Assembly: GCF_019904235.1 (NCBI RefSeq)
Contig: NZ_CP063202.1
Coordinates: 1,488,001-1,552,000, forward strand
Length of the DNA stretch: 64,000 nt
Source of the DNA: Erythrobacter sp. SCSIO 43205
GTDB lineage: Bacteria; Pseudomonadota; Alphaproteobacteria; Sphingomonadales; Sphingomonadaceae
Direction of reading: 5' to 3'
Positions 1 through 64,000 of this stretch are shown here, one piece after another. The notes below the pieces were generated by a model. It saw only the letters and a program-made list of their open reading frames with translations. It was not told the origin of the DNA and searched no databases. Every line of letters begins with the position of its first letter. The stretch's first letter is position 1. A program made the translations under genes and the position numbers.

Positions 1-147
1 GAGCGCGCCGTTGGTTACGATTTCAACGGCTACCGCGATGCACCGCCATCACTTCGCATTTGGTGCGGCGGTACGGTCGAGGCAGAAGACATCAAGCGTC
101 TCCTGCCGTGGATTGAGTGGGCCTACGAATCCGTCAAGAACGGTTGA
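1..147 (+). CDS. serC: Phosphoserine aminotransferase, C-terminal fragment (cut by window edge)
   Basis: Only the last 48 codons are visible, open at the left edge and ending in TGA. The peptide contains the segment [17 protein letters not shown] and ends [12 protein letters not shown], which resembles the C-terminus of the alphaproteobacterial form of SerC. SerC transaminates 3-phosphohydroxypyruvate to phosphoserine in serine biosynthesis. It lies directly upstream of serA in the same orientation, the enzyme that makes its substrate, which supports the call. The active-site lysine lies outside the window. Confidence 0.85.
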
Positions 148-157
148 TCGGCCAGTC

Positions 158-185
158 GTGTGCTCCTGCCAAAGCAGGAGCACAC
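158..185 (+). other. Perfect 11-bp hairpin between serC and serA
   Basis: The arms GTGTGCTCCTG and CAGGAGCACAC pair perfectly around a 6-nt loop. No U-run follows, so it is not a standard intrinsic terminator. It could act as an RNA processing or stability element, or as a partial terminator that sets serC versus serA expression. Confidence 0.5.
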
Positions 186-251
186 CCACCCGAATAAGCA
201 CCTTATTTGCTCGGCCCCTGTTGTTGACAGGAGCGCCCGAAGGAATTTCCC

Positions 252-1835
252 ATGACGAAACCCAAAGTACTTATTTCCGATAAGATGGACCCCAATGCAG
301 CGCGCATTTTTGAAGAGCGCGGCTGCGATGTGGATGTGATCACCGGCGAAACGCCCGAAGAATTGAAGGCGCGCATTGGCGAATATCACGGCCTTGCGAT
401 CCGTTCTTCGACCACTGTGACCAAGGAAATCCTTGATGCTGCCACCAATCTGAAAGTGATTGGCCGCGCAGGGATCGGCGTCGACAATGTCGATATTCCT
501 TATGCGTCGAGCAAAGGCGTGGTCGTGATGAACACGCCGTTCGGCAATTCGATCACCACCGCTGAACACGCGATTGCGATGATGATGGCGCTGGCTCGCC
601 AAATCCCTGCCGCCAACACTGGCACGCAGGCTGGCGAATGGCCCAAGAAGGACTTCATGGGTGTCGAAGTCACTGGCAAGACCTTTGGCCTCATTGGCGC
701 TGGCAACATCGGTTCCATTGCAGCGAGCCGTGCTCAGGGTCTCAAGATGAAAGTGATCGCTTACGATCCGTTCTTGACCGAAGACCGCGCGGTTGAACTT
801 GGCATTGAGAAGGTTGACCTCGACACACTTCTCCAGCGCGCTGATTTCGTCTCGCTGCACACGCCTCTGACCGATGAAACGCGCAATATTCTGAGCCGTG
901 AACGCCTCGAAGGGGCGCGTCCAGGTATTCGCATCATCAACTGCGCGCGCGGCGGCCTCATCGACGAGGCGGCCCTTCGTGATTGTCTGGAAAGCGGCCA
1001 TGTGGCTGGCGCGGCGCTCGACGTGTTTGCGCAAGAACCCGCGAAGGACAACGTGCTGTTCGGTGCGCCGAACTTCATTTGTACCCCGCACTTGGGGGCC
1101 AGCACTACCGAGGCTCAGGTCAACGTCGCGCTGCAAGTGGCTGAGCAACTTTCCGACTATCTCGTGAATGGCGGCGTGACCAACGCGCTCAATATGCCAT
1201 CGCTGAGCGCTGAGGAAGCGCCAAAACTCAAGCCTTACATGGCTTTGGCCGAAGGTTTGGGCTCGCTCGTCGGGCAGCTCGCTCACGGCAATCTCACCAA
1301 GATCAGCATCGAGCGCGAAGGCGCGGCGTCTGAATTGAACGGGAAGCCGATCACGGGCGCGGTTTTGGCCGGGTTTATGCGCCGGTATTCCGACACTGTG
1401 AACATGGTCAACGCCCCGTTCCTCGCCAAAGAGCGCGGTCTTGAGGTCAGCGAAATCCGCCAAAACCGGGATGGCGCCTTCAATACGCTTATCCGCGTTT
1501 CGGTAGAAACCGATCAGGGCACACGCTCGGTTGCTGGCACGTTGTTCGGTAATGAAGCGCCGCGCCTTGTCGAGATTTTCGGCATCGGGATCGAGGCGGA
1601 GCTTAAGGGCCATATGCTCTACGTCGTCAATGACGATAAGCCGGGCTTCATCGGCCGTATCGGGACGCTGCTTGGCAATCACGGCATCAACATCGGCACC
1701 TTCAACCTTGGTCGCCGCGATGCAGGGGGCGAAGCGGTTCTGCTGCTAAGCCTTGACGATGCGCTGCCTGCTGAGGTGCTTGAAGAAGCGAGCAACCTTG
1801 AAGGCGTAAAGATGGCGATGGGGCTGTCTTTCTGA
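252..1835 (+). CDS. serA: D-3-phosphoglycerate dehydrogenase
   Basis: First step of the phosphorylated serine pathway: 3-phosphoglycerate plus NAD to 3-phosphohydroxypyruvate. The 527-residue length fits the long SerA form with an extra ASB domain. The substrate-binding motif RAGIGVDNVDI is near residues 72-82 and the Rossmann motif GLIGAGNIG at 146-154. Catalytic Arg (CARGG, about 233), Glu (QEP, about 262) and His (TPHLG, about 280) are all present. A C-terminal ACT domain (from about 450, VVNDDKPGFIGRIG) is the likely serine-sensing module. An AAGGAA ribosome-binding site precedes the ATG. It is presumably expressed with serC, separated by the hairpin at 158-185. Confidence 0.97.
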   Translation: MTKPKVLISDKMDPNAARIFEERGCDVDVITGETPEELKARIGEYHGLAIRSSTTVTKEILDAATNLKVIGRAGIGVDNVDIPYASSKGVVVMNTPFGNSITTAEHAIAMMMALARQIPAANTGTQAGEWPKKDFMGVEVTGKTFGLIGAGNIGSIAASRAQGLKMKVIAYDPFLTEDRAVELGIEKVDLDTLLQRADFVSLHTPLTDETRNILSRERLEGARPGIRIINCARGGLIDEAALRDCLESGHVAGAALDVFAQEPAKDNVLFGAPNFICTPHLGASTTEAQVNVALQVAEQLSDYLVNGGVTNALNMPSLSAEEAPKLKPYMALAEGLGSLVGQLAHGNLTKISIEREGAASELNGKPITGAVLAGFMRRYSDTVNMVNAPFLAKERGLEVSEIRQNRDGAFNTLIRVSVETDQGTRSVAGTLFGNEAPRLVEIFGIGIEAELKGHMLYVVNDDKPGFIGRIGTLLGNHGINIGTFNLGRRDAGGEAVLLLSLDDALPAEVLEEASNLEGVKMAMGLSF

Positions 1836-1847
1836 CGACTTGCGAAG

Positions 1848-1973
1848 GCCCACCCCGCTGCGACTAGCAAGCGAGCTTGCAAGGCTCGCTCCCCTCCCGC
1901 AGGCGGGAGGGGCAATGAAACTTAGTGAAGCCCGAACTCGCTTCGGGCTGAGCTTAGCTGCAATGGGGTGGGC
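1848..1973. repeat. Interspersed palindromic repeat, family A, copy 1
   Basis: Bounded by GCCCACCCC and its complement GGGGTGGGC, with an inner perfect hairpin CCCCTCCCGC-AG-GCGGGAGGGG (1891-1912) and a further AGCCCGAA/TTCGGGCT stem. It fills the serA-hisZ gap. Related copies occur at 20676, 24312 and 47689. Copies 1 and 2 share the left-end text GCTGCGACTAG and are inverted relative to copies 3 and 4. Confidence 0.8.
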
Positions 1974-2011
1974 ATTGCGCACCGTTCAAACATAGCTTAG
2001 CGGGCACACCC

Positions 2012-3130
2012 ATGACCAACACCACCGACCTCCTGCCCGAAGGCCTCGAAGACCGCCTCCCACAGAGCGCTGCGCGCATCACTGCCGCCATGCGCAGCTG
2101 TCTGGATGCGCTCGATGCTCACGGGTATGACAGAGTGCGTCCGCCGTTGCTTGAGTTTGAAAGCTCTCTTGGCGCGCGCATGAAGGGGATGCAGACCCGC
2201 GCCATGTTCCGCCTGACAGACCCGGTGAGCCTTCGCACATTGGCCTTGAGGAGCGACATCACTCCACAAATCGGGCGAATTGCTGCGACCAGCATGAAAG
2301 ATGCGCCACGCCCGCTTCGTCTCGCTTACTGCGGGGAGACGGCGCTGATCAAAGCAAGCCAATTGAACCCTGCGCGCGGGCGTTTGCAATTGGGCGCCGA
2401 ACTGATCGGGTCGGATACGCTTCAGGCCGCGATTGAAAGCGTCACCACCGCGATTGCAGCGCTTGAGGCGGCAGGGATTACCGGCATCTCAGTTGATTTC
2501 ACGATGCCCGATCTTGTTGATACTCTTGCCGCGCAAATGCGCGAGCTTGATAGCGAGATAATCGAAGCCATTCGCCGCGAGCTCGACACCAAGGATGCTG
2601 GCGGATTGAAAGCCGCTGGCGGCGAGGCGTTCCTTCCACTGCTTTATGCGACCGGCCCGATTGACGACGCGCTCACAAAACTGCGTGACTTCGACAAGGG
2701 TGGGGCACTGACGCAGCAACTCGATAATCTGGGCAAGATTCTGGGCAAGATTGCCGAGCAGATCGGGACCCGCGCGCGCGTTACCCTCGATCCGACAGAG
2801 CGGCACGGTTTTGAATATCAAAGCTGGTTCGGCTTTACGCTCTATGCCGAGGGATTGCGCGCAGCCATCGGGCGCGGGGGCACCTATCGCATTGGCGGGA
2901 CCGATGAACCGGCGACCGGGTTTACGCTGTATCTCAACGCTCTGGCTGAAATCGCGCCCGAACCCGAAGCGCGGCCTCTGGTGTACCTCACTGAAGGACA
3001 CGATAACACCAAGGCAGCAGACCTTCGCGCCAATGGCTGGCGCACCAAAGCGCAATTGAGCGAGGGCGAAGACGCGCGCGCGCTTGGCTGCAGTCATGTC
3101 CTCCAGGGTTCTTCACTCGAAGAACTTTAA
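2012..3130 (+). CDS. hisZ: ATP phosphoribosyltransferase regulatory subunit
   Basis: HisZ is a histidyl-tRNA synthetase paralogue that partners with short-form HisG to make the histidine-feedback-regulated first enzyme of histidine synthesis. The class II synthetase-like core is visible: YDRVRPPLLEFE (about 38-49), the motif-2 region TLALRSDITPQIGR (about 76-89), and the later RGGTYRIGGTDEPATGF. The 372-residue length is typical, and no C-terminal anticodon-binding domain follows. HisG is not in the window. Placement a short distance upstream of purA is a familiar arrangement in sphingomonads, here interrupted by an exported-protein gene. The first ATG is used. Confidence 0.92.
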   Translation: MTNTTDLLPEGLEDRLPQSAARITAAMRSCLDALDAHGYDRVRPPLLEFESSLGARMKGMQTRAMFRLTDPVSLRTLALRSDITPQIGRIAATSMKDAPRPLRLAYCGETALIKASQLNPARGRLQLGAELIGSDTLQAAIESVTTAIAALEAAGITGISVDFTMPDLVDTLAAQMRELDSEIIEAIRRELDTKDAGGLKAAGGEAFLPLLYATGPIDDALTKLRDFDKGGALTQQLDNLGKILGKIAEQIGTRARVTLDPTERHGFEYQSWFGFTLYAEGLRAAIGRGGTYRIGGTDEPATGFTLYLNALAEIAPEPEARPLVYLTEGHDNTKAADLRANGWRTKAQLSEGEDARALGCSHVLQGSSLEEL

Positions 3131-3233
3131 GAGCGATCAGCCCGATTGCAGGCGATCAAGCTGTCATTCAGGCCCTAAAATCTATAGGGTAAGGCCTCTG
3201 GTAACTTTTTGTCCCGCAGATTGGCGCCTGATT

Positions 3234-4940
3234 ATGATGTATCGTGCTTCTCTCATGGCCTGCGTTGGCCTTTTCGCCCTTTCTGCCACTTCCGCCCATG
3301 CTGCGGTCGATGAATATACGGTAGAACCGTCTCAACGGCTCGACATCGCCCTTGATGTGTGTTCGGCCGAAACCCAATTGGCGGTGCGCGGGACGGGCGA
3401 AACCGACCTTGATTTCGAAGTGACATCGCCGAGCGGGGAAAACCTCGTCTCGGACGCTGGTATTGATGATTACATCAGCCTGGTGCTCACCAATGAAAGC
3501 GAAGGATGCGCGCAGTTCAGCCTGTCGGTTTCCAACCTTGGTGAACAAGAGAACGACTTCACCCTCGTGCTTGAACCCATTGTGCCAAGCTCGACCCGCG
3601 TCAAAAAGTACATCGTGCAAGGCAATGCGACCGAAAAACACAAATTTCGCGCCTGCGGCACAGCGGCCAAGGTCGATATCAGGGGAGACGGCGATACCGA
3701 TCTCGACTTTGTAATTCGCAATTCCGACGGTGGCATCGTGCATGAGGATGATCGCGAAAGCGATGAAACCAGCGTCAAGCTGGAAGGGCTGCTGTCTGAC
3801 TGCGAAACCTTCGAGCTTGAAGTCACCAATATTGGCGCCGTGTACAATGCGATGATGGTGGTGATTGAGCCACAGGGCGCTGATCCTGCTCCCTTTGCTG
3901 GCACAGCGCCTTCCACCTCTCTTGCCGCGACGGCTGCTATCACCAATGCTCAAGGGGAGGTCGCGACGGTAGCCGCTGATAGCGAAGGGCCGGGCGAATA
4001 CACCGCGCCCGCCAACACGCGGCTGACGCTTGACCTGCCGGTATGCGAGGCCAGCCGGCTGGAAGTGCGCGGCAATGGCGCAAGCGATTTGGACTTTATC
4101 CTGACGGATGGTGAAGGAGACGAAATCCACTCCGACACCGATCTTAGCGATGTGACCTTCAAATCGCTTACCCCCAAGGGCGGCTGCGAGACATTTGGTC
4201 TTGCGGTCACAAATCTTGGCGAGGCGCAAAACATATTCCGGGTCACACTGATCGACCCGGCATCGCGGGTGGGAGACATTGGCGCTGGTGAATACACAAT
4301 CGGTGCCCAAGCCGCGACCAAAGTGCCATTGCAGATATGCGAGGCAACCAAGGTAAGCGCGCGCGGGCGCGGGGACACTGATCTTGATTTCGACGTGACC
4401 GATGCGTCGGGTAGCTCGATCCATTCGGACTACGGCCTGACAGATGCAACAGAGTTTACCCTCGACCCGCAAGGCAAGTGTCAGGATTATCAGATCAGCG
4501 TCAATAATCTTGGCACTGATAAAAACGTGCTCACCATCGCCTTTGGCGAAGAGGGGGATGCGCTTGGTCCGCGCAAGCGTTCAGGACCCTTTGTCGCAGG
4601 GCCAACGCGCCCCAATAACGCTATGGCCCGGCCCGGCCAGATCGTCGGTTTTCGCAAAGGCGAAGAGTTCGGCAATGGCGAGCTCAATCGCAACATCTCG
4701 CTGCTCAACCGCACGGGCGAGGCGCTCACCAGCCTTTTCTGGTCAAACTCGGCCACGATTGGCTGGGGCAAGGATATGCTCACCGGAAGCGCACTTGCGC
4801 GCGGGCAACAATGGAACATCGAAGTCACCGACGGCTCGGCCGCTTGCCTGTTCGATTTCCGCGCGATCACTGAAAGCGAGCGTGAAATTGAGGTCGCGCA
4901 GGTGAACGTTTGCGAAGACAGCATAGTGGCGTTTGAATAA
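3234..4940 (+). CDS. Exported protein with four tandem two-cysteine beta-rich repeats
   Basis: The start is taken at 3234 (ATG ATG) because it gives a clean signal peptide (cleavage near AHA-AV, residues 23-24). An upstream in-frame start would add 50 residues with no secretion signal. The mature protein (568 residues with signal) holds four copies of a roughly 88-residue unit at about 27-114, 125-212, 255-340 and 353-439. Each has the core RGxGxTDLDF and two cysteines 47-49 residues apart (43/92, 141/190, 271/318, 369/416), suggesting one disulfide per domain. A different C-terminal domain (about 486-545) has the pattern LLNRTG..LTSLFW...WG.D.L, seen in many small alphaproteobacterial secreted proteins. 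Function unknown; the repeats look like a periplasmic or surface beta-sandwich scaffold, similar in style to pre-peptidase C-terminal domains. Confidence 0.75.
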   Translation: MMYRASLMACVGLFALSATSAHAAVDEYTVEPSQRLDIALDVCSAETQLAVRGTGETDLDFEVTSPSGENLVSDAGIDDYISLVLTNESEGCAQFSLSVSNLGEQENDFTLVLEPIVPSSTRVKKYIVQGNATEKHKFRACGTAAKVDIRGDGDTDLDFVIRNSDGGIVHEDDRESDETSVKLEGLLSDCETFELEVTNIGAVYNAMMVVIEPQGADPAPFAGTAPSTSLAATAAITNAQGEVATVAADSEGPGEYTAPANTRLTLDLPVCEASRLEVRGNGASDLDFILTDGEGDEIHSDTDLSDVTFKSLTPKGGCETFGLAVTNLGEAQNIFRVTLIDPASRVGDIGAGEYTIGAQAATKVPLQICEATKVSARGRGDTDLDFDVTDASGSSIHSDYGLTDATEFTLDPQGKCQDYQISVNNLGTDKNVLTIAFGEEGDALGPRKRSGPFVAGPTRPNNAMARPGQIVGFRKGEEFGNGELNRNISLLNRTGEALTSLFWSNSATIGWGKDMLTGSALARGQQWNIEVTDGSAACLFDFRAITESEREIEVAQVNVCEDSIVAFE

Positions 4941-4970
4941 AGCCCCTTCTTTCTCGCGCCTCAAGCTTGC

Positions 4971-6336
<1,366 letters not shown>

Positions 6337-6430
6337 AGGCTACGTCGTATCGCGCGGTTTCTGTCCCACGCAGAGACCACAGGGCGTCAGGTAATTGTTG
6401 GATTAGCCACTTGGCGCTATTCTGACTGCG

Positions 6431-6997
6431 ATGAAACAGCTCGCCGCTCTTTTATTTGCTCTTTTGATCGCCTCTTGCACCAGCGCGCCCGAACGGGTGG
6501 CGACGGCGGGCGGCGATCCCATGCGTCCCGCTGGCAGCTATGCCATGCGCAACATCCCTGCGCCGCAAAAGACCATTCCGCTTGCCGATTATCTGATCGT
6601 CGACAAAACGAAGCGGATGCTTGTTGCTTATAGCGGGGGCAAACCCATCCGCGCTTATCGCGGCTTGCAATTTGGCGACGCGCCTAAGGGGCACAAGCGT
6701 TTTCAAGGCGATGAGCGCACGCCTGAAGGGGTGTACCGCATCGATTGGCGCAATCCGCAAAGCCGGTTTCACCTGTCCTTGCGTATCTCCTATCCTAATG
6801 AGCGCGACCGCGCTTATGCCTCGCAATATGGCCTTTCGCCTGGCGGAGACATCTTCATCCACGGCCAGCCCAACGGCCTTGACTATGGCCGGATGAGCGG
6901 GGATTGGACCGATGGGTGCATCGCGCTCTCCAACGAAGAGATCGAAGAGCTCTGGCAAATCGTGCCCAACGGCACACCCATCGAAATCCGACCTTAG
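6431..6997 (+). CDS. L,D-transpeptidase (YkuD family) lipoprotein
   Basis: A 188-residue lipoprotein with lipobox LIASC (Cys16), so probably membrane-anchored in the periplasm. The YkuD catalytic signature is intact: His in FIHGQ (about 144) and the SGDWTDGCIALSN block with nucleophile Cys about 163. Such enzymes make 3-3 peptidoglycan cross-links or attach proteins to the wall. The short linker and single catalytic domain resemble the YafK-type subgroup more than ErfK with LysM. Its TAG stop overlaps by two bases the TAA stop of the convergent gene at 6994-7374, leaving no room for a terminator. Confidence 0.85.
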   Translation: MKQLAALLFALLIASCTSAPERVATAGGDPMRPAGSYAMRNIPAPQKTIPLADYLIVDKTKRMLVAYSGGKPIRAYRGLQFGDAPKGHKRFQGDERTPEGVYRIDWRNPQSRFHLSLRISYPNERDRAYASQYGLSPGGDIFIHGQPNGLDYGRMSGDWTDGCIALSNEEIEELWQIVPNGTPIEIRP

Positions 6998-7374
6998 TCA
7001 GCGTTCTTTTCTTCCGATAAAAGAGCCACTTGCACCTGCAGGCGCTTAATCTCGCGCAGGATGGTGAGCATATTCATGCGCGCAAACATCCATTCCTTGG
7101 CAAAACCGATAATCACGAGCAACGCGACACCGGAAATCGCCCACATGGCATGAGCCATCGGATGGCTGGTGTGCACGACCTGCCACACAACGAAGAGGAA
7201 CAGCATCCCAAGCGCAAAGGTAAAGCCAAAGATGAGCTTCGCCCAGCCGCCGAGCGGGCCGTGCCAACTGTCACCAATTTGCTGGAACAACCCGCGATCC
7301 CCTTCAAGCTTTGTCAGAAACGCATAGTCATCATCATCAAGCGCTTCGGCGATTTTACGGTCAGTATCGGACAT
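6994..7374 (-). CDS. Small two-helix membrane protein downstream of sigma factor
   Basis: A 126-residue protein with a charged N-terminus (DDDDYAFLTKLEGDRG), two predicted transmembrane segments (about 46-67 and 76-92) and a charged C-terminal helix (ILREIKRLQVQVALL) that could form a coiled coil. It resembles a family of small membrane proteins of unknown function (DUF6768-like) often found right after ECF sigma genes, a recollection rather than a search result. It lies 13 nt after the sigma factor stop on the same strand, so a shared transcript is likely. No zinc anti-sigma motif (HxxxCxxC) is visible. A role restraining the sigma factor would be inference only. Confidence 0.65.
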   Translation of the reverse strand: MSDTDRKIAEALDDDDYAFLTKLEGDRGLFQQIGDSWHGPLGGWAKLIFGFTFALGMLFLFVVWQVVHTSHPMAHAMWAISGVALLVIIGFAKEWMFARMNMLTILREIKRLQVQVALLSEEKNAD

Positions 7375-7387
7375 AAGTCATTCTCCT

Positions 7388-7957
7388 TCATGGATCGGGT
7401 TTAAGCGCGGCCTTCAAAGCCTTTCGCGCGTTGAAAATTCGGCTTTTCGCCGTGCCTTCAGGGATCGATTGGGCGTGCGCGATTTCACGCAAAGTAAGCC
7501 CTTCGACGAAAAACAGATGGGCCGCGATGCGTTGTTCGCGTGGCAATTTCGCGAACCCTTGCGCAATGGCAGCGCGCTCACTCGCATCACTATGCGGGGT
7601 GTCGGCGCTCTCTTCACGGTGCTGCTCCACGGCGCTGCGTTCGCGCAAGGATGTGCGAATGTGGTCTGCGCCCCTGCGATGCAGCACGGCAAATGCGTAA
7701 GAACGAAATCGCCGAGGGTCTTCCAATCTTCCTATGCCTTTGAGGATTGCGACCCAACATTCCTGCGCCAGATCAAGCGCCGCCTCATCCCCGATGCCGT
7801 AACGCCTCGCAGCTCGCGCAAGCCGTGGGTTCCAACGCCGGAACAGCATCGCTGCCGCCTGCCTATCGCCCCCTTGCGCCATCATAACGAGCCATTCGTC
7901 GTAAAGCGCCGAGGCGGCAGGAGGCGTTGTTTGTTCAGAGGCAGCCGAATTGCTCAT
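7388..7957 (-). CDS. ECF-like RNA polymerase sigma factor
   Basis: A 189-residue protein with sigma region 2 (DLAQECWVAILKGIGRLEDPRRFRSYAFAVLHRRGADHIR, about 75-113) and region 4 with the helix-turn-helix segment LTLREIAHAQSIPEGTAKSR. It lacks regions 1 and 3, as in ECF factors. The ATG at 7957 is preferred over an in-frame TTG 39 nt upstream. Neither has a strong ribosome-binding site. It is divergent from the regulator gene at 8090 and is followed by a small membrane protein. The regulon cannot be inferred from this window. Confidence 0.85.
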   Translation of the reverse strand: MSNSAASEQTTPPAASALYDEWLVMMAQGGDRQAAAMLFRRWNPRLARAARRYGIGDEAALDLAQECWVAILKGIGRLEDPRRFRSYAFAVLHRRGADHIRTSLRERSAVEQHREESADTPHSDASERAAIAQGFAKLPREQRIAAHLFFVEGLTLREIAHAQSIPEGTAKSRIFNARKALKAALKPDP

Positions 7958-8033
7958 CGTGTCTGTGTAGTCGCGCAAATGCCCGAAAAGGTTCAAATAT
8001 TTTGAGCCAAAACGGCGAAGTCTTGCTCCAGTC

Positions 8034-8071
8034 TTGACATGATCACTCTTTGTTCTATTCTTGTTCTATTC
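8034..8071 (+). promoter_or_regulatory. Sigma-70-like promoter overlapping a tandem 11-bp direct repeat
   Basis: TTGACA at 8034-8039 and TATTCT at 8056-8061 are 16 bp apart, a good sigma-70 promoter for the regulator gene at 8090. The -10 lies inside two head-to-tail copies of TTGTTCTATTC (8050-8060 and 8061-8071). The repeats could be an operator, plausibly autoregulatory. Confidence 0.5.
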
Positions 8072-8089
8072 AAGAAAAGGGGCGATTCG

Positions 8090-9118
8090 ATGTTCAATAC
8101 CGACACTTCGACTGCAGATTTCTCCTATGACTGCGCGCAAGATGCATCCGGCTTGCCTGCACGCGTTGCGATTTATTCTGACCGCGCCTGGGTTCGCGAA
8201 GAGATTGGCGATGATCTGTCGGGTGCTGGGTTTCGCTGTGTTGAGGGCGGGGCGCTCACCGCTTTGATTGATGGCCCGATCAGCCTGCTTGGTGATGTCG
8301 TCATGGTCGACTGTCCTCAGGTGGATGCGGGCAATCTGGCGGCTTTGGCGCGGCTTGATATGCGTGTGGGCGCAGCTGGTGCCCATCTGATTGTCACCAC
8401 GTCTTTGGATGCGCTGGAAAGTGTGTTTGCGGCTCTTGATCAATCAAAGCCTCAAATCTTGGTGGAGCCCAGCCGTGCTGAACGTCTGGTGGCGGTTGGC
8501 CGGACCTTGTCGCAGATCGGCAATGCGAGGGTGCGCGAAATGACAGAAGAAGACCGCTTGAGCCTGCTTTATCTCTCGCGCCAGGTTGACGCGATTGCGC
8601 ATGAATTGGACAAACTTTCCGGGCCGCGCGGTCATTCACGCGAAAGCTCGCAAGAAACGCTGTCGGACTTCAAGCGTGAATTTCGCGGACCTGAGGAGAA
8701 CAGGCTCTTCAATTCTGTCGCTAAAGACAGGCTTGTTCTTGGGTCAGATCTAAAGACGCAGCTTCCCGACCCGCAAATGGTGCGGGCTATGATCGCCCGG
8801 CGTCAGGCACGTGCCAAATTCTTTGATGGCGATCTTTTCGCAGACCCGGCGTGGGATATGCTCCTCGACCTCACAGCGGCAGAGGGAGAGCAAAAGAACG
8901 TCTCAGTCACGAGCCTGTGTATCGCGGCTATGGTTCCTGCGACCACGGCGCTTCGCTGGATCAAACAATTGGTCGACAGCGGCGTGTTTGAGAGAAAGTC
9001 TGACCCCGGCGACAAACGCCGCGCGTTTATTGCTTTAAGCGATCGATCACGGCTGGCGATGGCGCGCTATTTCAAAGAAGTGCACGGGCCAGAGGTCGAG
9101 GCCGCTGAGGCGGCCTAG
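8090..9118 (+). CDS. Transcriptional regulator: receiver-like N-terminus plus MarR-type winged helix
   Basis: The ATG at 8090 follows an AAAGGGG ribosome-binding site; an upstream in-frame ATG would read through the promoter. The 342-residue protein has an N-terminal alpha/beta region (about 22-140: VAIYSDRAWVREEIG..., VVMVDCPQVD, HLIVTTSLDAL) resembling a response-regulator receiver, but the usual acidic pair and conserved lysine are not clear, so it may be a pseudo-receiver. A central helical linker leads to a C-terminal winged helix (about 258-328; LCIAAMVPATTALRWIKQLV, wing RKSDPGDKRRAFIAL) of MarR type. Such winged-helix proteins recur in Erythrobacteraceae. Signal and targets unknown. 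Confidence 0.75.
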   Translation: MFNTDTSTADFSYDCAQDASGLPARVAIYSDRAWVREEIGDDLSGAGFRCVEGGALTALIDGPISLLGDVVMVDCPQVDAGNLAALARLDMRVGAAGAHLIVTTSLDALESVFAALDQSKPQILVEPSRAERLVAVGRTLSQIGNARVREMTEEDRLSLLYLSRQVDAIAHELDKLSGPRGHSRESSQETLSDFKREFRGPEENRLFNSVAKDRLVLGSDLKTQLPDPQMVRAMIARRQARAKFFDGDLFADPAWDMLLDLTAAEGEQKNVSVTSLCIAAMVPATTALRWIKQLVDSGVFERKSDPGDKRRAFIALSDRSRLAMARYFKEVHGPEVEAAEAA

Positions 9119-9215
9119 AATATTGCGGTCCCCCGGTGCGGGCCCGGACTCACCCTCAAGCCATAAAGGCTCGCACCAACTGTTTGGCGTCCTGTTTGGT
9201 GGGGGTTTGTTTGAT

Positions 9216-10034
9216 TCAGTCAGGGCACCGGATGATGACGGTGAGCCCGTCCGGAGCGGCGTAGGGACACTGATCTTGCCTGCACGCAGGCTCTTTGGCG
9301 CACACGACCCGAACTGCGTCGGCCCTCGCGCGGGCAAGGATTTCGGGCGGTGTTCCGGCTTCTGAGCAAACCACATCGGCCTCTCCCAACGCTCGCGCCT
9401 GTCGCAGCGTCAGCTCTTCCGGATCATCGCCGATAAGCTTTATCGCAAGGGTATCAGCGCTCTTCGTGGTTGCACCATTATCAAGCCATGCCCCGACCTT
9501 CTCGCTGGACCGTTCGTCAAGCGCATCGAGCGCGCCGCCTTCGCGAAGCGCCCCATCCAGAGCGCGGCGTCGTTCGGCCGCATTTGGAAAACGTTGGCGC
9601 AGCTTCGGCCGGGCATCGTAAAGCGCACGGGCAAGCGCGCCCAAAGAGCTTGGTAAAATCCGCTCCAGCCTCAGCCGCAGATGCTTGGCAAGGCCCGCTG
9701 ATGCGCCGCCCGTTCCGACCGCAATCAAAACCGGATTGCGATCCAGAATACTCGGCGTTGTGAAATCGCACAGTTCAGGGCGGTCAACGACGTTCACTAA
9801 CATCCCGGCACAGCGAAGGTTTATCGCCGAAACCTCGCACGCCTTTGCATCTTCATAAGCGACAAAGGCGATACGCACGCCTTCATCGATGGCGCGTTGC
9901 TGATCGTCTTCGATGATCGCGCCTGCGCGCTCCACCAAGCGTCGCTTGGGTTCTGCTGCCTCGCCTTCGCCCAGTACCAGAACTTTCTGGCCTTTCAGAT
10001 TGTGAAACAGGGGAAGGCTTTGCAATTCGCTCAC
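9216..10034 (-). CDS. Precorrin-2 dehydrogenase / sirohydrochlorin ferrochelatase with partial methyltransferase tail
   Basis: The N-terminal part (about 1-210) matches the CysG N-domain/Met8p: the NAD-binding loop VLVLGEGEAAEPKRRLVERAGA, NVVDRPELCDFTTPSILDR, and the GTGGASAGLAKHLRLRLE segment. It would oxidise precorrin-2 and insert iron to make siroheme for sulfite or nitrite reductase. The C-terminal 60 residues (LIGDDPEELTLRQARALGEADVV) look like the first strand and helix of a uroporphyrinogen methyltransferase, but the GxGxGD motif is degenerate and the rest of that domain is absent. It is the last gene of the argH-lysA strand, 9 nt after lysA. Confidence 0.8.
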   Translation of the reverse strand: MSELQSLPLFHNLKGQKVLVLGEGEAAEPKRRLVERAGAIIEDDQQRAIDEGVRIAFVAYEDAKACEVSAINLRCAGMLVNVVDRPELCDFTTPSILDRNPVLIAVGTGGASAGLAKHLRLRLERILPSSLGALARALYDARPKLRQRFPNAAERRRALDGALREGGALDALDERSSEKVGAWLDNGATTKSADTLAIKLIGDDPEELTLRQARALGEADVVCSEAGTPPEILARARADAVRVVCAKEPACRQDQCPYAAPDGLTVIIRCPD

Positions 10035-10043
10035 GTCAATAAA

Positions 10044-11303
10044 TCAAGCTAGCCATTCGGGAACGCGCTCTGCATCCATGATCGAGCTTGCATCAATCCG
10101 GTCTGCGACGACGGCATATTTATCGCCATCGACCAACACCTCGGCGACGAACCCGCGCGAATTGTATGACGATGCCATCGTCGCACCATAAGCGCCAGCA
10201 GTGCGGAACACGGCCAAATCGCCCGCTTCAAGATGATCGCACAAGCGGCCCATCGCAAAGGTGTCGCCGGTTTCACAAATGGGCCCGACGATATTGGCTG
10301 TCATGTCGCGCCCATTTGGCTCCACGGCGGTGAAATCGTGATATGCACCATAAAGCGCCGGTCGCGCGAGATCATTCATCGCCGCATCGACGATCACGAA
10401 AGGGTCCTTGATCCCGCGCTTCACCCGCACCACACGGGTCAGCAGAACGCCCGCATTGCCCGCAATCACGCGGCCCGGTTCAAAGATCAGTTTAACGCCC
10501 CAATCCTTCGTCAGCCGCGCAACCATTGCACCGTATTCGGCAGGGGAGGGGAGGTTTTCGCCTTGTTTGTAAGGCACGCCAAGCCCACCGCCGAGGTCAA
10601 CATGGGTGATCGTGTGACCGGCTCCACGCAGCGCGCTGACAAGCTCGCCAATTTTGGCAAAGGCATTTTCAAGCGGAGCCAAATCGCCAAGCTGGCTGCC
10701 GATGTGAACGGCAACGCCCCGCAAGTTCACGCCGCCTTCGCTCGCCAGTTTGCCGAAGATCTGTCCAGCCTGGCTTATGGGAACGCCAAACTTATTGTCG
10801 GCTTTCCCGGTAGAGATTTTGTCATGGGTGCCAGCGTCCACATCGGGGTTGATGCGAAGCGTGCACTGCGCCTCAAGCCCCAATTCGCGAGCAACCTCGG
10901 CAAGCTCAATGCCTTCTTCTTCGCTTTCGATGTTGAATTGGCCGATCCCTGCTTCAAGCCCAGCGATCAATTCGGCGCGGGTTTTCCCGACCCCCGAAAA
11001 CACCACCTTCTCCGGCGCAATCCCCGCCGCAAGTGCCCGGCGCATTTCACCCACCGAAACAACGTCAGCGCCGTAACCTTGACGTTGCAACACCTTCAGG
11101 ACGGCCAGGTTCGGATTGGCTTTGACCGCGAAAGCGATAAGCTTGTCGGGCACATCTTTCAGGCCATCACGAAACACCTGCGCATGACGCTCCAGCGTGG
11201 CGCGTGAGTATACATACACGGGCGTGCCCACTTCCTCAGCGATGCGCGGCAGCGGCACGTCCTCGGCGTGCATTACGCCGTTTTGAATCGAAAAATGGTC
11301 CAT
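10044..11303 (-). CDS. lysA: Diaminopimelate decarboxylase
   Basis: Last step of lysine synthesis: meso-diaminopimelate to lysine plus CO2, PLP-dependent. The PLP lysine sits in AFAVKANPN (about 63). The Gly-rich phosphate site HVDLGGGLGVPY, the EPGRVIAGNAG segment and the catalytic Cys of GPICETGD are all present. The 419-residue length is normal. It is transcribed with argH and the small lipoprotein gene upstream (15-nt gap). No obvious ribosome-binding site precedes its ATG, suggesting coupling to the upstream gene. Confidence 0.97.
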   Translation of the reverse strand: MDHFSIQNGVMHAEDVPLPRIAEEVGTPVYVYSRATLERHAQVFRDGLKDVPDKLIAFAVKANPNLAVLKVLQRQGYGADVVSVGEMRRALAAGIAPEKVVFSGVGKTRAELIAGLEAGIGQFNIESEEEGIELAEVARELGLEAQCTLRINPDVDAGTHDKISTGKADNKFGVPISQAGQIFGKLASEGGVNLRGVAVHIGSQLGDLAPLENAFAKIGELVSALRGAGHTITHVDLGGGLGVPYKQGENLPSPAEYGAMVARLTKDWGVKLIFEPGRVIAGNAGVLLTRVVRVKRGIKDPFVIVDAAMNDLARPALYGAYHDFTAVEPNGRDMTANIVGPICETGDTFAMGRLCDHLEAGDLAVFRTAGAYGATMASSYNSRGFVAEVLVDGDKYAVVADRIDASSIMDAERVPEWLA

Positions 11304-11318
11304 GGGTGAGGGAGGTCT

Positions 11319-11576
11319 TTAATCAGGTGGAAGGTCAAAAGGATCGTCTTCGCGCTCCTCTGACCGGCGGCGCAGTTCTACGCTGCGTTCAGGAGCGGCG
11401 AGTGTCGGCAGTTCGAGCAATTGCTCGGCATCGGGCTTGTCCACTTCGCCGTAAGGGGCAACGGGACGCTCATTGCTGGCAAGCGGTTGCAAGGGGGCCT
11501 GCGCACCGCACGAGGCAAGCGCGAGCCCAAGGCCCGACACGCCGAGAACCAGAAAAGGTTTGATAGATGTCGCCAT
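11319..11576 (-). CDS. Small LptM-like lipoprotein
   Basis: An 85-residue lipoprotein with signal peptide and lipobox ALASC (Cys23) followed by GAQAPLQPL, reminiscent of the CGxxGPLxxP start of LptM/YifL. LptM helps oxidative maturation of the LPS translocon LptDE in enterobacteria. The order argH - small lipoprotein - lysA is common in proteobacteria and supports the call more than the weak sequence similarity. The remainder is hydrophilic and acidic. Its ATG shares one base with the argH stop (TGATG), implying translational coupling. Confidence 0.65.
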   Translation of the reverse strand: MATSIKPFLVLGVSGLGLALASCGAQAPLQPLASNERPVAPYGEVDKPDAEQLLELPTLAAPERSVELRRRSEEREDDPFDLPPD

Positions 11577-13000
11577 CAGTCCTCCATCCCAAGCGAAGCG
11601 CGCGCCCGCTTGACTTGCAAACGTACCTGTTCCGGTGCGGTTCCGCCATAGCTCTTTCGCGCGGCGACCGAAGCATCGACCGACAGCGCGGCAAAGACGC
11701 GCTCGTCAATCCGGTCATCAATTGTTTTGAGGTCGGCCAGTGGCAGCGCGTCCAAGGCAATCCCTCGGCTCTCTGCCATTTTGACCGCAGCGCCAGTGAT
11801 GTGGTGCGCCTCGCGAAACGGGATGTCGGCTTGTGTCACCAGCCAATCGGCAAGGTCGGTCGCGGTGGCATAGCCAAGTTCAGCCGCCTCGCGCATCCGG
11901 TCAGTGTGGAACGTCGTCTCCGCGATCATTCCGGTCATCGCAGCGATGCACAGATCAAGCAGGCCCGCCGCCTCGAACACGGGGGGCTTATCGTTTTGCA
12001 TATCCTTGGAATAGGCGAGCGGCAGACCCTTCATCGAAATCATCAGCGACGTCACGCATCCCACGATCCGCCCGGCATGGCCGCGGACCAGCTCAGCGGC
12101 GTCGGGGTTTTTCTTTTGCGGCATGATCGAGCTACCGGTGGAAAGTGCATCCGGCATCCGCACAAAGCCATAAGGTTGGCTCGCCCAAATGATTAGCTCC
12201 TCGGCCAAACGCGAAAGATGCAGAGAGCATTGGCTGGCCGCCATGAGGTAATCGAGGGCAAAATCACGATCAGATACAGCATCAAGGCTGTTGTGCGTTG
12301 GCCCATCAAAGCCAAGTGCCTGAGCCGTCATTTCGCGGTCAATCGGAAAGCCCGTGCCGGCGAGAGCCGCGCTTCCCAGAGGGCACAGCGCCAGGCGCCG
12401 CCGCGCATCGGCAAAACGATCACGATCGCGCGCGATCATTTCGTAATAGGCCATGAGATGGTGGCCAAGGGTCACTGGCTGCGCGGTTTGCAAATGGGTG
12501 AAGCCCGGCATGATCGAGCCCGCGTTTTCATCAGCGCGGGTGACGAGCGCCACCTGGAGCGCTTTGAGCCCCGCGTCGACACGGTCTATCGCATCGCGCA
12601 CCCAGAGCTTGAAGTCGGTTGCCACTTGATCGTTGCGGCTGCGCGCGGTGTGCAGGCGTCCTGCGGCTGGCCCGATCAATTCGGCAAGCCGCGCCTCGGT
12701 TGTCATGTGGATGTCTTCAAGGTCCCAGTCTTCCGGCACCCCGTTGGCTTCATATTCGGCCGCAACCCGGTCGAGGCCATCGGAGATGGTTTTTGCGTCC
12801 TCGCTGCTCACGATATTTTGCGCGGCCAACATGGCTACATGGGCTTTTGAGGCGGCGATGTCTTGACGCCAAAGCGCCTTGTCGAAGGGAATCGAAGCAT
12901 TGATTTCGCGCATAATCGCGCTAGGTCCATCAGCGAAACGCCCGCCCCACATCGTATTTGACTGGGTGGTGGGTTGATCGCCGTTTGTGGAGTTGCTCAT
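11576..13000 (-). CDS. argH: Argininosuccinate lyase
   Basis: Cleaves argininosuccinate to arginine and fumarate. The N-terminal MWGGRF motif, the substrate motif [28 protein letters not shown] and the superfamily signature [16 protein letters not shown] with the catalytic serine are all present in a 474-residue protein. The start at 13000 adds 16 residues before MWGGRF; the internal ATG at 12952 is an alternative. If the distal start is right, its ATG and that of the divergent TlpA-like gene share the palindrome CATG at 12998-13001, so each promoter would lie inside the other gene. Confidence 0.95.
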
Positions 13001-13574
13001 GGTCCGCTCTATCGCTTTTATCAGTCTTGCCGCTCTGGCGCTTGCAGGGTGCGATAGTGGCGCTCAGCCCGCCGCGCAAGAAAGCGCTGCTACTTCGGGT
13101 GAAAATGCCGCTCCACCGCAATTGCCAGGGCAAATGGTGCGCGCTTTCGCCGGGACCGAGCTTCCAGCGCTCAAATTCAATGACCCAGAGGGCAATACGC
13201 TTGACCTTGGTGAGCTGGATCAGCCCGTGCTGGTTAATCTGTGGGCGACGTGGTGCGTGCCGTGCGTGGTGGAAATGCCCGCACTCGATCAATTGGCGGC
13301 AGAGATGGAGGGCGAGGTGAGGGTGCTCACCATTTCGCAGGACAATCGCGGTGCGGACGTTGTGGTGCCGTTCTTTGAAAGCCGCAATTTCCGCCATCTG
13401 GAACAGTGGCTCGACCCGCAAAATGATCTGGCGGTCGAGTTTTCGGATGGCGGTTTGCTTCCGGTAACGGTGCTGTTCGATGCCGATGGTAAAGAGGTTC
13501 TGCGCGTTGCAGGTGGTTATGAATGGGACAGCGAAGAAGCGATTGCTCAGGTGAAGGAAGCGATCTCGCAATGA
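12999..13574 (+). CDS. TlpA-like thioredoxin-fold lipoprotein
   Basis: A 191-residue lipoprotein: signal peptide with lipobox LALAGC (Cys18), a short disordered linker, then a thioredoxin fold with the redox motif WATWCVPC (about 84-91) and the cis-proline segment [11 protein letters not shown]. These proteins reduce periplasmic disulfides, for example in cytochrome c or copper-protein maturation. The start is the ATG at 12999, preceded by GGAG with 6-nt spacing; a GTG 12 nt upstream is less likely because it lengthens the signal peptide needlessly. No cytochrome maturation gene is nearby, so the client is unknown. Confidence 0.85.
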
Positions 13575-13625
13575 TATGAATTTGTTAAGTCGCCCAGAAT
13601 ATCGCACTCTCTGGAGGTGTTTGCG

Positions 13626-13943
13626 ATGATTGGTGTGGGTGACTTGGTGGTTTGCATTGATGCGAAGCCGAAAAAGGGATTTATTCTCCCGTTGGTGCCC
13701 ATTGATCATTTGCTTCGTGAAGGTCAGACTTATCGCGTAACTGCCATCAGCCACTCGACCAATCGCTATGATCTTTTCGGAAATGAGGAGCTGGTTTTTC
13801 TCGCTGAGGGCACGCTAGCGCTCGCAGGGATTGAATTACCGCCTCCAATGAAGGGTTTTGCCGCTTACCGTTTCCGCAAGGTCGAAGATGACGAGCTTTC
13901 TGAGCCAGCGCACCAGACTGAGGTAGAGCCTGTCGGGGCTTGA
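13626..13943 (+). CDS. Hypothetical cytoplasmic protein, SH3-like fold suspected
   Basis: 105 residues, ATG at 13626 with a good GGAGG site 8 nt upstream. The beginning (IGVGDLVVCIDAKPKKG) and the pattern GQTYRVTAISHS...YDLFGNEELVFLAEG suggest a small beta-barrel like those of short phage-style or chromosomal proteins in alphaproteobacteria. There is no signal peptide or membrane segment, and the C-terminus is acidic and probably disordered. I do not recognise a function. It is followed by tRNA-Val on the opposite strand. Confidence 0.6.
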   Translation: MIGVGDLVVCIDAKPKKGFILPLVPIDHLLREGQTYRVTAISHSTNRYDLFGNEELVFLAEGTLALAGIELPPPMKGFAAYRFRKVEDDELSEPAHQTEVEPVGA

Positions 13944-14002
13944 GAGAAGCTCTGGATTGAGGTGCGCGCTTACTGCGCCACACCCCTTCGCTTTGCTCGG
14001 GA

Positions 14003-14050
14003 GTTTCCCGACCAAAATCATCCCCCGGATGATTTTGTGTCACGGGAAAC
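14003..14050 (-). terminator. Nested hairpin just downstream of tRNA-Val
   Basis: An outer 8-bp stem (GTTTCCCG at 14003-14010, CGGGAAAC at 14043-14050) encloses a perfect 10-bp stem AAAATCATCC/GGATGATTTT with a 3-nt loop (14014-14036). On the minus strand it lies immediately after the tRNA 3' end. It may end or process the tRNA transcript, and the T-rich arm could also serve the plus-strand gene. Confidence 0.5.
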
Positions 14051-14126
14051 TGGTGGGCGATGACAGGCTCGAACTGCCGACCCTCTCGGTGTAAACGAGA
14101 TGCTCTACCAACTGAGCTAATCGCCC
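14051..14126 (-). tRNA. tRNA-Val(TAC)
   Basis: On the minus strand a 76-nt cloverleaf is complete. The acceptor GGGCGAT pairs with ATCGCCC. The D arm is GCTC...GAGC, the anticodon arm is TCTCG-TTTACAC-CGAGA with anticodon TAC, the T arm is GGCAG-TTCGAGC-CTGTC (T loop with TTCGA), the discriminator is A and CCA is encoded. It decodes GUN valine codons, chiefly GUA and GUG. Confidence 0.97.
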
Positions 14127-14234
14127 CAACCAGTGTTCACGTATCAGCCAATTCGCCGGTCGGAGCGCGCCAACTAAGGTGCAGGCGCGCCCCGGTCAAG
14201 TGTCAAAAGCGCCGAAGCGAAGAAATGGCGCGTT

Positions 14235-16430
14235 TTAGCGAACCACATCCATTTCTTCGATGAGGTTTTCTGCACCGTCGATCTTTTCCATCACCCACAG
14301 CATATAGCGCGAATCGACGTGGATCGAACGCGTGGTGCGTGGGTCGAAATCCCAGTCGGAATTGACGCTTTCAAAGGTGCCATCGAACAAAAGGCCGACA
14401 AGCTCGCCTTGTGCGTTCAGGGTTGCAGAGCCGCTGTTCCCGCCGGTGACATCAAGGTCCGACATGAAATTGACCGGCACAGAACCAATCGATTCAAGCT
14501 CATAGCCCGCATATTCCTTGGCTTCGATTGCGTCCAATTGGCTTTGCGGCGAATTGAACGGCTCGATCCCGGTATCTTTTTGGGTGATCCCTTCCAATGT
14601 GGTGAAGGGGAGGTAGGCCATCCCATCAAATGGCGACCCGCCCATGACGTTGCCAAATGTGATCCGCAGGGTTGAGTTCGCATCGGGGTAAGGCAGGCGA
14701 CCTTCCTCGCGCTGCCATGCGGTGATCGCTTCCATGTAAGCAGGGCGAAGCGCCAGCGCGCGGCCTTCGCGTTCCTTGCTCTCGTCCTCAAGTCCGCGTT
14801 CGTAATCATAAAGCGCAACAGCAAGCTTCACGAAGGGATCATCGCTCGCCTCGAAGGCTGCCGCATCCGCTTCCATCAACGCAAGGCGTGTCTCGCCATC
14901 GCCAAGCCCGGTGTCTTCGTAAAAGGGCGCAAGAAGGGTAGGCAGATCTTCAGCCGTCGTCTCGTCGGTGAGGCCAAGCGCCTCGTCAAACACTGCAACG
15001 CGCTCTTCGGCGGGCTGGGCGAGATAGCCGGTCAGGAACAGCTCCCATTCTGCCATGTCCACCGCTGGATCATAACGCCGGTCGAGCGCCTGCAAACCTT
15101 GGCGGAAGAAGGTCATGTCGCGTTCCTGATAGCCGGGCTCGCGCTCGGCATCGGGAAGCTCGCGCTCTTTGGACAGGCGATAAAGGCGCTGTGCCGCTGA
15201 CAAAAGCGCAGGGCGCGTGGCGTTGTTGTACCAGAAGTTGGTGCGATCTGCCGTGGCGCTTTCCACTGAAAGCTCAGTCAACGCTTCGATAGCGGGAGCG
15301 TAGTCGGCGCGCGTTTCATCGGCTGCAATCCATTCGGCCAGCGCCGCTTCACGCTCGCGGCGGCGTTCGACCAGGCCCACCCGGCGCGCACCGTCGATTT
15401 GCCCGCGAAGGTTTTTCTCGTAATTGTTGAGGCCCGCAAGGCGGCTTTCATACTTCACCCGCGCATCGGAGCCTTCTGGTGCGGCGTTTTCGATTGTCTC
15501 GATCCAGCTGGTAAGAAGCCCCTGGAACGTCGGATAGGTCCAGCCAAAGGTGTTCTCAACCTCGGCCAGAAGTGTGTAGCGGTTTGTCGAACCGGGGTAG
15601 CCTGCGACCATAACGAAATCACCGTCATCCAGCCCGCCGTTCTCAGCGCTCGCGGCGTTCACTTTAAGGTGGTGTTCGGGCGCATAAGGCACGTTTTCGT
15701 CGCTGTAGTCAGCTGCCGAACCATCGGGCGCGACATAGGCGCGGTAGAAGGAAAAATCGCCCGTGTGGCGCGGCCACTGCCAGTTATCGATGTCGCCGCC
15801 ATATTTCCCGATTGAGTCGGCGGGCGCGTAAACAAGGCGCACATCGCGCACTTCGAGACGTTTGATTAAAGTGTATTCCGCGCCGCCATAAAAGCTTGCG
15901 ACGAGACAGCGGAAGCCAGGCTCGCTTTCACATTCAGCGGTGATGTCTTTGCGACGCTGCTCAATCGCTTGGTAACGCTCGGTCGGTTCCATTTCGAGCG
16001 TGCCTTCGCGCACGCGATCCGTCACGTCGGTGAGCTCTGTCGTCACATAGATGCGGCTGCCGGGCGCGGCGGGAAGTTCGGCGCCTTTCGTCTCTGCTAG
16101 AAAGCCGTTTTCAAGATAGTTGTTCTCAGCCGTCGAATTGTATTGCACTGAGCCGCGCGCGCAGTGGTGATTGGTGACCACCAATCCTTCAGGCGACACG
16201 AAACTTGCCGAGCACCCGCCCAGCGAAACAACCGCGCCCATCGGAAAGCCGGTGAGGTCAGTCAGATCATCGGGATCGAGCTCAAGCCCGGCTTCTTCCA
16301 ACTGATCGGCGATGTCGGGGAGCTGTGCAGGGGTGAACATCCCTTCTTTCGCAGCGGCAGGCGCTGCAGCAAACGGAGCAAGCGCGCTGCCTAGAAGAAG
16401 CGTTGCGGCAAAGAGTTTGGTGGCTTTCAT
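14235..16430 (-). CDS. S46 family dipeptidyl-peptidase (DPP7-like)
   Basis: A 731-residue secreted peptidase that removes dipeptides from oligopeptides. The ATG at 16430 (GAGGA site upstream) starts a signal peptide ending about AAA-KEG. The chymotrypsin-like core shows GGCSASFVSPEGLVVTNHHC with the catalytic His near 88-89, and TGGNSGSATLN with the nucleophile Ser about 666. The residue 18 positions after that Ser is Gly (FDG), as in DPP7, rather than the Arg of the acidic-specific DPP11. I therefore infer preference for hydrophobic residues. Likely periplasmic, used for amino-acid scavenging. A tRNA gene lies downstream on the same strand. Confidence 0.9.
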   Translation of the reverse strand: MKATKLFAATLLLGSALAPFAAAPAAAKEGMFTPAQLPDIADQLEEAGLELDPDDLTDLTGFPMGAVVSLGGCSASFVSPEGLVVTNHHCARGSVQYNSTAENNYLENGFLAETKGAELPAAPGSRIYVTTELTDVTDRVREGTLEMEPTERYQAIEQRRKDITAECESEPGFRCLVASFYGGAEYTLIKRLEVRDVRLVYAPADSIGKYGGDIDNWQWPRHTGDFSFYRAYVAPDGSAADYSDENVPYAPEHHLKVNAASAENGGLDDGDFVMVAGYPGSTNRYTLLAEVENTFGWTYPTFQGLLTSWIETIENAAPEGSDARVKYESRLAGLNNYEKNLRGQIDGARRVGLVERRREREAALAEWIAADETRADYAPAIEALTELSVESATADRTNFWYNNATRPALLSAAQRLYRLSKERELPDAEREPGYQERDMTFFRQGLQALDRRYDPAVDMAEWELFLTGYLAQPAEERVAVFDEALGLTDETTAEDLPTLLAPFYEDTGLGDGETRLALMEADAAAFEASDDPFVKLAVALYDYERGLEDESKEREGRALALRPAYMEAITAWQREEGRLPYPDANSTLRITFGNVMGGSPFDGMAYLPFTTLEGITQKDTGIEPFNSPQSQLDAIEAKEYAGYELESIGSVPVNFMSDLDVTGGNSGSATLNAQGELVGLLFDGTFESVNSDWDFDPRTTRSIHVDSRYMLWVMEKIDGAENLIEEMDVVR

Positions 16431-16620
16431 CAAGGTTCCTCATCTCGGAGAGGGGGTGGATGGGCGTTTGAGTAGAACCGCTTGGTTGCACTTGCAACCG
16501 GTCTGATGCAGCCGCCATCCTGCTGTGTTAACAGGTCGTCACAAAAAGCCGCCAAAACCGGCTTGCAAAGGCGGGCGCGAACCCTCAAGAACCGCCGCGA
16601 CGAGAATAGAGGGATTTTTC

Positions 16621-17748
16621 ATGAGCATCGCCACACTCACATATCTGACCACCACGCAATTCGGCTTTGGCGCGCTTGAGCTGTTGCCCAAGGAAATGGC
16701 GAAGGCTGGCATCACCAAGCCTTTTATCGCAACCGACGCCGGCCTTGTAAAAGTTGGCATTGTCGACACGGTTAAAACGGCAATGGGCGGCGATGCGGTC
16801 GTGTTCGATGAAACGCCCGGCAACCCGACCGAAGAAGCCGTGAAAAAAGCGCTGGCGCTTTTCGAATCCGAAGGGTGCGACGGGATTATCGCGCTTGGCG
16901 GCGGGTCTTCGATGGACCTTGGCAAAGCGGTTGGCCTTCTTGCAGCAAGCGGCGGCCCGCTTGAGCAATATGACCCGCTTCAAGGCGGCGCGCGCAACAT
17001 CAAGGGCATGACCCCGCTTATCGCTGTTCCCACCACTTCTGGCACGGGTAGCGAGGTTTCTGTCGGATTTGTGATCATCCTCGAAGACGGGCGCAAAATG
17101 ACTTTCGCAAGCCCTCTGTTCATCCCGAAGGCGGCGATTTGCGATCCTGAGTTGACCATGGGCTTGCCTCCGATGATGACCGCGGCGACCGGCATGGATG
17201 CGATCACCCACTGCATCGAGGCGTTTCTGACGCCTAACGTTAATCCGCCCGCCGAAGGTGTCGCCTTGGATGGCCTGTGGCGCGGGATGCAATATCTGCC
17301 GCGCGCAGTAAAAGATGGGTCTGACCGTGATGCGCGCTGGCATATGATGATGTGTTCAACCGAGGGCGCTTTTGCATTCGTGAAAGGCCTTGGCGCGGTT
17401 CACGCGATGAGCCACGCGGCCGGTCGCATCAAGCGCGTCAATCCGCACCACGGCACGCTGAATGCAATTTTCCTGCCCGAAGTGCTGCGCTTTAACCAAG
17501 GTGAGTGCGAGGAAAAATACGTCCGCCTGCGTCAAGCCATGGGGCTTGAGCCGGGTGCCGATATCGCTCAGGCCATCGCCGATCTCAACGCCGAAATCGG
17601 TATCCCATCAGGGCTTGGCGAGATGGGCATCGTTGAAGACGACATTGCCGAAATGGTGCAATATTCGCTCGCCGATCTTGCAGCGCGCGGCAACCCACGC
17701 CGCGCCTCTGCCGAAGACTTCGAAGCTATGATCAGAGCATCGATGTAA
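16621..17748 (+). CDS. Iron-containing (group III) alcohol dehydrogenase
   Basis: 375 residues, ATG at 16621 with a GAGGG site. NAD-binding signature GGGSSMDLGKAVGLLA (about 90-105), the PTTSGTGSEVS loop, and the metal-binding stretch MDAITHCIEAF followed by GLGAVHAMSHAAG and NPHHGTLNA supply the Asp and His ligands of the family. It probably interconverts alcohols and aldehydes with NAD(P); the substrate cannot be read from sequence. It stands alone: the convergent PhoX-like gene ends 3 nt after its stop. An inverted repeat GGTTGC-ACTT-GCAACC (16484-16499) in the upstream gap could be an operator. Confidence 0.9.
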   Translation: MSIATLTYLTTTQFGFGALELLPKEMAKAGITKPFIATDAGLVKVGIVDTVKTAMGGDAVVFDETPGNPTEEAVKKALALFESEGCDGIIALGGGSSMDLGKAVGLLAASGGPLEQYDPLQGGARNIKGMTPLIAVPTTSGTGSEVSVGFVIILEDGRKMTFASPLFIPKAAICDPELTMGLPPMMTAATGMDAITHCIEAFLTPNVNPPAEGVALDGLWRGMQYLPRAVKDGSDRDARWHMMMCSTEGAFAFVKGLGAVHAMSHAAGRIKRVNPHHGTLNAIFLPEVLRFNQGECEEKYVRLRQAMGLEPGADIAQAIADLNAEIGIPSGLGEMGIVEDDIAEMVQYSLADLAARGNPRRASAEDFEAMIRASM

Positions 17749-17751
17749 GTA

Positions 17752-19116
17752 CTAGGCTTCGACCCAGGGCCCCGTAATTGCGAGGGTCCGGGTCGGCGCA
17801 TAGGCGTTTACAAACATCGTCTTGCCATCAGGCGCAAAGCACGCGCCTGCAAGCTCGGTCTGCACATTCAGGCGGCCAAGGTCATAGGCCCGGCCATCAG
17901 GCGTAATCCCGCGCAGATGGTTATCGACCACATCGGTGTATTGGTCCTCGCAAACAACGAGGTGCCCGTTTGGCGCAACGCACAGATTGTCGCCATAGTT
18001 GAACTGCTCCTTGCTCTCGCTTTCGAAGAACAGTTCGAAGCGGTCTGGCGTGCTTCCACCGCCGAGCGACAAGCGGAATATCTGGCCCAGTCCTTTTGCA
18101 CCGCCGCTGGTCGAACAGATGTACAGCTCACCTTCACCCATATGCAGCCCTTCGCCGCGCGCGATCACCGCTGCACCTTTCGCCGCGGCTCTCGTGCGAA
18201 GATCGTCCTTGGGCGCTTCAACATCGTCAAGGTCGATCCAGCTCACATTGAACGGCTGGCCAAGCGGCATGGTGGAGCCGGACCAATTGCGCGTGTCGGC
18301 AGGGCCGTTTTCAATGACCATCGCTTGAAGCTTGCCGCCTTTGGAAAGCTCGCCGGGGACATTGGGGATGAAGCGGTAAAAGACACTGTCGTCGCGGTCT
18401 TCGCTTTGGAAGACAAAGCGCGTGACCGGATCGACACAGGCAGCTTCGTGGTTGAAACGGCCCATGGCTTTCAAGGGTACGGGGTCGACAAGGCCAGTCG
18501 CATCGCCGGGCACTTCAAAGGTCCAGCCGTGATTGAGCGCGAGCCCATCGCCATAGCGTTGGCCCGGACCCGTTGGCGCTTCCTCGCAGGTGAGCCATGA
18601 TCCCCAGGGTGTTACGCCGCCAGAACAATTGCGGATCGTCCCGCCGAGCGTGCGGAACTGGCGTTTGACCTTCAACGTCTCCGCATCGAGCACGATATTG
18701 GTCGTCCCGCCGGGAACGATTTCGCCGTTGCGCGTGCCGTATCCTTTCGCAATCGGGCCGCCAGCATCATCGGTCGGGACAAGTTCGTGGTTGCGGACCA
18801 GAACAATCTCACCATTTCCGATGTCGAGACAGCCCATGCCGTCCGCTTTATCAGGCACGGTGCCTCCATCATCCATCGCATCGCCAAGGCTGGAGATTAC
18901 GCGATAGGAAAACCTTTCCGGTAGATCGAGCAATCCATTGGGGTCTTTCACCAAGGGGCCATAGCCGGAAAAACCCGAGGCAGGAGAAGCGGGCGCGGCA
19001 GTTGCGAGCCCCGCGCCTCGCGTCGTGCATCCGCTTGCCACGAGCGCTGCAAAAGCGCTGCTGGTGGCGGCGAGGAACTGGCGGCGGTTGGCAGCGGAGA
19101 ACTGTGCTGATGGCAT
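17752..19116 (-). CDS. PhoX-like (DUF839) exported beta-propeller protein
   Basis: A 454-residue protein beginning with a twin-arginine-like signal (NRRQFLAATSSAFAALVASG) that includes a lipobox-like SGC, so Tat export and possibly lipidation. The body matches the PhoX/DUF839 family: EIVLVRNHE, GGTTNIVLD, GGVTPWGSWLTCEEA, FNHEAACVDP, FVFQSEDRDDSVFYRF, LCVAPNGHLVVCEDQ. PhoX enzymes are calcium/iron alkaline phosphatases, but many DUF839 proteins lack tested activity, so substrate is left open. The start at 19116 is chosen for the Tat signal and an AGGGA site; upstream in-frame starts give no signal peptide. No Pho box was recognised. Confidence 0.8.
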   Translation of the reverse strand: MPSAQFSAANRRQFLAATSSAFAALVASGCTTRGAGLATAAPASPASGFSGYGPLVKDPNGLLDLPERFSYRVISSLGDAMDDGGTVPDKADGMGCLDIGNGEIVLVRNHELVPTDDAGGPIAKGYGTRNGEIVPGGTTNIVLDAETLKVKRQFRTLGGTIRNCSGGVTPWGSWLTCEEAPTGPGQRYGDGLALNHGWTFEVPGDATGLVDPVPLKAMGRFNHEAACVDPVTRFVFQSEDRDDSVFYRFIPNVPGELSKGGKLQAMVIENGPADTRNWSGSTMPLGQPFNVSWIDLDDVEAPKDDLRTRAAAKGAAVIARGEGLHMGEGELYICSTSGGAKGLGQIFRLSLGGGSTPDRFELFFESESKEQFNYGDNLCVAPNGHLVVCEDQYTDVVDNHLRGITPDGRAYDLGRLNVQTELAGACFAPDGKTMFVNAYAPTRTLAITGPWVEA

Positions 19117-19305
19117 GACGGAAATCCCTTGTTGGTATCTTTTCAATATAAGAGCACCGGATGACATTTTCACTGCTTCATTCAATGTAATTGCCAAGAC
19201 TTGCTTTGCCGGGGCCCGGACACAGAAATCGGCTAAGACAAGTCGCGCGGCCTTAAGCATTGACGCAAGGGACCATCACGCCTATCTGCAGCGCATAGCA
19301 GAGGC

Positions 19306-19318
19306 GATATATTATATC
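19306..19318. promoter_or_regulatory. AT-rich palindrome abutting the merC start codon
   Basis: GATATA-T-TATATC is a perfect inverted repeat ending one base before the ATG at 19319, in a GC-rich region. It resembles the ATA-rich dyads bound by Fur-family regulators such as Zur, which would suit a metal-uptake gene. The assignment is inference. Confidence 0.35.
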
Positions 19319-19675
19319 ATGAACTCCACAACCAAAAGCGATCATGCGGCAACAGCCCTGAGCGGGTTGTGCATTTTCCATTGCCTCGCGCTTCCTGTGA
19401 TCGCAAGCGCTGCGCCGTTTCTGGCTGCGATGGCCGATGCGGAGTGGGTTCACATCTTCTTTGCAAGCCTTGCGACAGTGATTTCAGCCAGCGTGCCGTT
19501 TCGTGATGTCGGTGCGCGCGGGCTGTCCTTCGTCGCACCAGCGGGGCTTGGTATTGCCTTTCTGGTCGCCGGTGTCTTCGCCCCTGAATTTGGCGCGGAT
19601 GAGACGCTTCTCACCGTTGTCGGCGGCGTGTTGCTGGCTGCGGCGCATATCCCGCGTATGGTCCCCTTCCGTTGA
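19319..19675 (+). CDS. MerC-domain membrane protein
   Basis: 118 residues with about four hydrophobic helices. The N-terminal segment ALSGLCIFHCLALPVIAS contains the paired cysteines (CxxxxC-like, with His) typical of the MerC domain. MerC proteins carry mercury in mer operons, but chromosomal MerC-domain proteins of sphingomonads are outside mer operons and may import other metals. The ATG at 19319 is preferred since upstream in-frame codons overlap the divergent PhoX-like gene and lack MerC similarity. The palindrome at 19306 sits where the ribosome-binding site should be. The stop overlaps the start of the asparaginase gene. Confidence 0.75.
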   Translation: MNSTTKSDHAATALSGLCIFHCLALPVIASAAPFLAAMADAEWVHIFFASLATVISASVPFRDVGARGLSFVAPAGLGIAFLVAGVFAPEFGADETLLTVVGGVLLAAAHIPRMVPFR

Positions 19676-20664
19676 CCGCTAAGCGTCCAAGGCTCCTTGT
19701 CCTTGGCACTGGCGGCACGATAGCAGGAAGCGCGTCCAGCGCGACCGACGGGTCTTACGCCGCAGGTGAGCTTGCCCTCGAAGATATGCTTAAAGGTTTA
19801 GCCGGGCTTGGGCTTGAGGCTGAGCTTATTGCTAAACCAATCGCGCAAATCGGGTCACAGGATATGGGCTGGCCGGTATGGGACGCGCTTCATCGCGAGA
19901 TCGTCGCGGCGCAGAACGATGCCACAATCGAAGGCATTCTCATCACTCATGGCACCGATACGGCGGAAGAAACCGCCTATTTGTTCGACCTCACATTGGC
20001 GGCGGGCAAGCCTTTGGTTCTGGTCGGAGCGATGCGTCCTGCGGGCGCGGTTGGCGCAGATGGGATGCGCAACTTTGCTAACGCTGTTCGCGTCGCGAGC
20101 GATACGGACGCGAGCGGGCGGGGGCCTTTACTCGTCATGGGCGACACGGTGTTTGCCGCCAAGGATGTGCGCAAGGCGGCGACATCCAACATCGACGCCT
20201 TCAAAGGGTATCCAAGGGGACCAATCGCGCGGGTAACGCCATCCAGCCTCGACTGGTTTGGCGGTGCGACACGGGTGGGAGAGCCAGCACGCTACGCCTG
20301 GCCAAAGGCGCTTCCGCGCGTTGCTATCCTCACCGCTGGCGCGGGCATGGATGCAAAGCCTGTCGAGGCGCTTCTCGGCATTGGCTGCTCTGGAATTGTG
20401 CTTGCTGGCATGGGGCAGGGTAATGCCCCCGGCTGCGTGCTCGATGCGTTAGGTGCAGCGGTCAAAGACGGTGCCCCGGTGGTCCGTTCATCGCGGGTGG
20501 ATGAGGGGTTGGTCGACCGCAATGTCGAGGTGGACGATGACGCTTACGGCTTCATTGCCGCTCGCGCTCAAGGCCCTGCTAAGGCGCGTATCTTGCTGAT
20601 GGTGCTTATCGCCAATGGGATCACGGACGCGGCCTCCATTCAGGCAGCGTTTGATCGGGGTTAG
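19672..20664 (+). CDS. L-asparaginase
   Basis: 330 residues. The N-terminal GTGGTIAGSA carries the first catalytic Thr, and THGTDTAEETAYLF carries the second Thr-Asp pair; GAMRPAGAVGADGMRN is another family block. Hydrolyses asparagine to aspartate and ammonia. There is no signal peptide, pointing to a cytoplasmic enzyme. The start must be the TTG at 19672 (or nothing), since no ATG or GTG lies between the preceding stop and the conserved GTGGT block. TTG overlaps the merC TGA stop (TTGA), so translation is probably coupled. Pairing with merC is odd functionally. Confidence 0.88.
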   Translation: MTAKRPRLLVLGTGGTIAGSASSATDGSYAAGELALEDMLKGLAGLGLEAELIAKPIAQIGSQDMGWPVWDALHREIVAAQNDATIEGILITHGTDTAEETAYLFDLTLAAGKPLVLVGAMRPAGAVGADGMRNFANAVRVASDTDASGRGPLLVMGDTVFAAKDVRKAATSNIDAFKGYPRGPIARVTPSSLDWFGGATRVGEPARYAWPKALPRVAILTAGAGMDAKPVEALLGIGCSGIVLAGMGQGNAPGCVLDALGAAVKDGAPVVRSSRVDEGLVDRNVEVDDDAYGFIAARAQGPAKARILLMVLIANGITDAASIQAAFDRG

Positions 20665-20675
20665 AGTGCCGGAAG

Positions 20676-20758
20676 GCCCACCCCGCTGCGACTAGGCCTC
20701 ACCTACAGTTCGGCAAGTCTTGCACCCCTCCCGCGGGCGGGAGGGGTTGGGGGTGGGC
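20676..20758. repeat. Interspersed palindromic repeat, family A, copy 2
   Basis: Same ends as copy 1 (GCCCACCCCGCTGCGACTAG ... GGGGTGGGC) with the perfect hairpin CCCCTCCCGC-GG-GCGGGAGGGG at 20725-20746. It occupies the whole gap between the asparaginase gene and the convergent reductase gene, so it may double as a bidirectional terminator. Confidence 0.8.
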
Positions 20759-20774
20759 CTCAAACCGCGCTACC

Positions 20775-21884
20775 TTACGCCCAAGGCGTGACGAGATACT
20801 TCTCGCCAGTTTTCATCCGGCGATAATCTAGGATCGCCTCTTTGGTCAGCATCTCGTGCAAATTCACTTTCGCCTTATAGCTTGAGGCAAAAGTGTTCGT
20901 GAGATTGTCGAGCACACGCTGGCGCATACGACCAACCGTTTCCATCCCGGCTTTTTGAAGGAACGGGGTGAGAAGCCAGCCCGAAAGCGTCCAGCCAAAG
21001 CCATAAGACGGGGTCAGCATTGTTGGGCTCATATCGAGGCGGCCGTAAATGAACATCCGCTTTTCCTGATTGGAGCCATAGCGTGAATATTCGGTCATTT
21101 TGGATACGGCGACCTGCTCCATCGCCTTGAAAACGGTGTCCGTCGCCTTGCCGCCGCCGATGGGATCAAAGCCATAGAACGCATCGGTTGCATCAATTGC
21201 AGAGCGCAGTTGATCCATGAAATCATCGTCGGAAGAGTTGACGACATATTTCGCGCCAAGACCTTTGAGCATTTCGACGTGTTCGGACTTGCGCACAATA
21301 TTGACCAGCTCAATGCCGTCTTCTGCGCAGATTTTGATGAGCATCTGACCAAGGTTCGACGCAGCCGCCGTGTGCACAATCGCCTTTTGCCCGTCCATCT
21401 TGGCATTCTCAACAAAACCAAGCGCGGTCATGGGGTTAACAAAAGAACTTGCCCCGTCTTCGCAAGAGTGGTCGCCAAGCGGCAAGCACATCATCGCATC
21501 GGCAATCGCATATTGGCTGAACGCATTGCCGGGTACACAAGCGACGCGCTTACCCATAAGCGCTTTGGCCATATCGCTGTCGCCAGTGGCAACGACGGTG
21601 CCTGCGCCCTCGTTTCCTGCTGGCAGGCGTTGGTCAAAGCGCGCCTTCTGGCCGGAAAGGAAGGGTTCGGGCATGGCAGCTACGACTTTGCCATCGGAAT
21701 ATTCCGCATTCTCGAAATCCGCTGCGCTGGTGAGGATGGCAAGGTCCGATGGATTGATGGGTGCTGCTTCCATCTTGACCAGAACCTGATTGCCTTTGGG
21801 CTCTGCGAAGCTTTCCTCGCTCACCTCAAGGGTCAATTTGCCATCGCTCGAAAGCGTCGTGAAAAGCTGTTTGCCGGTGGTCAT
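20775..21884 (-). CDS. MDR-family zinc-independent alcohol dehydrogenase / quinone reductase
   Basis: 369 residues, ATG with an AGAGGAC site upstream. N-terminal GroES-like part (VLVKMEAAPINPSDL, PAGNEGAGTVVATG) and Rossmann part (AIVHTAAASNLGQMLIKIC; GLGAKYVVNS) mark a medium-chain dehydrogenase/reductase. The Cys-rich structural zinc loop and the catalytic zinc Cys/His set are missing, so it belongs to the zinc-free reductases acting on quinones or enoyl substrates with NADPH. No pathway partner is adjacent. Confidence 0.85.
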   Translation of the reverse strand: MTTGKQLFTTLSSDGKLTLEVSEESFAEPKGNQVLVKMEAAPINPSDLAILTSAADFENAEYSDGKVVAAMPEPFLSGQKARFDQRLPAGNEGAGTVVATGDSDMAKALMGKRVACVPGNAFSQYAIADAMMCLPLGDHSCEDGASSFVNPMTALGFVENAKMDGQKAIVHTAAASNLGQMLIKICAEDGIELVNIVRKSEHVEMLKGLGAKYVVNSSDDDFMDQLRSAIDATDAFYGFDPIGGGKATDTVFKAMEQVAVSKMTEYSRYGSNQEKRMFIYGRLDMSPTMLTPSYGFGWTLSGWLLTPFLQKAGMETVGRMRQRVLDNLTNTFASSYKAKVNLHEMLTKEAILDYRRMKTGEKYLVTPWA

Positions 21885-21945
21885 AAATGTCCTCTTTCCA
21901 TTGAATTTTTGTTTTTAGCCTCAGGCCGTTTGTCGCATAATTGGA

Positions 21946-22692
21946 CTAACCGTCGGGATAAATCGCCTCAACAAAGTAGAGCCCATGAGGCGGTGCGTTA
22001 AGCCCTAATTCGCGGCGGTCTTTTGCCGCTAGGGCATGGCCGATCTGCGCTTCGTCCCATGTCCCTTGCCCCACCAATTTAAGGCATCCGACCATGGATC
22101 GGACCTGATGATGCAAGAAGCTCCGAGCCTCAGCATAGATTCGCAGTTCGTCGCCATCTCGCTCGACATCGAGGCGGTCCAATGTCTTGACCGGGTCTTT
22201 CGATTGGCACTGCACAGAACGGAAAGTGGTGAAGTCATGGCGTCCCACAAGGCTTTGCGCAGCGCGGTGCATGGCTTCGTCGTCAAGCGGCTTTGCCACG
22301 TGCCACACCTGCTTCTTGGCAAAGGTCAAGGGCGCGCGCCGGTTGCAGATGCGATAGACATAGCGGCGCTCAATACATGAAAACCGCGCGTGCCAGTCGT
22401 CGGGCACGATTTGAGCGTCGAGGATCGCGATGGGCTCTGGGCGAAGATGCGCATTAAGCGCTTCGGACAAGCGAAACGGGTCCATTTCCTTTGCAAGATC
22501 GACATGGGAGCGCATCCCCAGCGCATGAACGCCTGCATCGGTGCGCCCTGCTGAATGAAGCACGACCTCTTCGCCGGTAATGCGATGAAGCGCCTCTTCG
22601 ATAGACTGCTGGACGCTTGGGCCCTGCTTTTGCCGCTGAAGCCCGTAGAACGGCGTCCCGTCAAATTCTATGGTCAGCGCGTAACGGGTCAC
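21946..22692 (-). CDS. truA: tRNA pseudouridine(38-40) synthase
   Basis: 248 residues. Converts uridines 38-40 in the tRNA anticodon arm. The catalytic Asp is D52 in [13 protein letters not shown]; further signatures are YGLQRQ near residue 20 and [12 protein letters not shown] near 195. Its ATG overlaps the fmt stop by four bases (ATGA), giving an fmt-truA operon, a common alphaproteobacterial order. Confidence 0.96.
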
Positions 22693-23660
22693 TTGAGAAC
22701 AGTCCCTGGCTCAATTGGTCGCCCGCGCAAGAAATCCTCGCGGCTCATCGCTGGCTTGCCCGCGCGTTGGAGTTTCAATGGGCGGATCGCGCCTTCACCG
22801 CACGCAATGGTGAAGTCATCGTCCAATACCGTGCCAGCATCCGCTCCCCCGCGAAGGCGGGGGCCCAGGGCGTCCGAAGTGCTTGTCTCTGCTGGATCCC
22901 CGCCTTCGCGGGGAAGCGCTACTTCTTCAGCCAGAAGCAGCTTCACCCGCTCGTCACCAAGCTCAAACCAGGCGCCGGGGAAGGGCGCGAGCCCTGCAAT
23001 ATGGCGAACCAGTTCACCTGCAGGCCGCGACCAGTCAATCCGCGCTTCGGCCTTGTCGATCTTGGCGGCGTGCGTCGCTTGGGCATCATCCTGAACCACA
23101 GGCGGAAAAGCATCAAGGTCGTTCAATACCTCAACCATTGCCTCTGCGCCCATCGCGCCAAGCTCTTCAAACATCTCGCCAGTGGTCTTCGCCCCAATCG
23201 GCGTCCTCACGATATGCCGCATGGGTCCGGTATCGAGCCCTGCCTCCATCTGCATGATGGTAACGCCCGTCTCCTCATCGCCCGCCATGATCGCGCGGTG
23301 GATCGGCGCAGCGCCCCGCCAGCGCGGCAGGAGTGAGGCGTGGATGTTGAGACAGCCATGCGTCGGCGCATCAAGCACCGCTTGCGGCAGGATCAGGCCA
23401 TAGGCTGCAACCACCGCAATATCGGCACCAAGCGCGGCAAACTCGGACCTAGCCTCATCACTTCGCAGCGATTTGGGATGGCGCACCTCAAACCCCAGCT
23501 CCTCGGCTTTTGCCTGAACCGGAGAGGGACGCAGCTTCTTGCCCCGGCCCGAACGGCTTGGCGGCTGGGTGTAGACGCAGGCGATTTCGTGACCTGCCTC
23601 GTGGAGAGCCTCCAGTGCAGGCACCGCAAAATCGGGCGTTCCCATAAAAACAATGCGCAT
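22689..23660 (-). CDS. fmt: Methionyl-tRNA formyltransferase carrying an in-frame palindromic insertion
   Basis: Formylates initiator Met-tRNA. N-terminal [16 protein letters not shown], catalytic Asn105 and His107 in [17 protein letters not shown], and Asp143 in GLDTGP are all present. The ATG at 23660 gives 323 residues; an in-frame ATG 36 nt upstream adds nothing conserved. The unusual part is residues about 249-273 ([10 protein letters not shown]...[10 protein letters not shown]) in the C-terminal domain. They are translated from a two-armed GC palindrome of the intergenic repeat type. Reading frame and downstream fmt sequence ([20 protein letters not shown]) are kept, so the enzyme is probably active. 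Confidence 0.95.
22840..22920. repeat. Palindromic repeat element (family C) inserted within fmt
   Basis: Two GC hairpins, CCCCCGC-GAAG-GCGGGGG (22846-22863) and TCCCCGC-CTTC-GCGGGGA (22897-22914), are separated by about 33 nt. The two arms are near-inverted copies of each other and match the style of the intergenic element at 25159. The element lies in frame within the fmt coding sequence, as Rickettsia palindromic elements do. Confidence 0.8.
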
Positions 23661-23713
23661 AAGAGCGTCAGCAAACCTTTGTGAATTTCGCTGCACGCCC
23701 TATCTCTCCCCAC

Positions 23714-24310
23714 ATGGCATCGCAAGAGATCGAAGCACTATCCAGCGTATTGGCGCGCCTTCCGGGCCTTGGTCCACGCAGCGCGCGGAGAGCTGTGCTG
23801 TGGCTGGTCAAGAACCGAGAGCGCGCTTTGCCAGACTTGCTGGAGGCGCTCGACAGCGTTTCCCAATCGCTCGTCGAATGCGAGGTTTGCGGGAACGTGG
23901 ACACGACAAACCCTTGCGGGATATGTGCCGATCCTCGCCGCGATGCAAAGGCGCTGTGCGTTGTGGAGGATGTGGCCGACGTTTGGGCATTGGACCGCGC
24001 GCGGCTGTTTCAGGGGCGCTATCATGTGCTTGGCGGCAAACTTTCAGCGCTCGATGGCATTGGTCCGGAAGACCTCAACATTCCATCGCTGATTGACCGG
24101 GTGGCGACTGGCGAGGTGGACGAAGTCGTGCTTGCGATGAATGCAACGTTAGAGGGACAAACCACTGCCCACTACCTTGCTGAGCGGCTCGAGGAGCATC
24201 AGGTCCGCATTACGCAGCTTGCTCACGGCCTGCCTGTGGGCGGGGAGCTCGATTACCTCGACGAGGGCACTTTGGCTCAGGCACTCCGGGCACGGCGGCC
24301 AGTGGGTTAG
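23714..24310 (+). CDS. recR: Recombination mediator protein RecR
   Basis: 198 residues. RecR works with RecO/RecF to load RecA at gaps. The order is helix-hairpin-helix ([18 protein letters not shown], about 14-31), a C4 zinc finger [16 protein letters not shown] (about 57-72), then a Toprim domain ([29 protein letters not shown]). The ATG at 23714 gives the standard N-terminus; a GTG at 23681 would add 11 residues. It is divergent from fmt with a short shared upstream region, and followed by repeat copy 3 and def. Confidence 0.95.
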
Positions 24311-24311
24311 G

Positions 24312-24388
24312 GCCCACCCCAACCCCTCCCGCAAGCGGGAGGGGAGCGAGACTTGCCAGCTTGCTGGCTTAGTCGCAGCGGGGTGGGC
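24312..24388. repeat. Interspersed palindromic repeat, family A, copy 3
   Basis: GCCCACCCC...GGGGTGGGC ends, hairpin CCCCTCCCGC-AA-GCGGGAGGGG at 24323-24344, and the right-end text CTTAGTCGCAGC. It is in the orientation opposite to copies 1 and 2. It starts two bases after the recR stop and lies between recR and def. Confidence 0.8.
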
Positions 24389-24454
24389 AATTTCGATCAC
24401 TATGATCGAACGCTTGCGCTTGCCCCGCACGACTTCACTCACTAAATCGCCCTC

Positions 24455-25027
24455 ATGGCTATACGCGAAATCATTGAAGTGCCGGATCCCCGGCTCAAAC
24501 TTGTGTCTGAACCCGTCAAACCGGAAGAGTTCAACGACGAGCTTAAAACACTTGTCGAAGATATGTTTGAGACGATGTACGATGCCCCCGGCATTGGGCT
24601 TGCAGCGATCCAGGTCGCTGTGCCCAAACGCGTTCTCGTCATCGACTTGCAGCCAGAAGACCCGGACGGCGAGCCTGTCGAATGCGAGCATGACGGGCAC
24701 AAGCACACCCATCCCGCGACGAAGAAAGAGCCACGTGTCTTCATAAATCCGGTGATCACGCCTGAAACAGAGGAAATGAGCACCTTTCAGGAAGGTTGCC
24801 TCTCGCTCCCCGAAATATACGCCGATGTGGATCGCCCGGCGTCTTGCACGGTCGAGTATCAGGATTTGGACGGCAACCACCACAAGGAGCATCTGACGGG
24901 CCTTATGGCGACCTGCCTCCAGCACGAGATGGATCACTTGGAAGGCATCGTCTTCATCGACCATCTCTCACGCCTCAAGCGAAATATGATGCTGAAGAAG
25001 CTGAAGAAAATACGTCAGGCCGCATAG
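24455..25027 (+). CDS. def: Peptide deformylase with a His-rich insertion
   Basis: 190 residues. Removes the formyl group from nascent proteins, the complement of fmt. The three motifs are intact: GIGLAAIQ (46-53), EGCLSLP (113-119, metal Cys115) and QHEMDH (metal His157 and His161, catalytic Glu158). Between strands, residues about 66-91 form an insertion (EDPDGEPVECEHDGHKHTH...) with one Cys and four His residues, longer than in E. coli Def and able to bind metal in principle. The ribosome-binding site is poor. Confidence 0.96.
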   Translation: MAIREIIEVPDPRLKLVSEPVKPEEFNDELKTLVEDMFETMYDAPGIGLAAIQVAVPKRVLVIDLQPEDPDGEPVECEHDGHKHTHPATKKEPRVFINPVITPETEEMSTFQEGCLSLPEIYADVDRPASCTVEYQDLDGNHHKEHLTGLMATCLQHEMDHLEGIVFIDHLSRLKRNMMLKKLKKIRQAA

Positions 25028-25036
25028 TTTGTTTTG

Positions 25037-25138
25037 CGAAGACGCATCCGCGCCTTCGTCCTCGGTGCTGTTCCCTTCGCTTCGCTCCGGGCCACCTGCG
25101 GGCGCACGGTCGTGCTTGCGGTCCTGTGAACCGTTCTG
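25037..25138. repeat. Repeat family B, copy 1 (GC-rich intergenic element)
   Basis: The text GCATCCGCGCCTTCGTCCTCG ... CTCCGGGCC..CTGCGGGCGCACGGTCGTGCTTGCGGTC matches the reverse complement of part of the element at 38636-38876. It lies between def and rmuC. No coding signal was found in it. Confidence 0.65.
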
Positions 25139-25158
25139 GCGCATACCTCTCCATTACC

Positions 25159-25185
25159 GTCATCCCCGCGCAGGCGGGGATCCAG
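25159..25185. repeat. Repeat family C, intergenic single-arm copy
   Basis: CGTCATCCCCGCGCAGGCGGG continues into GATCCAG and contains the hairpin TCCCCGC-GCAG-GCGGGGA (25163-25180). This is the familiar alphaproteobacterial intergenic palindrome and corresponds to one arm of the element inside fmt. Confidence 0.75.
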
Positions 25186-25250
25186 CTTCTTTGCCGGGGA
25201 TATCCAACAAAGCACTAGTGTTCCGTATTTGTTCCGTGCTATAAAGAAGC

Positions 25251-26708
25251 ATGGAAAATCCGATTCTTCTCATCATCGCTTTGCTTGTTGGGCTTCTATT
25301 CGGGGGCGGGGGGGCTTTGTTCTTTGCCTCGCGCACAGCTGCTGATCTCAAGGAGCGCCTTGCATCGAGCGAGGGCCAATCGCGCGAGCTTGAGGTGAGC
25401 CTTGGCGATACGAAGTCTCGGCTTGCCGCCGTTGAGGTAAGGGCAGGGCAGGCGGAAGCGCTTGAACGAGAGCTAGGCGAAGAGCGCACCAAACGCATGG
25501 CTCTGTCCGAACGCTATTCTCAGCTTGATGCGACCGCGAAGGAGCGGGAAAAAGCGTTTGAAGAGCAAAAGCGCCTTTTGAGCGAGGCGCGCGAGGAGCT
25601 CACCAATCAATTCAAAGCAGCTGGCGCCGAAGTGCTCCGCGAAAATCAGGAAGCGTTCCTGCGCCGCGCCGAAGAACGCTTCCGCCAATCCGAGGAAGCG
25701 GGCGAGGCGAAGATCAAGGCGTTGCTCAATCCAGTTGGCGAAAGGCTCGCGTCTTATGAAAAGCAGGTCAGCGAGCTGGAGGCCAAGCGTACCGATGCTT
25801 TCGGACAACTCCATGGGCTTATTCAATCCATGCGCGAGGGGCAGGAAGAGGTCCGGCGCGAGGCGCAGCGGCTTGGCAATTCACTGACCAATGCGCCAAA
25901 GGCGCGCGGGCGTTGGGGGGAGCGGGCTTTGCAAAACCTGCTCGAACAATGCGGGCTGGCCGAGCACACCGATTTTATGATGGAGCATTCGGTTGACACC
26001 GATGAGGGAAGGCTTCGTCCCGATGCGATCATCAATGTGCCGGGGCAAAAGAAGCTCGTGATCGATTCCAAAGTGTCGCTCAACGCCTATCAGGCAGCCT
26101 TCGAGGCCGATGACGACGAGACGCGCAAACGCGAGCTGGACGCGCACGCGAAATCCATGCGTAACCACGTGCAAACATTGGGCGCGAAAAGCTATCAGAG
26201 CCAATTCGAAGAAGCGCCCGATTACGTCATCATGTTCATTCCCGGCGAACATTTTGTGACCGCCGCTTTGGACGCTGACCCGACTTTGTGGGACTTTGCT
26301 TTCGAACGCCGGGTTTTGCTTGCAACGCCCACCAACCTCGTCGCCATCGCGCGCACCGTCGCGCAGGTCTGGCGGCAGGACGGCCTTGCCAAAGAGGCAC
26401 AGGAAATCGGGCGCATGGGGGCAGAGCTCTACGGTCGCCTGGAAACCGCAGCCTCGCACCTCAAGCGCGTTGGCGGGGGGCTTGAGACAGCGGTCAACAA
26501 TTACAACAAATTTGTAGGCAGCTTTGAACGCAATGTCCTTTCTTCAGGCAAGCGTCTCGCAGAAAAAGGCGTCGAAATCGGCAAGCGCGAGATCGAAGAA
26601 GTGCCACTTGTCGAAAGCACCCCGCGCTATAATGCGGCGGATGCGAAGGCGGTCGACGATGAGGACGAGGGTTTCATGCTTGAGAGCAAGCAGGACGCGG
26701 CCGAATGA
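25251..26708 (+). CDS. rmuC: DNA recombination protein RmuC homologue
   Basis: 485 residues: an N-terminal membrane anchor (about 5-25), a long coiled coil (about 32-195, rich in Ala/Glu/Arg heptads), then the RmuC nuclease-like domain (about 220-430) with the signatures GRWGERALQNLLEQCGL, LVIDSKVSLNAYQ and DYVIMFIPGEHF. RmuC limits inversions at short repeats, presumably as a nuclease of the restriction-endonuclease-like fold. The stop overlaps the next gene's ATG by four bases (ATGA). Confidence 0.93.
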   Translation: MENPILLIIALLVGLLFGGGGALFFASRTAADLKERLASSEGQSRELEVSLGDTKSRLAAVEVRAGQAEALERELGEERTKRMALSERYSQLDATAKEREKAFEEQKRLLSEAREELTNQFKAAGAEVLRENQEAFLRRAEERFRQSEEAGEAKIKALLNPVGERLASYEKQVSELEAKRTDAFGQLHGLIQSMREGQEEVRREAQRLGNSLTNAPKARGRWGERALQNLLEQCGLAEHTDFMMEHSVDTDEGRLRPDAIINVPGQKKLVIDSKVSLNAYQAAFEADDDETRKRELDAHAKSMRNHVQTLGAKSYQSQFEEAPDYVIMFIPGEHFVTAALDADPTLWDFAFERRVLLATPTNLVAIARTVAQVWRQDGLAKEAQEIGRMGAELYGRLETAASHLKRVGGGLETAVNNYNKFVGSFERNVLSSGKRLAEKGVEIGKREIEEVPLVESTPRYNAADAKAVDDEDEGFMLESKQDAAE

Positions 26709-27358
26709 CATTTATGACACGCGTGATCACGATCGTCTTGGCCGCGTTTGCGCTGAGCGCGCCCGTTCAAGCCGAACATCTGGCACCGCGCAACGAATGC
26801 GCGAAGTTGACGGGCGCGAGTGATTTTGTGCGCACTCTCACAACGGCTGTCGCCAATCGCAACGCAGAGATGCTTCGCGGAATTGTCGATGAGAATATCG
26901 TGCTTGATTTCGGTGGGGGATCAGGCTGGAACGAAATGCAGGGGCGTTTATTGTCGCCTGATTACAACCTGTGGGCAGAATTGGATGCAGTGCTGCGGCT
27001 GGGTTGCGGGGCCTATGATGATGGTTCGATCGCCATGCCGCTTTACTGGGTGAAACCAATGCCAGACGGTTATGAGTCCTATGGAACATATATCGTCACG
27101 GGCTCTAAGGTTCCGCTCTATTCGGCGCAGACAGCAGGCGCTGTCTTTACCCATCTCGATTGGGAGGCAGTGGAGCTCGTTGCTTATCTTGAGAGCGTAG
27201 AATTGGGAGAAGACCCAGCGCTCGTTGAAATTCGCCGTGCTGACGGAACACGCGGCTTTGCTGACAGGGCCCTGCTTCGCTCGCTCGTCGATTATCGTTT
27301 GCTTGCCGCCGCTGAAGATGGCGCATGGCGCATCACGCATTTTATCGCTGGTGATTGA
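26705..27358 (+). CDS. Exported hypothetical protein, SH3-like segment
   Basis: 217 residues with a signal peptide (cleavage about VQA-EH, residue 23). The first half has a helical region with NTF2-like character (FVRTLTTAVANRNAEMLRGIVDENIVLDFGGG). The second half (TYIVTGSKVPLYSA...ADGTRGFADRALLRSLVDYRLLAAAEDGAWRITHF) reads like a bacterial SH3 domain followed by a final strand pair. Periplasmic location is likely. It is translationally coupled to rmuC. The stop TGA abuts the stop of the convergent methyltransferase gene at the palindrome TGATCA (27356-27361). Confidence 0.65.
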   Translation: MTFMTRVITIVLAAFALSAPVQAEHLAPRNECAKLTGASDFVRTLTTAVANRNAEMLRGIVDENIVLDFGGGSGWNEMQGRLLSPDYNLWAELDAVLRLGCGAYDDGSIAMPLYWVKPMPDGYESYGTYIVTGSKVPLYSAQTAGAVFTHLDWEAVELVAYLESVELGEDPALVEIRRADGTRGFADRALLRSLVDYRLLAAAEDGAWRITHFIAGD

Positions 27359-28174
27359 TCAAGCGTCCAATTTGTCGAGCACTTCATAGGCCAAAACCGC
27401 ACCCGCAACGGCAGCATTCAGCGAGTCCGCGCGGCCTTTCATCGGCATGGTGACGCGAAGGTCGCACTCGGCCTCATACGCTTCTGGCAGGCCTTGCGAT
27501 TCGTTGCCTACCATGATGAAACAGGGCGCCTGATAATCGGCTCCACGATAGGGCACGGCATCGCGCAGGCTTGCCGCTACCAATTGACCGGAGCCGCCCC
27601 TGGTTTCGCCGCCTCTCAACCAAGGCACAAAATCGTCCCATCGCGCCCGCGCTAACTTTTGCGTGAACAGAGCGCCCATGCTCGCCCGCACCGCTTCGGC
27701 GCTGAACGGGTCGGCGCAGTCGTCTATCAAGATGAGCCCACCTGCTCCCACCGCATCGCCTGTGCGCAGCATGGTGCCAAGATTGCCCGGATCGCGCAGG
27801 TCCTGTGCGACCAGCCAGATTTTCGCGCCACTCCTGTCCACCGCGCCGAGCGAAGTATCGAATTCATCGAATACACCGACGACGCTTTGCGCGTTAGACT
27901 TGCCTGTGATCTTCGAAAGGATGTCGGGCGTGGTGGTGATCACTTCGCCGCCCGCGCCTGCAACCTCGCGCTCCAACCCCTCAATCAGAGGGTGAGGATC
28001 GCGCCCTTCGGCCATCACCAGAGTGCGCGGCACATAGCCGCTGACCCGCGCATCTTCGAGCAGGCGCAGACCCTCGACGAGGAATTGACCGGCGCGCTTG
28101 CGCAGTTTCTTCTCCCGCAGTGAGCGCAGATATTTGACCGTAGGATTAGAAAAACCGGAGATATGCTTGCGCAT
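27359..28174 (-). CDS. SpoU/TrmH-family RNA methyltransferase
   Basis: 271 residues with an N-terminal RNA-binding substrate domain (NPTVKYLRSLREKKLRKRAGQFLVEGLRLLEDA) and a C-terminal SPOUT knot. The three knot motifs are visible: NLGTMLRTGDAVGAGGLIL, FIMVGNESQGLPE and DSLNAAVAGAVLAYEVL. It probably 2'-O-methylates a ribose in 23S rRNA or tRNA; the target cannot be assigned. The start at 28174 is chosen because the upstream extension from 28297 overlaps HPr and is not family-like. Confidence 0.9.
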   Translation of the reverse strand: MRKHISGFSNPTVKYLRSLREKKLRKRAGQFLVEGLRLLEDARVSGYVPRTLVMAEGRDPHPLIEGLEREVAGAGGEVITTTPDILSKITGKSNAQSVVGVFDEFDTSLGAVDRSGAKIWLVAQDLRDPGNLGTMLRTGDAVGAGGLILIDDCADPFSAEAVRASMGALFTQKLARARWDDFVPWLRGGETRGGSGQLVAASLRDAVPYRGADYQAPCFIMVGNESQGLPEAYEAECDLRVTMPMKGRADSLNAAVAGAVLAYEVLDKLDA

Positions 28175-28187
28175 GGGAACGCCGCGC

Positions 28188-28466
28188 TCAGTCTTCGCCA
28201 AAGCCGTCTTCAACCAGCGCCACCAGCTCAGCCAGAACGGCCTCGCTGTTGGTACCATCGGTGATGATCTCGATCGTGTCGCCTTTGGCAGCGCCAAGCA
28301 TCATCAGCCCCAGGATCGAGCCGCCGGCCGCTTCATTGCCGTCTTTAGCAACTTTGACAACCGCGCCTTCAGGTAGTGCGGCGACAGCACCCACGAATTT
28401 CGCACTCGCCCGTGCATGAAGGCCGCGTTGGTTGACGATGGTGACGGTTTGGCGCTGTTCCCCCAT
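28188..28466 (-). CDS. HPr phosphocarrier (nitrogen/regulatory PTS type)
   Basis: 92 residues. The active histidine is His17 in NQRGLHARASAKFV and the regulatory serine is in GGSILGLMMLGAAKGD, the site phosphorylated by HprK encoded in the same cluster. In alphaproteobacteria this HPr carries phosphate from EI-Ntr to EIIA proteins and serves regulation rather than sugar uptake. The ATG at 28466 gives the standard N-terminus. It lies 10 nt after the EIIA stop, in the run chvI-chvG-hprK-rapZ-EIIA-HPr. Confidence 0.94.
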   Translation of the reverse strand: MGEQRQTVTIVNQRGLHARASAKFVGAVAALPEGAVVKVAKDGNEAAGGSILGLMMLGAAKGDTIEIITDGTNSEAVLAELVALVEDGFGED

Positions 28467-28476
28467 GGCGTGCCCT

Positions 28477-28908
28477 TTAGTTCCCGCCGCTCGCCGCGCG
28501 CGCGGTGTTGTCTGCGCCCAAGAGTTCGCTTGCAACCGTGATGTAATTGCGCCCTGCAGTTTGAGCGGCTTCGACCGCATCGACAACGCTCAAATTCTTG
28601 CGTGCCCCCGCGAGGCGGATGAGCATCGGCAAGTTTATCCCAGCGATCACTTCGACCTTGCCTGCATCCAGCAAAGAGATCGCCAGATTGGACGGCGTGC
28701 CTCCGAAAAGGTCGGTAAGGATGATGACGCCGCGCCCGGTGTCCACGGTTTCAATCGCCTGCGCAATGTCATTGCGGCGTTGTTCCATGTCATCATTGGG
28801 GCCAATGCACACGGTTTCCACCGCCGATTGCTCACCGACAACGTGTTCCATTGCTTCGACAAACTGGTCCGCCAGACGGCCATGCGTAACGAGGATCAAA
28901 CCGATCAT
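28477..28908 (-). CDS. PTS EIIA component, mannose (fructose/mannose) type
   Basis: 143 residues. The phospho-accepting histidine is His9 in ILVTHGRLADQF, followed by the family motif LTDLFGGTPSNLA. No EIIB/C permease is nearby, so it is the regulatory EIIA-Man of the alphaproteobacterial PTS-Ntr cluster. It is expected to receive phosphate from HPr. The ATG at 28908 is used; upstream in-frame starts add 20 non-conserved residues. Confidence 0.92.
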   Translation of the reverse strand: MIGLILVTHGRLADQFVEAMEHVVGEQSAVETVCIGPNDDMEQRRNDIAQAIETVDTGRGVIILTDLFGGTPSNLAISLLDAGKVEVIAGINLPMLIRLAGARKNLSVVDAVEAAQTAGRNYITVASELLGADNTARAASGGN

Positions 28909-29015
28909 ATCTTCGACTTTAGTCCGCTTGTACCCATTGGCCGTTGAAGAAATGTGCGACCCTGCCATCGGATCGCCGCGTCGCTAACCCTAACACTGCC
29001 ATGCAATGCAAGTCC

Positions 29016-29975
29016 TTAATCCGTGTCACGGCCAAGTCCCTTATCCGCTGTGCCATCGATCCTCGTGGCGGGTTCCTCAACCGCATCAGCGGCCCGCGTG
29101 CTTAAATTGCGGTGGCGGACAGTGGGCGAAAAGCCTTCATCGCGCAAGGCCTTTGCCATGGCCTGCGCAGTAAAGACCGAACGGTGTTTACCCCCGGTGC
29201 AGCCGAAAGCGACGTGAACATAGGCTTTTCCTTGTGCGCCATATCGCGGCAGCACGGTTAAAAGCAGCGATTTTATCTGTTCAAAAACACTGCCAAAGGC
29301 GGGGTCTTTTTCGATATGCTCGCCCACTTGAGGGTCAAGGCCGGTCTTGTCGCGCAGATCCTCAACCCAATGCGGATTGTCGAGAAAGCGCATATCGAAG
29401 ACAAGATCGGCAAGCGGAGGCATACCGCGCGCAAACCCGAAGCTGGAAATGGTGAGACTTGGCTCTGCCTTATGGTCTTTGCCAAACAGCTCGCGGATAC
29501 GCGTTTGCAGATCGTTCGAGGTAAGCTCGCTTGTATCGACCATGACTTCGGCCCAGCGGCGCAGCGGTTCAAGCAGTTCACGTTCGGCCGCAATCCCTTC
29601 CTGCACCGTGCGATCCTGCGCCATCGGATGGCGTCGGCGCGTCTCGTTATAGCGCCGCTCAAGCTCGCTGGTTTTGCAGTCGATAAACAGGAAGGTGAGG
29701 TCAAGGTCATCGCGCAGCGCGAGTTGTTTGATGAGAGTGATGATTTCGTGTGGGACAAATCCGCGCGTTCGTGAGTCGAAGCCGATTGCCAGGGGTGCAC
29801 CCCCATGGCCGGGTTCCCCAACCAGACGGTCGAGCATCCGCACGGGAAAATTGTCGATCGTCTCCCAGCCAAGATCTTCGAGCACATCAAGCGCAGTTGA
29901 TTTGCCAGCCCCGGCAAGCCCGGTGACCAGCAGAAGCCTCTGGCGTGTATCAGTGGATGGTGACGGTTCAGCCAT
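29016..29975 (-). CDS. rapZ: RNase adapter / nucleotide-binding protein RapZ
   Basis: 319 residues. Walker A GLAGAGKST (about 19-27), ETIDNFPVRML and IGFDSRTRGF in the N-terminal kinase-like domain, and the RNA-binding C-terminal domain with SFGFARGMPP, DMRFLDNPHW and AFGCTGGKHRSV. In enterobacteria RapZ guides RNase E to GlmZ; in alphaproteobacteria the protein occurs in the PTS-Ntr/HprK cluster and its RNA target is unknown. The C-terminal 25 residues are disordered. Confidence 0.93.
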   Translation of the reverse strand: MAEPSPSTDTRQRLLLVTGLAGAGKSTALDVLEDLGWETIDNFPVRMLDRLVGEPGHGGAPLAIGFDSRTRGFVPHEIITLIKQLALRDDLDLTFLFIDCKTSELERRYNETRRRHPMAQDRTVQEGIAAERELLEPLRRWAEVMVDTSELTSNDLQTRIRELFGKDHKAEPSLTISSFGFARGMPPLADLVFDMRFLDNPHWVEDLRDKTGLDPQVGEHIEKDPAFGSVFEQIKSLLLTVLPRYGAQGKAYVHVAFGCTGGKHRSVFTAQAMAKALRDEGFSPTVRHRNLSTRAADAVEEPATRIDGTADKGLGRDTD

Positions 29976-30021
29976 AATCTAAGCGCCCTATTCGCGCTTT
30001 TCTAACCGAAAGGGAAGAGGG

Positions 30022-30489
30022 CTAAGTGTGTGGCGGCCCCTGACGGGACAGATCGGCGCCGCTTCGCCCGAAGCGTTCAAGCGCCATCTCAGCCCGCACG
30101 GCTGGCGCTATCGTACCGGGGTAAAAGGTGAGTGCGGGCACATCCACGCCCAAAATCGTACGTGCAGGAGCATTTTCAGGCAGTCGTTCGCCGCCAAGGC
30201 CCAATGAAAGCACAAGCGCGAGCGGGCGAGGGGGGCTCAAAGGCATTTCGAAAAGGCCAACGCCGCGCACCTCCAAAAGCCCCTCAATATTCGGGGGAGG
30301 GCAGGCTAAAAGGTGATCACTCTCAAACTTAAGACGCACGGCATCATCGCCGATCAGAAGCGCGCCCCGGTCAATCAGAGCAAGCGCGAGCGATGATTTG
30401 CCGCTCCCCGGCGGACCTTCGATGGCAAGAGCGACATCCCCGATGGCAACGGCGCTCGCAGCAAAGATCGTCTCGCTGTCCAAGGGCAA
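30022..30489 (-). CDS. hprK: HPr kinase/phosphorylase, short alphaproteobacterial form
   Basis: 155 residues, only the C-terminal catalytic half of the Firmicutes enzyme, which is normal in alphaproteobacteria. P-loop EGPPGSGKSSLALALI (about 24-39), LIGDDAVRL and the HprK signature around LLEVRGVGLFEMP are present. It would phosphorylate the HPr serine and so set PTS-Ntr signalling. The start appears to be TTG at 30489, two bases after the chvG stop, so expression depends on coupling to the sensor kinase gene. Confidence 0.9.
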   Translation of the reverse strand: MPLDSETIFAASAVAIGDVALAIEGPPGSGKSSLALALIDRGALLIGDDAVRLKFESDHLLACPPPNIEGLLEVRGVGLFEMPLSPPRPLALVLSLGLGGERLPENAPARTILGVDVPALTFYPGTIAPAVRAEMALERFGRSGADLSRQGPPHT

Positions 30490-30491
30490 AC

Positions 30492-32102
30492 CTATTTCAT
30501 TGGGGGGAGTTCAAGGTGGAGACACGCGCCTTGCTCGCCATCGGGCCGCCCTCGCGCGGTGAGGGAACCATCGTGTGCCTCCGCGATCGCTCTTGCGATG
30601 GCGAGGCCAAGCCCTGAGTGGTTGCCGAAATCCTCACCCTCGGGACGGACGGAATGGAACCGCTGGAACACTTTCTCGCGTTGTTCCAATGGTATGCCTG
30701 GCCCATGATCGCATACGGTCAAGCTCACGCAATTGCCGTCATTGTCGATCATCACCTCAATCGGGGCATCAGGCGGGGAGAAGGACACAGCGTTGTCGAG
30801 CAGGTTTTCGATCACCCGCTCAAGGCGCGCGCCCACACCAAGCACGACAGGAGCAAACCCGCGCGTTTCAAGCTCAATGCGATGGTCGTCATTTTCAAAG
30901 CGGTTTGCGCGGCTGCCAATGATTGCGCTGACAAGGGCGGCCAAGTCAATCCGCTCCAGCGTCGCGCGACTCATTTCAGCATCAATCCGGCTTGCATCGG
31001 AAATTTCGGTCACAAGCCGGTCAATCCGGCGCACATCATGGGTGGCGATCTGCTCCAGTTCCCGGCGAGTGTCCGGGTCGGTGACTTTGGGCAGCGATTC
31101 GACCGCGCTGCGCAAAGAAGCGAGCGGGTTCTTGATCTCATGCGCGACATCGGCGGCAAAGCTGTCGACCGCATCAATTCTTTGACGCAAGGCAAGCGTC
31201 ATGTCTGAAACAGAGCGTGCAAGTTGGCCGATTTCGTCCTTGCGTTCTGGAAGTCGGGGAACTTCGACATCGCGCTCGCGCCCAAGGCGCACCTTTTGTG
31301 CAGAGCTTGCCAGCAATTGCAGAGGTGAGACGATGGTGCGCGCAAGGTACAATGAGAGCAGGGCAGAGGCACCCAGCACCAAGAGCACCGATGTAAGGAG
31401 CGCCGTGCGCGCGGCCCGCACGCTTTCGGTGATATCTACCGCATTGCGCACGGTGAGCAGCGTTGCACCATTAAGGCCCACCGGCGCTGCTGCGGTGATA
31501 ACAGGCGTTCCATCGACCCAGTCGTAAAGGCGCACCTGACTAAGCCCTTCCTCGCGCGCTTGCTTTAGCTCTGGCCACGCATCGGCGGTCTGGCCCTCTG
31601 GCTCGACATAATCGGTCACGGCAGGAGCGCTGACGATGGTATCGACAGTGCGGTCAAGCCAGCGCGCGAGGCGCTGTTCCCAACTGTCATCGCTCACGTC
31701 TTCAAATTCAAAGGCCGGCTCTGCAAGCGCAAAGCTGTCCGCCCAAAGCCGCCCTTCGGCATCGAACATCCGCATCCGCATCCGCTGTTCCAGCCCGATC
31801 TGGACCAACAAGGCTTCCTGCCGTTCGCGGGTGACACCGGCAAGTGCTTCGGCGGTGATCTGCGCCTCGATCCGGGCAAGCTTAAAGCGTTCATCAATCA
31901 GCTGTGTGCGATAGGTGTCGAGATAGAACAGTCCGCCGGAAAGCAGCGCCAGCGGAAGGATATTTACCGCAAGAATACGCGCGGTGAGGGAGAAACGCGC
32001 AAAAAGGTTTGGCCGCTCCGCCGTTTGAATGACGCTTTGCAGGAAGGGTTCGGATTTCTTGCCTGTCGCTGGCTTAGCGGTTTCTTGCTGCGCACTAGCC
32101 AT
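30492..32102 (-). CDS. chvG: Sensor histidine kinase, ChvG-type
   Basis: 536 residues from the ATG at 32102, which overlaps the end of the regulator gene by eight bases; upstream in-frame ATGs exist. Two membrane helices (about 41-57 and 236-256) flank a periplasmic sensor domain, then HAMP, HisKA ([20 protein letters not shown]) and HATPase with [10 protein letters not shown] (N box), CDHGPGIP (G1) and [15 protein letters not shown] (G2). ChvG senses acid or envelope stress in rhizobia and controls central metabolism and envelope genes. Orthology here rests on the conserved neighbourhood with hprK and pckA. Confidence 0.92.
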
Positions 32103-32853
32103 CGGTAAAGCTGTAGCCTGCGCCATAGAGGGTATCGATTGCGCTGAACGTGTCATCGACGACGCGGAATTTGCGCCGCATTCGTTTGATGTGACTGTCT
32201 ACGGTGCGGTCATCGACAAACACATCGTCGGGGTAGGCGGCATCCATCAATTGATTGCGGCTTTTGATCACACCGGGCCGTGCGGCGAGCGCTTCTAGGA
32301 TAAGGAATTCGGTGACGGTGAGGCTGACAGGCTTGTCGTCCCAGCGCACGTGATGGCGCGCCGGGTCCATGAAAAGCCGTCCACGGGTGAGGCTGGCATG
32401 GCCCGTCTCGCTTGGCAGCGCCTCTTCACCCGGTACCCGTTCAACCGGCTCCTTACGACGCAGAATGGCACGGATGCGGGCGATGAGAAGCCGCAGGGAA
32501 AATGGTTTGGCGATGTAATCATCCGCGCCCAGTTCAAGACCAGCCTCTTCATCGGCCTCATCATCTTTACTGGTAAGGAAAATCACCGGAAGATCGGACT
32601 GCGCGCGCACCCGGCTTAACAATTCCATCCCGTCCATCTTGGGCATCTTGATGTCGAAAACGGCAAGGTCCGGCGGGTTTTGCAGAAGCGCTTTCAACGC
32701 GGTCTCTCCATCGGAATAAAGCCGGGTGACAAAGCCTTCCGCCTGAAGCGCAATAGAGACGGTGGTGAGGATATTGCGATCATCATCGACCAGGGCGATC
32801 TCCTTCCCTTGGGGCTTACTATCGCCGTTCGGGCTCTCGCTTGTCATGCTCAT
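32095..32853 (-). CDS. chvI: Response regulator, OmpR family, ChvI-type
   Basis: 252 residues: receiver (about 18-135) with the acidic pair VDDD, phospho-acceptor Asp in [10 protein letters not shown], Thr/Ser in FLTSKDD and Lys in AKPFS, followed by a winged-helix DNA-binding domain ([30 protein letters not shown]). Partner of the ChvG-type kinase encoded next. The ATG at 32853 follows AAAGAG; a second ATG two codons on is equally possible. It is divergent from pckA, a likely regulatory target. Confidence 0.92.
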
Positions 32854-33300
32854 ATGCTCTTTATTGTGCAGATCGCCTGCCATGCGTGAGCTGTCCTTTT
32901 TTAAATCGTCCCGCACGAGATAGCGCTAACGTCGGCCCGAAACAATCAGCGAGAGTGTCGTGGCGGCGCCCTGCTCAACAAAAGATGTGGAATTGAATTG
33001 CGCCTGTTCGTGGCGATTTGTGAGAGCTCTGCCTTGAATTTGCGCGACTTGGTGCAGGTGCGAAACGCGAGTGCATTATAATGCTGCATTGCGGTGTAAA
33101 ATGGCGGGGTTTGACGAGGCGAATACTCGGCTTTATGCGCTATTCAGCTTTCGGGATCAGGTGGCTACGGACGAATCGCTAGCGCAGTTTGGCGCGGGCC
33201 ATCCAAACACCCATCTCGACGGTGCATACGTATGCGCGATCTACGCTTTTTCGCGCACCATATCGACGCCCCTCGCGAAGACGTCCTAGGAGAATACACG
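32854..33300. promoter_or_regulatory. Shared upstream region of chvI (minus) and pckA (plus)
   Basis: This 447-nt stretch contains no convincing gene. A 72-codon plus-strand ORF at 33071-33289 lacks a ribosome-binding site and any family feature. A perfect TATAAT (33077-33082) lies about 220 nt before pckA, but no matching -35 was found at normal spacing. The length suggests control sites for both operons. Confidence 0.4.
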
Positions 33301-34929
33301 TTGATCCCCGCTGCTACCCCTCTGGCCCAGCCACTTTCCTCACAAGGCATTGAAACGTCGGCAACCATCCACCCCAATCTGGGCACATCCGCGCTTGTCG
33401 AAGCAGCGATTGCTCGCGGTGAGGGGCAGCTTTCGAAGCATGGCGCGCTGGTGGTGAAAACTGGCGCGAAAACCGGGCGCAGCGCGAAGGACAAATTCAT
33501 CGTACGCGATGAAACGACCGAGGACACCGTATGGTGGGGCAAGGTCAATGCGAGCATGACGCCAGAGCATTTTGCCAACCTCAAGGAAGATTTCCTCAGC
33601 GAGCTTGCTGGCAAAGACACGCTCTATGTCGCTGACCTGTTCGGCGGCTCACAACCAGAGCACCGCGTCAATGTGCGCGTGATCAACGAGCTTGCCTGGC
33701 ACAATCTGTTTATCCGCACGATGTTGGTGCGTCCCACACCTGAGGAACTCGGCGATTTCGCGCCCGAATACACCATCATCGACCTGCCGACGTTCAAGGC
33801 AGACCCCGCGCGCCACGGCACCAATTCGGAAACCGTGATCGCGGTGAACCTTACCGAGAAGCTGATCCTGATCGGTGGCACGCGTTATGCAGGCGAGATG
33901 AAGAAGTCGGTGTTCGGTATCCTCAATTACCTGCTGCCGACCAAGGGCGTGATGCCGATGCACTGCTCAGCCAATATCAGCGCCGATGGCAAGACCGCCG
34001 TCTTCTTTGGTCTTTCGGGCACGGGCAAGACGACGCTTTCTGCTGATGCGTCGCGCACACTTATTGGCGATGACGAGCACGGCTGGTCCGACACGGCTGT
34101 CTTCAACTTCGAAGGTGGCTGTTATGCCAAGATGATCCGCCTTTCCGAAGAGGCTGAGCCGGAAATCTACGCCACCACCAAGATGTTCGGCACCGTGCTT
34201 GAAAACGTGGTCATGGATGAAAAGACCCGCGAGCTTGATTTCGACGATGCGACCCTCGCTGAAAACACGCGCGGCGCTTACCCGATCGACTTTATCCCGA
34301 ACACGTCTGAGAAGAACCTTGGCCCTGCGCCAAGCAATGTCGTGATGCTCACCGCCGATGCGTTCGGCGTTCTGCCTCCGATTGCGCGTCTCACACCAGA
34401 TCAGGCAATGTATCACTTCCTGTCGGGCTACACCGCGAAAGTGGCAGGCACCGAAATCGGCGTGACTGAGCCGGAGGCGACCTTCTCGACCTGTTTTGGC
34501 GCGCCCTTCATGCCGCGCCACCCATCGGTTTACGGCAACCTTTTGAAAGAGCGCATCGCCAAGGGCGGCGTGCAGTGCTGGCTGCTCAACACCGGCTGGA
34601 CCGGCGGCAAATATGGCGTTGGCAGTCGGATGCCGATCAAGGCGACCCGCGCGCTTTTGAATGCGGCGCTCGATGGCGATCTTGATAGCGTTGAATTCCG
34701 CAAGGATCCAAACTTTGGCTTTGACGTGCCTGTGCACGTGCCGGTTCTGGCAGAGGCCGGGATCGATCAAACCATCCTCGATCCGCGCAGCACATGGCCC
34801 AATGCGGATGAGTACGATGCGACGGCGCAAAAGCTGGTGCAATTGTTCATCGACAATTTTGCCGAGTTTGAGCCTCACGTGGATGAAGGCGTGCGCAACG
34901 CAGCCCCATCGAGCGCGGTGGCGGCCTAG
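33301..34929 (+). CDS. pckA: Phosphoenolpyruvate carboxykinase (ATP)
   Basis: Converts oxaloacetate plus ATP to PEP, the gateway of gluconeogenesis. The kinase-1a motif [15 protein letters not shown] and kinase-2 GDDEHGW, the RSAKDKF and [15 protein letters not shown] blocks and the late [15 protein letters not shown] are all present. The start is taken as TTG at 33301 because GGAG lies 8 nt upstream and the resulting 542 residues match the family (about 540). An in-frame ATG at 33232 has no ribosome-binding site. It is divergent from chvI-chvG, as in other alphaproteobacteria. Confidence 0.95.
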
Positions 34930-35005
34930 GCTTTAATCCACATCACGAGCTGGAGAGGGGGGCCTCGTCTGGTGCATTTCTAACGAAGTGTGTCAGGCGG
35001 GGCTT

Positions 35006-35989
35006 TTATTTGGCTCGAACGATAGCTTGATCGAGGCACATCTCGCCCAAGACAGCGCGGTGGTCTGACCCGTTCGCGTCCAGAACTTCAAAACGGCGCA
35101 CTTTAATTTCGCCCCTCACCATAATTTGATCCAGTGGCCAGCCCAGCGCAGGGGCGAAGGCGGGGAATGTGGCAAAAGTGCCTCTGCCAATGCGTGGATC
35201 TTTCCAATCACCCATTTCGCGAAAATCAGTGGTGGTGGACGACCAGGGAACATCGTTAAAATCGCCCATGGCAATCGCGCCTGAAATGTCCGCCATCGTG
35301 CGGTCAGCGGCGCGCTTGATGCTTTCGTCGCGTTGCCCCGTGCTTTGTGCCGGCAAAGGCGCCTTTGGATGCAGACCGACGAACTGGACTTTGGTGTCTG
35401 GCATCGGCTGCAGGACCGCGAAAATGCTCGGTGTATTTTCATCTGCCCTTTCAAGAATATCAGCATCGACCACAGGCAATCGGCTGGCAAAGACTTTGCC
35501 AAAGGTGTTCGATTGAGGATGGGTGAGGGTATATGGATATTCGCTCAGCATGGGCTCAAGCGCTTCAGCCCATCCTTCGTCAACTTCGGTCAGAAACACG
35601 ATGTCAGGCTGCAAGCTTTCGATCTGCTCGATCAGCCGATCATACTGCGTGTTCTTCATTTTGACATTGGCGGAAAAAGCGGTGAAGCACTGGCCTTGTG
35701 GATGGTCAGAAGCGAGATCAATCTGGGTCGGCGCCAACGCGGTATACGGCCAGATGGTCATGAAATTGATCGCAACCGCGGCCAAAAACATACCCTCTGC
35801 AATCAGGCGATGACGTTTGACGAACAGCGCCACTACAATCGCCAGCACAATGAAGAGATAGCTTGCAGGTTCCCGGACGAAACCGGTCGCCCGAATGGCC
35901 CAAAAATCGGTGGGGAATAGCGGCAGAATGGCAGAAGCAAGGGCAAGCCCGCCAGCAGCCAGCGCGATGATAGATCGTTTGGTCATCAT
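35006..35989 (-). CDS. Membrane-anchored endonuclease/exonuclease/phosphatase-family protein
   Basis: 327 residues. Three hydrophobic helices at the N-terminus (about 6-24, 38-58, 66-84) precede an EEP-fold domain facing the periplasm: FSANVKMKN, PDIVFLTEVDEGW (catalytic Glu), VGLHPKAP, AIAMGDFNDVPWS (Asp/Asn), and the terminal SDHRAVLGE (catalytic Asp-His). The fold includes DNases, sphingomyelinases and inositol phosphatases, so the substrate is open; the periplasmic topology argues for a phosphodiester or phospholipid substrate. Confidence 0.85.
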   Translation of the reverse strand: MMTKRSIIALAAGGLALASAILPLFPTDFWAIRATGFVREPASYLFIVLAIVVALFVKRHRLIAEGMFLAAVAINFMTIWPYTALAPTQIDLASDHPQGQCFTAFSANVKMKNTQYDRLIEQIESLQPDIVFLTEVDEGWAEALEPMLSEYPYTLTHPQSNTFGKVFASRLPVVDADILERADENTPSIFAVLQPMPDTKVQFVGLHPKAPLPAQSTGQRDESIKRAADRTMADISGAIAMGDFNDVPWSSTTTDFREMGDWKDPRIGRGTFATFPAFAPALGWPLDQIMVRGEIKVRRFEVLDANGSDHRAVLGEMCLDQAIVRAK

Positions 35990-36103
35990 TTTGCCGTCTC
36001 AATCACTGTGCATACCCCTGAATTTGGCCAGATATTTCTTTACTTTCCCAATCCCTGACATGGGTTTAGGTTCCAAAATGACTCGCGACAAAGGAGAAGC
36101 GAC

Positions 36104-36460
36104 ATGAGTTTGCTTGATGGAATTCTGAAAAATATCGGTGGTGCGCCTGACGATGTTGTCAATCTGGCCGAGAAGGTCGGGATTGATCCGAAGATGGCAG
36201 AGAAAGCCATCGCGGTTCTGGGGCAAACGCACCAGATGGAAGGCGATACGGTCGAACTGGCTTCTGCGAAGACCGGTCTTGATACAGGCGTGCTCAGCCA
36301 ATTGGTCGAACAGATCGGCGGCGAAGGCTCGCTCACCCATTTTGCCGAGGCGATCAAGAACGATCCCTCCTCGCTCATGGGACTGCTCGACCGCGATGGC
36401 GACGGCAATCCACTGGACGACATCGCCGATATCGCAAGCGGCCTGTTCGGCAAAAAATAA
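36104..36460 (+). CDS. Small helical protein, YidB/DUF937-like
   Basis: 118 residues, soluble, helical, with a start (MSLLDGILKNIGG) and low-complexity end (LLDRDGDGNPLDDIADIASGLFG) like short DUF937-family proteins. The DRDGDGNP stretch resembles a calcium-binding loop and recurs in this family. It sits 39 nt before a second DUF937-type gene in the same orientation. Function unknown. Confidence 0.6.
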   Translation: MSLLDGILKNIGGAPDDVVNLAEKVGIDPKMAEKAIAVLGQTHQMEGDTVELASAKTGLDTGVLSQLVEQIGGEGSLTHFAEAIKNDPSSLMGLLDRDGDGNPLDDIADIASGLFGKK

Positions 36461-36499
36461 TCGCGCCGTTTAGGCGGCATAGGATTGGGGGGAAGTGCA

Positions 36500-37045
36500 T
36501 TGAGCCTTGCAGCCATGCTTCAACAAACGGGCGCGATTTCATCGATGGCGCGCGAACTTGGAATTGACGAAAGAACCGCGCAAACCGCTGCGGGGGCACT
36601 TTTGCCGGCGATCGTTGCTGGCATGGGCCGCAGCGCCACAGGCGGCAATTCAACGCCTGATCCATTGGGCGGGCTCGGAGGCCTTGCGGGCGCTTTGCTC
36701 GGTGGCAGCAGTGCGCAAGGCGGCGCGGCTGGTGGATTGGGCGGATTGATCGGAGGCGGGCTGCTCGATGCGGTTCTCGGCTCTGCCCCGACACCCACGC
36801 AGCCGGGAAACGATATTCTTGGAAACATTTTTGGCACCAAGGATGTGAGCCGCTCGGTCGCTGGCGAAGTGGCCGGGATCACGGGCATTGATGAGGGGCT
36901 TTTGAAAAAGATGCTTCCCATCCTCGCCATGGCGGTCGCAGGCTATATGGCCAAACAGGCGAGCGCCGGTGGTGGCCAACAGCAGAGCGGCGGCGGCCTT
37001 GGCGGGATTCTTGGCTCAATCGTCGGCGGAATGATGCAGCGATAA
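36500..37045 (+). CDS. DUF937-domain protein
   Basis: 181 residues starting at TTG 36500, preceded by a GGGGGAAG site, which gives MSLAAMLQQTGAISSMARELGI, a normal DUF937 start; a TTG 15 nt upstream is less likely. The N-terminal helical unit (DERTAQTAAGALLPAIVAGM) is followed by a Gly-rich linker (about 55-100, many GGL repeats), then a second helical unit (VAGITGIDEGLLKKMLPILAMAVAGYM) and a Gly-rich tail. Function unknown; the pattern suggests a self-associating protein. A strong terminator follows. Confidence 0.7.
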   Translation: MSLAAMLQQTGAISSMARELGIDERTAQTAAGALLPAIVAGMGRSATGGNSTPDPLGGLGGLAGALLGGSSAQGGAAGGLGGLIGGGLLDAVLGSAPTPTQPGNDILGNIFGTKDVSRSVAGEVAGITGIDEGLLKKMLPILAMAVAGYMAKQASAGGGQQQSGGGLGGILGSIVGGMMQR

Positions 37046-37064
37046 CCAAGCCGGATTCAAACGA

Positions 37065-37102
37065 AAAACGCCGCGTGAGCCAATTGGCCCACGCGGCGTT
37101 TT
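37065..37102. terminator. Bidirectional intrinsic terminator
   Basis: AAAACGCCGCGTG pairs perfectly with CACGCGGCGTTTT around a 12-nt loop, with A-run and T-run on the two sides. It serves the DUF937 gene (plus) and the DUF3597 gene (minus). Confidence 0.9.
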
Positions 37103-37124
37103 AGTTTGGTGTTTGCCGAAGTGA

Positions 37125-37505
37125 TCAGTCTTTCAGATGGGCTGGCACAATGCCGCCCGCTGCCGCCATTTGCGCAAGCACCGCTTTATGCAGCGCAATG
37201 TTGTCTTCAGCGGTGCCGGAATAATCAGTGTTACCCATCTCAATCGCGAGCGCCTTGCGGTTTTCATAGCTTGGGTCAATCCGCACCAGCTTCATCAGAT
37301 CGACAATCGAGGTTTGCCAGTTGAGCTTGTCTGAACCGGGAATGCTGGCGATGCGCGCTTCCACATCCTCAGCGCTGATCGCGGCGCGTTTTGGCGGGGT
37401 GGCGGGCGCTGCGGCAGGAGCGGCTGCGGGCGCTTTTTCTGCTGGCTTTGCCTCGTCTTCGTCATCACCAAAGATAGCGTTAGAAATCGAACTGAAAATT
37501 CCCAT
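37125..37505 (-). CDS. DUF3597-domain protein
   Basis: 126 residues, start ATG 37505 after an AGGAGG site. N-terminal MGIFSSISNAIFG, an Ala/Pro-rich flexible linker (about 20-48), and a C-terminal helical domain (DKLNWQTSIVDLMKLVRIDPSYENRKALAIEMG...NIALHKAVLAQMAAAGGIVPAHL) that matches DUF3597. No enzymatic motif. The domain resembles a LysM-associated helical module in some family members, but no LysM is present here. Function unknown. Confidence 0.85.
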   Translation of the reverse strand: MGIFSSISNAIFGDDEDEAKPAEKAPAAAPAAAPATPPKRAAISAEDVEARIASIPGSDKLNWQTSIVDLMKLVRIDPSYENRKALAIEMGNTDYSGTAEDNIALHKAVLAQMAAAGGIVPAHLKD

Positions 37506-37603
37506 GTTTCCCTCCTGAATTGGTACAGGCATAAGGCTACCCACGCGTGGGCAATAATTCCAGCGCATTTACAACTGATGACAAAAGGGAAAGTGACGCG
37601 GTG

Positions 37604-37816
37604 ATGACCGATCTGGTGTTCTCAATCGTGATACTTGCGGCCATTCTGCTGATCCTGGGCGCGTTTGCCTATTGGCGGCGGACGGGGGCGGTGAAGCAGC
37701 CTGTGCTGATGGTCGTCCTTGCCCTGATTGCCATTGGTAACGTGCTGATCTGGACGATCCCGACGAGCGATGGCACCGCCCCGGTTGACAAAATCGAAGC
37801 GGCCGAGGCGGATTAG
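37604..37816 (+). CDS. Small membrane protein, hypothetical
   Basis: 70 residues with two hydrophobic helices (about 4-22 and 34-54) joined by YWRRTGAVKQ, and a short acidic tail. The start is ATG 37604; GTG 37601 is an alternative. It resembles small unnamed membrane proteins of sphingomonads. No function can be assigned. Confidence 0.55.
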   Translation: MTDLVFSIVILAAILLILGAFAYWRRTGAVKQPVLMVVLALIAIGNVLIWTIPTSDGTAPVDKIEAAEAD

Positions 37817-37838
37817 CGCCCCGACCGCTGGTCTTGGC

Positions 37839-38522
37839 CTATTCAGGGATCCGCCAGTTTACGACGCTTGAATAAGTGCCAGCGACAGAGGCGCCTCTTT
37901 CATCCTTGGCCGGATTGAAGACGGCGCGTGAGCTGATCAACTGGCACGTCGCCCGGTCGAGAGCCTCATAGCCAGTGGAGCCTGTCACCGTGCAATCGGT
38001 GACCTTGCCGCTCGCATTGACCTTGAGGGTGAAGCGCGCATTGCCTTCATATCCGCGCCTGATCCAGCTGGTGCGATAGTCCGAGGTGGAAATCCAGTTG
38101 CGGGGATTGCCGCGCGGGGATGCAGCCACGGGGTCAAAAATTGGCGCGGGCGCAAAGACTTCGGGAAGTTCGACAGCGTCGAGGCCAGTGCCCCAATCCT
38201 CAGTCAGCGTGCCGCCGGTTGTGAGGGGGCCTGAGCCTGTAAAGGTAACGGCCGGATCGGGGGCAGGGGCTGGTCGCGGTGTGTCGGGACGCGGCGCAGG
38301 GTTGGTCCGGGGATTGATTTCGTCAGTCTTTTCAACCTCGAAGATTTCCGGCGTTATTACCACATCGGGCACGTCGGTCGCCTTGGGATTTGGCACAGGC
38401 GGCGCGATGACGATCTTGACGGCGAGGCCAGCGACAAGGATGGCACCAACGGTTGCGGGGACGCCCAAAGCGCCGACAACGGCGAGGGGGTTGGGGCGGT
38501 TCGCGGTGGTCGCGTAATTCAT
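37839..38522 (-). CDS. TonB-family energy transducer-like protein
   Basis: 227 residues: a single N-terminal membrane helix (about 16-40), a Pro-rich periplasmic stretch (about 41-90; PRPDTPRPAPAPDP), and a C-terminal TonB domain (WIRRGYEGNARFTLKVNASGKVTDCTV...FNPAKDERGASVAGTYSSVVNWRIP). Such proteins pass proton-motive energy from ExbB/ExbD to outer-membrane receptors; no exb genes or receptor are in the window, so the partner is unknown. GAGGAG lies upstream of the ATG. Confidence 0.85.
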   Translation of the reverse strand: MNYATTANRPNPLAVVGALGVPATVGAILVAGLAVKIVIAPPVPNPKATDVPDVVITPEIFEVEKTDEINPRTNPAPRPDTPRPAPAPDPAVTFTGSGPLTTGGTLTEDWGTGLDAVELPEVFAPAPIFDPVAASPRGNPRNWISTSDYRTSWIRRGYEGNARFTLKVNASGKVTDCTVTGSTGYEALDRATCQLISSRAVFNPAKDERGASVAGTYSSVVNWRIPE

Positions 38523-38635
38523 GATTCTTCTCCTCTCATGATGTGCGATGAGTGGAGCCTCTCACGAGTTGTTGCGAGTGCCAAGCAATATCGAGTTGCA
38601 ATTGGCGACGGGTCGCGGGATGCAACCTTTTGTTT

Positions 38636-38876
38636 TTGCGCACGCCCATCCGGGCGCGCGTCCTCGCTAGATGGGCAGGCAAGCTGCCCCCGCTGCGGGC
38701 GGGCGGTCGCCCTTGCGACGCCTGCGGCGTCGTTCTGGCAAAGTTTGGCTGGAGCATCGCGGAGCACGGTCGCGGCAGCGACCGCAAGCACGACCGTGCG
38801 CCCGCAGCGGGGCCGGAGCAAAGCGGAGGCCGTCTAGCGAGGATGAGGGCGCGGATGCGCCCTCGCAAAGCAAAAA
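38636..38876. repeat. Repeat family B, copy 2 (extended multi-hairpin element)
   Basis: A dense set of inverted repeats in the 359-nt gap 38523-38881: GGGCAG/CTGCCC, GACGCC/GGCGTC, GCACGGTCG/CGACCGTGC, and GAGGGCGC-GGAT-GCGCCCTC (38846-38865). Its right half matches the reverse complement of the element at 25037. Open frames across it on both strands are by-products of high GC. I see no gene in the gap. Confidence 0.65.
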
Positions 38877-38881
38877 AACTC

Positions 38882-39538
38882 TTATTTAATCGGACAATCC
38901 GGCGACAGGCGGAAGTCGAGGTAGTTGTCGACGCTCGCCATCATGTCTTCCATTTCATTCTCAAAGAAATGGTTGGCGCGCGGGATTTCGTCATGGTGGA
39001 TCGTGATGTGCTTTTGCGTGCGCAGCTTATCGACGAGCTTTTGCACAGCGCTTGGCTGAACCACAGTGTCAGCGGCGCCTTGCACGAAAATGCCAGAGGC
39101 AGGGCAAGGAGCAAGGAAACTGAAGTCGTACATATTCGCGGGCGGCGCAACCGAGATAAAGCCGCGCACTTCGGGGCGACGCATAAGCAGCTGCATCCCG
39201 ATCAGCGCTCCGAAGGAATAGCCCGCAACCCAGGTTTGTTGTGCTTCGGGGTGGATTGACTGAACCCAGTCCAGCGCGGAGGCTGCATCGGATAGCTCGC
39301 CAATGCCATTGTCGAACGAGCCTTGCGAGCGGCCAACCCCGCGAAAGTTGAAACGAAGCGTTGCAAAACCGCGATCCACGAAGGTTTTGTAAAGTCGCTG
39401 AACGACCCGGTCATTCATTGTGCCGCCGCCCTCAGGGTGCGGATGCAGGATCATGGCAACAGGTGCGCGCGGGCGCGGTGGAGGTGAAAAACGACCTTCA
39501 AGACGGCCCTCTGGACCGGGAAAGATGACGGATGGCAT
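38882..39538 (-). CDS. Alpha/beta hydrolase
   Basis: 218 residues. Early block ILHPHPEGGGTMND and FNFRGVGRSQGSFD, the nucleophile elbow GYSFGA (Ser about 110), and a C-terminal ANHFF with the probable catalytic His. The HPHP...GT(M) and FNFRGVG combination belongs to the DLH/YqiA-like group of small cytosolic hydrolases. The substrate is probably a small ester. The ATG at 39538 is used (AAGG upstream); an upstream start adds 20 non-conserved residues. Confidence 0.85.
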   Translation of the reverse strand: MPSVIFPGPEGRLEGRFSPPPRPRAPVAMILHPHPEGGGTMNDRVVQRLYKTFVDRGFATLRFNFRGVGRSQGSFDNGIGELSDAASALDWVQSIHPEAQQTWVAGYSFGALIGMQLLMRRPEVRGFISVAPPANMYDFSFLAPCPASGIFVQGAADTVVQPSAVQKLVDKLRTQKHITIHHDEIPRANHFFENEMEDMMASVDNYLDFRLSPDCPIK

Positions 39539-39660
39539 CAAATGACCTTTGTGAAATGAGTTGCGCTGTAACACCGGCTGGTGCCAGCGGGTGAGCACCC
39601 TATATAAGCACTTGTGAGAAAGCGCAATTTGTTAAGAATCGTTCGCATTAAGGCCTGTTT

Positions 39661-40650
39661 TTGATCGACCGAATATATCTAGACCATGCCGCTACTACGC
39701 CGCTGCGCCCGGAAGCGCGCGCCGCGATGGCGGAAGGGTTTTCGCTTTGGGCGAATCCATCCAGCCCGCACGCAGAAGGCCGCCGCGCGAAGAATGCGCT
39801 CGAAGATGCACGGGCACGGATCAAGGCGGCGTGCGATTGGGATGGCGAAGTGATCTTCACCAGCGGGGCGAGCGAGGCTCTGTGGATTGCTCTCAACCGC
39901 GCCAAAGCCACGCGCCGCATCGTGAGTGCGGTCGAGCATGATGCAGTGTTTCGCGCCGCGCCCGATGCGAAAGTGTCGGATGATGAAAGCACGTTCGATG
40001 CGTCGACCATCCTCGCGGTCCAGCACGTCAATTCGGAAACCGGCGTGATCAATCCGGTCGGCGCTATGGCTGAAACACTGGCACCAACCGGAGCGGTGCT
40101 TCTGTCCGATTGCTCGCAGTCGGCGGGTAAACTTGCACTGCCCAAGGCCGATATGCTGGTGGTATCGGCGCATAAGCTTGGCGGACCTATCGGCATTGGC
40201 GCATTGTTGGTGCGCGACTGGAACCTGCTTGAGCCAACAGGCGGGCATGAGCGCGGCTATCGTCAGGGAACCGAGAATATGCCGGGCTCGCTCGGCTTTG
40301 CTGCTGCGCTTGAGGCAGGCGAGTGGGCGACCACGCCCGATGATCGCGCGGGGTTCGCAAAAGAGCTTGGCGAAGACGTACTCACCTTCGGTGATCAGAC
40401 TGACTACATCTTTGCGCTCGCTCATCCGACCATGAGTGCACAGGCTCTTCTGATCCGCCTCGATGCAATGGGTATTGCCGTGTCGGCAGGAAGCGCGTGT
40501 TCCTCGGGGACGCTTAAGAAGAGCCGTGTGCTCGATGCTTTTGGCGTGAGCGATGAAGTCGCCGCGCGCACCATCCGCGTGAGCCTTGGTTGGAATACCA
40601 CCACGGCGGAATTGGACCGGTTTTTGGAGGCATGGAAGTCGCTCACATGA
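39661..40650 (+). CDS. Cysteine desulfurase family protein (first of a tandem pair)
   Basis: 329 residues. Class V PLP aminotransferase fold: YLDHAATTPLRPEA at the start, TSGASEALWIAL, the PLP-lysine in VVSAHKLGGPIG (about 171), and SAGSACSSGT with the sulfur-accepting Cys loop. It is shorter and more divergent than its downstream paralogue. The start appears to be TTG 39661 with AAGG 7 nt upstream, since no ATG precedes the conserved YLDHAATT. The stop overlaps the next start (ATGA). Confidence 0.88.
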   Translation: MIDRIYLDHAATTPLRPEARAAMAEGFSLWANPSSPHAEGRRAKNALEDARARIKAACDWDGEVIFTSGASEALWIALNRAKATRRIVSAVEHDAVFRAAPDAKVSDDESTFDASTILAVQHVNSETGVINPVGAMAETLAPTGAVLLSDCSQSAGKLALPKADMLVVSAHKLGGPIGIGALLVRDWNLLEPTGGHERGYRQGTENMPGSLGFAAALEAGEWATTPDDRAGFAKELGEDVLTFGDQTDYIFALAHPTMSAQALLIRLDAMGIAVSAGSACSSGTLKKSRVLDAFGVSDEVAARTIRVSLGWNTTTAELDRFLEAWKSLT

Positions 40651-41729
40651 TCTATCTCGACAACCAGGCCACCACGCCGCTCGCACCCGAAGCGCGCGAT
40701 GCGATGATCCGTTGGCTCGATGGGCCGGATGGCATGGGCTTTGGCAATCCGCACAGCCCGCACAAGCTTGGCCGCCAAGCTGCTGCTGCGGTTGAGGCCG
40801 CGCGCGATCATGTGGCGGCGCTCTTTCCGGCTGGCGGCAAAGTCATCTTCACAAGCGGCGCGACCGAGGCGCTGAACCTCGCCATTCGAGGGACCAGCGG
40901 GAAGGGCAGCGTTGTTTTCTCCGCCATTGAACACTCCGCCGTTGGAGACACGGCGCGCGATGCGGGGCTTTCCAAAATGCTTGAAGTGGACGCGCGCGGG
41001 ATCTGCGATCCTTCACAGGATATTGGTGCGGGCGCACGGCTGATCGCTGTGATGCAGGTCAACAATGAGATCGGCACGATCCAGCCCACGCGTGACTGGC
41101 ACGAACGCGCCAAGCGGGAAAACGCGCTGTTCCTCGTCGACGCGGTACAGGCTTATGGCAAGATGCCGGTTGCGGGCGCGGATATGCTTGCGGTGTCAGC
41201 CCACAAATTGAACGGTCCCAAGGGCGTTGGCGCCCTGTGGGTGCGCGATGGCGTGGAGCTTCAGCAAGTGCAAACCGGCGGCGGGCAAGAGCATGGCCTT
41301 CGCTCCGGCACATTGTCGCCGGCGCTCATCGCCGGATTTGGCGCGGCGGCCAAGCTTGCCAAAGAACGGATGGAGCAGGACGCTGCTCACGCAGAGGCGC
41401 TATGGAACCGCGCGCGGGAGCATTTTGCGGGCTGGACCCTCAACGGCAGCGACACATCGCGCTGGTATGGCAATATGAATATCCGAAAGGATGGCCTCGA
41501 CGTGGCGCGCCTCATGTCGGATTGCCGCAATGTGATGTTCAGCGCCGGGAGTGCCTGCGCCAGCGGGTCGGGCCGGCCCAGCCACGTGCTGAAAGCCATC
41601 GGTCTTAGCGATGCTGAAGCGAAAAGCTCTATCCGCCTGGGGTGGGGGCGCTACACCACGCTTGACGATATTGACGAAGCGGCCAAAACCATCCTTGCAG
41701 CGGCCAAAGATCAGGAGCTTTGGGGGTAA
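40647..41729 (+). CDS. Cysteine desulfurase, IscS/NifS type (second of a tandem pair)
   Basis: 360 residues. Takes sulfur from cysteine for iron-sulfur clusters or tRNA thiolation. YLDNQATTPLAPEA, TSGATEALNLAI, PLP-lysine in AVSAHKLNGPKGVGALWV (about 186), GGGQEHGLRSGT and the active Cys in SAGSACASGSGRPS are all conserved. Start ATG 40647 overlaps the first desulfurase stop. It is followed five bases later by a [2Fe-2S] ferredoxin, suggesting a shared iron-sulfur or thiolation role. No iscU/sufBCD is in the window. Confidence 0.92.
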   Translation: MIYLDNQATTPLAPEARDAMIRWLDGPDGMGFGNPHSPHKLGRQAAAAVEAARDHVAALFPAGGKVIFTSGATEALNLAIRGTSGKGSVVFSAIEHSAVGDTARDAGLSKMLEVDARGICDPSQDIGAGARLIAVMQVNNEIGTIQPTRDWHERAKRENALFLVDAVQAYGKMPVAGADMLAVSAHKLNGPKGVGALWVRDGVELQQVQTGGGQEHGLRSGTLSPALIAGFGAAAKLAKERMEQDAAHAEALWNRAREHFAGWTLNGSDTSRWYGNMNIRKDGLDVARLMSDCRNVMFSAGSACASGSGRPSHVLKAIGLSDAEAKSSIRLGWGRYTTLDDIDEAAKTILAAAKDQELWG

Positions 41730-41733
41730 TCCT

Positions 41734-42069
41734 ATGACGATCACAGTGAATTTCATCGACCCCAAGGGCAATCCAGTCACGGCCAAGGGTGAGGTTGGCG
41801 ACAACCTTTTGAAAGTCGGACAGGCAGCGGGGCTCCCGCTTGAGGGCACGTGCGAGGGGCAGATGGCTTGCTCAACCTGCCACGTAATCGTCGCGGGCGA
41901 ATGGTTCGAAAAACTGGATGATGCTTCCGAAGAGGAAGAAGATATGCTCGATTTCGCCGCAGGAGTGCGCCGCACCTCGCGATTGTCTTGTCAGATCGAT
42001 CTGACCGAAGAACTGGATGGTCTTACCGTCACCGTTCCGGGCGAAAGCCACGACGCGCGCGGACTTTAG
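41734..42069 (+). CDS. [2Fe-2S] ferredoxin (adrenodoxin/Isc type)
   Basis: 111 residues. The four cluster ligands are Cys40, Cys46, Cys49 and Cys86 in GTCEGQMACSTCH and RLSCQI, the spacing of vertebrate-type/Isc ferredoxins. An acidic patch follows the cluster (DDASEEEEDML), as in adrenodoxin, for contact with redox partners. It probably supplies electrons for cluster assembly along with the desulfurases upstream. A strong terminator follows. Confidence 0.95.
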   Translation: MTITVNFIDPKGNPVTAKGEVGDNLLKVGQAAGLPLEGTCEGQMACSTCHVIVAGEWFEKLDDASEEEEDMLDFAAGVRRTSRLSCQIDLTEELDGLTVTVPGESHDARGL

Positions 42070-42073
42070 ATAC

Positions 42074-42113
42074 AAAAAGCCCCGCCACACTGGTTGAGCG
42101 GGCGGGGCTTTTT
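42074..42113. terminator. Bidirectional intrinsic terminator
   Basis: AAAAAGCCCCGCC pairs perfectly with GGCGGGGCTTTTT across a 14-nt loop, serving the ferredoxin gene (plus) and the PfpI gene (minus). Confidence 0.92.
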
Positions 42114-42131
42114 AGCTGGTTTTCAGCCCGG

Positions 42132-42680
42132 TTAGATGTGTTCAACGACATTTTCGGCGGGAATTTTCACCGCGTCGATCAGCGCCTCTGTAAAGGCTGG
42201 AATGTCGTCCGGGTTGCGGCTGGTGATGAGATTTCCATCGACCGCGACCTTGCGATCAATCACATCGCCGCCTGCGTTCTTGAGGTCGGTGCGCACTGAT
42301 GGCCATGCGGTGACGACTTTACCATCGACGAGGCCCGCTTCGATCAGCAGCCAAGGTGCGTGACAGATCGCCGCGATCGGCTTGTCCTGTTTGTCGAACG
42401 ATTTGATCAGGTCGATGACTGTATCGTTCAGGCGCAGAACGTCGGGGTTGATTTGACCACCGGGCAGCAGCAGGCCGTCAAAATCATCGGCGCTCACTTT
42501 GTCTACGGTCGTTTCGACCTGGACATCGCTGCCCCAGTCGCCGTCTTCCCAGCCTTTGATCGTGCCGGTTTCAAGGCTTGCCACGACCGTCTCGGCTCCG
42601 GCTTCTTCAAGCAGCTTTTTGGGTTGTTCCAGCTCTGATTGTTCAAAGCCGTCGGTTGCGATGATGAGAATGCGTTTCAT
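42132..42680 (-). CDS. DJ-1/PfpI family protein (YhbO/protease I type)
   Basis: 182 residues. The conserved Cys lies in the nucleophile elbow AAICHAPWLL (Cys about 105), with acidic Glu near residue 14 (DGFEQSELEQP) and LLLPGGQINPD. Family members are deglycases/holdases or stress proteins. The ATG at 42680 has AAGGAG upstream; the longer ORF to 42713 is unlikely. It is divergent from the micro-ORF unit with about 280 nt between. Confidence 0.92.
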   Translation of the reverse strand: MKRILIIATDGFEQSELEQPKKLLEEAGAETVVASLETGTIKGWEDGDWGSDVQVETTVDKVSADDFDGLLLPGGQINPDVLRLNDTVIDLIKSFDKQDKPIAAICHAPWLLIEAGLVDGKVVTAWPSVRTDLKNAGGDVIDRKVAVDGNLITSRNPDDIPAFTEALIDAVKIPAENVVEHI

Positions 42681-42876
42681 GTCTCGTGTGCTCCTTTTCA
42701 TTCGTGTCTTCATCCCTGCTTAGGGATGAGCTGCCGGTTCGTTCCAAATTGCGCAAAAGGACGCCCCAAACCGCTTTCCCAACAATTGGGAATATGAACC
42801 AATGTTCAGGATTGTCACGAATTGAAAACGGGCGGGAGCTGCAGAAAAATCGCGGATTTCTGCGGTTTTTCGAGTT

Positions 42877-42892
42877 TGGCACGGCCCCTGCA
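42877..42892 (+). promoter_or_regulatory. Sigma-54-type promoter ahead of the micro-ORFs
   Basis: TGGCACG-GCCC-CTGCA matches the consensus TGGCACG-N4-TTGCA at all positions but one, with the essential GG and GC at the proper spacing. Transcription would start near 42903, about 60 nt before the first micro-ORF. A 7-bp inverted repeat GCAGAAA/TTTCTGC (42841-42863) lies just upstream. A sigma-54 promoter needs an activator ATPase, suggesting stress or developmental control. Confidence 0.75.
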
Positions 42893-42962
42893 AAGTAGTT
42901 GGCATACAGCGGAAACAACCCGCAAACAGCTTAAGTAACCTTTTCAAACGGAGACACGAACC

Positions 42963-43070
42963 ATGACTACAATCGCCAACAACTTCGCAGCAGCCGCTTT
43001 CTCGGTTCTGATTTCGGCAAGCCTCTTCGCTTACGCAATCGTGCCAGCAAGCCCGCTCGCATTCGCATAA
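42963..43070 (+). CDS. Tandem micro-ORF 1: 35-residue membrane peptide
   Basis: ATG with GGAG 9 nt upstream. The peptide has a short polar start (MTTIANN), one hydrophobic helix and the C-terminal core LFAYAIVPASP. It is clearly paralogous to the next two ORFs: NN, F, A, S, LF(A/S)YAI and PASP are at matching positions. There is no cleavable signal or lipobox. I do not recognise the family. Its presence in three tandem copies, each with its own ribosome-binding site, makes real translation likely. Possible roles are a small regulatory membrane peptide, toxin-like or envelope-stress peptide, all inference. Confidence 0.75.
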   Translation: MTTIANNFAAAAFSVLISASLFAYAIVPASPLAFA

Positions 43071-43111
43071 ATCCAACCCGACACACCGAACTCATTCAAA
43101 GGAATTTCAAC

Positions 43112-43219
43112 ATGACCATCGCCGCCAATAACTTCGTTGCCGCAGCTTTCAGCCTCGTCGTTTCAGCTGCTCTTTTCTCTTACGCGATCCTCCCTGCCAG
43201 CCCACAGCTTCTCGCCTAA
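43112..43219 (+). CDS. Tandem micro-ORF 2: 35-residue membrane peptide
   Basis: ATG with AAAGGA 8-9 nt upstream, 41 nt after micro-ORF 1. Shares with copy 1 ANNF.AAAFS, S...LF(S)YAI, and PASP near the C-terminus. The middle (LVVSAALFSYAILP) forms one membrane segment. Changes relative to copy 1 are mostly conservative hydrophobic swaps, which suggests selection on the protein rather than drift of non-coding repeats. Confidence 0.75.
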   Translation: MTIAANNFVAAAFSLVVSAALFSYAILPASPQLLA

Positions 43220-43267
43220 GCTGGCCGGTCCGGAGGCAGACGCGACCACCCTCAAAGGACCCATATC

Positions 43268-43372
43268 ATGACCCGCACGAACAACCTTTTTGCATTCGCC
43301 CTTTCGATTATCACCAGCACCACGCTTTTCGCCTACGCTATTCTCCCCGCAAGCCCCGGCATAATTGCGTGA
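43268..43372 (+). CDS. Tandem micro-ORF 3: 34-residue membrane peptide
   Basis: ATG with AAAGGA upstream, 48 nt after micro-ORF 2. The most divergent copy (MTRTNNLFAFALSIITS...) but with the same LFAYAILPASP core at the same distance from the C-terminus. The extra Arg at position 3 gives a stronger positive N-terminus. It is the last gene before the terminator at 43418. Confidence 0.72.
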   Translation: MTRTNNLFAFALSIITSTTLFAYAILPASPGIIA

Positions 43373-43417
43373 CACCCCGCTAGCCACCGTCCCCTTTTCC
43401 AAGGCTAGCACCCGCCC

Positions 43418-43463
43418 AAGGGCGCATCGGCTCCTTCCCCTAACGGTCCGATGCGCCCTTTTT
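43418..43463 (+). terminator. Intrinsic terminator closing the micro-ORF unit
   Basis: AAGGGCGCATCGG pairs perfectly with CCGATGCGCCCTT (13 bp), followed by TTT of a five-T run. It separates the micro-ORF transcript from the caspase-like gene, so the two are probably independent. Confidence 0.92.
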
Positions 43464-43527
43464 GCGTGTTGTGAAGAGCGGGCAAACGCGGTTCCACTCA
43501 GGCGGAAAACCGTGTTAAGCTAGGGCC

Positions 43528-45306
43528 ATGTTTACACAGATCAAGAAATGGGCGCTTTGTGCAGCGCTCGCTGTTTTCGCCCTCTTCCCCGCAGCAGCCA
43601 ATGCGGGAGGCAAATACGCGCTTCTCATCGGCAATTCCGATTATGAGCAGCAAGGCGAAGGCAAATCCTGGACCAAGCTTCCCAACCCTGCGAATGATAT
43701 TGCCCTGGTCGGCAGATCGCTGAACGCTATCGGTTTCGAGGTCACCAGCCTTACCAATGGCGATTGGCGCGAAATGCGCGATACCATCCGCGATTTCAGC
43801 AACTCCATCGGTGATGCAGATATTGTGGTGTTCTATTTCGCCGGGCACGGCTTTGAATATGGACGGCGCAATTACCTTGTCCCGGTTGATGCCAGCCTTG
43901 AGGCGAGCGCTGATGACATCGACAAAACCTTTATCGAATTCGAGGATTTGGCAGAGCGCCTTTATAACGAAGGCACGACCATCTTTATGCTCGATGCCTG
44001 CCGCACGGGCGGTGAGATCACGCAAACGGGCGAGAATGGCGGCGCTGTCACGAGAAGTGCGCCTGCGCCTGTCATCATAGAACCGGCCACCCGTCAGGCC
44101 GCGTCCGGCGGGATGCGCGAATTTGATTTTGAGCCCGGAGCGCGCGTTGGGGTTCTCTATTCCACCGGACGGGGCGTGCCCGCTTATGATTCTGCACCGC
44201 CGCCCGAAAATGTGAGCCCGTTTGCCGTTGAGGTCGCCGAAAAAGTCACCGTCCCGCGCATGGATGTGAGCATTGTTTTCAACGCCATTCGCGACGGCGT
44301 TTTGCAGCGCACCGAGGGGTTTTGGCCTGTGCAAGTGCCGTTCACTTATAACTCTTTGTCGCCAAACACGTTCTTCACGATGGAACCTGCGGTTTTCAAT
44401 GACGATCCAACGCTTGGCTTTAAATCGGTGAAGCCTCCGAAAAGGCTTCGACCGATCAACCTTTCGCTTGAAGAGCTTGGCCGTATAGATGAGCCGATCC
44501 TTGTCATGCGCGTGCTGTCGCAGCATAGCGTTGATGATGTGAAAACACTGGTCGCTATGGGCGATCCGCTCGCGACTTACATTCTGGGCTATATGCAGCA
44601 TTTCGGGCTCGGCGTTCCCAAAGACCTTACCGCCGCACGTGCGACACTCGAACAGGCGGCGTCTTACGGAACGCCATATGGCCAGCTTGAGCTTGCCTAT
44701 TTTCTGCGCGTGAATGCCAAGGATGAGGCTGACCGGGCGCGCTCGCTTGCACTCTACAAGGCCGCCGCGCAGCAGGATTACGCCAAGGCGCGCGGCCATT
44801 ATTCGCGCGTTCTGATCGGCGCGGCGGCGCACACCGGAACGCCCGAATATGTCGAAGGCGTGCGCCAACAACGCCTCGCAGCTGAAGCGGGCTATGCCTA
44901 TGCCTATTACGGCCTGTTCTATGCCGTGCCGGAGGAGCGCGACGAGCTTATCGCTGCGCTCGAAGCGATGGCGGAAAAAGGGCGCAGCGATGCCGATCAG
45001 CAATTGTGCAATATCTTTATGCGCGAAAAGCAGTACGCCGATGCGATGCCCCATTGCGAAGTTGCAGCGAGGGCGGGTTATCCCGATGCCTTTGCTCATC
45101 TCGCTCTGGCAGCGGAGCGGGGGTGGACGGCCCCGCGATCGATCGAGGATGCGCGGTTCTGGATGCGACAAGCCTTGTCGCGCGGCGATCTGGAGGCGGG
45201 GCTGTGCGGACAGATGATGTCGATGCAGATTGCGCTGGAAAATGAGACGGGGACTAAGGGTGTAGCCCGTATAGAGAACTGCAACCGCTCCGCATCCGCT
45301 CTTTAA
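43528..45306 (+). CDS. Secreted caspase-like (C14) protease with Sel1 repeats
   Basis: 592 residues: signal peptide (cleavage about ANA-GG, residue 26-27), a caspase/metacaspase-type domain (about 28-250) with catalytic His107 in FYFAGHGFEYG and Cys158 in MLDACRTGG, then a Sel1/TPR-like helical region (about 345-580; repeats such as ATYILGYMQHFGLGVPKD and DAFAHLALAAERG). The fusion suggests a protease whose target binding is by the Sel1 part, in the periplasm. Similar proteins are widespread in alphaproteobacteria with no defined role. A programmed-death or signalling role is inference. It starts 65 nt after the micro-ORF terminator. Confidence 0.85.
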   Translation: MFTQIKKWALCAALAVFALFPAAANAGGKYALLIGNSDYEQQGEGKSWTKLPNPANDIALVGRSLNAIGFEVTSLTNGDWREMRDTIRDFSNSIGDADIVVFYFAGHGFEYGRRNYLVPVDASLEASADDIDKTFIEFEDLAERLYNEGTTIFMLDACRTGGEITQTGENGGAVTRSAPAPVIIEPATRQAASGGMREFDFEPGARVGVLYSTGRGVPAYDSAPPPENVSPFAVEVAEKVTVPRMDVSIVFNAIRDGVLQRTEGFWPVQVPFTYNSLSPNTFFTMEPAVFNDDPTLGFKSVKPPKRLRPINLSLEELGRIDEPILVMRVLSQHSVDDVKTLVAMGDPLATYILGYMQHFGLGVPKDLTAARATLEQAASYGTPYGQLELAYFLRVNAKDEADRARSLALYKAAAQQDYAKARGHYSRVLIGAAAHTGTPEYVEGVRQQRLAAEAGYAYAYYGLFYAVPEERDELIAALEAMAEKGRSDADQQLCNIFMREKQYADAMPHCEVAARAGYPDAFAHLALAAERGWTAPRSIEDARFWMRQALSRGDLEAGLCGQMMSMQIALENETGTKGVARIENCNRSASAL

Positions 45307-45377
45307 CGGCCAGAATTTCGCTTTTCCCTGTGGAAACGCCTCTCCCCGTCACCCGCGTGCCTTGCTAAACATGGAGC

Positions 45378-47681
45378 ATGGCAGACCCCACGACCCCAAT
45401 AGCTTCTGGTGACGACACCGACCCGTTCGACGCGATTGTCGATGCACCTTTTGATGCCGCTCTGTCCGAGCGCTATCTCGTCTATGCGCTTTCAACGATC
45501 ACCGCGCGCTCGCTTCCTGATCTACGCGATGGGTTGAAGCCCGTGCACCGACGCCTTTTATGGACGATGCGCCAGCTCAAATTGTCGCCCGACAGCACGT
45601 ACAAGAAAAGCGCCCGCGTCGTGGGTGAGGTGATCGGTAAATACCACCCCCATGGCGACACGGCTGCGTATGATGCGATGGTGCGCTTGGCGCAGGACTT
45701 TTCGCTGCGCTATCCGCTGGTTGAGGGGCAGGGCAACTTCGGCAATATCGACGGCGATAATGCCGCTGCCTATCGCTACACCGAAGCGCGCCTGACCAAG
45801 ACCGCTATGCAGCTAATGGAAGGGCTGGATGCAGGGACAGTCGACTTCATCCCGACCTATAACGGCGAGGAGGAAGAACCGGAGCTTATGCCGGGTCTGT
45901 TTCCCAATCTGCTGGCCAACGGGGCAAGCGGGATTGCGGTGGGCATGGCGACCAACATCCCTTCGCACAATGTTGCTGAGGTGATCGATGCGACGCTTGA
46001 GCTGATCGACAATCCTCATGTTGAGCACGAGCGCTTGATGGAGCTGATGCAGGGGCCGGATTTTGCGACCGGTGGGCAGTTGGTGGACAGCGCCAGCGTG
46101 ATTTCCGAGGCCTATCGCACCGGGCGCGGTTCCTTCCGTTTGCGGGGTGTGTTCCATGCGCCCGAAGCGGAGAATGCAGACGACCAGTCCGCCGGGATCG
46201 AGCGACTTGGCGGGGGGCAATGGCAACTCGTCATTACCGAAATCCCCTATCAGGTGCAAAAGGGCAAGCTGATCGAACAGATCGCGCAGGCGATTGCCGA
46301 TAAAAAGCTGCCGATTTTGGATGATGTGCGCGACGAAAGTGACGAGAGCATTCGCATCGTCCTCGTACCACGCACGCGCAACGTCGATCCTGAACTGCTG
46401 AAAGAAAGCATATTCAAGCTGACGGATATGGAAACGCGTTTCGGGCTCAATATGAACGTGCTCGATGCGACACGCACGCCGATGGTGATGGGGCTGAAAG
46501 AGCTCCTGCAAAATTGGACCGCATCGCAGATTGAGATTCTGCAACGCCGGACCCAGCACCGGCTGGATCAAATCGCCCGGCGCCTGGAACTGGTGGAAGG
46601 TTACATCACCGCCTTCCTCAATCTTGATCGCGTGATCGAGATTATCCGATATGAGGATGAGCCCAAGCAAGTGATGATGGCTGAGTTCAACCTCACCGAC
46701 CGTCAGGCAGAGGCGATCCTCAATATGCGGCTTCGCTCCTTGCGCAAGCTTGAGGAGATGGAGCTGCGCACCGAGAAGGATAACCTTCTTAAAGAGCAGG
46801 ACGAGCTTACCAAGCTTCTTGAAAGCCCCGCGCGCCAGCGTACGCGTTTGAAGAAAGATCTGCGCACACTGCGCAAGGATTATGCCGAAGACACCGCTCT
46901 TGGCGCTCGCCGGACGCGTATCGAAGAGGCTGCTCCTGCGGTTGAATTCTCGATGGATGCAATGATCGAGAAAGAGCCGGTAACGGTGATCTTATCGCAA
47001 AAAGGGTGGATCCGCGCGGCCAAAGGCCACGTCGATCTGGACCAGGAATTCAAATATAAAGAAGGCGATGCGCTTGCCTTCATCCTCCATGCGCAGACGA
47101 CCGACAAACTACTGATCGCGGGCTCAGATGGGCGGTTTTATACTCTTGGTTGCGATAAGCTCCCCGGCGCACGCGGTTTTGGTGAGCCGGTGCGCACCAT
47201 GATCGACCTGCCGGCGGAAACCAACGTTGCTGCCATGCTGGTTCATAAACCCGGTGGTCGCCTGCTGCTCGCGTCAAGCAACGGCAAAGGCTTCATCGCC
47301 GAAACAAAAGAGCTGATAGCAGAGACGAAGAAGGGCAAGCAGGTGGTGAACCTTAAGGGTTCTTCCAAGCTTCAGGTAATCCGCGAAATTCCAGAGGGCC
47401 ACGATCATGTCGCGGCGGTGGGGGACAACCGCAAGCTTATCGTCTTCAACATGGAAGAGATGCCGGTGATGGCGCGTGGGCAGGGCGTGATGCTGCAACG
47501 CTACCGCGACGGCGGGCTTAGCGATGCGACGACCTTCAAGCTGGAAGACGGCCTTAGCTGGCAAATGGGCGGATCGGGTGAACGCACGCGGACCGAGAAC
47601 GAAATCTGGCAATGGAAAGTCGCACGCGGCGCAGCCGGACGTTTGCCGCCGCAGGGTTTTCCGAAGGATAATCGGTTTTGA
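45378..47681 (+). CDS. parC: DNA topoisomerase IV subunit A
   Basis: 767 residues. Cuts and rejoins DNA for decatenation. The active tyrosine is Tyr134 in [10 protein letters not shown]; the quinolone-determining region is [17 protein letters not shown]. The C-terminal beta-pinwheel contains degenerate blades ([29 protein letters not shown]) and lacks the GyrA box QRRGGKG, which separates it from GyrA. The partner parE is not in the window. Confidence 0.96.
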
Positions 47682-47688
47682 GGGATTG

Positions 47689-47806
47689 GCCCACTCCCAA
47701 GCGCCGTTGAGAGCGGGTACGGAACACTGTGATTACCACTCCCGCAAGCGGGAGGGGAGCGAGACTTGCCGAACCGCAGGTGAGGCTTAGTCGCAGCGGG
47801 GTGGGC
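47689..47806. repeat. Interspersed palindromic repeat, family A, copy 4
   Basis: Right-end text CTTAGTCGCAGCGGGGTGGGC is as in copy 3. The hairpin is CACTCCCGC-AA-GCGGGAGGGG, with a mismatch near its base. The left end (GGCCCACTCCCA) is decayed. The element lies between parC and the next gene on the minus strand. Confidence 0.75.
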
Positions 47807-47830
47807 CTACTCTACCGCAAACCCCAAACA

Positions 47831-47862
47831 AAAACCGCGGCCACCATCCCCGGTGACCGCGG
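47831..47862 (-). terminator. Intrinsic terminator for the exported Ala-rich protein gene
   Basis: CCGCGGCCACC and GGTGACCGCGG form an 11-bp stem with one mismatch. On the minus strand it is followed by a T-run (TTTTTG), the correct orientation to end the gene at 47912-48451. Confidence 0.8.
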
Positions 47863-47911
47863 CCCTGTATGAAGACCCTCGCAAGGGAGGGACTTACAAT
47901 CTCAATCTGGC

Positions 47912-48451
47912 TTAACCGCCTTGAACGGCTGCCATAATGTCAGCAAGGTTTGCGCGCGCGACGAGTTCATCGTTCGCATCAAGCGCAAAGAAATCGCGCG
48001 GCAGAGTCACAAGGCCAACTTCGTCATTCTCGACGACAACGTTGGAATCCATAAGCTCGCTGATCGTGCCAAGTGGTTGTGCGTCGGCAGTGATGACAGG
48101 GGTGCCAACGGCAATTGCTGCGTCCAGTTTCGCAGCAGCTTCTGCTTCGGCTGCGGCTTGTGCTTTTGCAGCAGCTTCGGCTTGCGCCACTTGCTGGTCC
48201 ATCATGCCGTCGATCTGCGCTTTGGTCGCGTTGACAGTCCATTTGCCTTCGCGTTCAGCCAGAAGGTTGGCGGGCAGAGGGGCTTCGTGCTTGCCGGTGT
48301 CGACCACGGCGGTCGTACCATCATTGCTGAGCACGGTGCCGATGGGGGCATCGTCATTGCCGTATACAGTGGTGCCAACGTCTTGCGCGTTTGCGGCGAT
48401 TGGGGTTGCTGCGAAAACGGTGGCCAGAAGGGCCATCTTTGCAAACTTCAT
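47912..48451 (-). CDS. Exported protein with two PRC-barrel-like repeats and an Ala-rich linker
   Basis: 179 residues, signal peptide (cleavage about ANA-QD, residue 22-23). Two similar beta-rich halves, VGTTVYGNDDAPIGTVLSND (about 25-44) and VGTPVITADAQPLGTISELM (about 115-134), each run on to a VV(D/E)... and LP strand. They are joined by an Ala/Glu/Gln coiled-coil linker (about 84-112). The halves look like PRC-barrel-type domains, suggesting internal duplication. Periplasmic location likely; function unknown. Typical of small exported proteins in Erythrobacteraceae. Confidence 0.7.
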   Translation of the reverse strand: MKFAKMALLATVFAATPIAANAQDVGTTVYGNDDAPIGTVLSNDGTTAVVDTGKHEAPLPANLLAEREGKWTVNATKAQIDGMMDQQVAQAEAAAKAQAAAEAEAAAKLDAAIAVGTPVITADAQPLGTISELMDSNVVVENDEVGLVTLPRDFFALDANDELVARANLADIMAAVQGG

Positions 48452-48699
48452 AACTCAAATGTCTCCATTGTCTTCCAGTTGAGAGGGGCCACCACCGCGA
48501 CAAGAGGCAGCGTACGCTGAGACGAGAACGCGACCGCGTGGCAAGCACATGGTCGCAAATCAACAGCATCGAGGCGTGCACCTGATACCAATGCCTCGTT
48601 TGCGAGGGAGTTCCCTAAAAGGGGAGGGTTTATGTTACAACCCGGTGGCTCGGCACCCTATGTAGTTCGCCGCGCGTGAAGCTCGCCTTAACGTGAACG

Positions 48700-49878
48700 T
48701 CAGCTTTTTTTGAGGATGGCATCCAAGATGGCGGTAACCCTGGATTGCGGTGGAAAGCCTTCGGCCACCCACTGGCGTTCGGCGGTTTGCAGGATGCGGG
48801 CGACTTCTGGTCCGGCCTGAACACCGCGTGCGACAATCTCTCCGCCTTTCAGCGGGAATTCGGGCGGGTTCCAATCGGTGAGAGCCTCTACGCTTGACCC
48901 TAAAAGCAAAAGGCGATCCACGGCAAAGGGTGATGTAATCCGGTAAGCGAGCGCTTTGGGATCATCCGCATCGCTCGCCGTTCGTTCGGCAGCCGATACT
49001 AACCGCGCGCGCTGAGCCTTGGAAAGCCTGAGGCGCGCTGCGACCGCTTCTGCGACATCGGGCGAAGGGGGCAGCAGGCTTGCTAGGCGTCGCACCGGAT
49101 CGGGCGCAATCGTTTGCTCAGCTTCTTGTACAATAAGCGATTTTAGCGCCTCGACGTGAACGGCGCAGGCTTCGGGCAAAATCACGCGCAGAACACCGCG
49201 TTCGAACATCCGTGCAACCGTTGGCCCTGGGTCCGGTAGGGCAAGCAGGCGCAAAAGCTCATCGGCAACGCGCTCCCGGCTCAGACCCTTGAGGCTCGCG
49301 GCCATATCGGCGCACGCTTCCTCGGCCTCCGCGTCCAATTCGGCGCCAAAGCGCGCTTGGAAACGGTAATATCGAAGGATGCGCAGATGGTCCTCCGCGA
49401 TGCGTTCGCGTGCTTCGCCGATAAACCGCACGCACCGTGCCTCAAGGTCGGCAAGCCCGCCGAAATAGTCGCTGATCTCCAGCGTTTCGGGATGGGCATA
49501 AAGCGCGTTGATAGTGAAATCGCGGCGCGCGGCATCGTCTCGCCAATCGGTCGCAAAGGCTACCGTGGCGCGTCTTCCATCGGTGGCGACATCAAGGCGC
49601 AGCGTGGTGACTTCGACCGGGCCATCGTCCAGAACAGCGGTCACTGTGCCATGATCAATTCCGGTGGGGACGGTGCGAATACCGGCGCTCGCGCATCGGT
49701 CAATTACGACATCCGGGGTCAGCGTAGTGGCGCAATCGATGTCATGCACCTCCGCTTCCAGAAGCGCGTCGCGCACTGCGCCGCCGACCCAGCGGATATT
49801 ATCCGCGCCCAAAGTCTGGGTAAGCAGTTTAAGGCCTTCGCGATGGGGCCAGTCAGCGGTTTTCAATGCGTTGTTCAC
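48700..49878 (-). CDS. cca: CCA-adding / poly(A) polymerase family nucleotidyltransferase
   Basis: 392 residues. Class II nucleotidyltransferase: WVGGAVRDALLEAEVHDIDCAT (GG motif plus metal-binding DxD), RRDFTINALY, and the neck motif EDHLRILRYYRFQARFG. Short C-terminal helical part. Adds CCA to tRNA 3' ends, or poly(A); the two cannot be separated by eye, and tRNA-Val here encodes its own CCA. The start is GTG 49878. It is the last gene of a GNAT-DUF1285-NUDIX-cca run. Confidence 0.9.
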   Translation of the reverse strand: MNNALKTADWPHREGLKLLTQTLGADNIRWVGGAVRDALLEAEVHDIDCATTLTPDVVIDRCASAGIRTVPTGIDHGTVTAVLDDGPVEVTTLRLDVATDGRRATVAFATDWRDDAARRDFTINALYAHPETLEISDYFGGLADLEARCVRFIGEARERIAEDHLRILRYYRFQARFGAELDAEAEEACADMAASLKGLSRERVADELLRLLALPDPGPTVARMFERGVLRVILPEACAVHVEALKSLIVQEAEQTIAPDPVRRLASLLPPSPDVAEAVAARLRLSKAQRARLVSAAERTASDADDPKALAYRITSPFAVDRLLLLGSSVEALTDWNPPEFPLKGGEIVARGVQAGPEVARILQTAERQWVAEGFPPQSRVTAILDAILKKS

Positions 49879-49928
49879 AGCGTCATGTCGCTAAACAGAA
49901 AAGCATTAATTGGACAAGCTTCGCGTGA

Positions 49929-50525
49929 TCAGGACGCGTCCCATCCGATGCGTTTCGCCAGATTGGCGATGATTGCGGCAGTCACCCCCCAAATGCGAAA
50001 GCCCTCATACTCAAGCTCAAGATAGCTTCGCATCTGACCTTTCCAGAAAATCTCTTGCTTGGTCCAAACATTGGGATCGAGCAGCAGCGACAATGGCGCT
50101 TCGAACCATGCCTCAACTTCGCCGGGGCTGGGGATCAGGGGCAGGTCAGGCGGTATCACGGCCAGAACCGGGGTCACATCGAACCCGGTGCCCGTCGTAT
50201 AAAGATCGCCAGTCCCGATAACCCGAACCTGATCGCGGGGAAGGGCAAGCTCTTCTTCTGCTTCGCGTAAAGCCGCCGTGATGGCATCTTCGCCCGGATC
50301 ACATTTGCCGCCGGGAAATGCGACTTGGCCGGGATGATCGCGCATATCGCGCGGGCGCTGGGTCAGGATGACACCTGGTTCCGGCCTGTCCGTCACCGCA
50401 ATCAGAACAGCGGCAGGGGTGAGCCGCTTGTCGCCTGCCAGATTGGCATCGTTGAGCAACTGACCGGACAGGTCTTTGGCATGACCCTCTTCGAAGAGGT
50501 CGCTGAGTTTCTGGAAGAGGTCCAA
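49929..50525 (-). CDS. NUDIX hydrolase, CoA pyrophosphatase type
   Basis: 198 residues. The Nudix box GGKCDPGEDAITAALREAEEEL is intact; preceding it RDMRDHPGQVAFPGGK is the CoA-diphosphatase (NudL) subgroup signature. It would cleave CoA or its oxidised/acyl forms. It starts with TTG 50525, only one codon after the TAG stop of the DUF1285 gene and in the same reading frame. Readthrough of that single stop would produce a fused protein. Confidence 0.9.
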   Translation of the reverse strand: MDLFQKLSDLFEEGHAKDLSGQLLNDANLAGDKRLTPAAVLIAVTDRPEPGVILTQRPRDMRDHPGQVAFPGGKCDPGEDAITAALREAEEELALPRDQVRVIGTGDLYTTGTGFDVTPVLAVIPPDLPLIPSPGEVEAWFEAPLSLLLDPNVWTKQEIFWKGQMRSYLELEYEGFRIWGVTAAIIANLAKRIGWDAS

Positions 50526-50528
50526 ACC

Positions 50529-51077
50529 CTATCCCAGCAGCGAGAACAGCGCGCCCTGGCTCGACACGATCCAATCATCGCCGCCTGTTTCAATCGCGAT
50601 TTCGGCAAGCTGGTTATAAGTCGAGCGGTTCAGCCGCGCCTCACACCCGCGCCGCACATGGAGGTAAATCGCAGGCGTTTCCGGATCACCCGCCACGCGA
50701 AGAGCGTTGTCAGGGCCAGCGATAACCAGTTCATCTGTATTGATGCGAAATGCAAGGTCGCCATCCTTCGACACGCAATCGACCGCGATAAAAGCCGCGT
50801 CCTCAACCTCGATGGATTGTTTTTCAAACGGGGTGACAAGCCAGTGTTGCCCATCATCATCGCGGGTCAAAAGCCCGGCAAAGGCTCGCACCATCGCAGG
50901 GCGGCGAATGGGATCACCTTTGTGATACCAGGTGCCATCCTCAGCAATGCGCATGAAGCTGTCGCCGGAGGATTGAGGATCCCATTGCTCCACAGGAGGA
51001 AGTTTGCGCTGCTCCACGGCTTGCGCGATTTCAGCGAGGGAAAGTTCAGCGAGATAGGGCGGGGGTTCGTAAGGCAT
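50529..51077 (-). CDS. DUF1285 protein
   Basis: About 182 residues from ATG 51077 (MPYEPPPYLAELSLAEIAQ); a GTG at 51107 would add 10 residues. The DUF1285 signature RIAEDGTWYHKGDPIRRPAMVRAFAGLL is clear, followed by beta strands (WLVTPFEKQSIEVEDAAFIAVDC). No catalytic residues known. It lies between a GNAT and a NUDIX gene in what looks like one operon with cca. Confidence 0.85.
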   Translation of the reverse strand: MPYEPPPYLAELSLAEIAQAVEQRKLPPVEQWDPQSSGDSFMRIAEDGTWYHKGDPIRRPAMVRAFAGLLTRDDDGQHWLVTPFEKQSIEVEDAAFIAVDCVSKDGDLAFRINTDELVIAGPDNALRVAGDPETPAIYLHVRRGCEARLNRSTYNQLAEIAIETGGDDWIVSSQGALFSLLG

Positions 51078-51122
51078 ATCAGGCAATTCGATGCCAGATA
51101 CGACCACAGTAGTGAAGAGGTT

Positions 51123-51680
51123 TTACCCCTCCCACGGGCCCAGAATACCTTCGGCTGGCATTTGCGAAAGGGCAGGGCCGCGCGCAAGAAGGCGCGACTG
51201 ATCGTATGGGCCCGGGCATTCCCACCCGCCGGTTGCTGCCGCGCTAAAGCCCCAGCGCCCGTAATAAGGCTCATCTCCGATCAGCACTTGCGGGAAGACG
51301 GGCGATCCTTGAGCTGCCATGCGCGCTTCGGCATCCAGCATGGCCGCCATCAGCCCTTGGCCAAAGCCTTCGCCCTGTCGTTCCGGAACAACTGCAACAG
51401 GCCCAACCATGATGAGGGGCACGCGGCGCGCTTCTGCTTGGCCATCCTTCTTGGGAAGCAGGCCGATGGGATAGCATTGGATCGTACCGACCAGCATTTC
51501 ATCGCTATCGACCGCTGCAAAGGACAGCGCATCGAGCCAGTCCATCCCTTCGCGTATGCGATAGGCGGTGCGCGCGGCGCGGTCTTCGCCAAAGCTGCGG
51601 TCGAGCAATTGCTCGATCATCTCTGGCGGGACCGCAGAAAGCGGGATCAGACTTGCTGTATCGGGCGAGTTATCTGCCAT
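51123..51680 (-). CDS. GNAT-family N-acetyltransferase
   Basis: 185 residues. Acetyl-CoA loop VVPERQGEGFGQGLMAAML (motif A, about 97-115) and the beta4 strand VPLIMVGPVAV, with YYGRWGFSAA near the end. The YGRWGF motif is the N-acetyltransferase type close to YhbS. The substrate may be an amine or peptide; not determinable. Confidence 0.9.
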   Translation of the reverse strand: MADNSPDTASLIPLSAVPPEMIEQLLDRSFGEDRAARTAYRIREGMDWLDALSFAAVDSDEMLVGTIQCYPIGLLPKKDGQAEARRVPLIMVGPVAVVPERQGEGFGQGLMAAMLDAEARMAAQGSPVFPQVLIGDEPYYGRWGFSAAATGGWECPGPYDQSRLLARGPALSQMPAEGILGPWEG

Positions 51681-51735
51681 AGCGCCCCGCGCGCTAGGCG
51701 CTTAACGCGGATTTGCCAAGCTCACAAAGTCACGA

Positions 51736-52902
51736 TCACATCGAAAGGCGCAGCACCTTGCCTTCATCGGTGGCAAGCCAGATGCTGCCATCGGGCGCGA
51801 CATCGATCGAGCGTACGCGACCATCAATGGGATAGCGCGCGGCTTCGGAAGCGTTTTCGCCGTCGATTTCAACCCGGATAAGCGCGCGTGTTTTAAGCCC
51901 CGTGATCAGAGCGTCGCCTTGCCAATCGGCGAACATATCGCCTGAATAAAACTGCATATCGCCCGGTGCGATAACCGGGGTCCACCAGATTGCGGGCTTT
52001 TCAAAGCCGTCGTCGGGCGAGTGATCGGTGATCGGGTCGCCATCATAGTGCTTGCCGTTTGAACGCTCAGGCCAACCGTAATTTGCACCGCGCTCCACCA
52101 AATTGAGTTCATCGCCGCCGGCCGGGCCATGCTCGACATCCCAAAGCCGGCCTTGCGCGTCCCAATCCATTCCCAGAATATTGCGGTGGCCATAGGACCA
52201 GATTTCAGCCGTCACGCCGCCTTCATCCGCAAACGGATTTCCGTCGGCTGGCGTCCCGTCAAGGTTGAGGCGCACGATTGAACCCAAGGTGTTCGACGTG
52301 TCTTGAGCGGGGGTCAATTTCTGACGATCACCGCTGGCGATATACATATGGTTTTCATCGGGGGAGAAGGTGATGCGGTGCGAATAGTGACCCCGCCCTT
52401 CGACCTTAGGCGTTTGCCGCCAGATCACTTCGAGCCCTTCAAGTGCGCAATTGTCCATGGATGGGCAGGCAAGCGTGCCTTTGCCAACGGCTGCGCCGCG
52501 CGTCTCGCCATCTTCGCCAAATTCGGCCCAGCTGAGGTAAACGGTGCGGCCATCAATGCTGGCGCCCGCTTCGCTTGGCAGAAAGGCGATGTCGCCAAGC
52601 CCGCCCTGGCCGCCGAACGCCACATCGGGCGCGCCCGCTACCGTTGCGGAGGTGCCGCTGGCGGTGTCCATCACTTTGAGGACGCCTTCTTTCTCGGTCA
52701 CGAACAGCATATTTGTGCCCGGCGCAAACTCAATCGCCCACGGCGTGTCGAATTCGCCCATCTGCGTGATGGTGAGTTCGTTCAAAGGCGCGCTTGCGCT
52801 GGTTTCTGTGCTTTCCCCGGTTTCTGCGGTGGCGCAGCTTGCGAGTGCGAGAAATGGGAGGGATGAAAGGGCGGACAGTTTCGTAAAAGTGTTCATGTCC
52901 AT
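51736..52902 (-). CDS. PQQ-dependent (glucose/sorbosone-type) aldose sugar dehydrogenase, lipoprotein
   Basis: 388 residues from ATG 52902 (AGGAG 5 nt upstream). Signal peptide with lipobox LALASC, so anchored in the periplasm. The six-blade propeller shows PWAIEFAPGTNMLFVTEKEG, GGQGGLGDIAF, SHRITFSPDENHMYIASGDR, YGHRNILGMDWDAQGRLWDVEHGP and DMFADWQGDALITGL. This is the soluble aldose dehydrogenase (YliI/GdhB) fold. Whether PQQ is made by this organism is not known from the window. Confidence 0.9.
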   Translation of the reverse strand: MDMNTFTKLSALSSLPFLALASCATAETGESTETSASAPLNELTITQMGEFDTPWAIEFAPGTNMLFVTEKEGVLKVMDTASGTSATVAGAPDVAFGGQGGLGDIAFLPSEAGASIDGRTVYLSWAEFGEDGETRGAAVGKGTLACPSMDNCALEGLEVIWRQTPKVEGRGHYSHRITFSPDENHMYIASGDRQKLTPAQDTSNTLGSIVRLNLDGTPADGNPFADEGGVTAEIWSYGHRNILGMDWDAQGRLWDVEHGPAGGDELNLVERGANYGWPERSNGKHYDGDPITDHSPDDGFEKPAIWWTPVIAPGDMQFYSGDMFADWQGDALITGLKTRALIRVEIDGENASEAARYPIDGRVRSIDVAPDGSIWLATDEGKVLRLSM

Positions 52903-52937
52903 GCTAACTCCTGAAATGCGAATTGGTGCCAAATTTT

Positions 52938-53531
52938 GTGACTAATCCCGTTATCATAGGCGTCGATGAGGCGGGGCGCGGCCCTTTGGCTGGGCCAGTG
53001 GTGGCCGCTGCGGTGGTTCTGGGCGAAGTGATACCGGGGGGCATCACCGATTCCAAGAAGTTATCCGCCAAGCGCCGGGGCAGCCTTGATCTGGAGCTTC
53101 GCGGGTGTTGCCAATGGGCGGTTGCGGTGGTGGAGCCCGAAGAAATTGACGCTGTGAACATCTTTCAGGCGACCATGCTGGCGATGAGCCGCTGTGTGCG
53201 CGATCTGGTGACAAAGCTTGATGCGCCGCCCGAAACGGTTCTGATCGATGGCAATATGACACCTCATGGGCGCTGTGAGGAATGGTGCTGGCCTGCGCGC
53301 GCAATTGTCAAAGGTGATGCGAAGGAGCCGGTCATTGGCGCTGCCTCGATCATAGCCAAGGAATGGCGCGACCGACTGATGCTGGAGGCGGCTGTGTCGC
53401 ACCCTGAGTATGGGTGGGAACGCAACAAGGGGTATGGAACCAAAGAGCACCTGGATGCTTTGCAAGCCCATGGACCAACCCCGCTTCACCGACAGAGCTT
53501 TGCGCCTGTCGCGCAGGCGAGGTTGTTGTGA
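52938..53531 (+). CDS. rnhB: Ribonuclease HII
   Basis: About 197 residues. Removes ribonucleotides and RNA primers from DNA. The catalytic acidic residues are in IIGVDEAGRGPLAGPVVAAA (DE) and VLIDGN; DSKKLSAKRR and GAASIIAKEWRD are signature blocks. The start is taken as GTG 52938 (giving MTNPVIIGVDE, typical); TTG 52923 and GTG 52926 are alternatives and no ribosome-binding site decides. It is divergent from the sugar dehydrogenase. Confidence 0.95.
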   Translation: MTNPVIIGVDEAGRGPLAGPVVAAAVVLGEVIPGGITDSKKLSAKRRGSLDLELRGCCQWAVAVVEPEEIDAVNIFQATMLAMSRCVRDLVTKLDAPPETVLIDGNMTPHGRCEEWCWPARAIVKGDAKEPVIGAASIIAKEWRDRLMLEAAVSHPEYGWERNKGYGTKEHLDALQAHGPTPLHRQSFAPVAQARLL

Positions 53532-53573
53532 CCACTCTTGCTTTAATAACCTGAAGCCTTAGGCGAATATCCC

Positions 53574-54497
53574 ATGTTACAAGCGATCCTTTTAAGTCTG
53601 GCTGGCCTTGTGGGCCTTGCCATTGGCGGTGAACTTCTGGTGCGCGGCGCGGTGGGCATTGCGCAAAAGCTGGGTGTTTCGACGCTGTTTACAGGCCTCG
53701 TGATTGTCGGCTTTGCGACATCCATGCCTGAAATGGTCGCCAGCGTTCAGGCAAGCCTTGCCGGATCGCCTGAAATAGCATGGGGCAATATAGTCGGCTC
53801 AAACCTTGCCAATACGCTGCTTATCCTGGGGGCATCGGCTCTGGTTGCACCGATCATGCTCACAGGAACAGGGCGGCGCGATGCGGTGGTTGCTTTGGCG
53901 GCGACGCTTTTATTGTGGGGGCTTGCGCTGTCGGGCATTGGCGCGCGGTGGATTGGGGTTCTGCTGCTTGTCCTTATCGTTGTCTATATCGTGTGGCGGT
54001 ATCGCCATCCGGGCGCAGCGATGCAGGAAGAAGAGAGCGAAGACGGACCGCAAAACGGGGTGATTGCAACCGCGCTTTTTGTCGTTGGACTGGGCATCCT
54101 AGTGTTGGGTGGTGATGCTCTTGTGACCGGCGCGATTGAGCTGGCGACGATTTTCAGGGTGCCGGAAACCGTGATCGGCCTGACCGTGGTGGCGGTGGGC
54201 ACTTCGCTCCCCGAACTCGCCGCTTCAATCGCCGCGGCCCTTCGCGGGAAATCGGCGCTTGCGCTGGGCAATGTGGTGGGCTCCAATATCTACAACATCC
54301 TGCTGATCGGCGGGGCCACTATGAGCATAGCGCCCTTCGCGCTTCCGGCAGAGCTTGCGGGCTTGCAAATGGGTCTTTTGACGGCAAGCGCTGCGGCGCT
54401 TCTCGCGCTTTTATGGACAGCCAAGAAAATTGGCCGCGCGCTTGGCGCTCTCTTGCTTGCAGCCTTTATCGGCAACGTCGTTTTGGTTTTCGCGTGA
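53574..54497 (+). CDS. Calcium/sodium (cation) antiporter, CaCA family
   Basis: 307 residues with about ten helices in two inverted halves. The duplicated alpha-repeat motifs are visible: GFATSMPEMVASVQASLAG...GNIVGSNLANTLLILG and VAVGTSLPELAASIAAALRG...GNVVGSNIYNILLIGG. These are the ion-binding regions of YrbG-type exchangers. A loop about 145-160 is acidic (EEESEDG) and may bind calcium. Its TGA stop overlaps by one base the ATG of the downstream zinc-protease-like gene (TGATG). Confidence 0.93.
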   Translation: MLQAILLSLAGLVGLAIGGELLVRGAVGIAQKLGVSTLFTGLVIVGFATSMPEMVASVQASLAGSPEIAWGNIVGSNLANTLLILGASALVAPIMLTGTGRRDAVVALAATLLLWGLALSGIGARWIGVLLLVLIVVYIVWRYRHPGAAMQEEESEDGPQNGVIATALFVVGLGILVLGGDALVTGAIELATIFRVPETVIGLTVVAVGTSLPELAASIAAALRGKSALALGNVVGSNIYNILLIGGATMSIAPFALPAELAGLQMGLLTASAAALLALLWTAKKIGRALGALLLAAFIGNVVLVFA

Positions 54498-54949
54498 TGA
54501 GCAATACGGACAAAGAGATCCTCGGCTGGCGCGAAATGGTTGGATTGCCAGAGCTTGGGCTTGATGAAATCCCGGCCAAGATCGACACCGGCGCGCGCAC
54601 ATCATCACTTCATGCCGAAGTGCTCGAAGAGATTGAGCGCGAGGATGGCCGCTATGTCCGTTTTGCTGTTGATTGGGACGGCGTTCGTCACGAAGGCGTT
54701 GCCATCCATGTCGATGTGCGCGGCATCACCAGCTCCAATGGCGAAACGCAAAAACGCTACGTCATCAAGACGCCTCTCAAGATTGGCAGTCAGCTTTTCA
54801 AAGCCGAGATCAGCCTTGCTGACCGGTCTGATATGAAATTTCCAATGCTGATCGGGCGCACGGCACTTCGCCGCCGGTTCCTGGTTGATAGTGGCAACTC
54901 ATGGCTTACATCGAGCAGGCGCAGAGGCGCGAAAGGGACAAAACCATGA
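54497..54949 (+). CDS. RimK-associated ATP-dependent zinc protease family protein
   Basis: 150 residues. The conserved retropepsin-like start [17 protein letters not shown] (DTGA, about 20-35) and the late [12 protein letters not shown] mark the family always found near rimK (PF05618). Despite the name its protease activity is uncertain. Start ATG 54497 shares a base with the antiporter stop, and its end overlaps the rimK start (ATGA), so the three genes form one tightly coupled operon. The conserved pairing implies a role in RimK function. Confidence 0.9.
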
Positions 54950-55851
54950 AAATTGCCATGCTGGCGCGCAACGCCAATCTGTATTCACATCAGCGCTTGA
55001 AAGAGGCGGCTGAGACGCGCGGCTATGAGCTTGATATTCTCAACACCACGCGCTGCAATGTGAATATCGCCAGCCATCGTCCCACGCTCACGTACAATGG
55101 CGATAAACTCGACGGCTATGATGCGGTAATTCCGCGCATCGGTGCGTCGATCACGAACTACGGTCTTGCTGTGCTGCGCCAGTTTGAAATGCAGGGCGTG
55201 TGGCCTTTGAACGAAAGCGTCGCGATCGGCCGCAGCCGGGATAAGCTGCGCTCGATGCAGATCCTTGCGAAATACGGGCTTGGTCTACCGCTTACCGCAT
55301 ATGCCAACGATCCCAAGGCAGCCGAAGAGATTATCAAGGCGGTGAAGGGCCCTCCGGTGGTCATCAAACTGCTTGAGGGCACGCAAGGCATCGGTGTGGT
55401 TCTGGCCGAAACGATGTCGAGCGCGAAGTCCGTAATCGAGGCGTTTCGCGGGGCGAACGTCAATATTCTGGTGCAGGAATTCATCGCCGAAGCAGGCGGC
55501 ACAGACATCCGCGCTCTGGTCGTGGGCGGGAAAGTCGTTGCTGCAATGAAGCGCACAGGCGCCGCCGACGATTTTCGCAGCAACCTCCACCGCGGCGGCA
55601 GCGCTCAGCTTATCAAGATCACGCCGGAAGAACGCTCGACCGCCGTGCGCGCGGCAAAGCACATGGGGCTGAACGTGTGCGGGGTTGATATGCTGCGGTC
55701 CAACCACGGCCCGGTGATTATGGAGGTCAATTCCTCCCCCGGTCTTGAAGGGATCGAAAAAGCCAGCGGCAAGGATGTTGCAGGCACAATCATCGACTTC
55801 ATCGCCCAAAACGCCAAGGCAGGCAGGACCAAAACCAAAGGTCGCGGTTAA
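54946..55851 (+). CDS. rimK: Ribosomal protein S6 glutamate ligase homologue (RimK, ATP-grasp)
   Basis: 301 residues. ATP-grasp ligase adding glutamates to a protein C-terminus. Visible: [71 protein letters not shown] and [15 protein letters not shown] (metal binding). The start ATG 54946 overlaps the preceding stop. In E. coli the target is S6; in this lineage it may modify other proteins. Confidence 0.93.
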
Positions 55852-55883
55852 GCGCTCAAAAAATTTACGCTACGCCAAAATCT

Positions 55884-56063
55884 GAGTCCTCAACGCAACA
55901 CCCCCCATATCTGGAGTCCCGCGTTTGATGAGGGACTCAATATGGTGTGGGGCCCCGATTTGTTCCGCCCGACACTTGGGGGTGTTTACTAAGCATTAAC
56001 CATAAGGCCCCAGAAACTAAGCGCTTGACGCAGGAAGCCTGAGGACTCATCCCCTGTGGATAA
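55884..56063 (+). promoter_or_regulatory. ccrM upstream region: four GANTC sites, CtrA-like half-sites and a DnaA box
   Basis: GANTC (CcrM target) occurs at 55884, 55914, 55934 and 56044. TTTA-N7-TTAA (55985-55999) resembles a CtrA box. TGTGGATAA at 56055 is a perfect DnaA box. Clustering of self-target GANTC sites and a CtrA-like box before the methylase gene fits the cell-cycle control of ccrM known in Caulobacter. The gap 55852-56094 holds no gene. Confidence 0.6.
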
Positions 56064-56079
56064 GTTTGGCGAATAGTGA

Positions 56080-57249
<1,170 letters not shown>

Positions 57250-57280
57250 GGCGCAAGCGATCTTAATCAGGCCCTCTAGC

Positions 57281-57685
57281 TCAGCGGCGGGCAGACCTTA
57301 GCCCGTTTTCCTTGCGACGCCGACCAAGGGCGATACTCACAAGAGCCAAGCCGAGCAGCGTGAGAACGCCGGGCGCTGGAACTTCGCTGCCCGTACTGGC
57401 GCCGGAACCGCCTGAGCCGCCAGAGGTCGAACTGCTCGACGAAGAGCCTGAACTGTTCGTTGAAGTCGAGGTGATCACCGTTTGAGACGAGCCGGTCCCG
57501 GTGGATTGCGTCATTGCACCTTTGGCGTTCTGGCCGCCGAAGGTGAAGGTTTTGGGCTTGTCCGATGCGGTAGTGGCGGAGGCGGTGTTGTCGCCATCCG
57601 TTTTATCGCCCAGAAATTGCAAGGCTGAGACAGGAGACGCCGCCAGTAGGGCAGCCGCGCTAAGGATAAGTACGGGTTTGTTCAT
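57281..57685 (-). CDS. PEP-CTERM-type exported protein
   Basis: 134 residues: N-terminal signal peptide (cleavage about VSA-LQ), a Thr/Ser/Gly-rich, highly repetitive middle (about 50-100) and a C-terminal sorting signal VPAPG (102-106), hydrophobic helix, then GRRRK and nine more residues. This is the tripartite PEP-CTERM arrangement that exosortase recognises. The Ser-rich middle suggests a glycosylated surface or biofilm protein. The exosortase gene is not in the window. A sigma-54-like promoter lies just upstream. Confidence 0.8.
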   Translation of the reverse strand: MNKPVLILSAAALLAASPVSALQFLGDKTDGDNTASATTASDKPKTFTFGGQNAKGAMTQSTGTGSSQTVITSTSTNSSGSSSSSSTSGGSGGSGASTGSEVPAPGVLTLLGLALVSIALGRRRKENGLRSARR

Positions 57686-57725
57686 TTCCTAAAGCCACCT
57701 GGGTAAATCCACTCAATGCTGATTA

Positions 57726-57741
57726 AGCAGTAAGCGTGCCA
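57726..57741 (-). promoter_or_regulatory. Sigma-54-type promoter of the PEP-CTERM gene
   Basis: On the minus strand TGGCACG-CTTA-CTGCT, the same TGGCACG-N4-CTGC layout as the micro-ORF promoter at 42877. Transcription would start near 57715, about 30 nt before the ATG. The 12-mer TCTGCGGTTTTT also occurs at both loci (57762-57773 plus strand; 42859-42870), as does AAAATCGCG. The rest of the 57686-58017 gap shows no other gene; a tandem AGTGTCTCA repeat (57981-57998) precedes folP. Confidence 0.7.
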
Positions 57742-58017
57742 AAGTGCGCAAACAGCGATGATCTGCGGTTTTTATGGTTAACGAAAAGGATGTTTGCGTA
57801 TCAGCTGTAAAAATCTCCGACGCGATTTTGGTAAAGCGTGAGGGGCAAACTAGCCTGTGAAATGTCGACCTGTCCTACAATCTTAGCTGTTGCTAATGCT
57901 GGAAATTATGCAAAGCTTTCGCACATCAACGACCGCCTTTTGCGCAGGTCTTGGCGGCGAAGAATTTTCTGCCTTTGAACAGTGTCTCAAGTGTCTCAAA
58001 CCGGACCCGATCACCCT

Positions 58018-59157
58018 ATGACCGCTAGCATTTACCTCCACCCCATTGGCCTATCAAACTCGCCGCAGGCCGAAAGCACTGGCGATGGACCGGGCGCGAT
58101 CCGCTTGGCGGGGAGCATGGTTTATGCCAGCCGCTTTGCGCTTGTGGTGCGCGAAGGCGGGAAGGTGGTGCACCGCCGAATATTCGCGCTTGCCGAGGCT
58201 GAAGGCGCTTTGGCGGAACCCGGCGGTACACTTGCGGCAGAGGCGACACGCCAATGGGCCAACCTTCAAAAAGTGCACGCGCCCCTGCAATTGGGAGAGC
58301 GCACCATACGCCTCGACCAGCCACAGATTATGGGTGTGCTTAACGTCACGCCCGACAGCTTTAGTGATGGCGGCGAGTGGCTGGAAAAACCCGATGCGGG
58401 CCGCGCTCATGCTGCCTCCATGCTCGAAGCGGGCGCGGCGATCATCGACATTGGCGGGGAGAGCACGCGTCCCGGCGGCGCTGCGACTTTTGAAGGCGAT
58501 GAGATCGAGCGTGTGGTGCCAGCGGTCGAATATTGCGCGGCCATGGGCGCAGCGATCAGCGTCGATACACGGCGTGCTGGCGTGCTGGAAGCCGCGCTCT
58601 CCAAGGGCGCGCATATGGCAAACGATGTGTCGGCCATGCGGTATGACCCGCGCATGGTGGAGCTGGTGGCGAGCGCGGGCTGTCCCGTCATTCTGATGCA
58701 CGCACCGGGAACGGGCGAGGATTTGCACTCGAAAGATGGCCTTTCGGGTGGCGATTATACTGATGTGGTGAGCGATGTGTTCGATACGCTCAAGCACAGC
58801 CGCGAAAAAGCGATTGCAAGCGGGATTGCTGAGGATCGCATAATGATCGACCCCGGCATCGGCTTTGGCAAAACGCTGGGTGAGAATTTGGCGCTTATCA
58901 ATGCGCTGCCGTTATTTCACTCCCTTGGAAGCCCGCTGCTGCTGGGGATGAGCCGCAAGCGGATGATTGGGGCGCTAAGCCGCGAGGAGGGCGCGCATGA
59001 ACGGCTAGGCGGCTCGATTGCGCTGGCTATGGCGGCGATGAATGCGGGCGCGCATATGCTGCGTGTGCATGATGTCGCAGAGACGGTGCAGGCGCGGAAT
59101 GTGTGGCGCGGAATGCGCGATGCGGCGCTCACCGATTTTAGCACCTTGCCACAGTGA
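58018..59157 (+). CDS. folP: Dihydropteroate synthase with N-terminal extension
   Basis: 379 residues. Joins p-aminobenzoate and hydroxymethylpterin pyrophosphate for folate. The core begins at about 103 with IMGVLNVTPDSFSDGG, then IIDIGGESTRPG, ISVDT, ANDVSAM, IMIDPGIGFGKT and RVHDVAETV. The first ~100 residues (IGLSNSPQAESTGD...FALAEAEGALAEPG) are an extra domain not in E. coli FolP. The start ATG 58018 is chosen over a GTG/TTG-type start 36 nt earlier that runs through a tandem repeat. Confidence 0.94.
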   Translation: MTASIYLHPIGLSNSPQAESTGDGPGAIRLAGSMVYASRFALVVREGGKVVHRRIFALAEAEGALAEPGGTLAAEATRQWANLQKVHAPLQLGERTIRLDQPQIMGVLNVTPDSFSDGGEWLEKPDAGRAHAASMLEAGAAIIDIGGESTRPGGAATFEGDEIERVVPAVEYCAAMGAAISVDTRRAGVLEAALSKGAHMANDVSAMRYDPRMVELVASAGCPVILMHAPGTGEDLHSKDGLSGGDYTDVVSDVFDTLKHSREKAIASGIAEDRIMIDPGIGFGKTLGENLALINALPLFHSLGSPLLLGMSRKRMIGALSREEGAHERLGGSIALAMAAMNAGAHMLRVHDVAETVQARNVWRGMRDAALTDFSTLPQ

Positions 59158-59163
59158 TGCTGG

Positions 59164-59934
59164 TTACAGGGTGAATCCGCCGTCGCTCACCAGCACGTGC
59201 CCTGTGATGTTCGATCCCGCATCGCTCAGCAGATAAAGGATCGACCCCGCAATTTCCTCAGACGTGGCAAAGCGGCCATTGGGAGTGGTTTTGGACATCC
59301 GCTTGATCGTTTCCTCGCGGCCGATTGCTTTGACGCTGGCGTTAAAGTCCTCGCCCGTCTCCCAAATGGCGGTATCGACACCGCCCGGTGCGATCGCGTT
59401 GACGCGGATGTTCGCGCCAGCATTCTCCATCGCAGCGATACGCGCCATATGAGAAACCGCCGCCTTCGCAGCGCCATAAGGACCAATGCCAGGAACAGGC
59501 TTCACCCCGGTGGAAGAGCTCGTGATGACCGCGCTGCCGCCCGTATCCTTGCCGTTTGCCTTGATCGCACGAAGGCCAGCACGAAGGGTCAGGAAAGCGC
59601 CATCCAGGTTGATCGCCATAACCCGGCGCCATTCTTCAAAGGAGAGAGCATCAATGGTGCCATACCCGCCAACACCCGCATTGACGATGACATGGTCGAG
59701 GCCTTGGAGCTTTGGCTCAATCGCATCCCAGAGAGCTTCGTCGGCAACGCTACCAGTGACGCATTCGACCTCGCAATCAAGGTCGAGCGCGGCCATGCCT
59801 TCGGCGTCAACGTCGACAAGGATAAGCTTGGCTGCACCGCGATCAGCCAAAAGCGTCGCACAAGCAGCGCCAATTCCGGAAGCTGCGCCCGTGACAAGGG
59901 CAGTGCGCCCTGCGAAATCATTGAGAGTAGTCAT
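59164..59934 (-). CDS. Short-chain dehydrogenase/reductase
   Basis: 256 residues. Rossmann loop TGAASGIGAA (about 15-24), NAGVGG (about 85-90), catalytic Ser in ITSSSTGV, and YGAAK (Tyr and Lys about 153-157). C-terminal VSDGGFTL closes the family. Likely oxidises or reduces a secondary alcohol with NAD(P); substrate unknown. Convergent with folP and separated from the response-regulator gene by 31 nt on the same strand. Confidence 0.92.
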   Translation of the reverse strand: MTTLNDFAGRTALVTGAASGIGAACATLLADRGAAKLILVDVDAEGMAALDLDCEVECVTGSVADEALWDAIEPKLQGLDHVIVNAGVGGYGTIDALSFEEWRRVMAINLDGAFLTLRAGLRAIKANGKDTGGSAVITSSSTGVKPVPGIGPYGAAKAAVSHMARIAAMENAGANIRVNAIAPGGVDTAIWETGEDFNASVKAIGREETIKRMSKTTPNGRFATSEEIAGSILYLLSDAGSNITGHVLVSDGGFTL

Positions 59935-59965
59935 GCGCCACCGCTACGGGTGAGAACGCCAGAGT

Positions 59966-61510
59966 TCAAGCGGCGTTGTCGATGCCGAGGTCCGAAAGCT
60001 TGCGGTAAAGCGTCGAGCGACCAATGCCGAGGCGGCGGGCGACCTCTGTCATACGGCCCCGGTAATGGCCGATTGCCAAGCGGATCACATCGGCTTCAAT
60101 CTCTTCCAAGGGGCGCAAATTGCCGTCTTCGGTATAAAGCATAACGCCCACACCCTCTTGCTGAGCCGACAGGCCAGTGCTTTCGAGTTCGCCGATCATT
60201 TCGGAGAGCTGCGGGAAGCTGTCAGAGCTAAGCGTATCGCTCTCGCAATAGACAGCTGCGCGGAACAAGACCGATTGCAACTGACGCACATTGCCCGGCC
60301 AATCATAGGCCGCAAGCAGCTGAAGCGCGCTGTCGGAGATGGACAGGTGGGTAAGCCCCGGCTGCTCGCCAATGCGGGCGAGAAAATGGCGGGTGAGGGC
60401 GGGAATATCGCCGGTGCGTTCCCTCAGCGGTGGGAGCTTCACCCGCGTCGCGCCGAGCTTCTGCGCGAGGCTTGCATCGAAGACGCCGCCTTCGATCAGT
60501 GGCTCCAACGCCATATTGCTGGCAGACAAAATGCGCACGTCCACGCGGAAGCCATGGGCTGCACCAACGGGGCGAACGATGCCCGTTTCAAGCGCGTCAT
60601 TGATGCGGGTTTGCACGGCGATCGAAAGGCGGTCGATCTCGTCGAGAACCAGAGTGCCGCCATCGCAATGCTGAAGCGCGCCGATCTGGCGGTCGAAGGC
60701 TCCGGGAAAGGCGTTGGGCTCATGCCCGAAAAGCACCGATTCTACCGAATTGGGCGGAACACTTGCGATATTGATGATGCGCAGCGGTTCTTTTGCGCGC
60801 GGCGAAGCTGCGTGCATGGCGCGCATGAGCATCTCTTTACCCGTGCCGCTTTCCCCTTGGATCAGCGCATGAGCATGGCCGCGCGCAGCCTTTGCCGCTT
60901 GCGCAAGAGCGGTGCGAAAGGTGGGCGCTGTGCCAATCATAGCATCGAAATCGAGGCTCGCCGACATCTTCTCGGTTAGCGGGGCAAGCTCGTCGCGCGG
61001 CGCTTCTTTCGTAGTTACAGCGCGCAGGGCTTCCATCAGGCGGTCAGGCGATACGGGCTTGACCAGATAATCGCTCGCGCCTGCGCGCATGGCTTCGACC
61101 GCGAGCAGCGGCGAGGCGCTGGTGGTAAGCATCAAAATCGGAAGCGCGGGGCGGCGTTCCTTAAGCTCGGCGATAAGCGAGCAGGCATCATCGCCGGGCA
61201 CCCATTGGTCGAGCAGAATCGCAGAAAGCTGCATCCCTTCGCGCGTGCCAAGCATGGCAATCGCGGTTTCTGCGTCGCTTGCGACCACTGTCCGCCATCC
61301 GTCTCGCGCAGCAATTGCGGAAATCAGACGACTTTGCGCAGGCTCATCATCAATCAGCATGACAATGCGCATTTCGCTGTGCGATTCGCACGCATCGCCA
61401 GATTCGAGATCTGAAATAGCAAGCGCGCCGGTATCAAGATCGCCAACACAAAGGCCGTCAACCGCCTCAGAAACAGGCAAAATGTCAGCGTTTTTGTCGC
61501 TTTGCGCCAT
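59966..61510 (-). CDS. NtrC-family response regulator with altered GAFTGA loop
   Basis: 514 residues from ATG 61510; 61534 and 61372 are alternatives. Order: acidic leader (1-45), receiver (about 47-165; MLIDDEPAQSR, phospho-Asp in ILLDQWVPGDD about 101, Lys in YLVKPVSPD), AAA+ domain with Walker A GESGTGKE (about 219-226) and Walker B GGTLVLDE (about 284-291), and a Fis-type C-terminal helix-turn-helix (VARRLGIGRSTLYRKL). The sigma-54-contacting GAFTGA is changed to NAFPGA (about 266-271), with Thr lost. It therefore may not drive sigma-54 in the standard way. No sensor kinase is adjacent. Confidence 0.9.
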   Translation of the reverse strand: MAQSDKNADILPVSEAVDGLCVGDLDTGALAISDLESGDACESHSEMRIVMLIDDEPAQSRLISAIAARDGWRTVVASDAETAIAMLGTREGMQLSAILLDQWVPGDDACSLIAELKERRPALPILMLTTSASPLLAVEAMRAGASDYLVKPVSPDRLMEALRAVTTKEAPRDELAPLTEKMSASLDFDAMIGTAPTFRTALAQAAKAARGHAHALIQGESGTGKEMLMRAMHAASPRAKEPLRIINIASVPPNSVESVLFGHEPNAFPGAFDRQIGALQHCDGGTLVLDEIDRLSIAVQTRINDALETGIVRPVGAAHGFRVDVRILSASNMALEPLIEGGVFDASLAQKLGATRVKLPPLRERTGDIPALTRHFLARIGEQPGLTHLSISDSALQLLAAYDWPGNVRQLQSVLFRAAVYCESDTLSSDSFPQLSEMIGELESTGLSAQQEGVGVMLYTEDGNLRPLEEIEADVIRLAIGHYRGRMTEVARRLGIGRSTLYRKLSDLGIDNAA

Positions 61511-61801
61511 AGATGTCGGCCCTGGTTGTTCCATGCCCCGGCAAACGTCCCGGGGTAAGACGAGAGCTTGGGCATAAAGGAGCCGGGTAAAGACAGAATT
61601 AAGGCTGTTGCGATTGGCGCGTGCCGGTGCAATGTCATCGCGCTTCGAGCCGCGCGGGAACCGCTGGCTGCCTTGATGGGTTGAGCTAGCGCAGTACCTT
61701 CGATACGGGGTTCGGGGAATGACACAAACCTAGCACCTTGCACTGGTGACAAAACCATCCGGTTGGCTCAGGCGAGGGCAGTAGTTGAAGGGATTGAGAA
61801 A

Positions 61802-61924
61802 ATGGCCGCGAATGACATCGACAAGGCGCGTTCCACTTACGAGAGTTTCATGGGCACACTTAAATGGACCGTGCCACTCATTGCGATCATCGCGTTTGTC
61901 GTCGTTGTGATGATCGCGCCATAG
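61802..61924 (+). CDS. Small aa3-type cytochrome oxidase subunit IV-like protein
   Basis: 40 residues: a polar start (MAANDIDKARSTYESFMGTLKW) and one membrane helix (TVPLIAIIAFVVVVMIA), the pattern of the bacterial aa3 oxidase subunit IV family (COX4_pro_2). In sphingomonads it often precedes the transhydrogenase genes, as here (12 nt before pntAA). It might assist membrane assembly of that complex or of an oxidase; unproven. Confidence 0.7.
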   Translation: MAANDIDKARSTYESFMGTLKWTVPLIAIIAFVVVVMIAP

Positions 61925-61936
61925 GGGCGTTACTGA

Positions 61937-63061
61937 ATGAAAATTGCTGTTCTGAAAGAGCGTAGTCCGGGGGAGACGCGCGTTGCGGCCACTCCTGAGA
62001 CAGTCAAAAAGTTTATCGGGCTTGGTACTGAATTCGCGGTGGAGAAAGGGGCGGGTTTGACCGCTTCGATCACCGATGAAGCGTACGCACAAGCCGGGGC
62101 CAGCGTTGGCACGGCTGCGGCGACGGTCAAAGGCGCTGACATTGTCCTTAGTGTGCAGGCGCCTGACGTGACTAAGCTTAAGGGAGCCAATGCAGGGGCA
62201 ATGGTCGCTGCGCTGTTCGACCCCTTTCAGAACGGCGATGTACTCGATGCCTACGCGAAAGCAGGCTTTGAGGCGCTTTCGATGGAATTCATGCCGCGCA
62301 TCACCCGGGCGCAGTCGATGGACGTGCTTTCGAGCCAATCCAACCTCGCTGGCTATAAGGCCGTGATCGCAGCGGCAGATACATATGGCCGCGCTTTCCC
62401 GATGATGATGACGGCAGCGGGCACGGTTCAGGCGGCCAAATGCTTTATCATGGGCGTTGGCGTTGCGGGTCTTCAGGCGATTGCAACCGCGCGGCGTTTG
62501 GGCGCTCAGGTGTCCGCAACCGACGTTCGTTCAGCGACCAAGGAACAGATCGAAAGCCTTGGCGCAAAAGCGATTTTCGTAACCGAGGTCGAAGGCATCG
62601 AGGGCGAAGGCGCTGGTGGTTACGCAACTGAAATGAGCGATGAGTACAAGGCTGCGCAAGCCAAGCTTGTGTCCGAACACATCGCCAAGCAGGACATTGT
62701 GATTACCACCGCATTGATCCCTGGACGCGCCGCGCCTGTGCTCATCACTGATGAGCAGATCGCGACGATGAAGCCGGGTAGCGTGATTTTCGACCTTGCC
62801 GTTGCGCAAGGCGGCAATGTCGAAGGCTCAAAAGCCGATGAGGTCGTGGAAAAGCACGGCGTCAAAATCATCGGCTATGCCAACACACCGGCGCACCTCG
62901 CAGCAGACGCCTCGGCGCTGTTTTCGCGCAATCACTTCAACTTCCTTTCCGCCTTCTGGGATAAGGAAGCGGGCGCACCGATGCTCGACGAAGAAATCGG
63001 CGATGCGATCCGCCTGACCAAAGGTGGTGAGATCGTGAATGAACGGCTGAAGGGGGCCTGA
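61937..63061 (+). CDS. pntAA: NAD(P) transhydrogenase subunit alpha part 1
   Basis: 374 residues. The NAD(H)-binding dI component of the proton-pumping transhydrogenase that makes NADPH. MKIAVLKERSPGETRVAATP, the nucleotide loop FIMGVGVAGLQAIATARRLGA and YANTPAHLAADAS are present. In this group the alpha subunit is split into two proteins (dI and dIIa), as here. It is the first of three overlapping or closely spaced pnt genes. Confidence 0.95.
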   Translation: MKIAVLKERSPGETRVAATPETVKKFIGLGTEFAVEKGAGLTASITDEAYAQAGASVGTAAATVKGADIVLSVQAPDVTKLKGANAGAMVAALFDPFQNGDVLDAYAKAGFEALSMEFMPRITRAQSMDVLSSQSNLAGYKAVIAAADTYGRAFPMMMTAAGTVQAAKCFIMGVGVAGLQAIATARRLGAQVSATDVRSATKEQIESLGAKAIFVTEVEGIEGEGAGGYATEMSDEYKAAQAKLVSEHIAKQDIVITTALIPGRAAPVLITDEQIATMKPGSVIFDLAVAQGGNVEGSKADEVVEKHGVKIIGYANTPAHLAADASALFSRNHFNFLSAFWDKEAGAPMLDEEIGDAIRLTKGGEIVNERLKGA

Positions 63062-63065
63062 TCAC

Positions 63066-63350
63066 ATGGATTTCATCAGCATTCTATCGATCTTCGTGCT
63101 GGCGTGTTTCGTCGGCTATTATGTGGTCTGGTCGGTGACGCCTGCGCTGCACACGCCGCTTATGGCTGTGACCAACGCGATTTCTAGCGTCATCATCGTG
63201 GGCGCTTTGATCGCAGCAGCAGAGGCGACCAGCCCGCTTGCGAAGTACCTTGGCCTTGCGGGGGTTGTGATGGCCTCAATCAACATTTTCGGCGGCTTTG
63301 CCGTGACCGAGCGTATGCTCGCCATGTATAAGAAGAAGGAGAAGAAATAA
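63066..63350 (+). CDS. pntAB: NAD(P) transhydrogenase subunit alpha part 2
   Basis: 94 residues with three membrane helices (FISILSIFVLACFVGYYVV; TNAISSVIIVGALIAAA; LGLAGVVMASINIFGGFAV), the short dIIa membrane part. Starts 4 nt after pntAA; its TAA stop shares an A with the pntB ATG (TAATG). Confidence 0.94.
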   Translation: MDFISILSIFVLACFVGYYVVWSVTPALHTPLMAVTNAISSVIIVGALIAAAEATSPLAKYLGLAGVVMASINIFGGFAVTERMLAMYKKKEKK

Positions 63351-64000
63351 TGAGCTTCGACCTTCTTGCAGCCGCCGCTGACGCAGCGGGCGGTACTCCT
63401 GCATGGGCCATGCTTGCATATCTTGCAGCTGGCGTATTCTTTATCCTCGCGCTTCGCGGACTTTCTTCGCCTGCGTCCAGCCGTGCGGGCAACCGCAATG
63501 GCATGATCGGAATGGCGATTGCGTTGGTGACGACGCTTGTCACCCATGACATTGCCAATATCGTCGAGATCGGCATTGCAATCTTCATCGGCGCGATTGT
63601 CGGCGTGACCATTGCGCGCAAAATCGCGATGACCGCGATGCCTGAGCTGGTGGCCGGATTTCACAGTCTTGTGGGTCTTGCTGCCGTGGTCGTGGGTCTT
63701 GCCGCATGGCTTAACCCCGGCGCTTTCGGAATTCTTGATGCAGCGGGTCAAATCCTGATCGTCAGCCGGATTGAACTCGGCCTTGGTATCGCAATCGGTG
63801 CGATCACTTTCTCTGGCTCGGTTATCGCCTTCTTGAAGCTGTCTGGCCGGATGAGCGGTTCGCCGATCCTTCTGCCAGCACGCCACATCATCAACCTCGG
63901 CACGCTTGCGGCGATCCTTGGCCTTATCGCGACTTACGCGATGAGCGGTGCTGGTGGGCCGGGTGAAGGGATGTTGATCGTCTGGATCACCATTCTCGCT
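63350..64000 (+). CDS. pntB: NAD(P) transhydrogenase subunit beta, N-terminal part (cut by window edge)
   Basis: Open to the right edge, 217 codons seen, no stop. The beta subunit has many membrane helices (MLAYLAAGVFFILALRGL, GMIGMAIALVTTLV, ANIVEIGIAIFIGAIVGVTIA) with the conserved MPELVAGFHSLVGLAAVVVG block in the channel part, and FSGSVIAFLKLSGRM. The NADP-binding dIII domain lies beyond the window. ATG at 63350 overlaps the pntAB stop. Confidence 0.95.
   Translation, partial: MSFDLLAAAADAAGGTPAWAMLAYLAAGVFFILALRGLSSPASSRAGNRNGMIGMAIALVTTLVTHDIANIVEIGIAIFIGAIVGVTIARKIAMTAMPELVAGFHSLVGLAAVVVGLAAWLNPGAFGILDAAGQILIVSRIELGLGIAIGAITFSGSVIAFLKLSGRMSGSPILLPARHIINLGTLAAILGLIATYAMSGAGGPGEGMLIVWITILA

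Follow-up and report, generated by a model that had tools for sequence, protein, structure and literature searches.

A Candidate PspF/Sigma54-Controlled Array of Membrane Micropeptides in Erythrobacter sp. SCSIO 43205 and Its Relatives

Structure of the Array Locus

The stretch of DNA analysed here (hereafter the window) comprises 64,000 nucleotides of the genome of Erythrobacter sp. SCSIO 43205 and lies on a single 3.38-Mb contig. It contains a tandem array of three small open reading frames (ORFs) between a sigma54-type promoter and an intrinsic terminator (Table 1). The three ORFs share the core LF(A/S)YAI(V/L)PASP, and their purine-rich ribosome sites are GGAGA, AAGGAA, and AAGGAC. The promoter, the three ORFs with their own ribosome sites, the common core, and the 13-bp terminator with its T-run had all been described in the original prediction, and all are confirmed at the coordinates in Table 1.

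Table 1. Features of the array locus and of related loci in the same genome. Positions are those of the window unless the genome or another locus is named.
Feature	Position	Strand	Remarks
[2Fe-2S] ferredoxin gene	end at 42069		upstream neighbour
PfpI/DJ-1 gene	42132-42713	-	flanks the array upstream
Upstream activating element CCAACAATTGGGAATATGAACCAATGTTCAGGATTG	42779-42814	+	candidate PspF site; resembles the pspA-promoter element
Sigma54 -24/-12 promoter TGGCACGGCCCCTGCA	42877-42892	+	TGGCACG-GCCC-CTGCA; first ATG 86 bp downstream
Micropeptide 1 MTTIANNFAAAAFSVLISASLFAYAIVPASPLAFA	42963-43070	+	35 aa; purine-rich ribosome site
Micropeptide 2 MTIAANNFVAAAFSLVVSAALFSYAILPASPQLLA	43112-43219	+	35 aa; purine-rich ribosome site; modelled main helix, residues 2-26
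Micropeptide 3 MTRTNNLFAFALSIITSTTLFAYAILPASPGIIA	43268-43372	+	34 aa; purine-rich ribosome site
Intrinsic terminator	43418-43463	+	closes the unit ahead of the caspase-like gene
Caspase-like gene	43528-45306	+	PF00656, E = 2.2e-24; weak Sel1 repeat match
parC	at 45378		downstream of the caspase-like gene
Further peptide copy, recF-type array	genome, 2605148-2605255	-	
Further peptide copy, recF-type array	genome, 2605011-2605118	-	
psp leader ORF	L057:3124-3288	+	small, hydrophobic; between sigma54 promoter and pspA

In the terminator, 43418-43430 pairs perfectly with 43448-43460 to form a 13-bp stem around a 17-nt loop, and T5 lies at 43459-43463. The folding energy of this stretch is -32.8 kcal/mol (z = -5.15 relative to shuffled sequences). 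A terminator scan listed none at the window array, presumably because it admits loops of 3-8 only. Long perfect stems with a T-rich tail were also searched for after the 17 arrays without PspC; as a control, stems of 8 bp or more were seen in 11 of 400 random segments. Stems of at least 10 bp follow four of these arrays (the window, L118, L172, and L173), and a terminator is therefore established for the window array but not for the family as a whole. The only family detected by Rfam in the window at gathering thresholds is tRNA.

The caspase-like neighbour was considered as a partner of the array and dropped, because among five syntenic relatives only L117 and L121, the latter from Erythrobacter longus DSM 6997, have the gene between the array and parC; it was not found in L118, L120, and L122. 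The window locus itself contains no PspC gene.

Distribution and Genomic Settings

With a single peptide as the query, 52 of the 61 genomes in a genus sample gave matches at E ≤ 0.01. A 23-row profile gave matches in 63 genomes (14 genera) out of 296 sampled from Sphingomonadales (79 genera); 62 of the 63 belong to the same family as the window. One marginal match in the same order (G165, E = 0.0068) was set aside as chance. In a class-wide sample of 385 genomes, strong matches were found in only two genomes, both of the window's genus. Eight distant-class matches (E = 0.0019-0.008, two with in-frame stops) were also regarded as chance; about 3.9 are expected over 385 genomes. As far as sampled, the peptide family appears to be confined to one family of Sphingomonadales, including Erythrobacter, Porphyrobacter, Qipengyuania, and relatives.

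Named genomes were scanned with the exact seed AYAI(V/I/L)PASP, which biases the collection to near relatives. The scan gave 70 loci from Erythrobacter, Porphyrobacter, Qipengyuania, and unclassified Erythrobacteraceae, Sphingomonadales, and Alphaproteobacteria records. By the pattern, 47 loci have two copies, 14 have three, 8 have one, and L167, at a contig end, has none. Relatives do keep the peptides as tandem copies, with at least two in 61 of the 70 loci.

The commonest arrangement is the promoter, the peptides, and a small PspC-domain gene. By tblastn with neighbours, 52 of the 70 loci have a PspC-like gene behind the peptides, and recF is divergent upstream in 51 of these; the other, L143, is truncated by its contig. 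The window-type setting, from the ferredoxin gene to parC, is seen in five loci (L117, L118, L120, L121, and L122). The remaining 13 are neither PspC-type nor window-type. Two arrays among these 13 loci, which have no recF, parC, or PspC, adjoin TonB-dependent receptor genes (L132:5262-7460 and L135:5265-7508 (-)).

The genome of the window has a second array, of the recF type, with two further peptide copies (Table 1). It sits behind the sigma54 site TGGCACGCCTCCTGCA and is followed by a 58-residue ORF and then by a 71-residue protein, which is PspC (PF04024, E = 1.2e-13). recF (TIGR00611, E = 6.6e-67) is divergent and upstream of the promoter.

In the psp operon of the same genome, pspF is divergent from a 55-residue leader ORF, pspA, pspB, and pspC, with the sigma54 site TGGCACGCCCCCTGCA. 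A leader ORF of 50-64 residues is present between the sigma54 promoter and pspA here and in the other 23 usable psp loci of the genus (see below). The leader ORF of this genome matches no Pfam family, has 26 database relatives at E ≤ 0.01, and may be a further Psp micropeptide. Downstream of its pspC, five more small ORFs are found (L057:5048-6660, +). The three of them that were scanned gave sub-threshold Pfam matches only, one of them weakly to PspB. Behind all three PspF-type promoters inspected in the genome, the first ORF is tiny and hydrophobic.

PspA was found in 283 of the 296 genomes of the order, a near-ubiquity that prevents presence patterns from proving a link between the arrays and Psp. 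G002 has PspA and PspF and no peptide match, indicating that the arrays are dispensable for having a Psp response. Two genomes of the genus sample, G008 and G054, gave neither a PspA match nor a peptide match; G008 has a piece of PspF, and G054 is incomplete.

Coding Status and Selection

Between the window and L117 (Qipengyuania sp. S6317L1), the three peptides taken together show 0.33 synonymous and 0.05 nonsynonymous differences per site, corresponding to dN/dS of 0.12. Among close pairs of recF-type arrays, dN/dS averages 0.32 and reaches at most 1.2 for copy A (555 pairs of 41 sequences); for copy B it averages 0.24, with a highest value of 0.71 (334 pairs of 38 sequences). Single-pair values are noisy because there are only 37 codons. 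Third codon positions are the most variable in the peptide genes. Between the window's own copies, pS is 0.70-0.82 and pN is 0.23-0.36, giving only a rough ratio because synonymous sites are near saturation. Judged from these substitutions, the selection on the peptides is purifying, and it is the protein sequence, not DNA alone, that appears to be selected. The original prediction had proposed tandem paralogues selected as proteins and had named dN/dS near 1 as contrary evidence; the ratio of about 0.12 against the nearest relative is well below that value.

In relative loci, 139 of 144 ORFs have a ribosome site, a count that is not independent evidence because the start codon was picked partly by its ribosome site. 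The three ORFs of the window are almost certainly translated genes.

Features of the Peptides

Features were counted in 161 distinct relatives of 33-44 residues, aligned on PASP; the window copies are not among them. These peptides have a single hydrophobic run, from about -20 to -1 before PASP. AlphaFold, given peptide 2 with 29 other sequences, modelled the main helix listed in Table 1 and a short low-confidence helix at residues 31-34, with a mean pLDDT of 85 and pTM of 0.46. Both the sequences and the model contain one hydrophobic helix of membrane-spanning length, so the single hydrophobic segment per peptide noticed earlier is borne out.

Only small residues occupy -18, -14, and -10 before PASP in the 161 relatives, and 160 of them have A at -17. 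Together these positions make up what is, on the aligned sequences, a zipper-like small-xxx-small-xxx-small face. The window peptides are also small at -18, -14, and -10, and peptide 3 has F at -17. The net side-chain charge is 0 in 145 of 161 relatives, usually because an acidic residue at -25 offsets a basic one at -21. With related peptides treated as independent, 117 have both of these residues, 23 neither, 20 the base only, and 1 the acid only. Peptides 1 and 2 of the window have no charged residue, while peptide 3 has one arginine.

Family Status and Annotation

None of the three window peptides matches a family of Pfam or NCBIfam at E ≤ 1, including PspG, the named Psp families, and toxin families. 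This upholds the earlier statement that the motif belongs to no named family. That the family is unannotated altogether, as a single 41-aa query with two predicted proteins found had implied, was rejected, since a profile search showed the limit of that query. The profile search of predicted proteins gave 6622 candidates, 1364 of them at E ≤ 0.1. The expectation that such small ORFs escape gene calling is thus corrected: they are not hidden everywhere.

Among the best 120 of the 1364 relatives, a number are named "recombination protein F" or "enoyl-CoA hydratase" by NCBI. Examples are P0009, P0012, P0034, P0060, P0013, P0020, P0048, and P0109, which have 36-47 residues. These wrong names are perhaps borrowed from neighbouring genes; at L173, a real enoyl-CoA hydratase gene adjoins the array. 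Twelve database sequences were inspected, of which 11 are family members of 36-51 residues and one is a 71-residue protein (P0003) that looks like an in-frame fusion of two array copies. No description of the peptide family was found in the open-licence literature, a body outside which most subscription papers lie. The Qipengyuania strains of PMC9241875 are stated there to have Psp genes.

The Sigma54 Promoter

Sigma54 promoters have a TGGCAC-type -24 box and a TGC -12 box at the fixed spacing GG-N10-GC. Sixty-eight of the 70 relative loci have a -24/-12 site no more than 130 bp from the first ATG, 55 of them at 77-81 bp, against a chance expectation of 0.004 per 130 bp from the density of the motif in the window. 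The two exceptions are L150, in which one base of the site is altered, and L167, whose stretch contains no array. In the genome of the window, the strict motif occurs 20 times and a reversed-pattern control twice, and RpoN was found once. The sigma54 promoter proposed earlier is upheld by the sites of the same kind in relatives and by the presence of RpoN, and the -24/-12 site can be taken with very little doubt as the predicted promoter of the array.

The Upstream Element Common to Peptide and psp Promoters

In the genus, 30 psp loci were examined for their pspA promoters, and 24 have a usable sigma54 site. Six were left out: L187, L192, and L206, in which the pattern gave no pspA start, and L189, L199, and L213, in which no site was found. 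L189 is near a contig end; in L199 and L213 the pspA start is readable, yet there is no sigma54 site by the pattern used. All 24 usable promoters contain an element like CCAAACTATAGTGAAAATTCCCAATGCTTGGCAATA at one position within one base.

A matrix of this element was made from 22 psp promoters, leaving out that of the same genome and that of its nearest relative. It was scored on 56 peptide promoters. Two are those of the window and of the recF-type array in the same genome; the other 54 were entered by hand from the 70 named loci, leaving out 16. By type, the 56 are 39 recF-type, 6 window-type, and 11 other promoters. The best match is 74 bp before the -24 box in 54 of 56 and 73 bp in the other two. 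In the psp promoters the same matrix matches best at 74 bp in 22 of 24 and at 75 bp in two. The 56 peptide promoters have a mean best score of 4.3. With 200 column-shuffled matrices, the mean is -33.2 (sd 3.0) and the highest value -19.5. Such matrices place a mean of 12.9, and a maximum of 42, of the 56 best matches at one shared position; since the promoters are related sequences, the score counts for more than the fixed position taken by itself. Fifty-two of the 56 are above the 99.9th percentile of random window segments, and four are below.

Among the 20 strict sigma54 sites of the genome, the element is present at 74-75 bp only at pspA and the two peptide arrays. The scores are 50.2 for pspA, 5.9 for the recF-type array, and -5.6 for the window array, the 99.9th percentile of the null being -7.8. 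The core of the window element CCAACAATTGGGAATATGAACCAATGTTCAGGATTG stops 74 bp ahead of the -24 box. Judged by eye, nine array promoters of a second genus, g6, keep the same element; g6 is probably Qipengyuania, because one of the nine has the peptides of Q. aestuarii locus L175. In the genome of the window, a looser pattern of element plus promoter matched L218, L219, and, twice in overlap, the window array, with one match in the control. It was not used because it overlooked the other two promoters, whose letters differ.

Peptide and psp promoters have both the element and its spacing in common, as members of one PspF regulon should. PspF of Escherichia coli binds elements at pspA and pspG, according to a passage of PMC3709507. 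PspF is very likely the activator of the arrays as well, to judge by these promoter sequences.

Discussion

The preferred reading, to which a probability of roughly 0.7 can be given, is that the arrays encode single-pass inner-membrane micropeptides of the phage-shock (Psp) response under the control of PspF and sigma54. The peptide family, though new, would then most probably be part of an established stress response. The Psp response protects the proton-motive force, and in E. coli envelope damage frees PspF from PspA. If the same holds here, the freed PspF would occupy the element, some 74 bp ahead of the -24 box, and activate sigma54 RNA polymerase at pspA and the arrays alike. The peptides would be translated and inserted into the membrane as near-neutral helices, in agreement with their conservation and the model. 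The small-xxx-small-xxx-small face could pack the peptides together or with a PspC-domain protein, either the small PspC encoded with them in the commonest arrangement or possibly the PspC of the psp operon. As a result, the damaged membrane might be stabilised, or the PspB/PspC sensor might be tuned. Within the Psp response, the peptides probably serve as effectors or modulators at the membrane. Their direct partnership with PspC is a tentative suggestion, somewhat less probable than its opposite.

The peptides could instead be precursors. Signal peptidase I cuts at A-x-A, and a cut here would release a neutral periplasmic peptide of about 10 residues (I-(V/I/L)-P-A-S-P-x-x-x-A), which PspC or a different sensor would perceive as a signal or bind as a ligand. 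A is found at -5 in 160 and at -3 in all 161 relatives, directly ahead of I-(V/I/L)-P-A-S-P, a conservation that is partly by construction because the collecting pattern demanded part of this stretch. The residue between the two alanines varies (Y, T, A, M, V, or F); the g6 genomes mostly swap Y for T, A, M, or V and yet keep both alanines. Peptide 2 of the window has S at -5. However, about 20 residues is a long hydrophobic stretch for a signal peptide, few of the peptides have a net positive N-terminus, and the modelled helix extends to the cut site itself. Processing is considered unlikely.

An activator other than PspF with PspF-like sites, such as an exopolysaccharide/PEP-CTERM regulator, would place the arrays outside the Psp response. 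Seven proteins of the genome, PspF included, match PspF at E ≤ 1e-20. The sigma54 site L048 (G000:C1:2327626-2327641) has an element match of 0.0, above the -5.6 of the window, but at 65 bp. L048 precedes a Thr/Ser/Gly-rich, repeat-rich exported protein, with a lipoprotein further on that we take to be PrsT-like, the locus presumably being of the PEP-CTERM type. The match at 65 bp makes another activator with similar sites conceivable, and L048 may be its target. G317 (L231, G317:C1:423800-425800) has two peptide copies and keeps the sigma54 site and the element; PspA was not found in this genome, and its best PspF match is not close (45%). This may be due to an assembly gap. Against another activator stand the matching element at the same spacing in the 56 peptide promoters scored and the 24 psp promoters, and the PspC-domain gene after the peptides in most loci. 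Its probability is as low as that of processing, and control by PspF is preferred.

Slightly less probable again is that the peptides are small membrane toxins, similar to TisB and other type I toxins, which depolarise the stressed cell. Their size, single helix, stress-type promoter, and several copies would fit, and the small E. coli membrane protein YohP lowers the membrane potential and induces PspA and PspC, as described in part of PMC12719787. On the other hand, no toxin family was matched, and the Rfam search, with its tRNA only, gave no known antisense RNA. The net charge is mostly 0, in contrast to the positive flanks which the same part of PMC12719787 describes as frequent in membrane toxins. 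The PspC-domain gene that usually comes next is not a known antidote. Among the roles guessed in the original prediction, "toxin-like" is disfavoured by the absence of toxin families and the neutral charge, and "membrane stress peptides" is now favoured because of the element common with pspA and the PspC-domain gene.

It is very improbable that the ORFs act in cis on a gene further downstream, as leader peptides or attenuators: small ORFs do precede larger genes in the psp operon and recF-type loci, but the window array closes with its own terminator, the caspase gene adjoins in only two of five syntenic relatives, and selection acts on the protein sequence.

Under control by PspF, the peptides can be speculated to form a lineage-specific branch of the Psp response based on tandem peptides of about 35 residues. 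They might be interchangeable transmembrane subunits docking to PspC, or A-x-A-processed decapeptides reporting damage outside the inner membrane. Such a branch is unlikely, albeit less so than the alternatives above. If the preferred reading is true, a previously unnamed set of players is added to the Psp response. Apparently co-regulated one-helix proteins, present in several copies and frequently accompanied by a stripped-down PspC, would allow a direct test of the contribution that a bare transmembrane helix makes to repairing or sensing the membrane. The family also flags the database names "recombination protein F" and "enoyl-CoA hydratase" as wrong on such peptides. Even for the known components, the roles of PspD and PspE are described as unclear and PspG as not fully understood in a passage of PMC9239133.

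Four known systems can be compared with the arrays. LiaI, as described in part of PMC11237479, is likewise a small membrane protein tied to a PspA-type response. It belongs to another phylum and has another regulator, and the resemblance is conceptual only, by description rather than sequence. YohP is also short, with a single helix and a stress context (part of PMC12719787). It is likened by description as well, and whereas the Psp alarm is downstream of YohP, it is proposed to be upstream of the peptides here.

PspB and PspC are linked to the arrays by the PspC-domain protein encoded after the peptides (PF04024 in the copy of this genome). The peptides themselves match neither PspB nor PspC in Pfam, and the array-linked PspC has 71 residues, lies outside the psp operon, and adjoins recF.

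E. coli expresses PspG, a small integral effector of the inner membrane, from a second PspF/sigma54 promoter that lies apart from pspABCDE, as stated in passages of PMC2763126 and PMC3709507. PspG has two predicted transmembrane helices (passage of PMC2763126), while the peptides here have one main helix, are often in tandem, and match no Pfam family at the threshold given above. Although unrelated to PspG by any family model tried, the peptides are, as their promoters are read here, placed like PspG.
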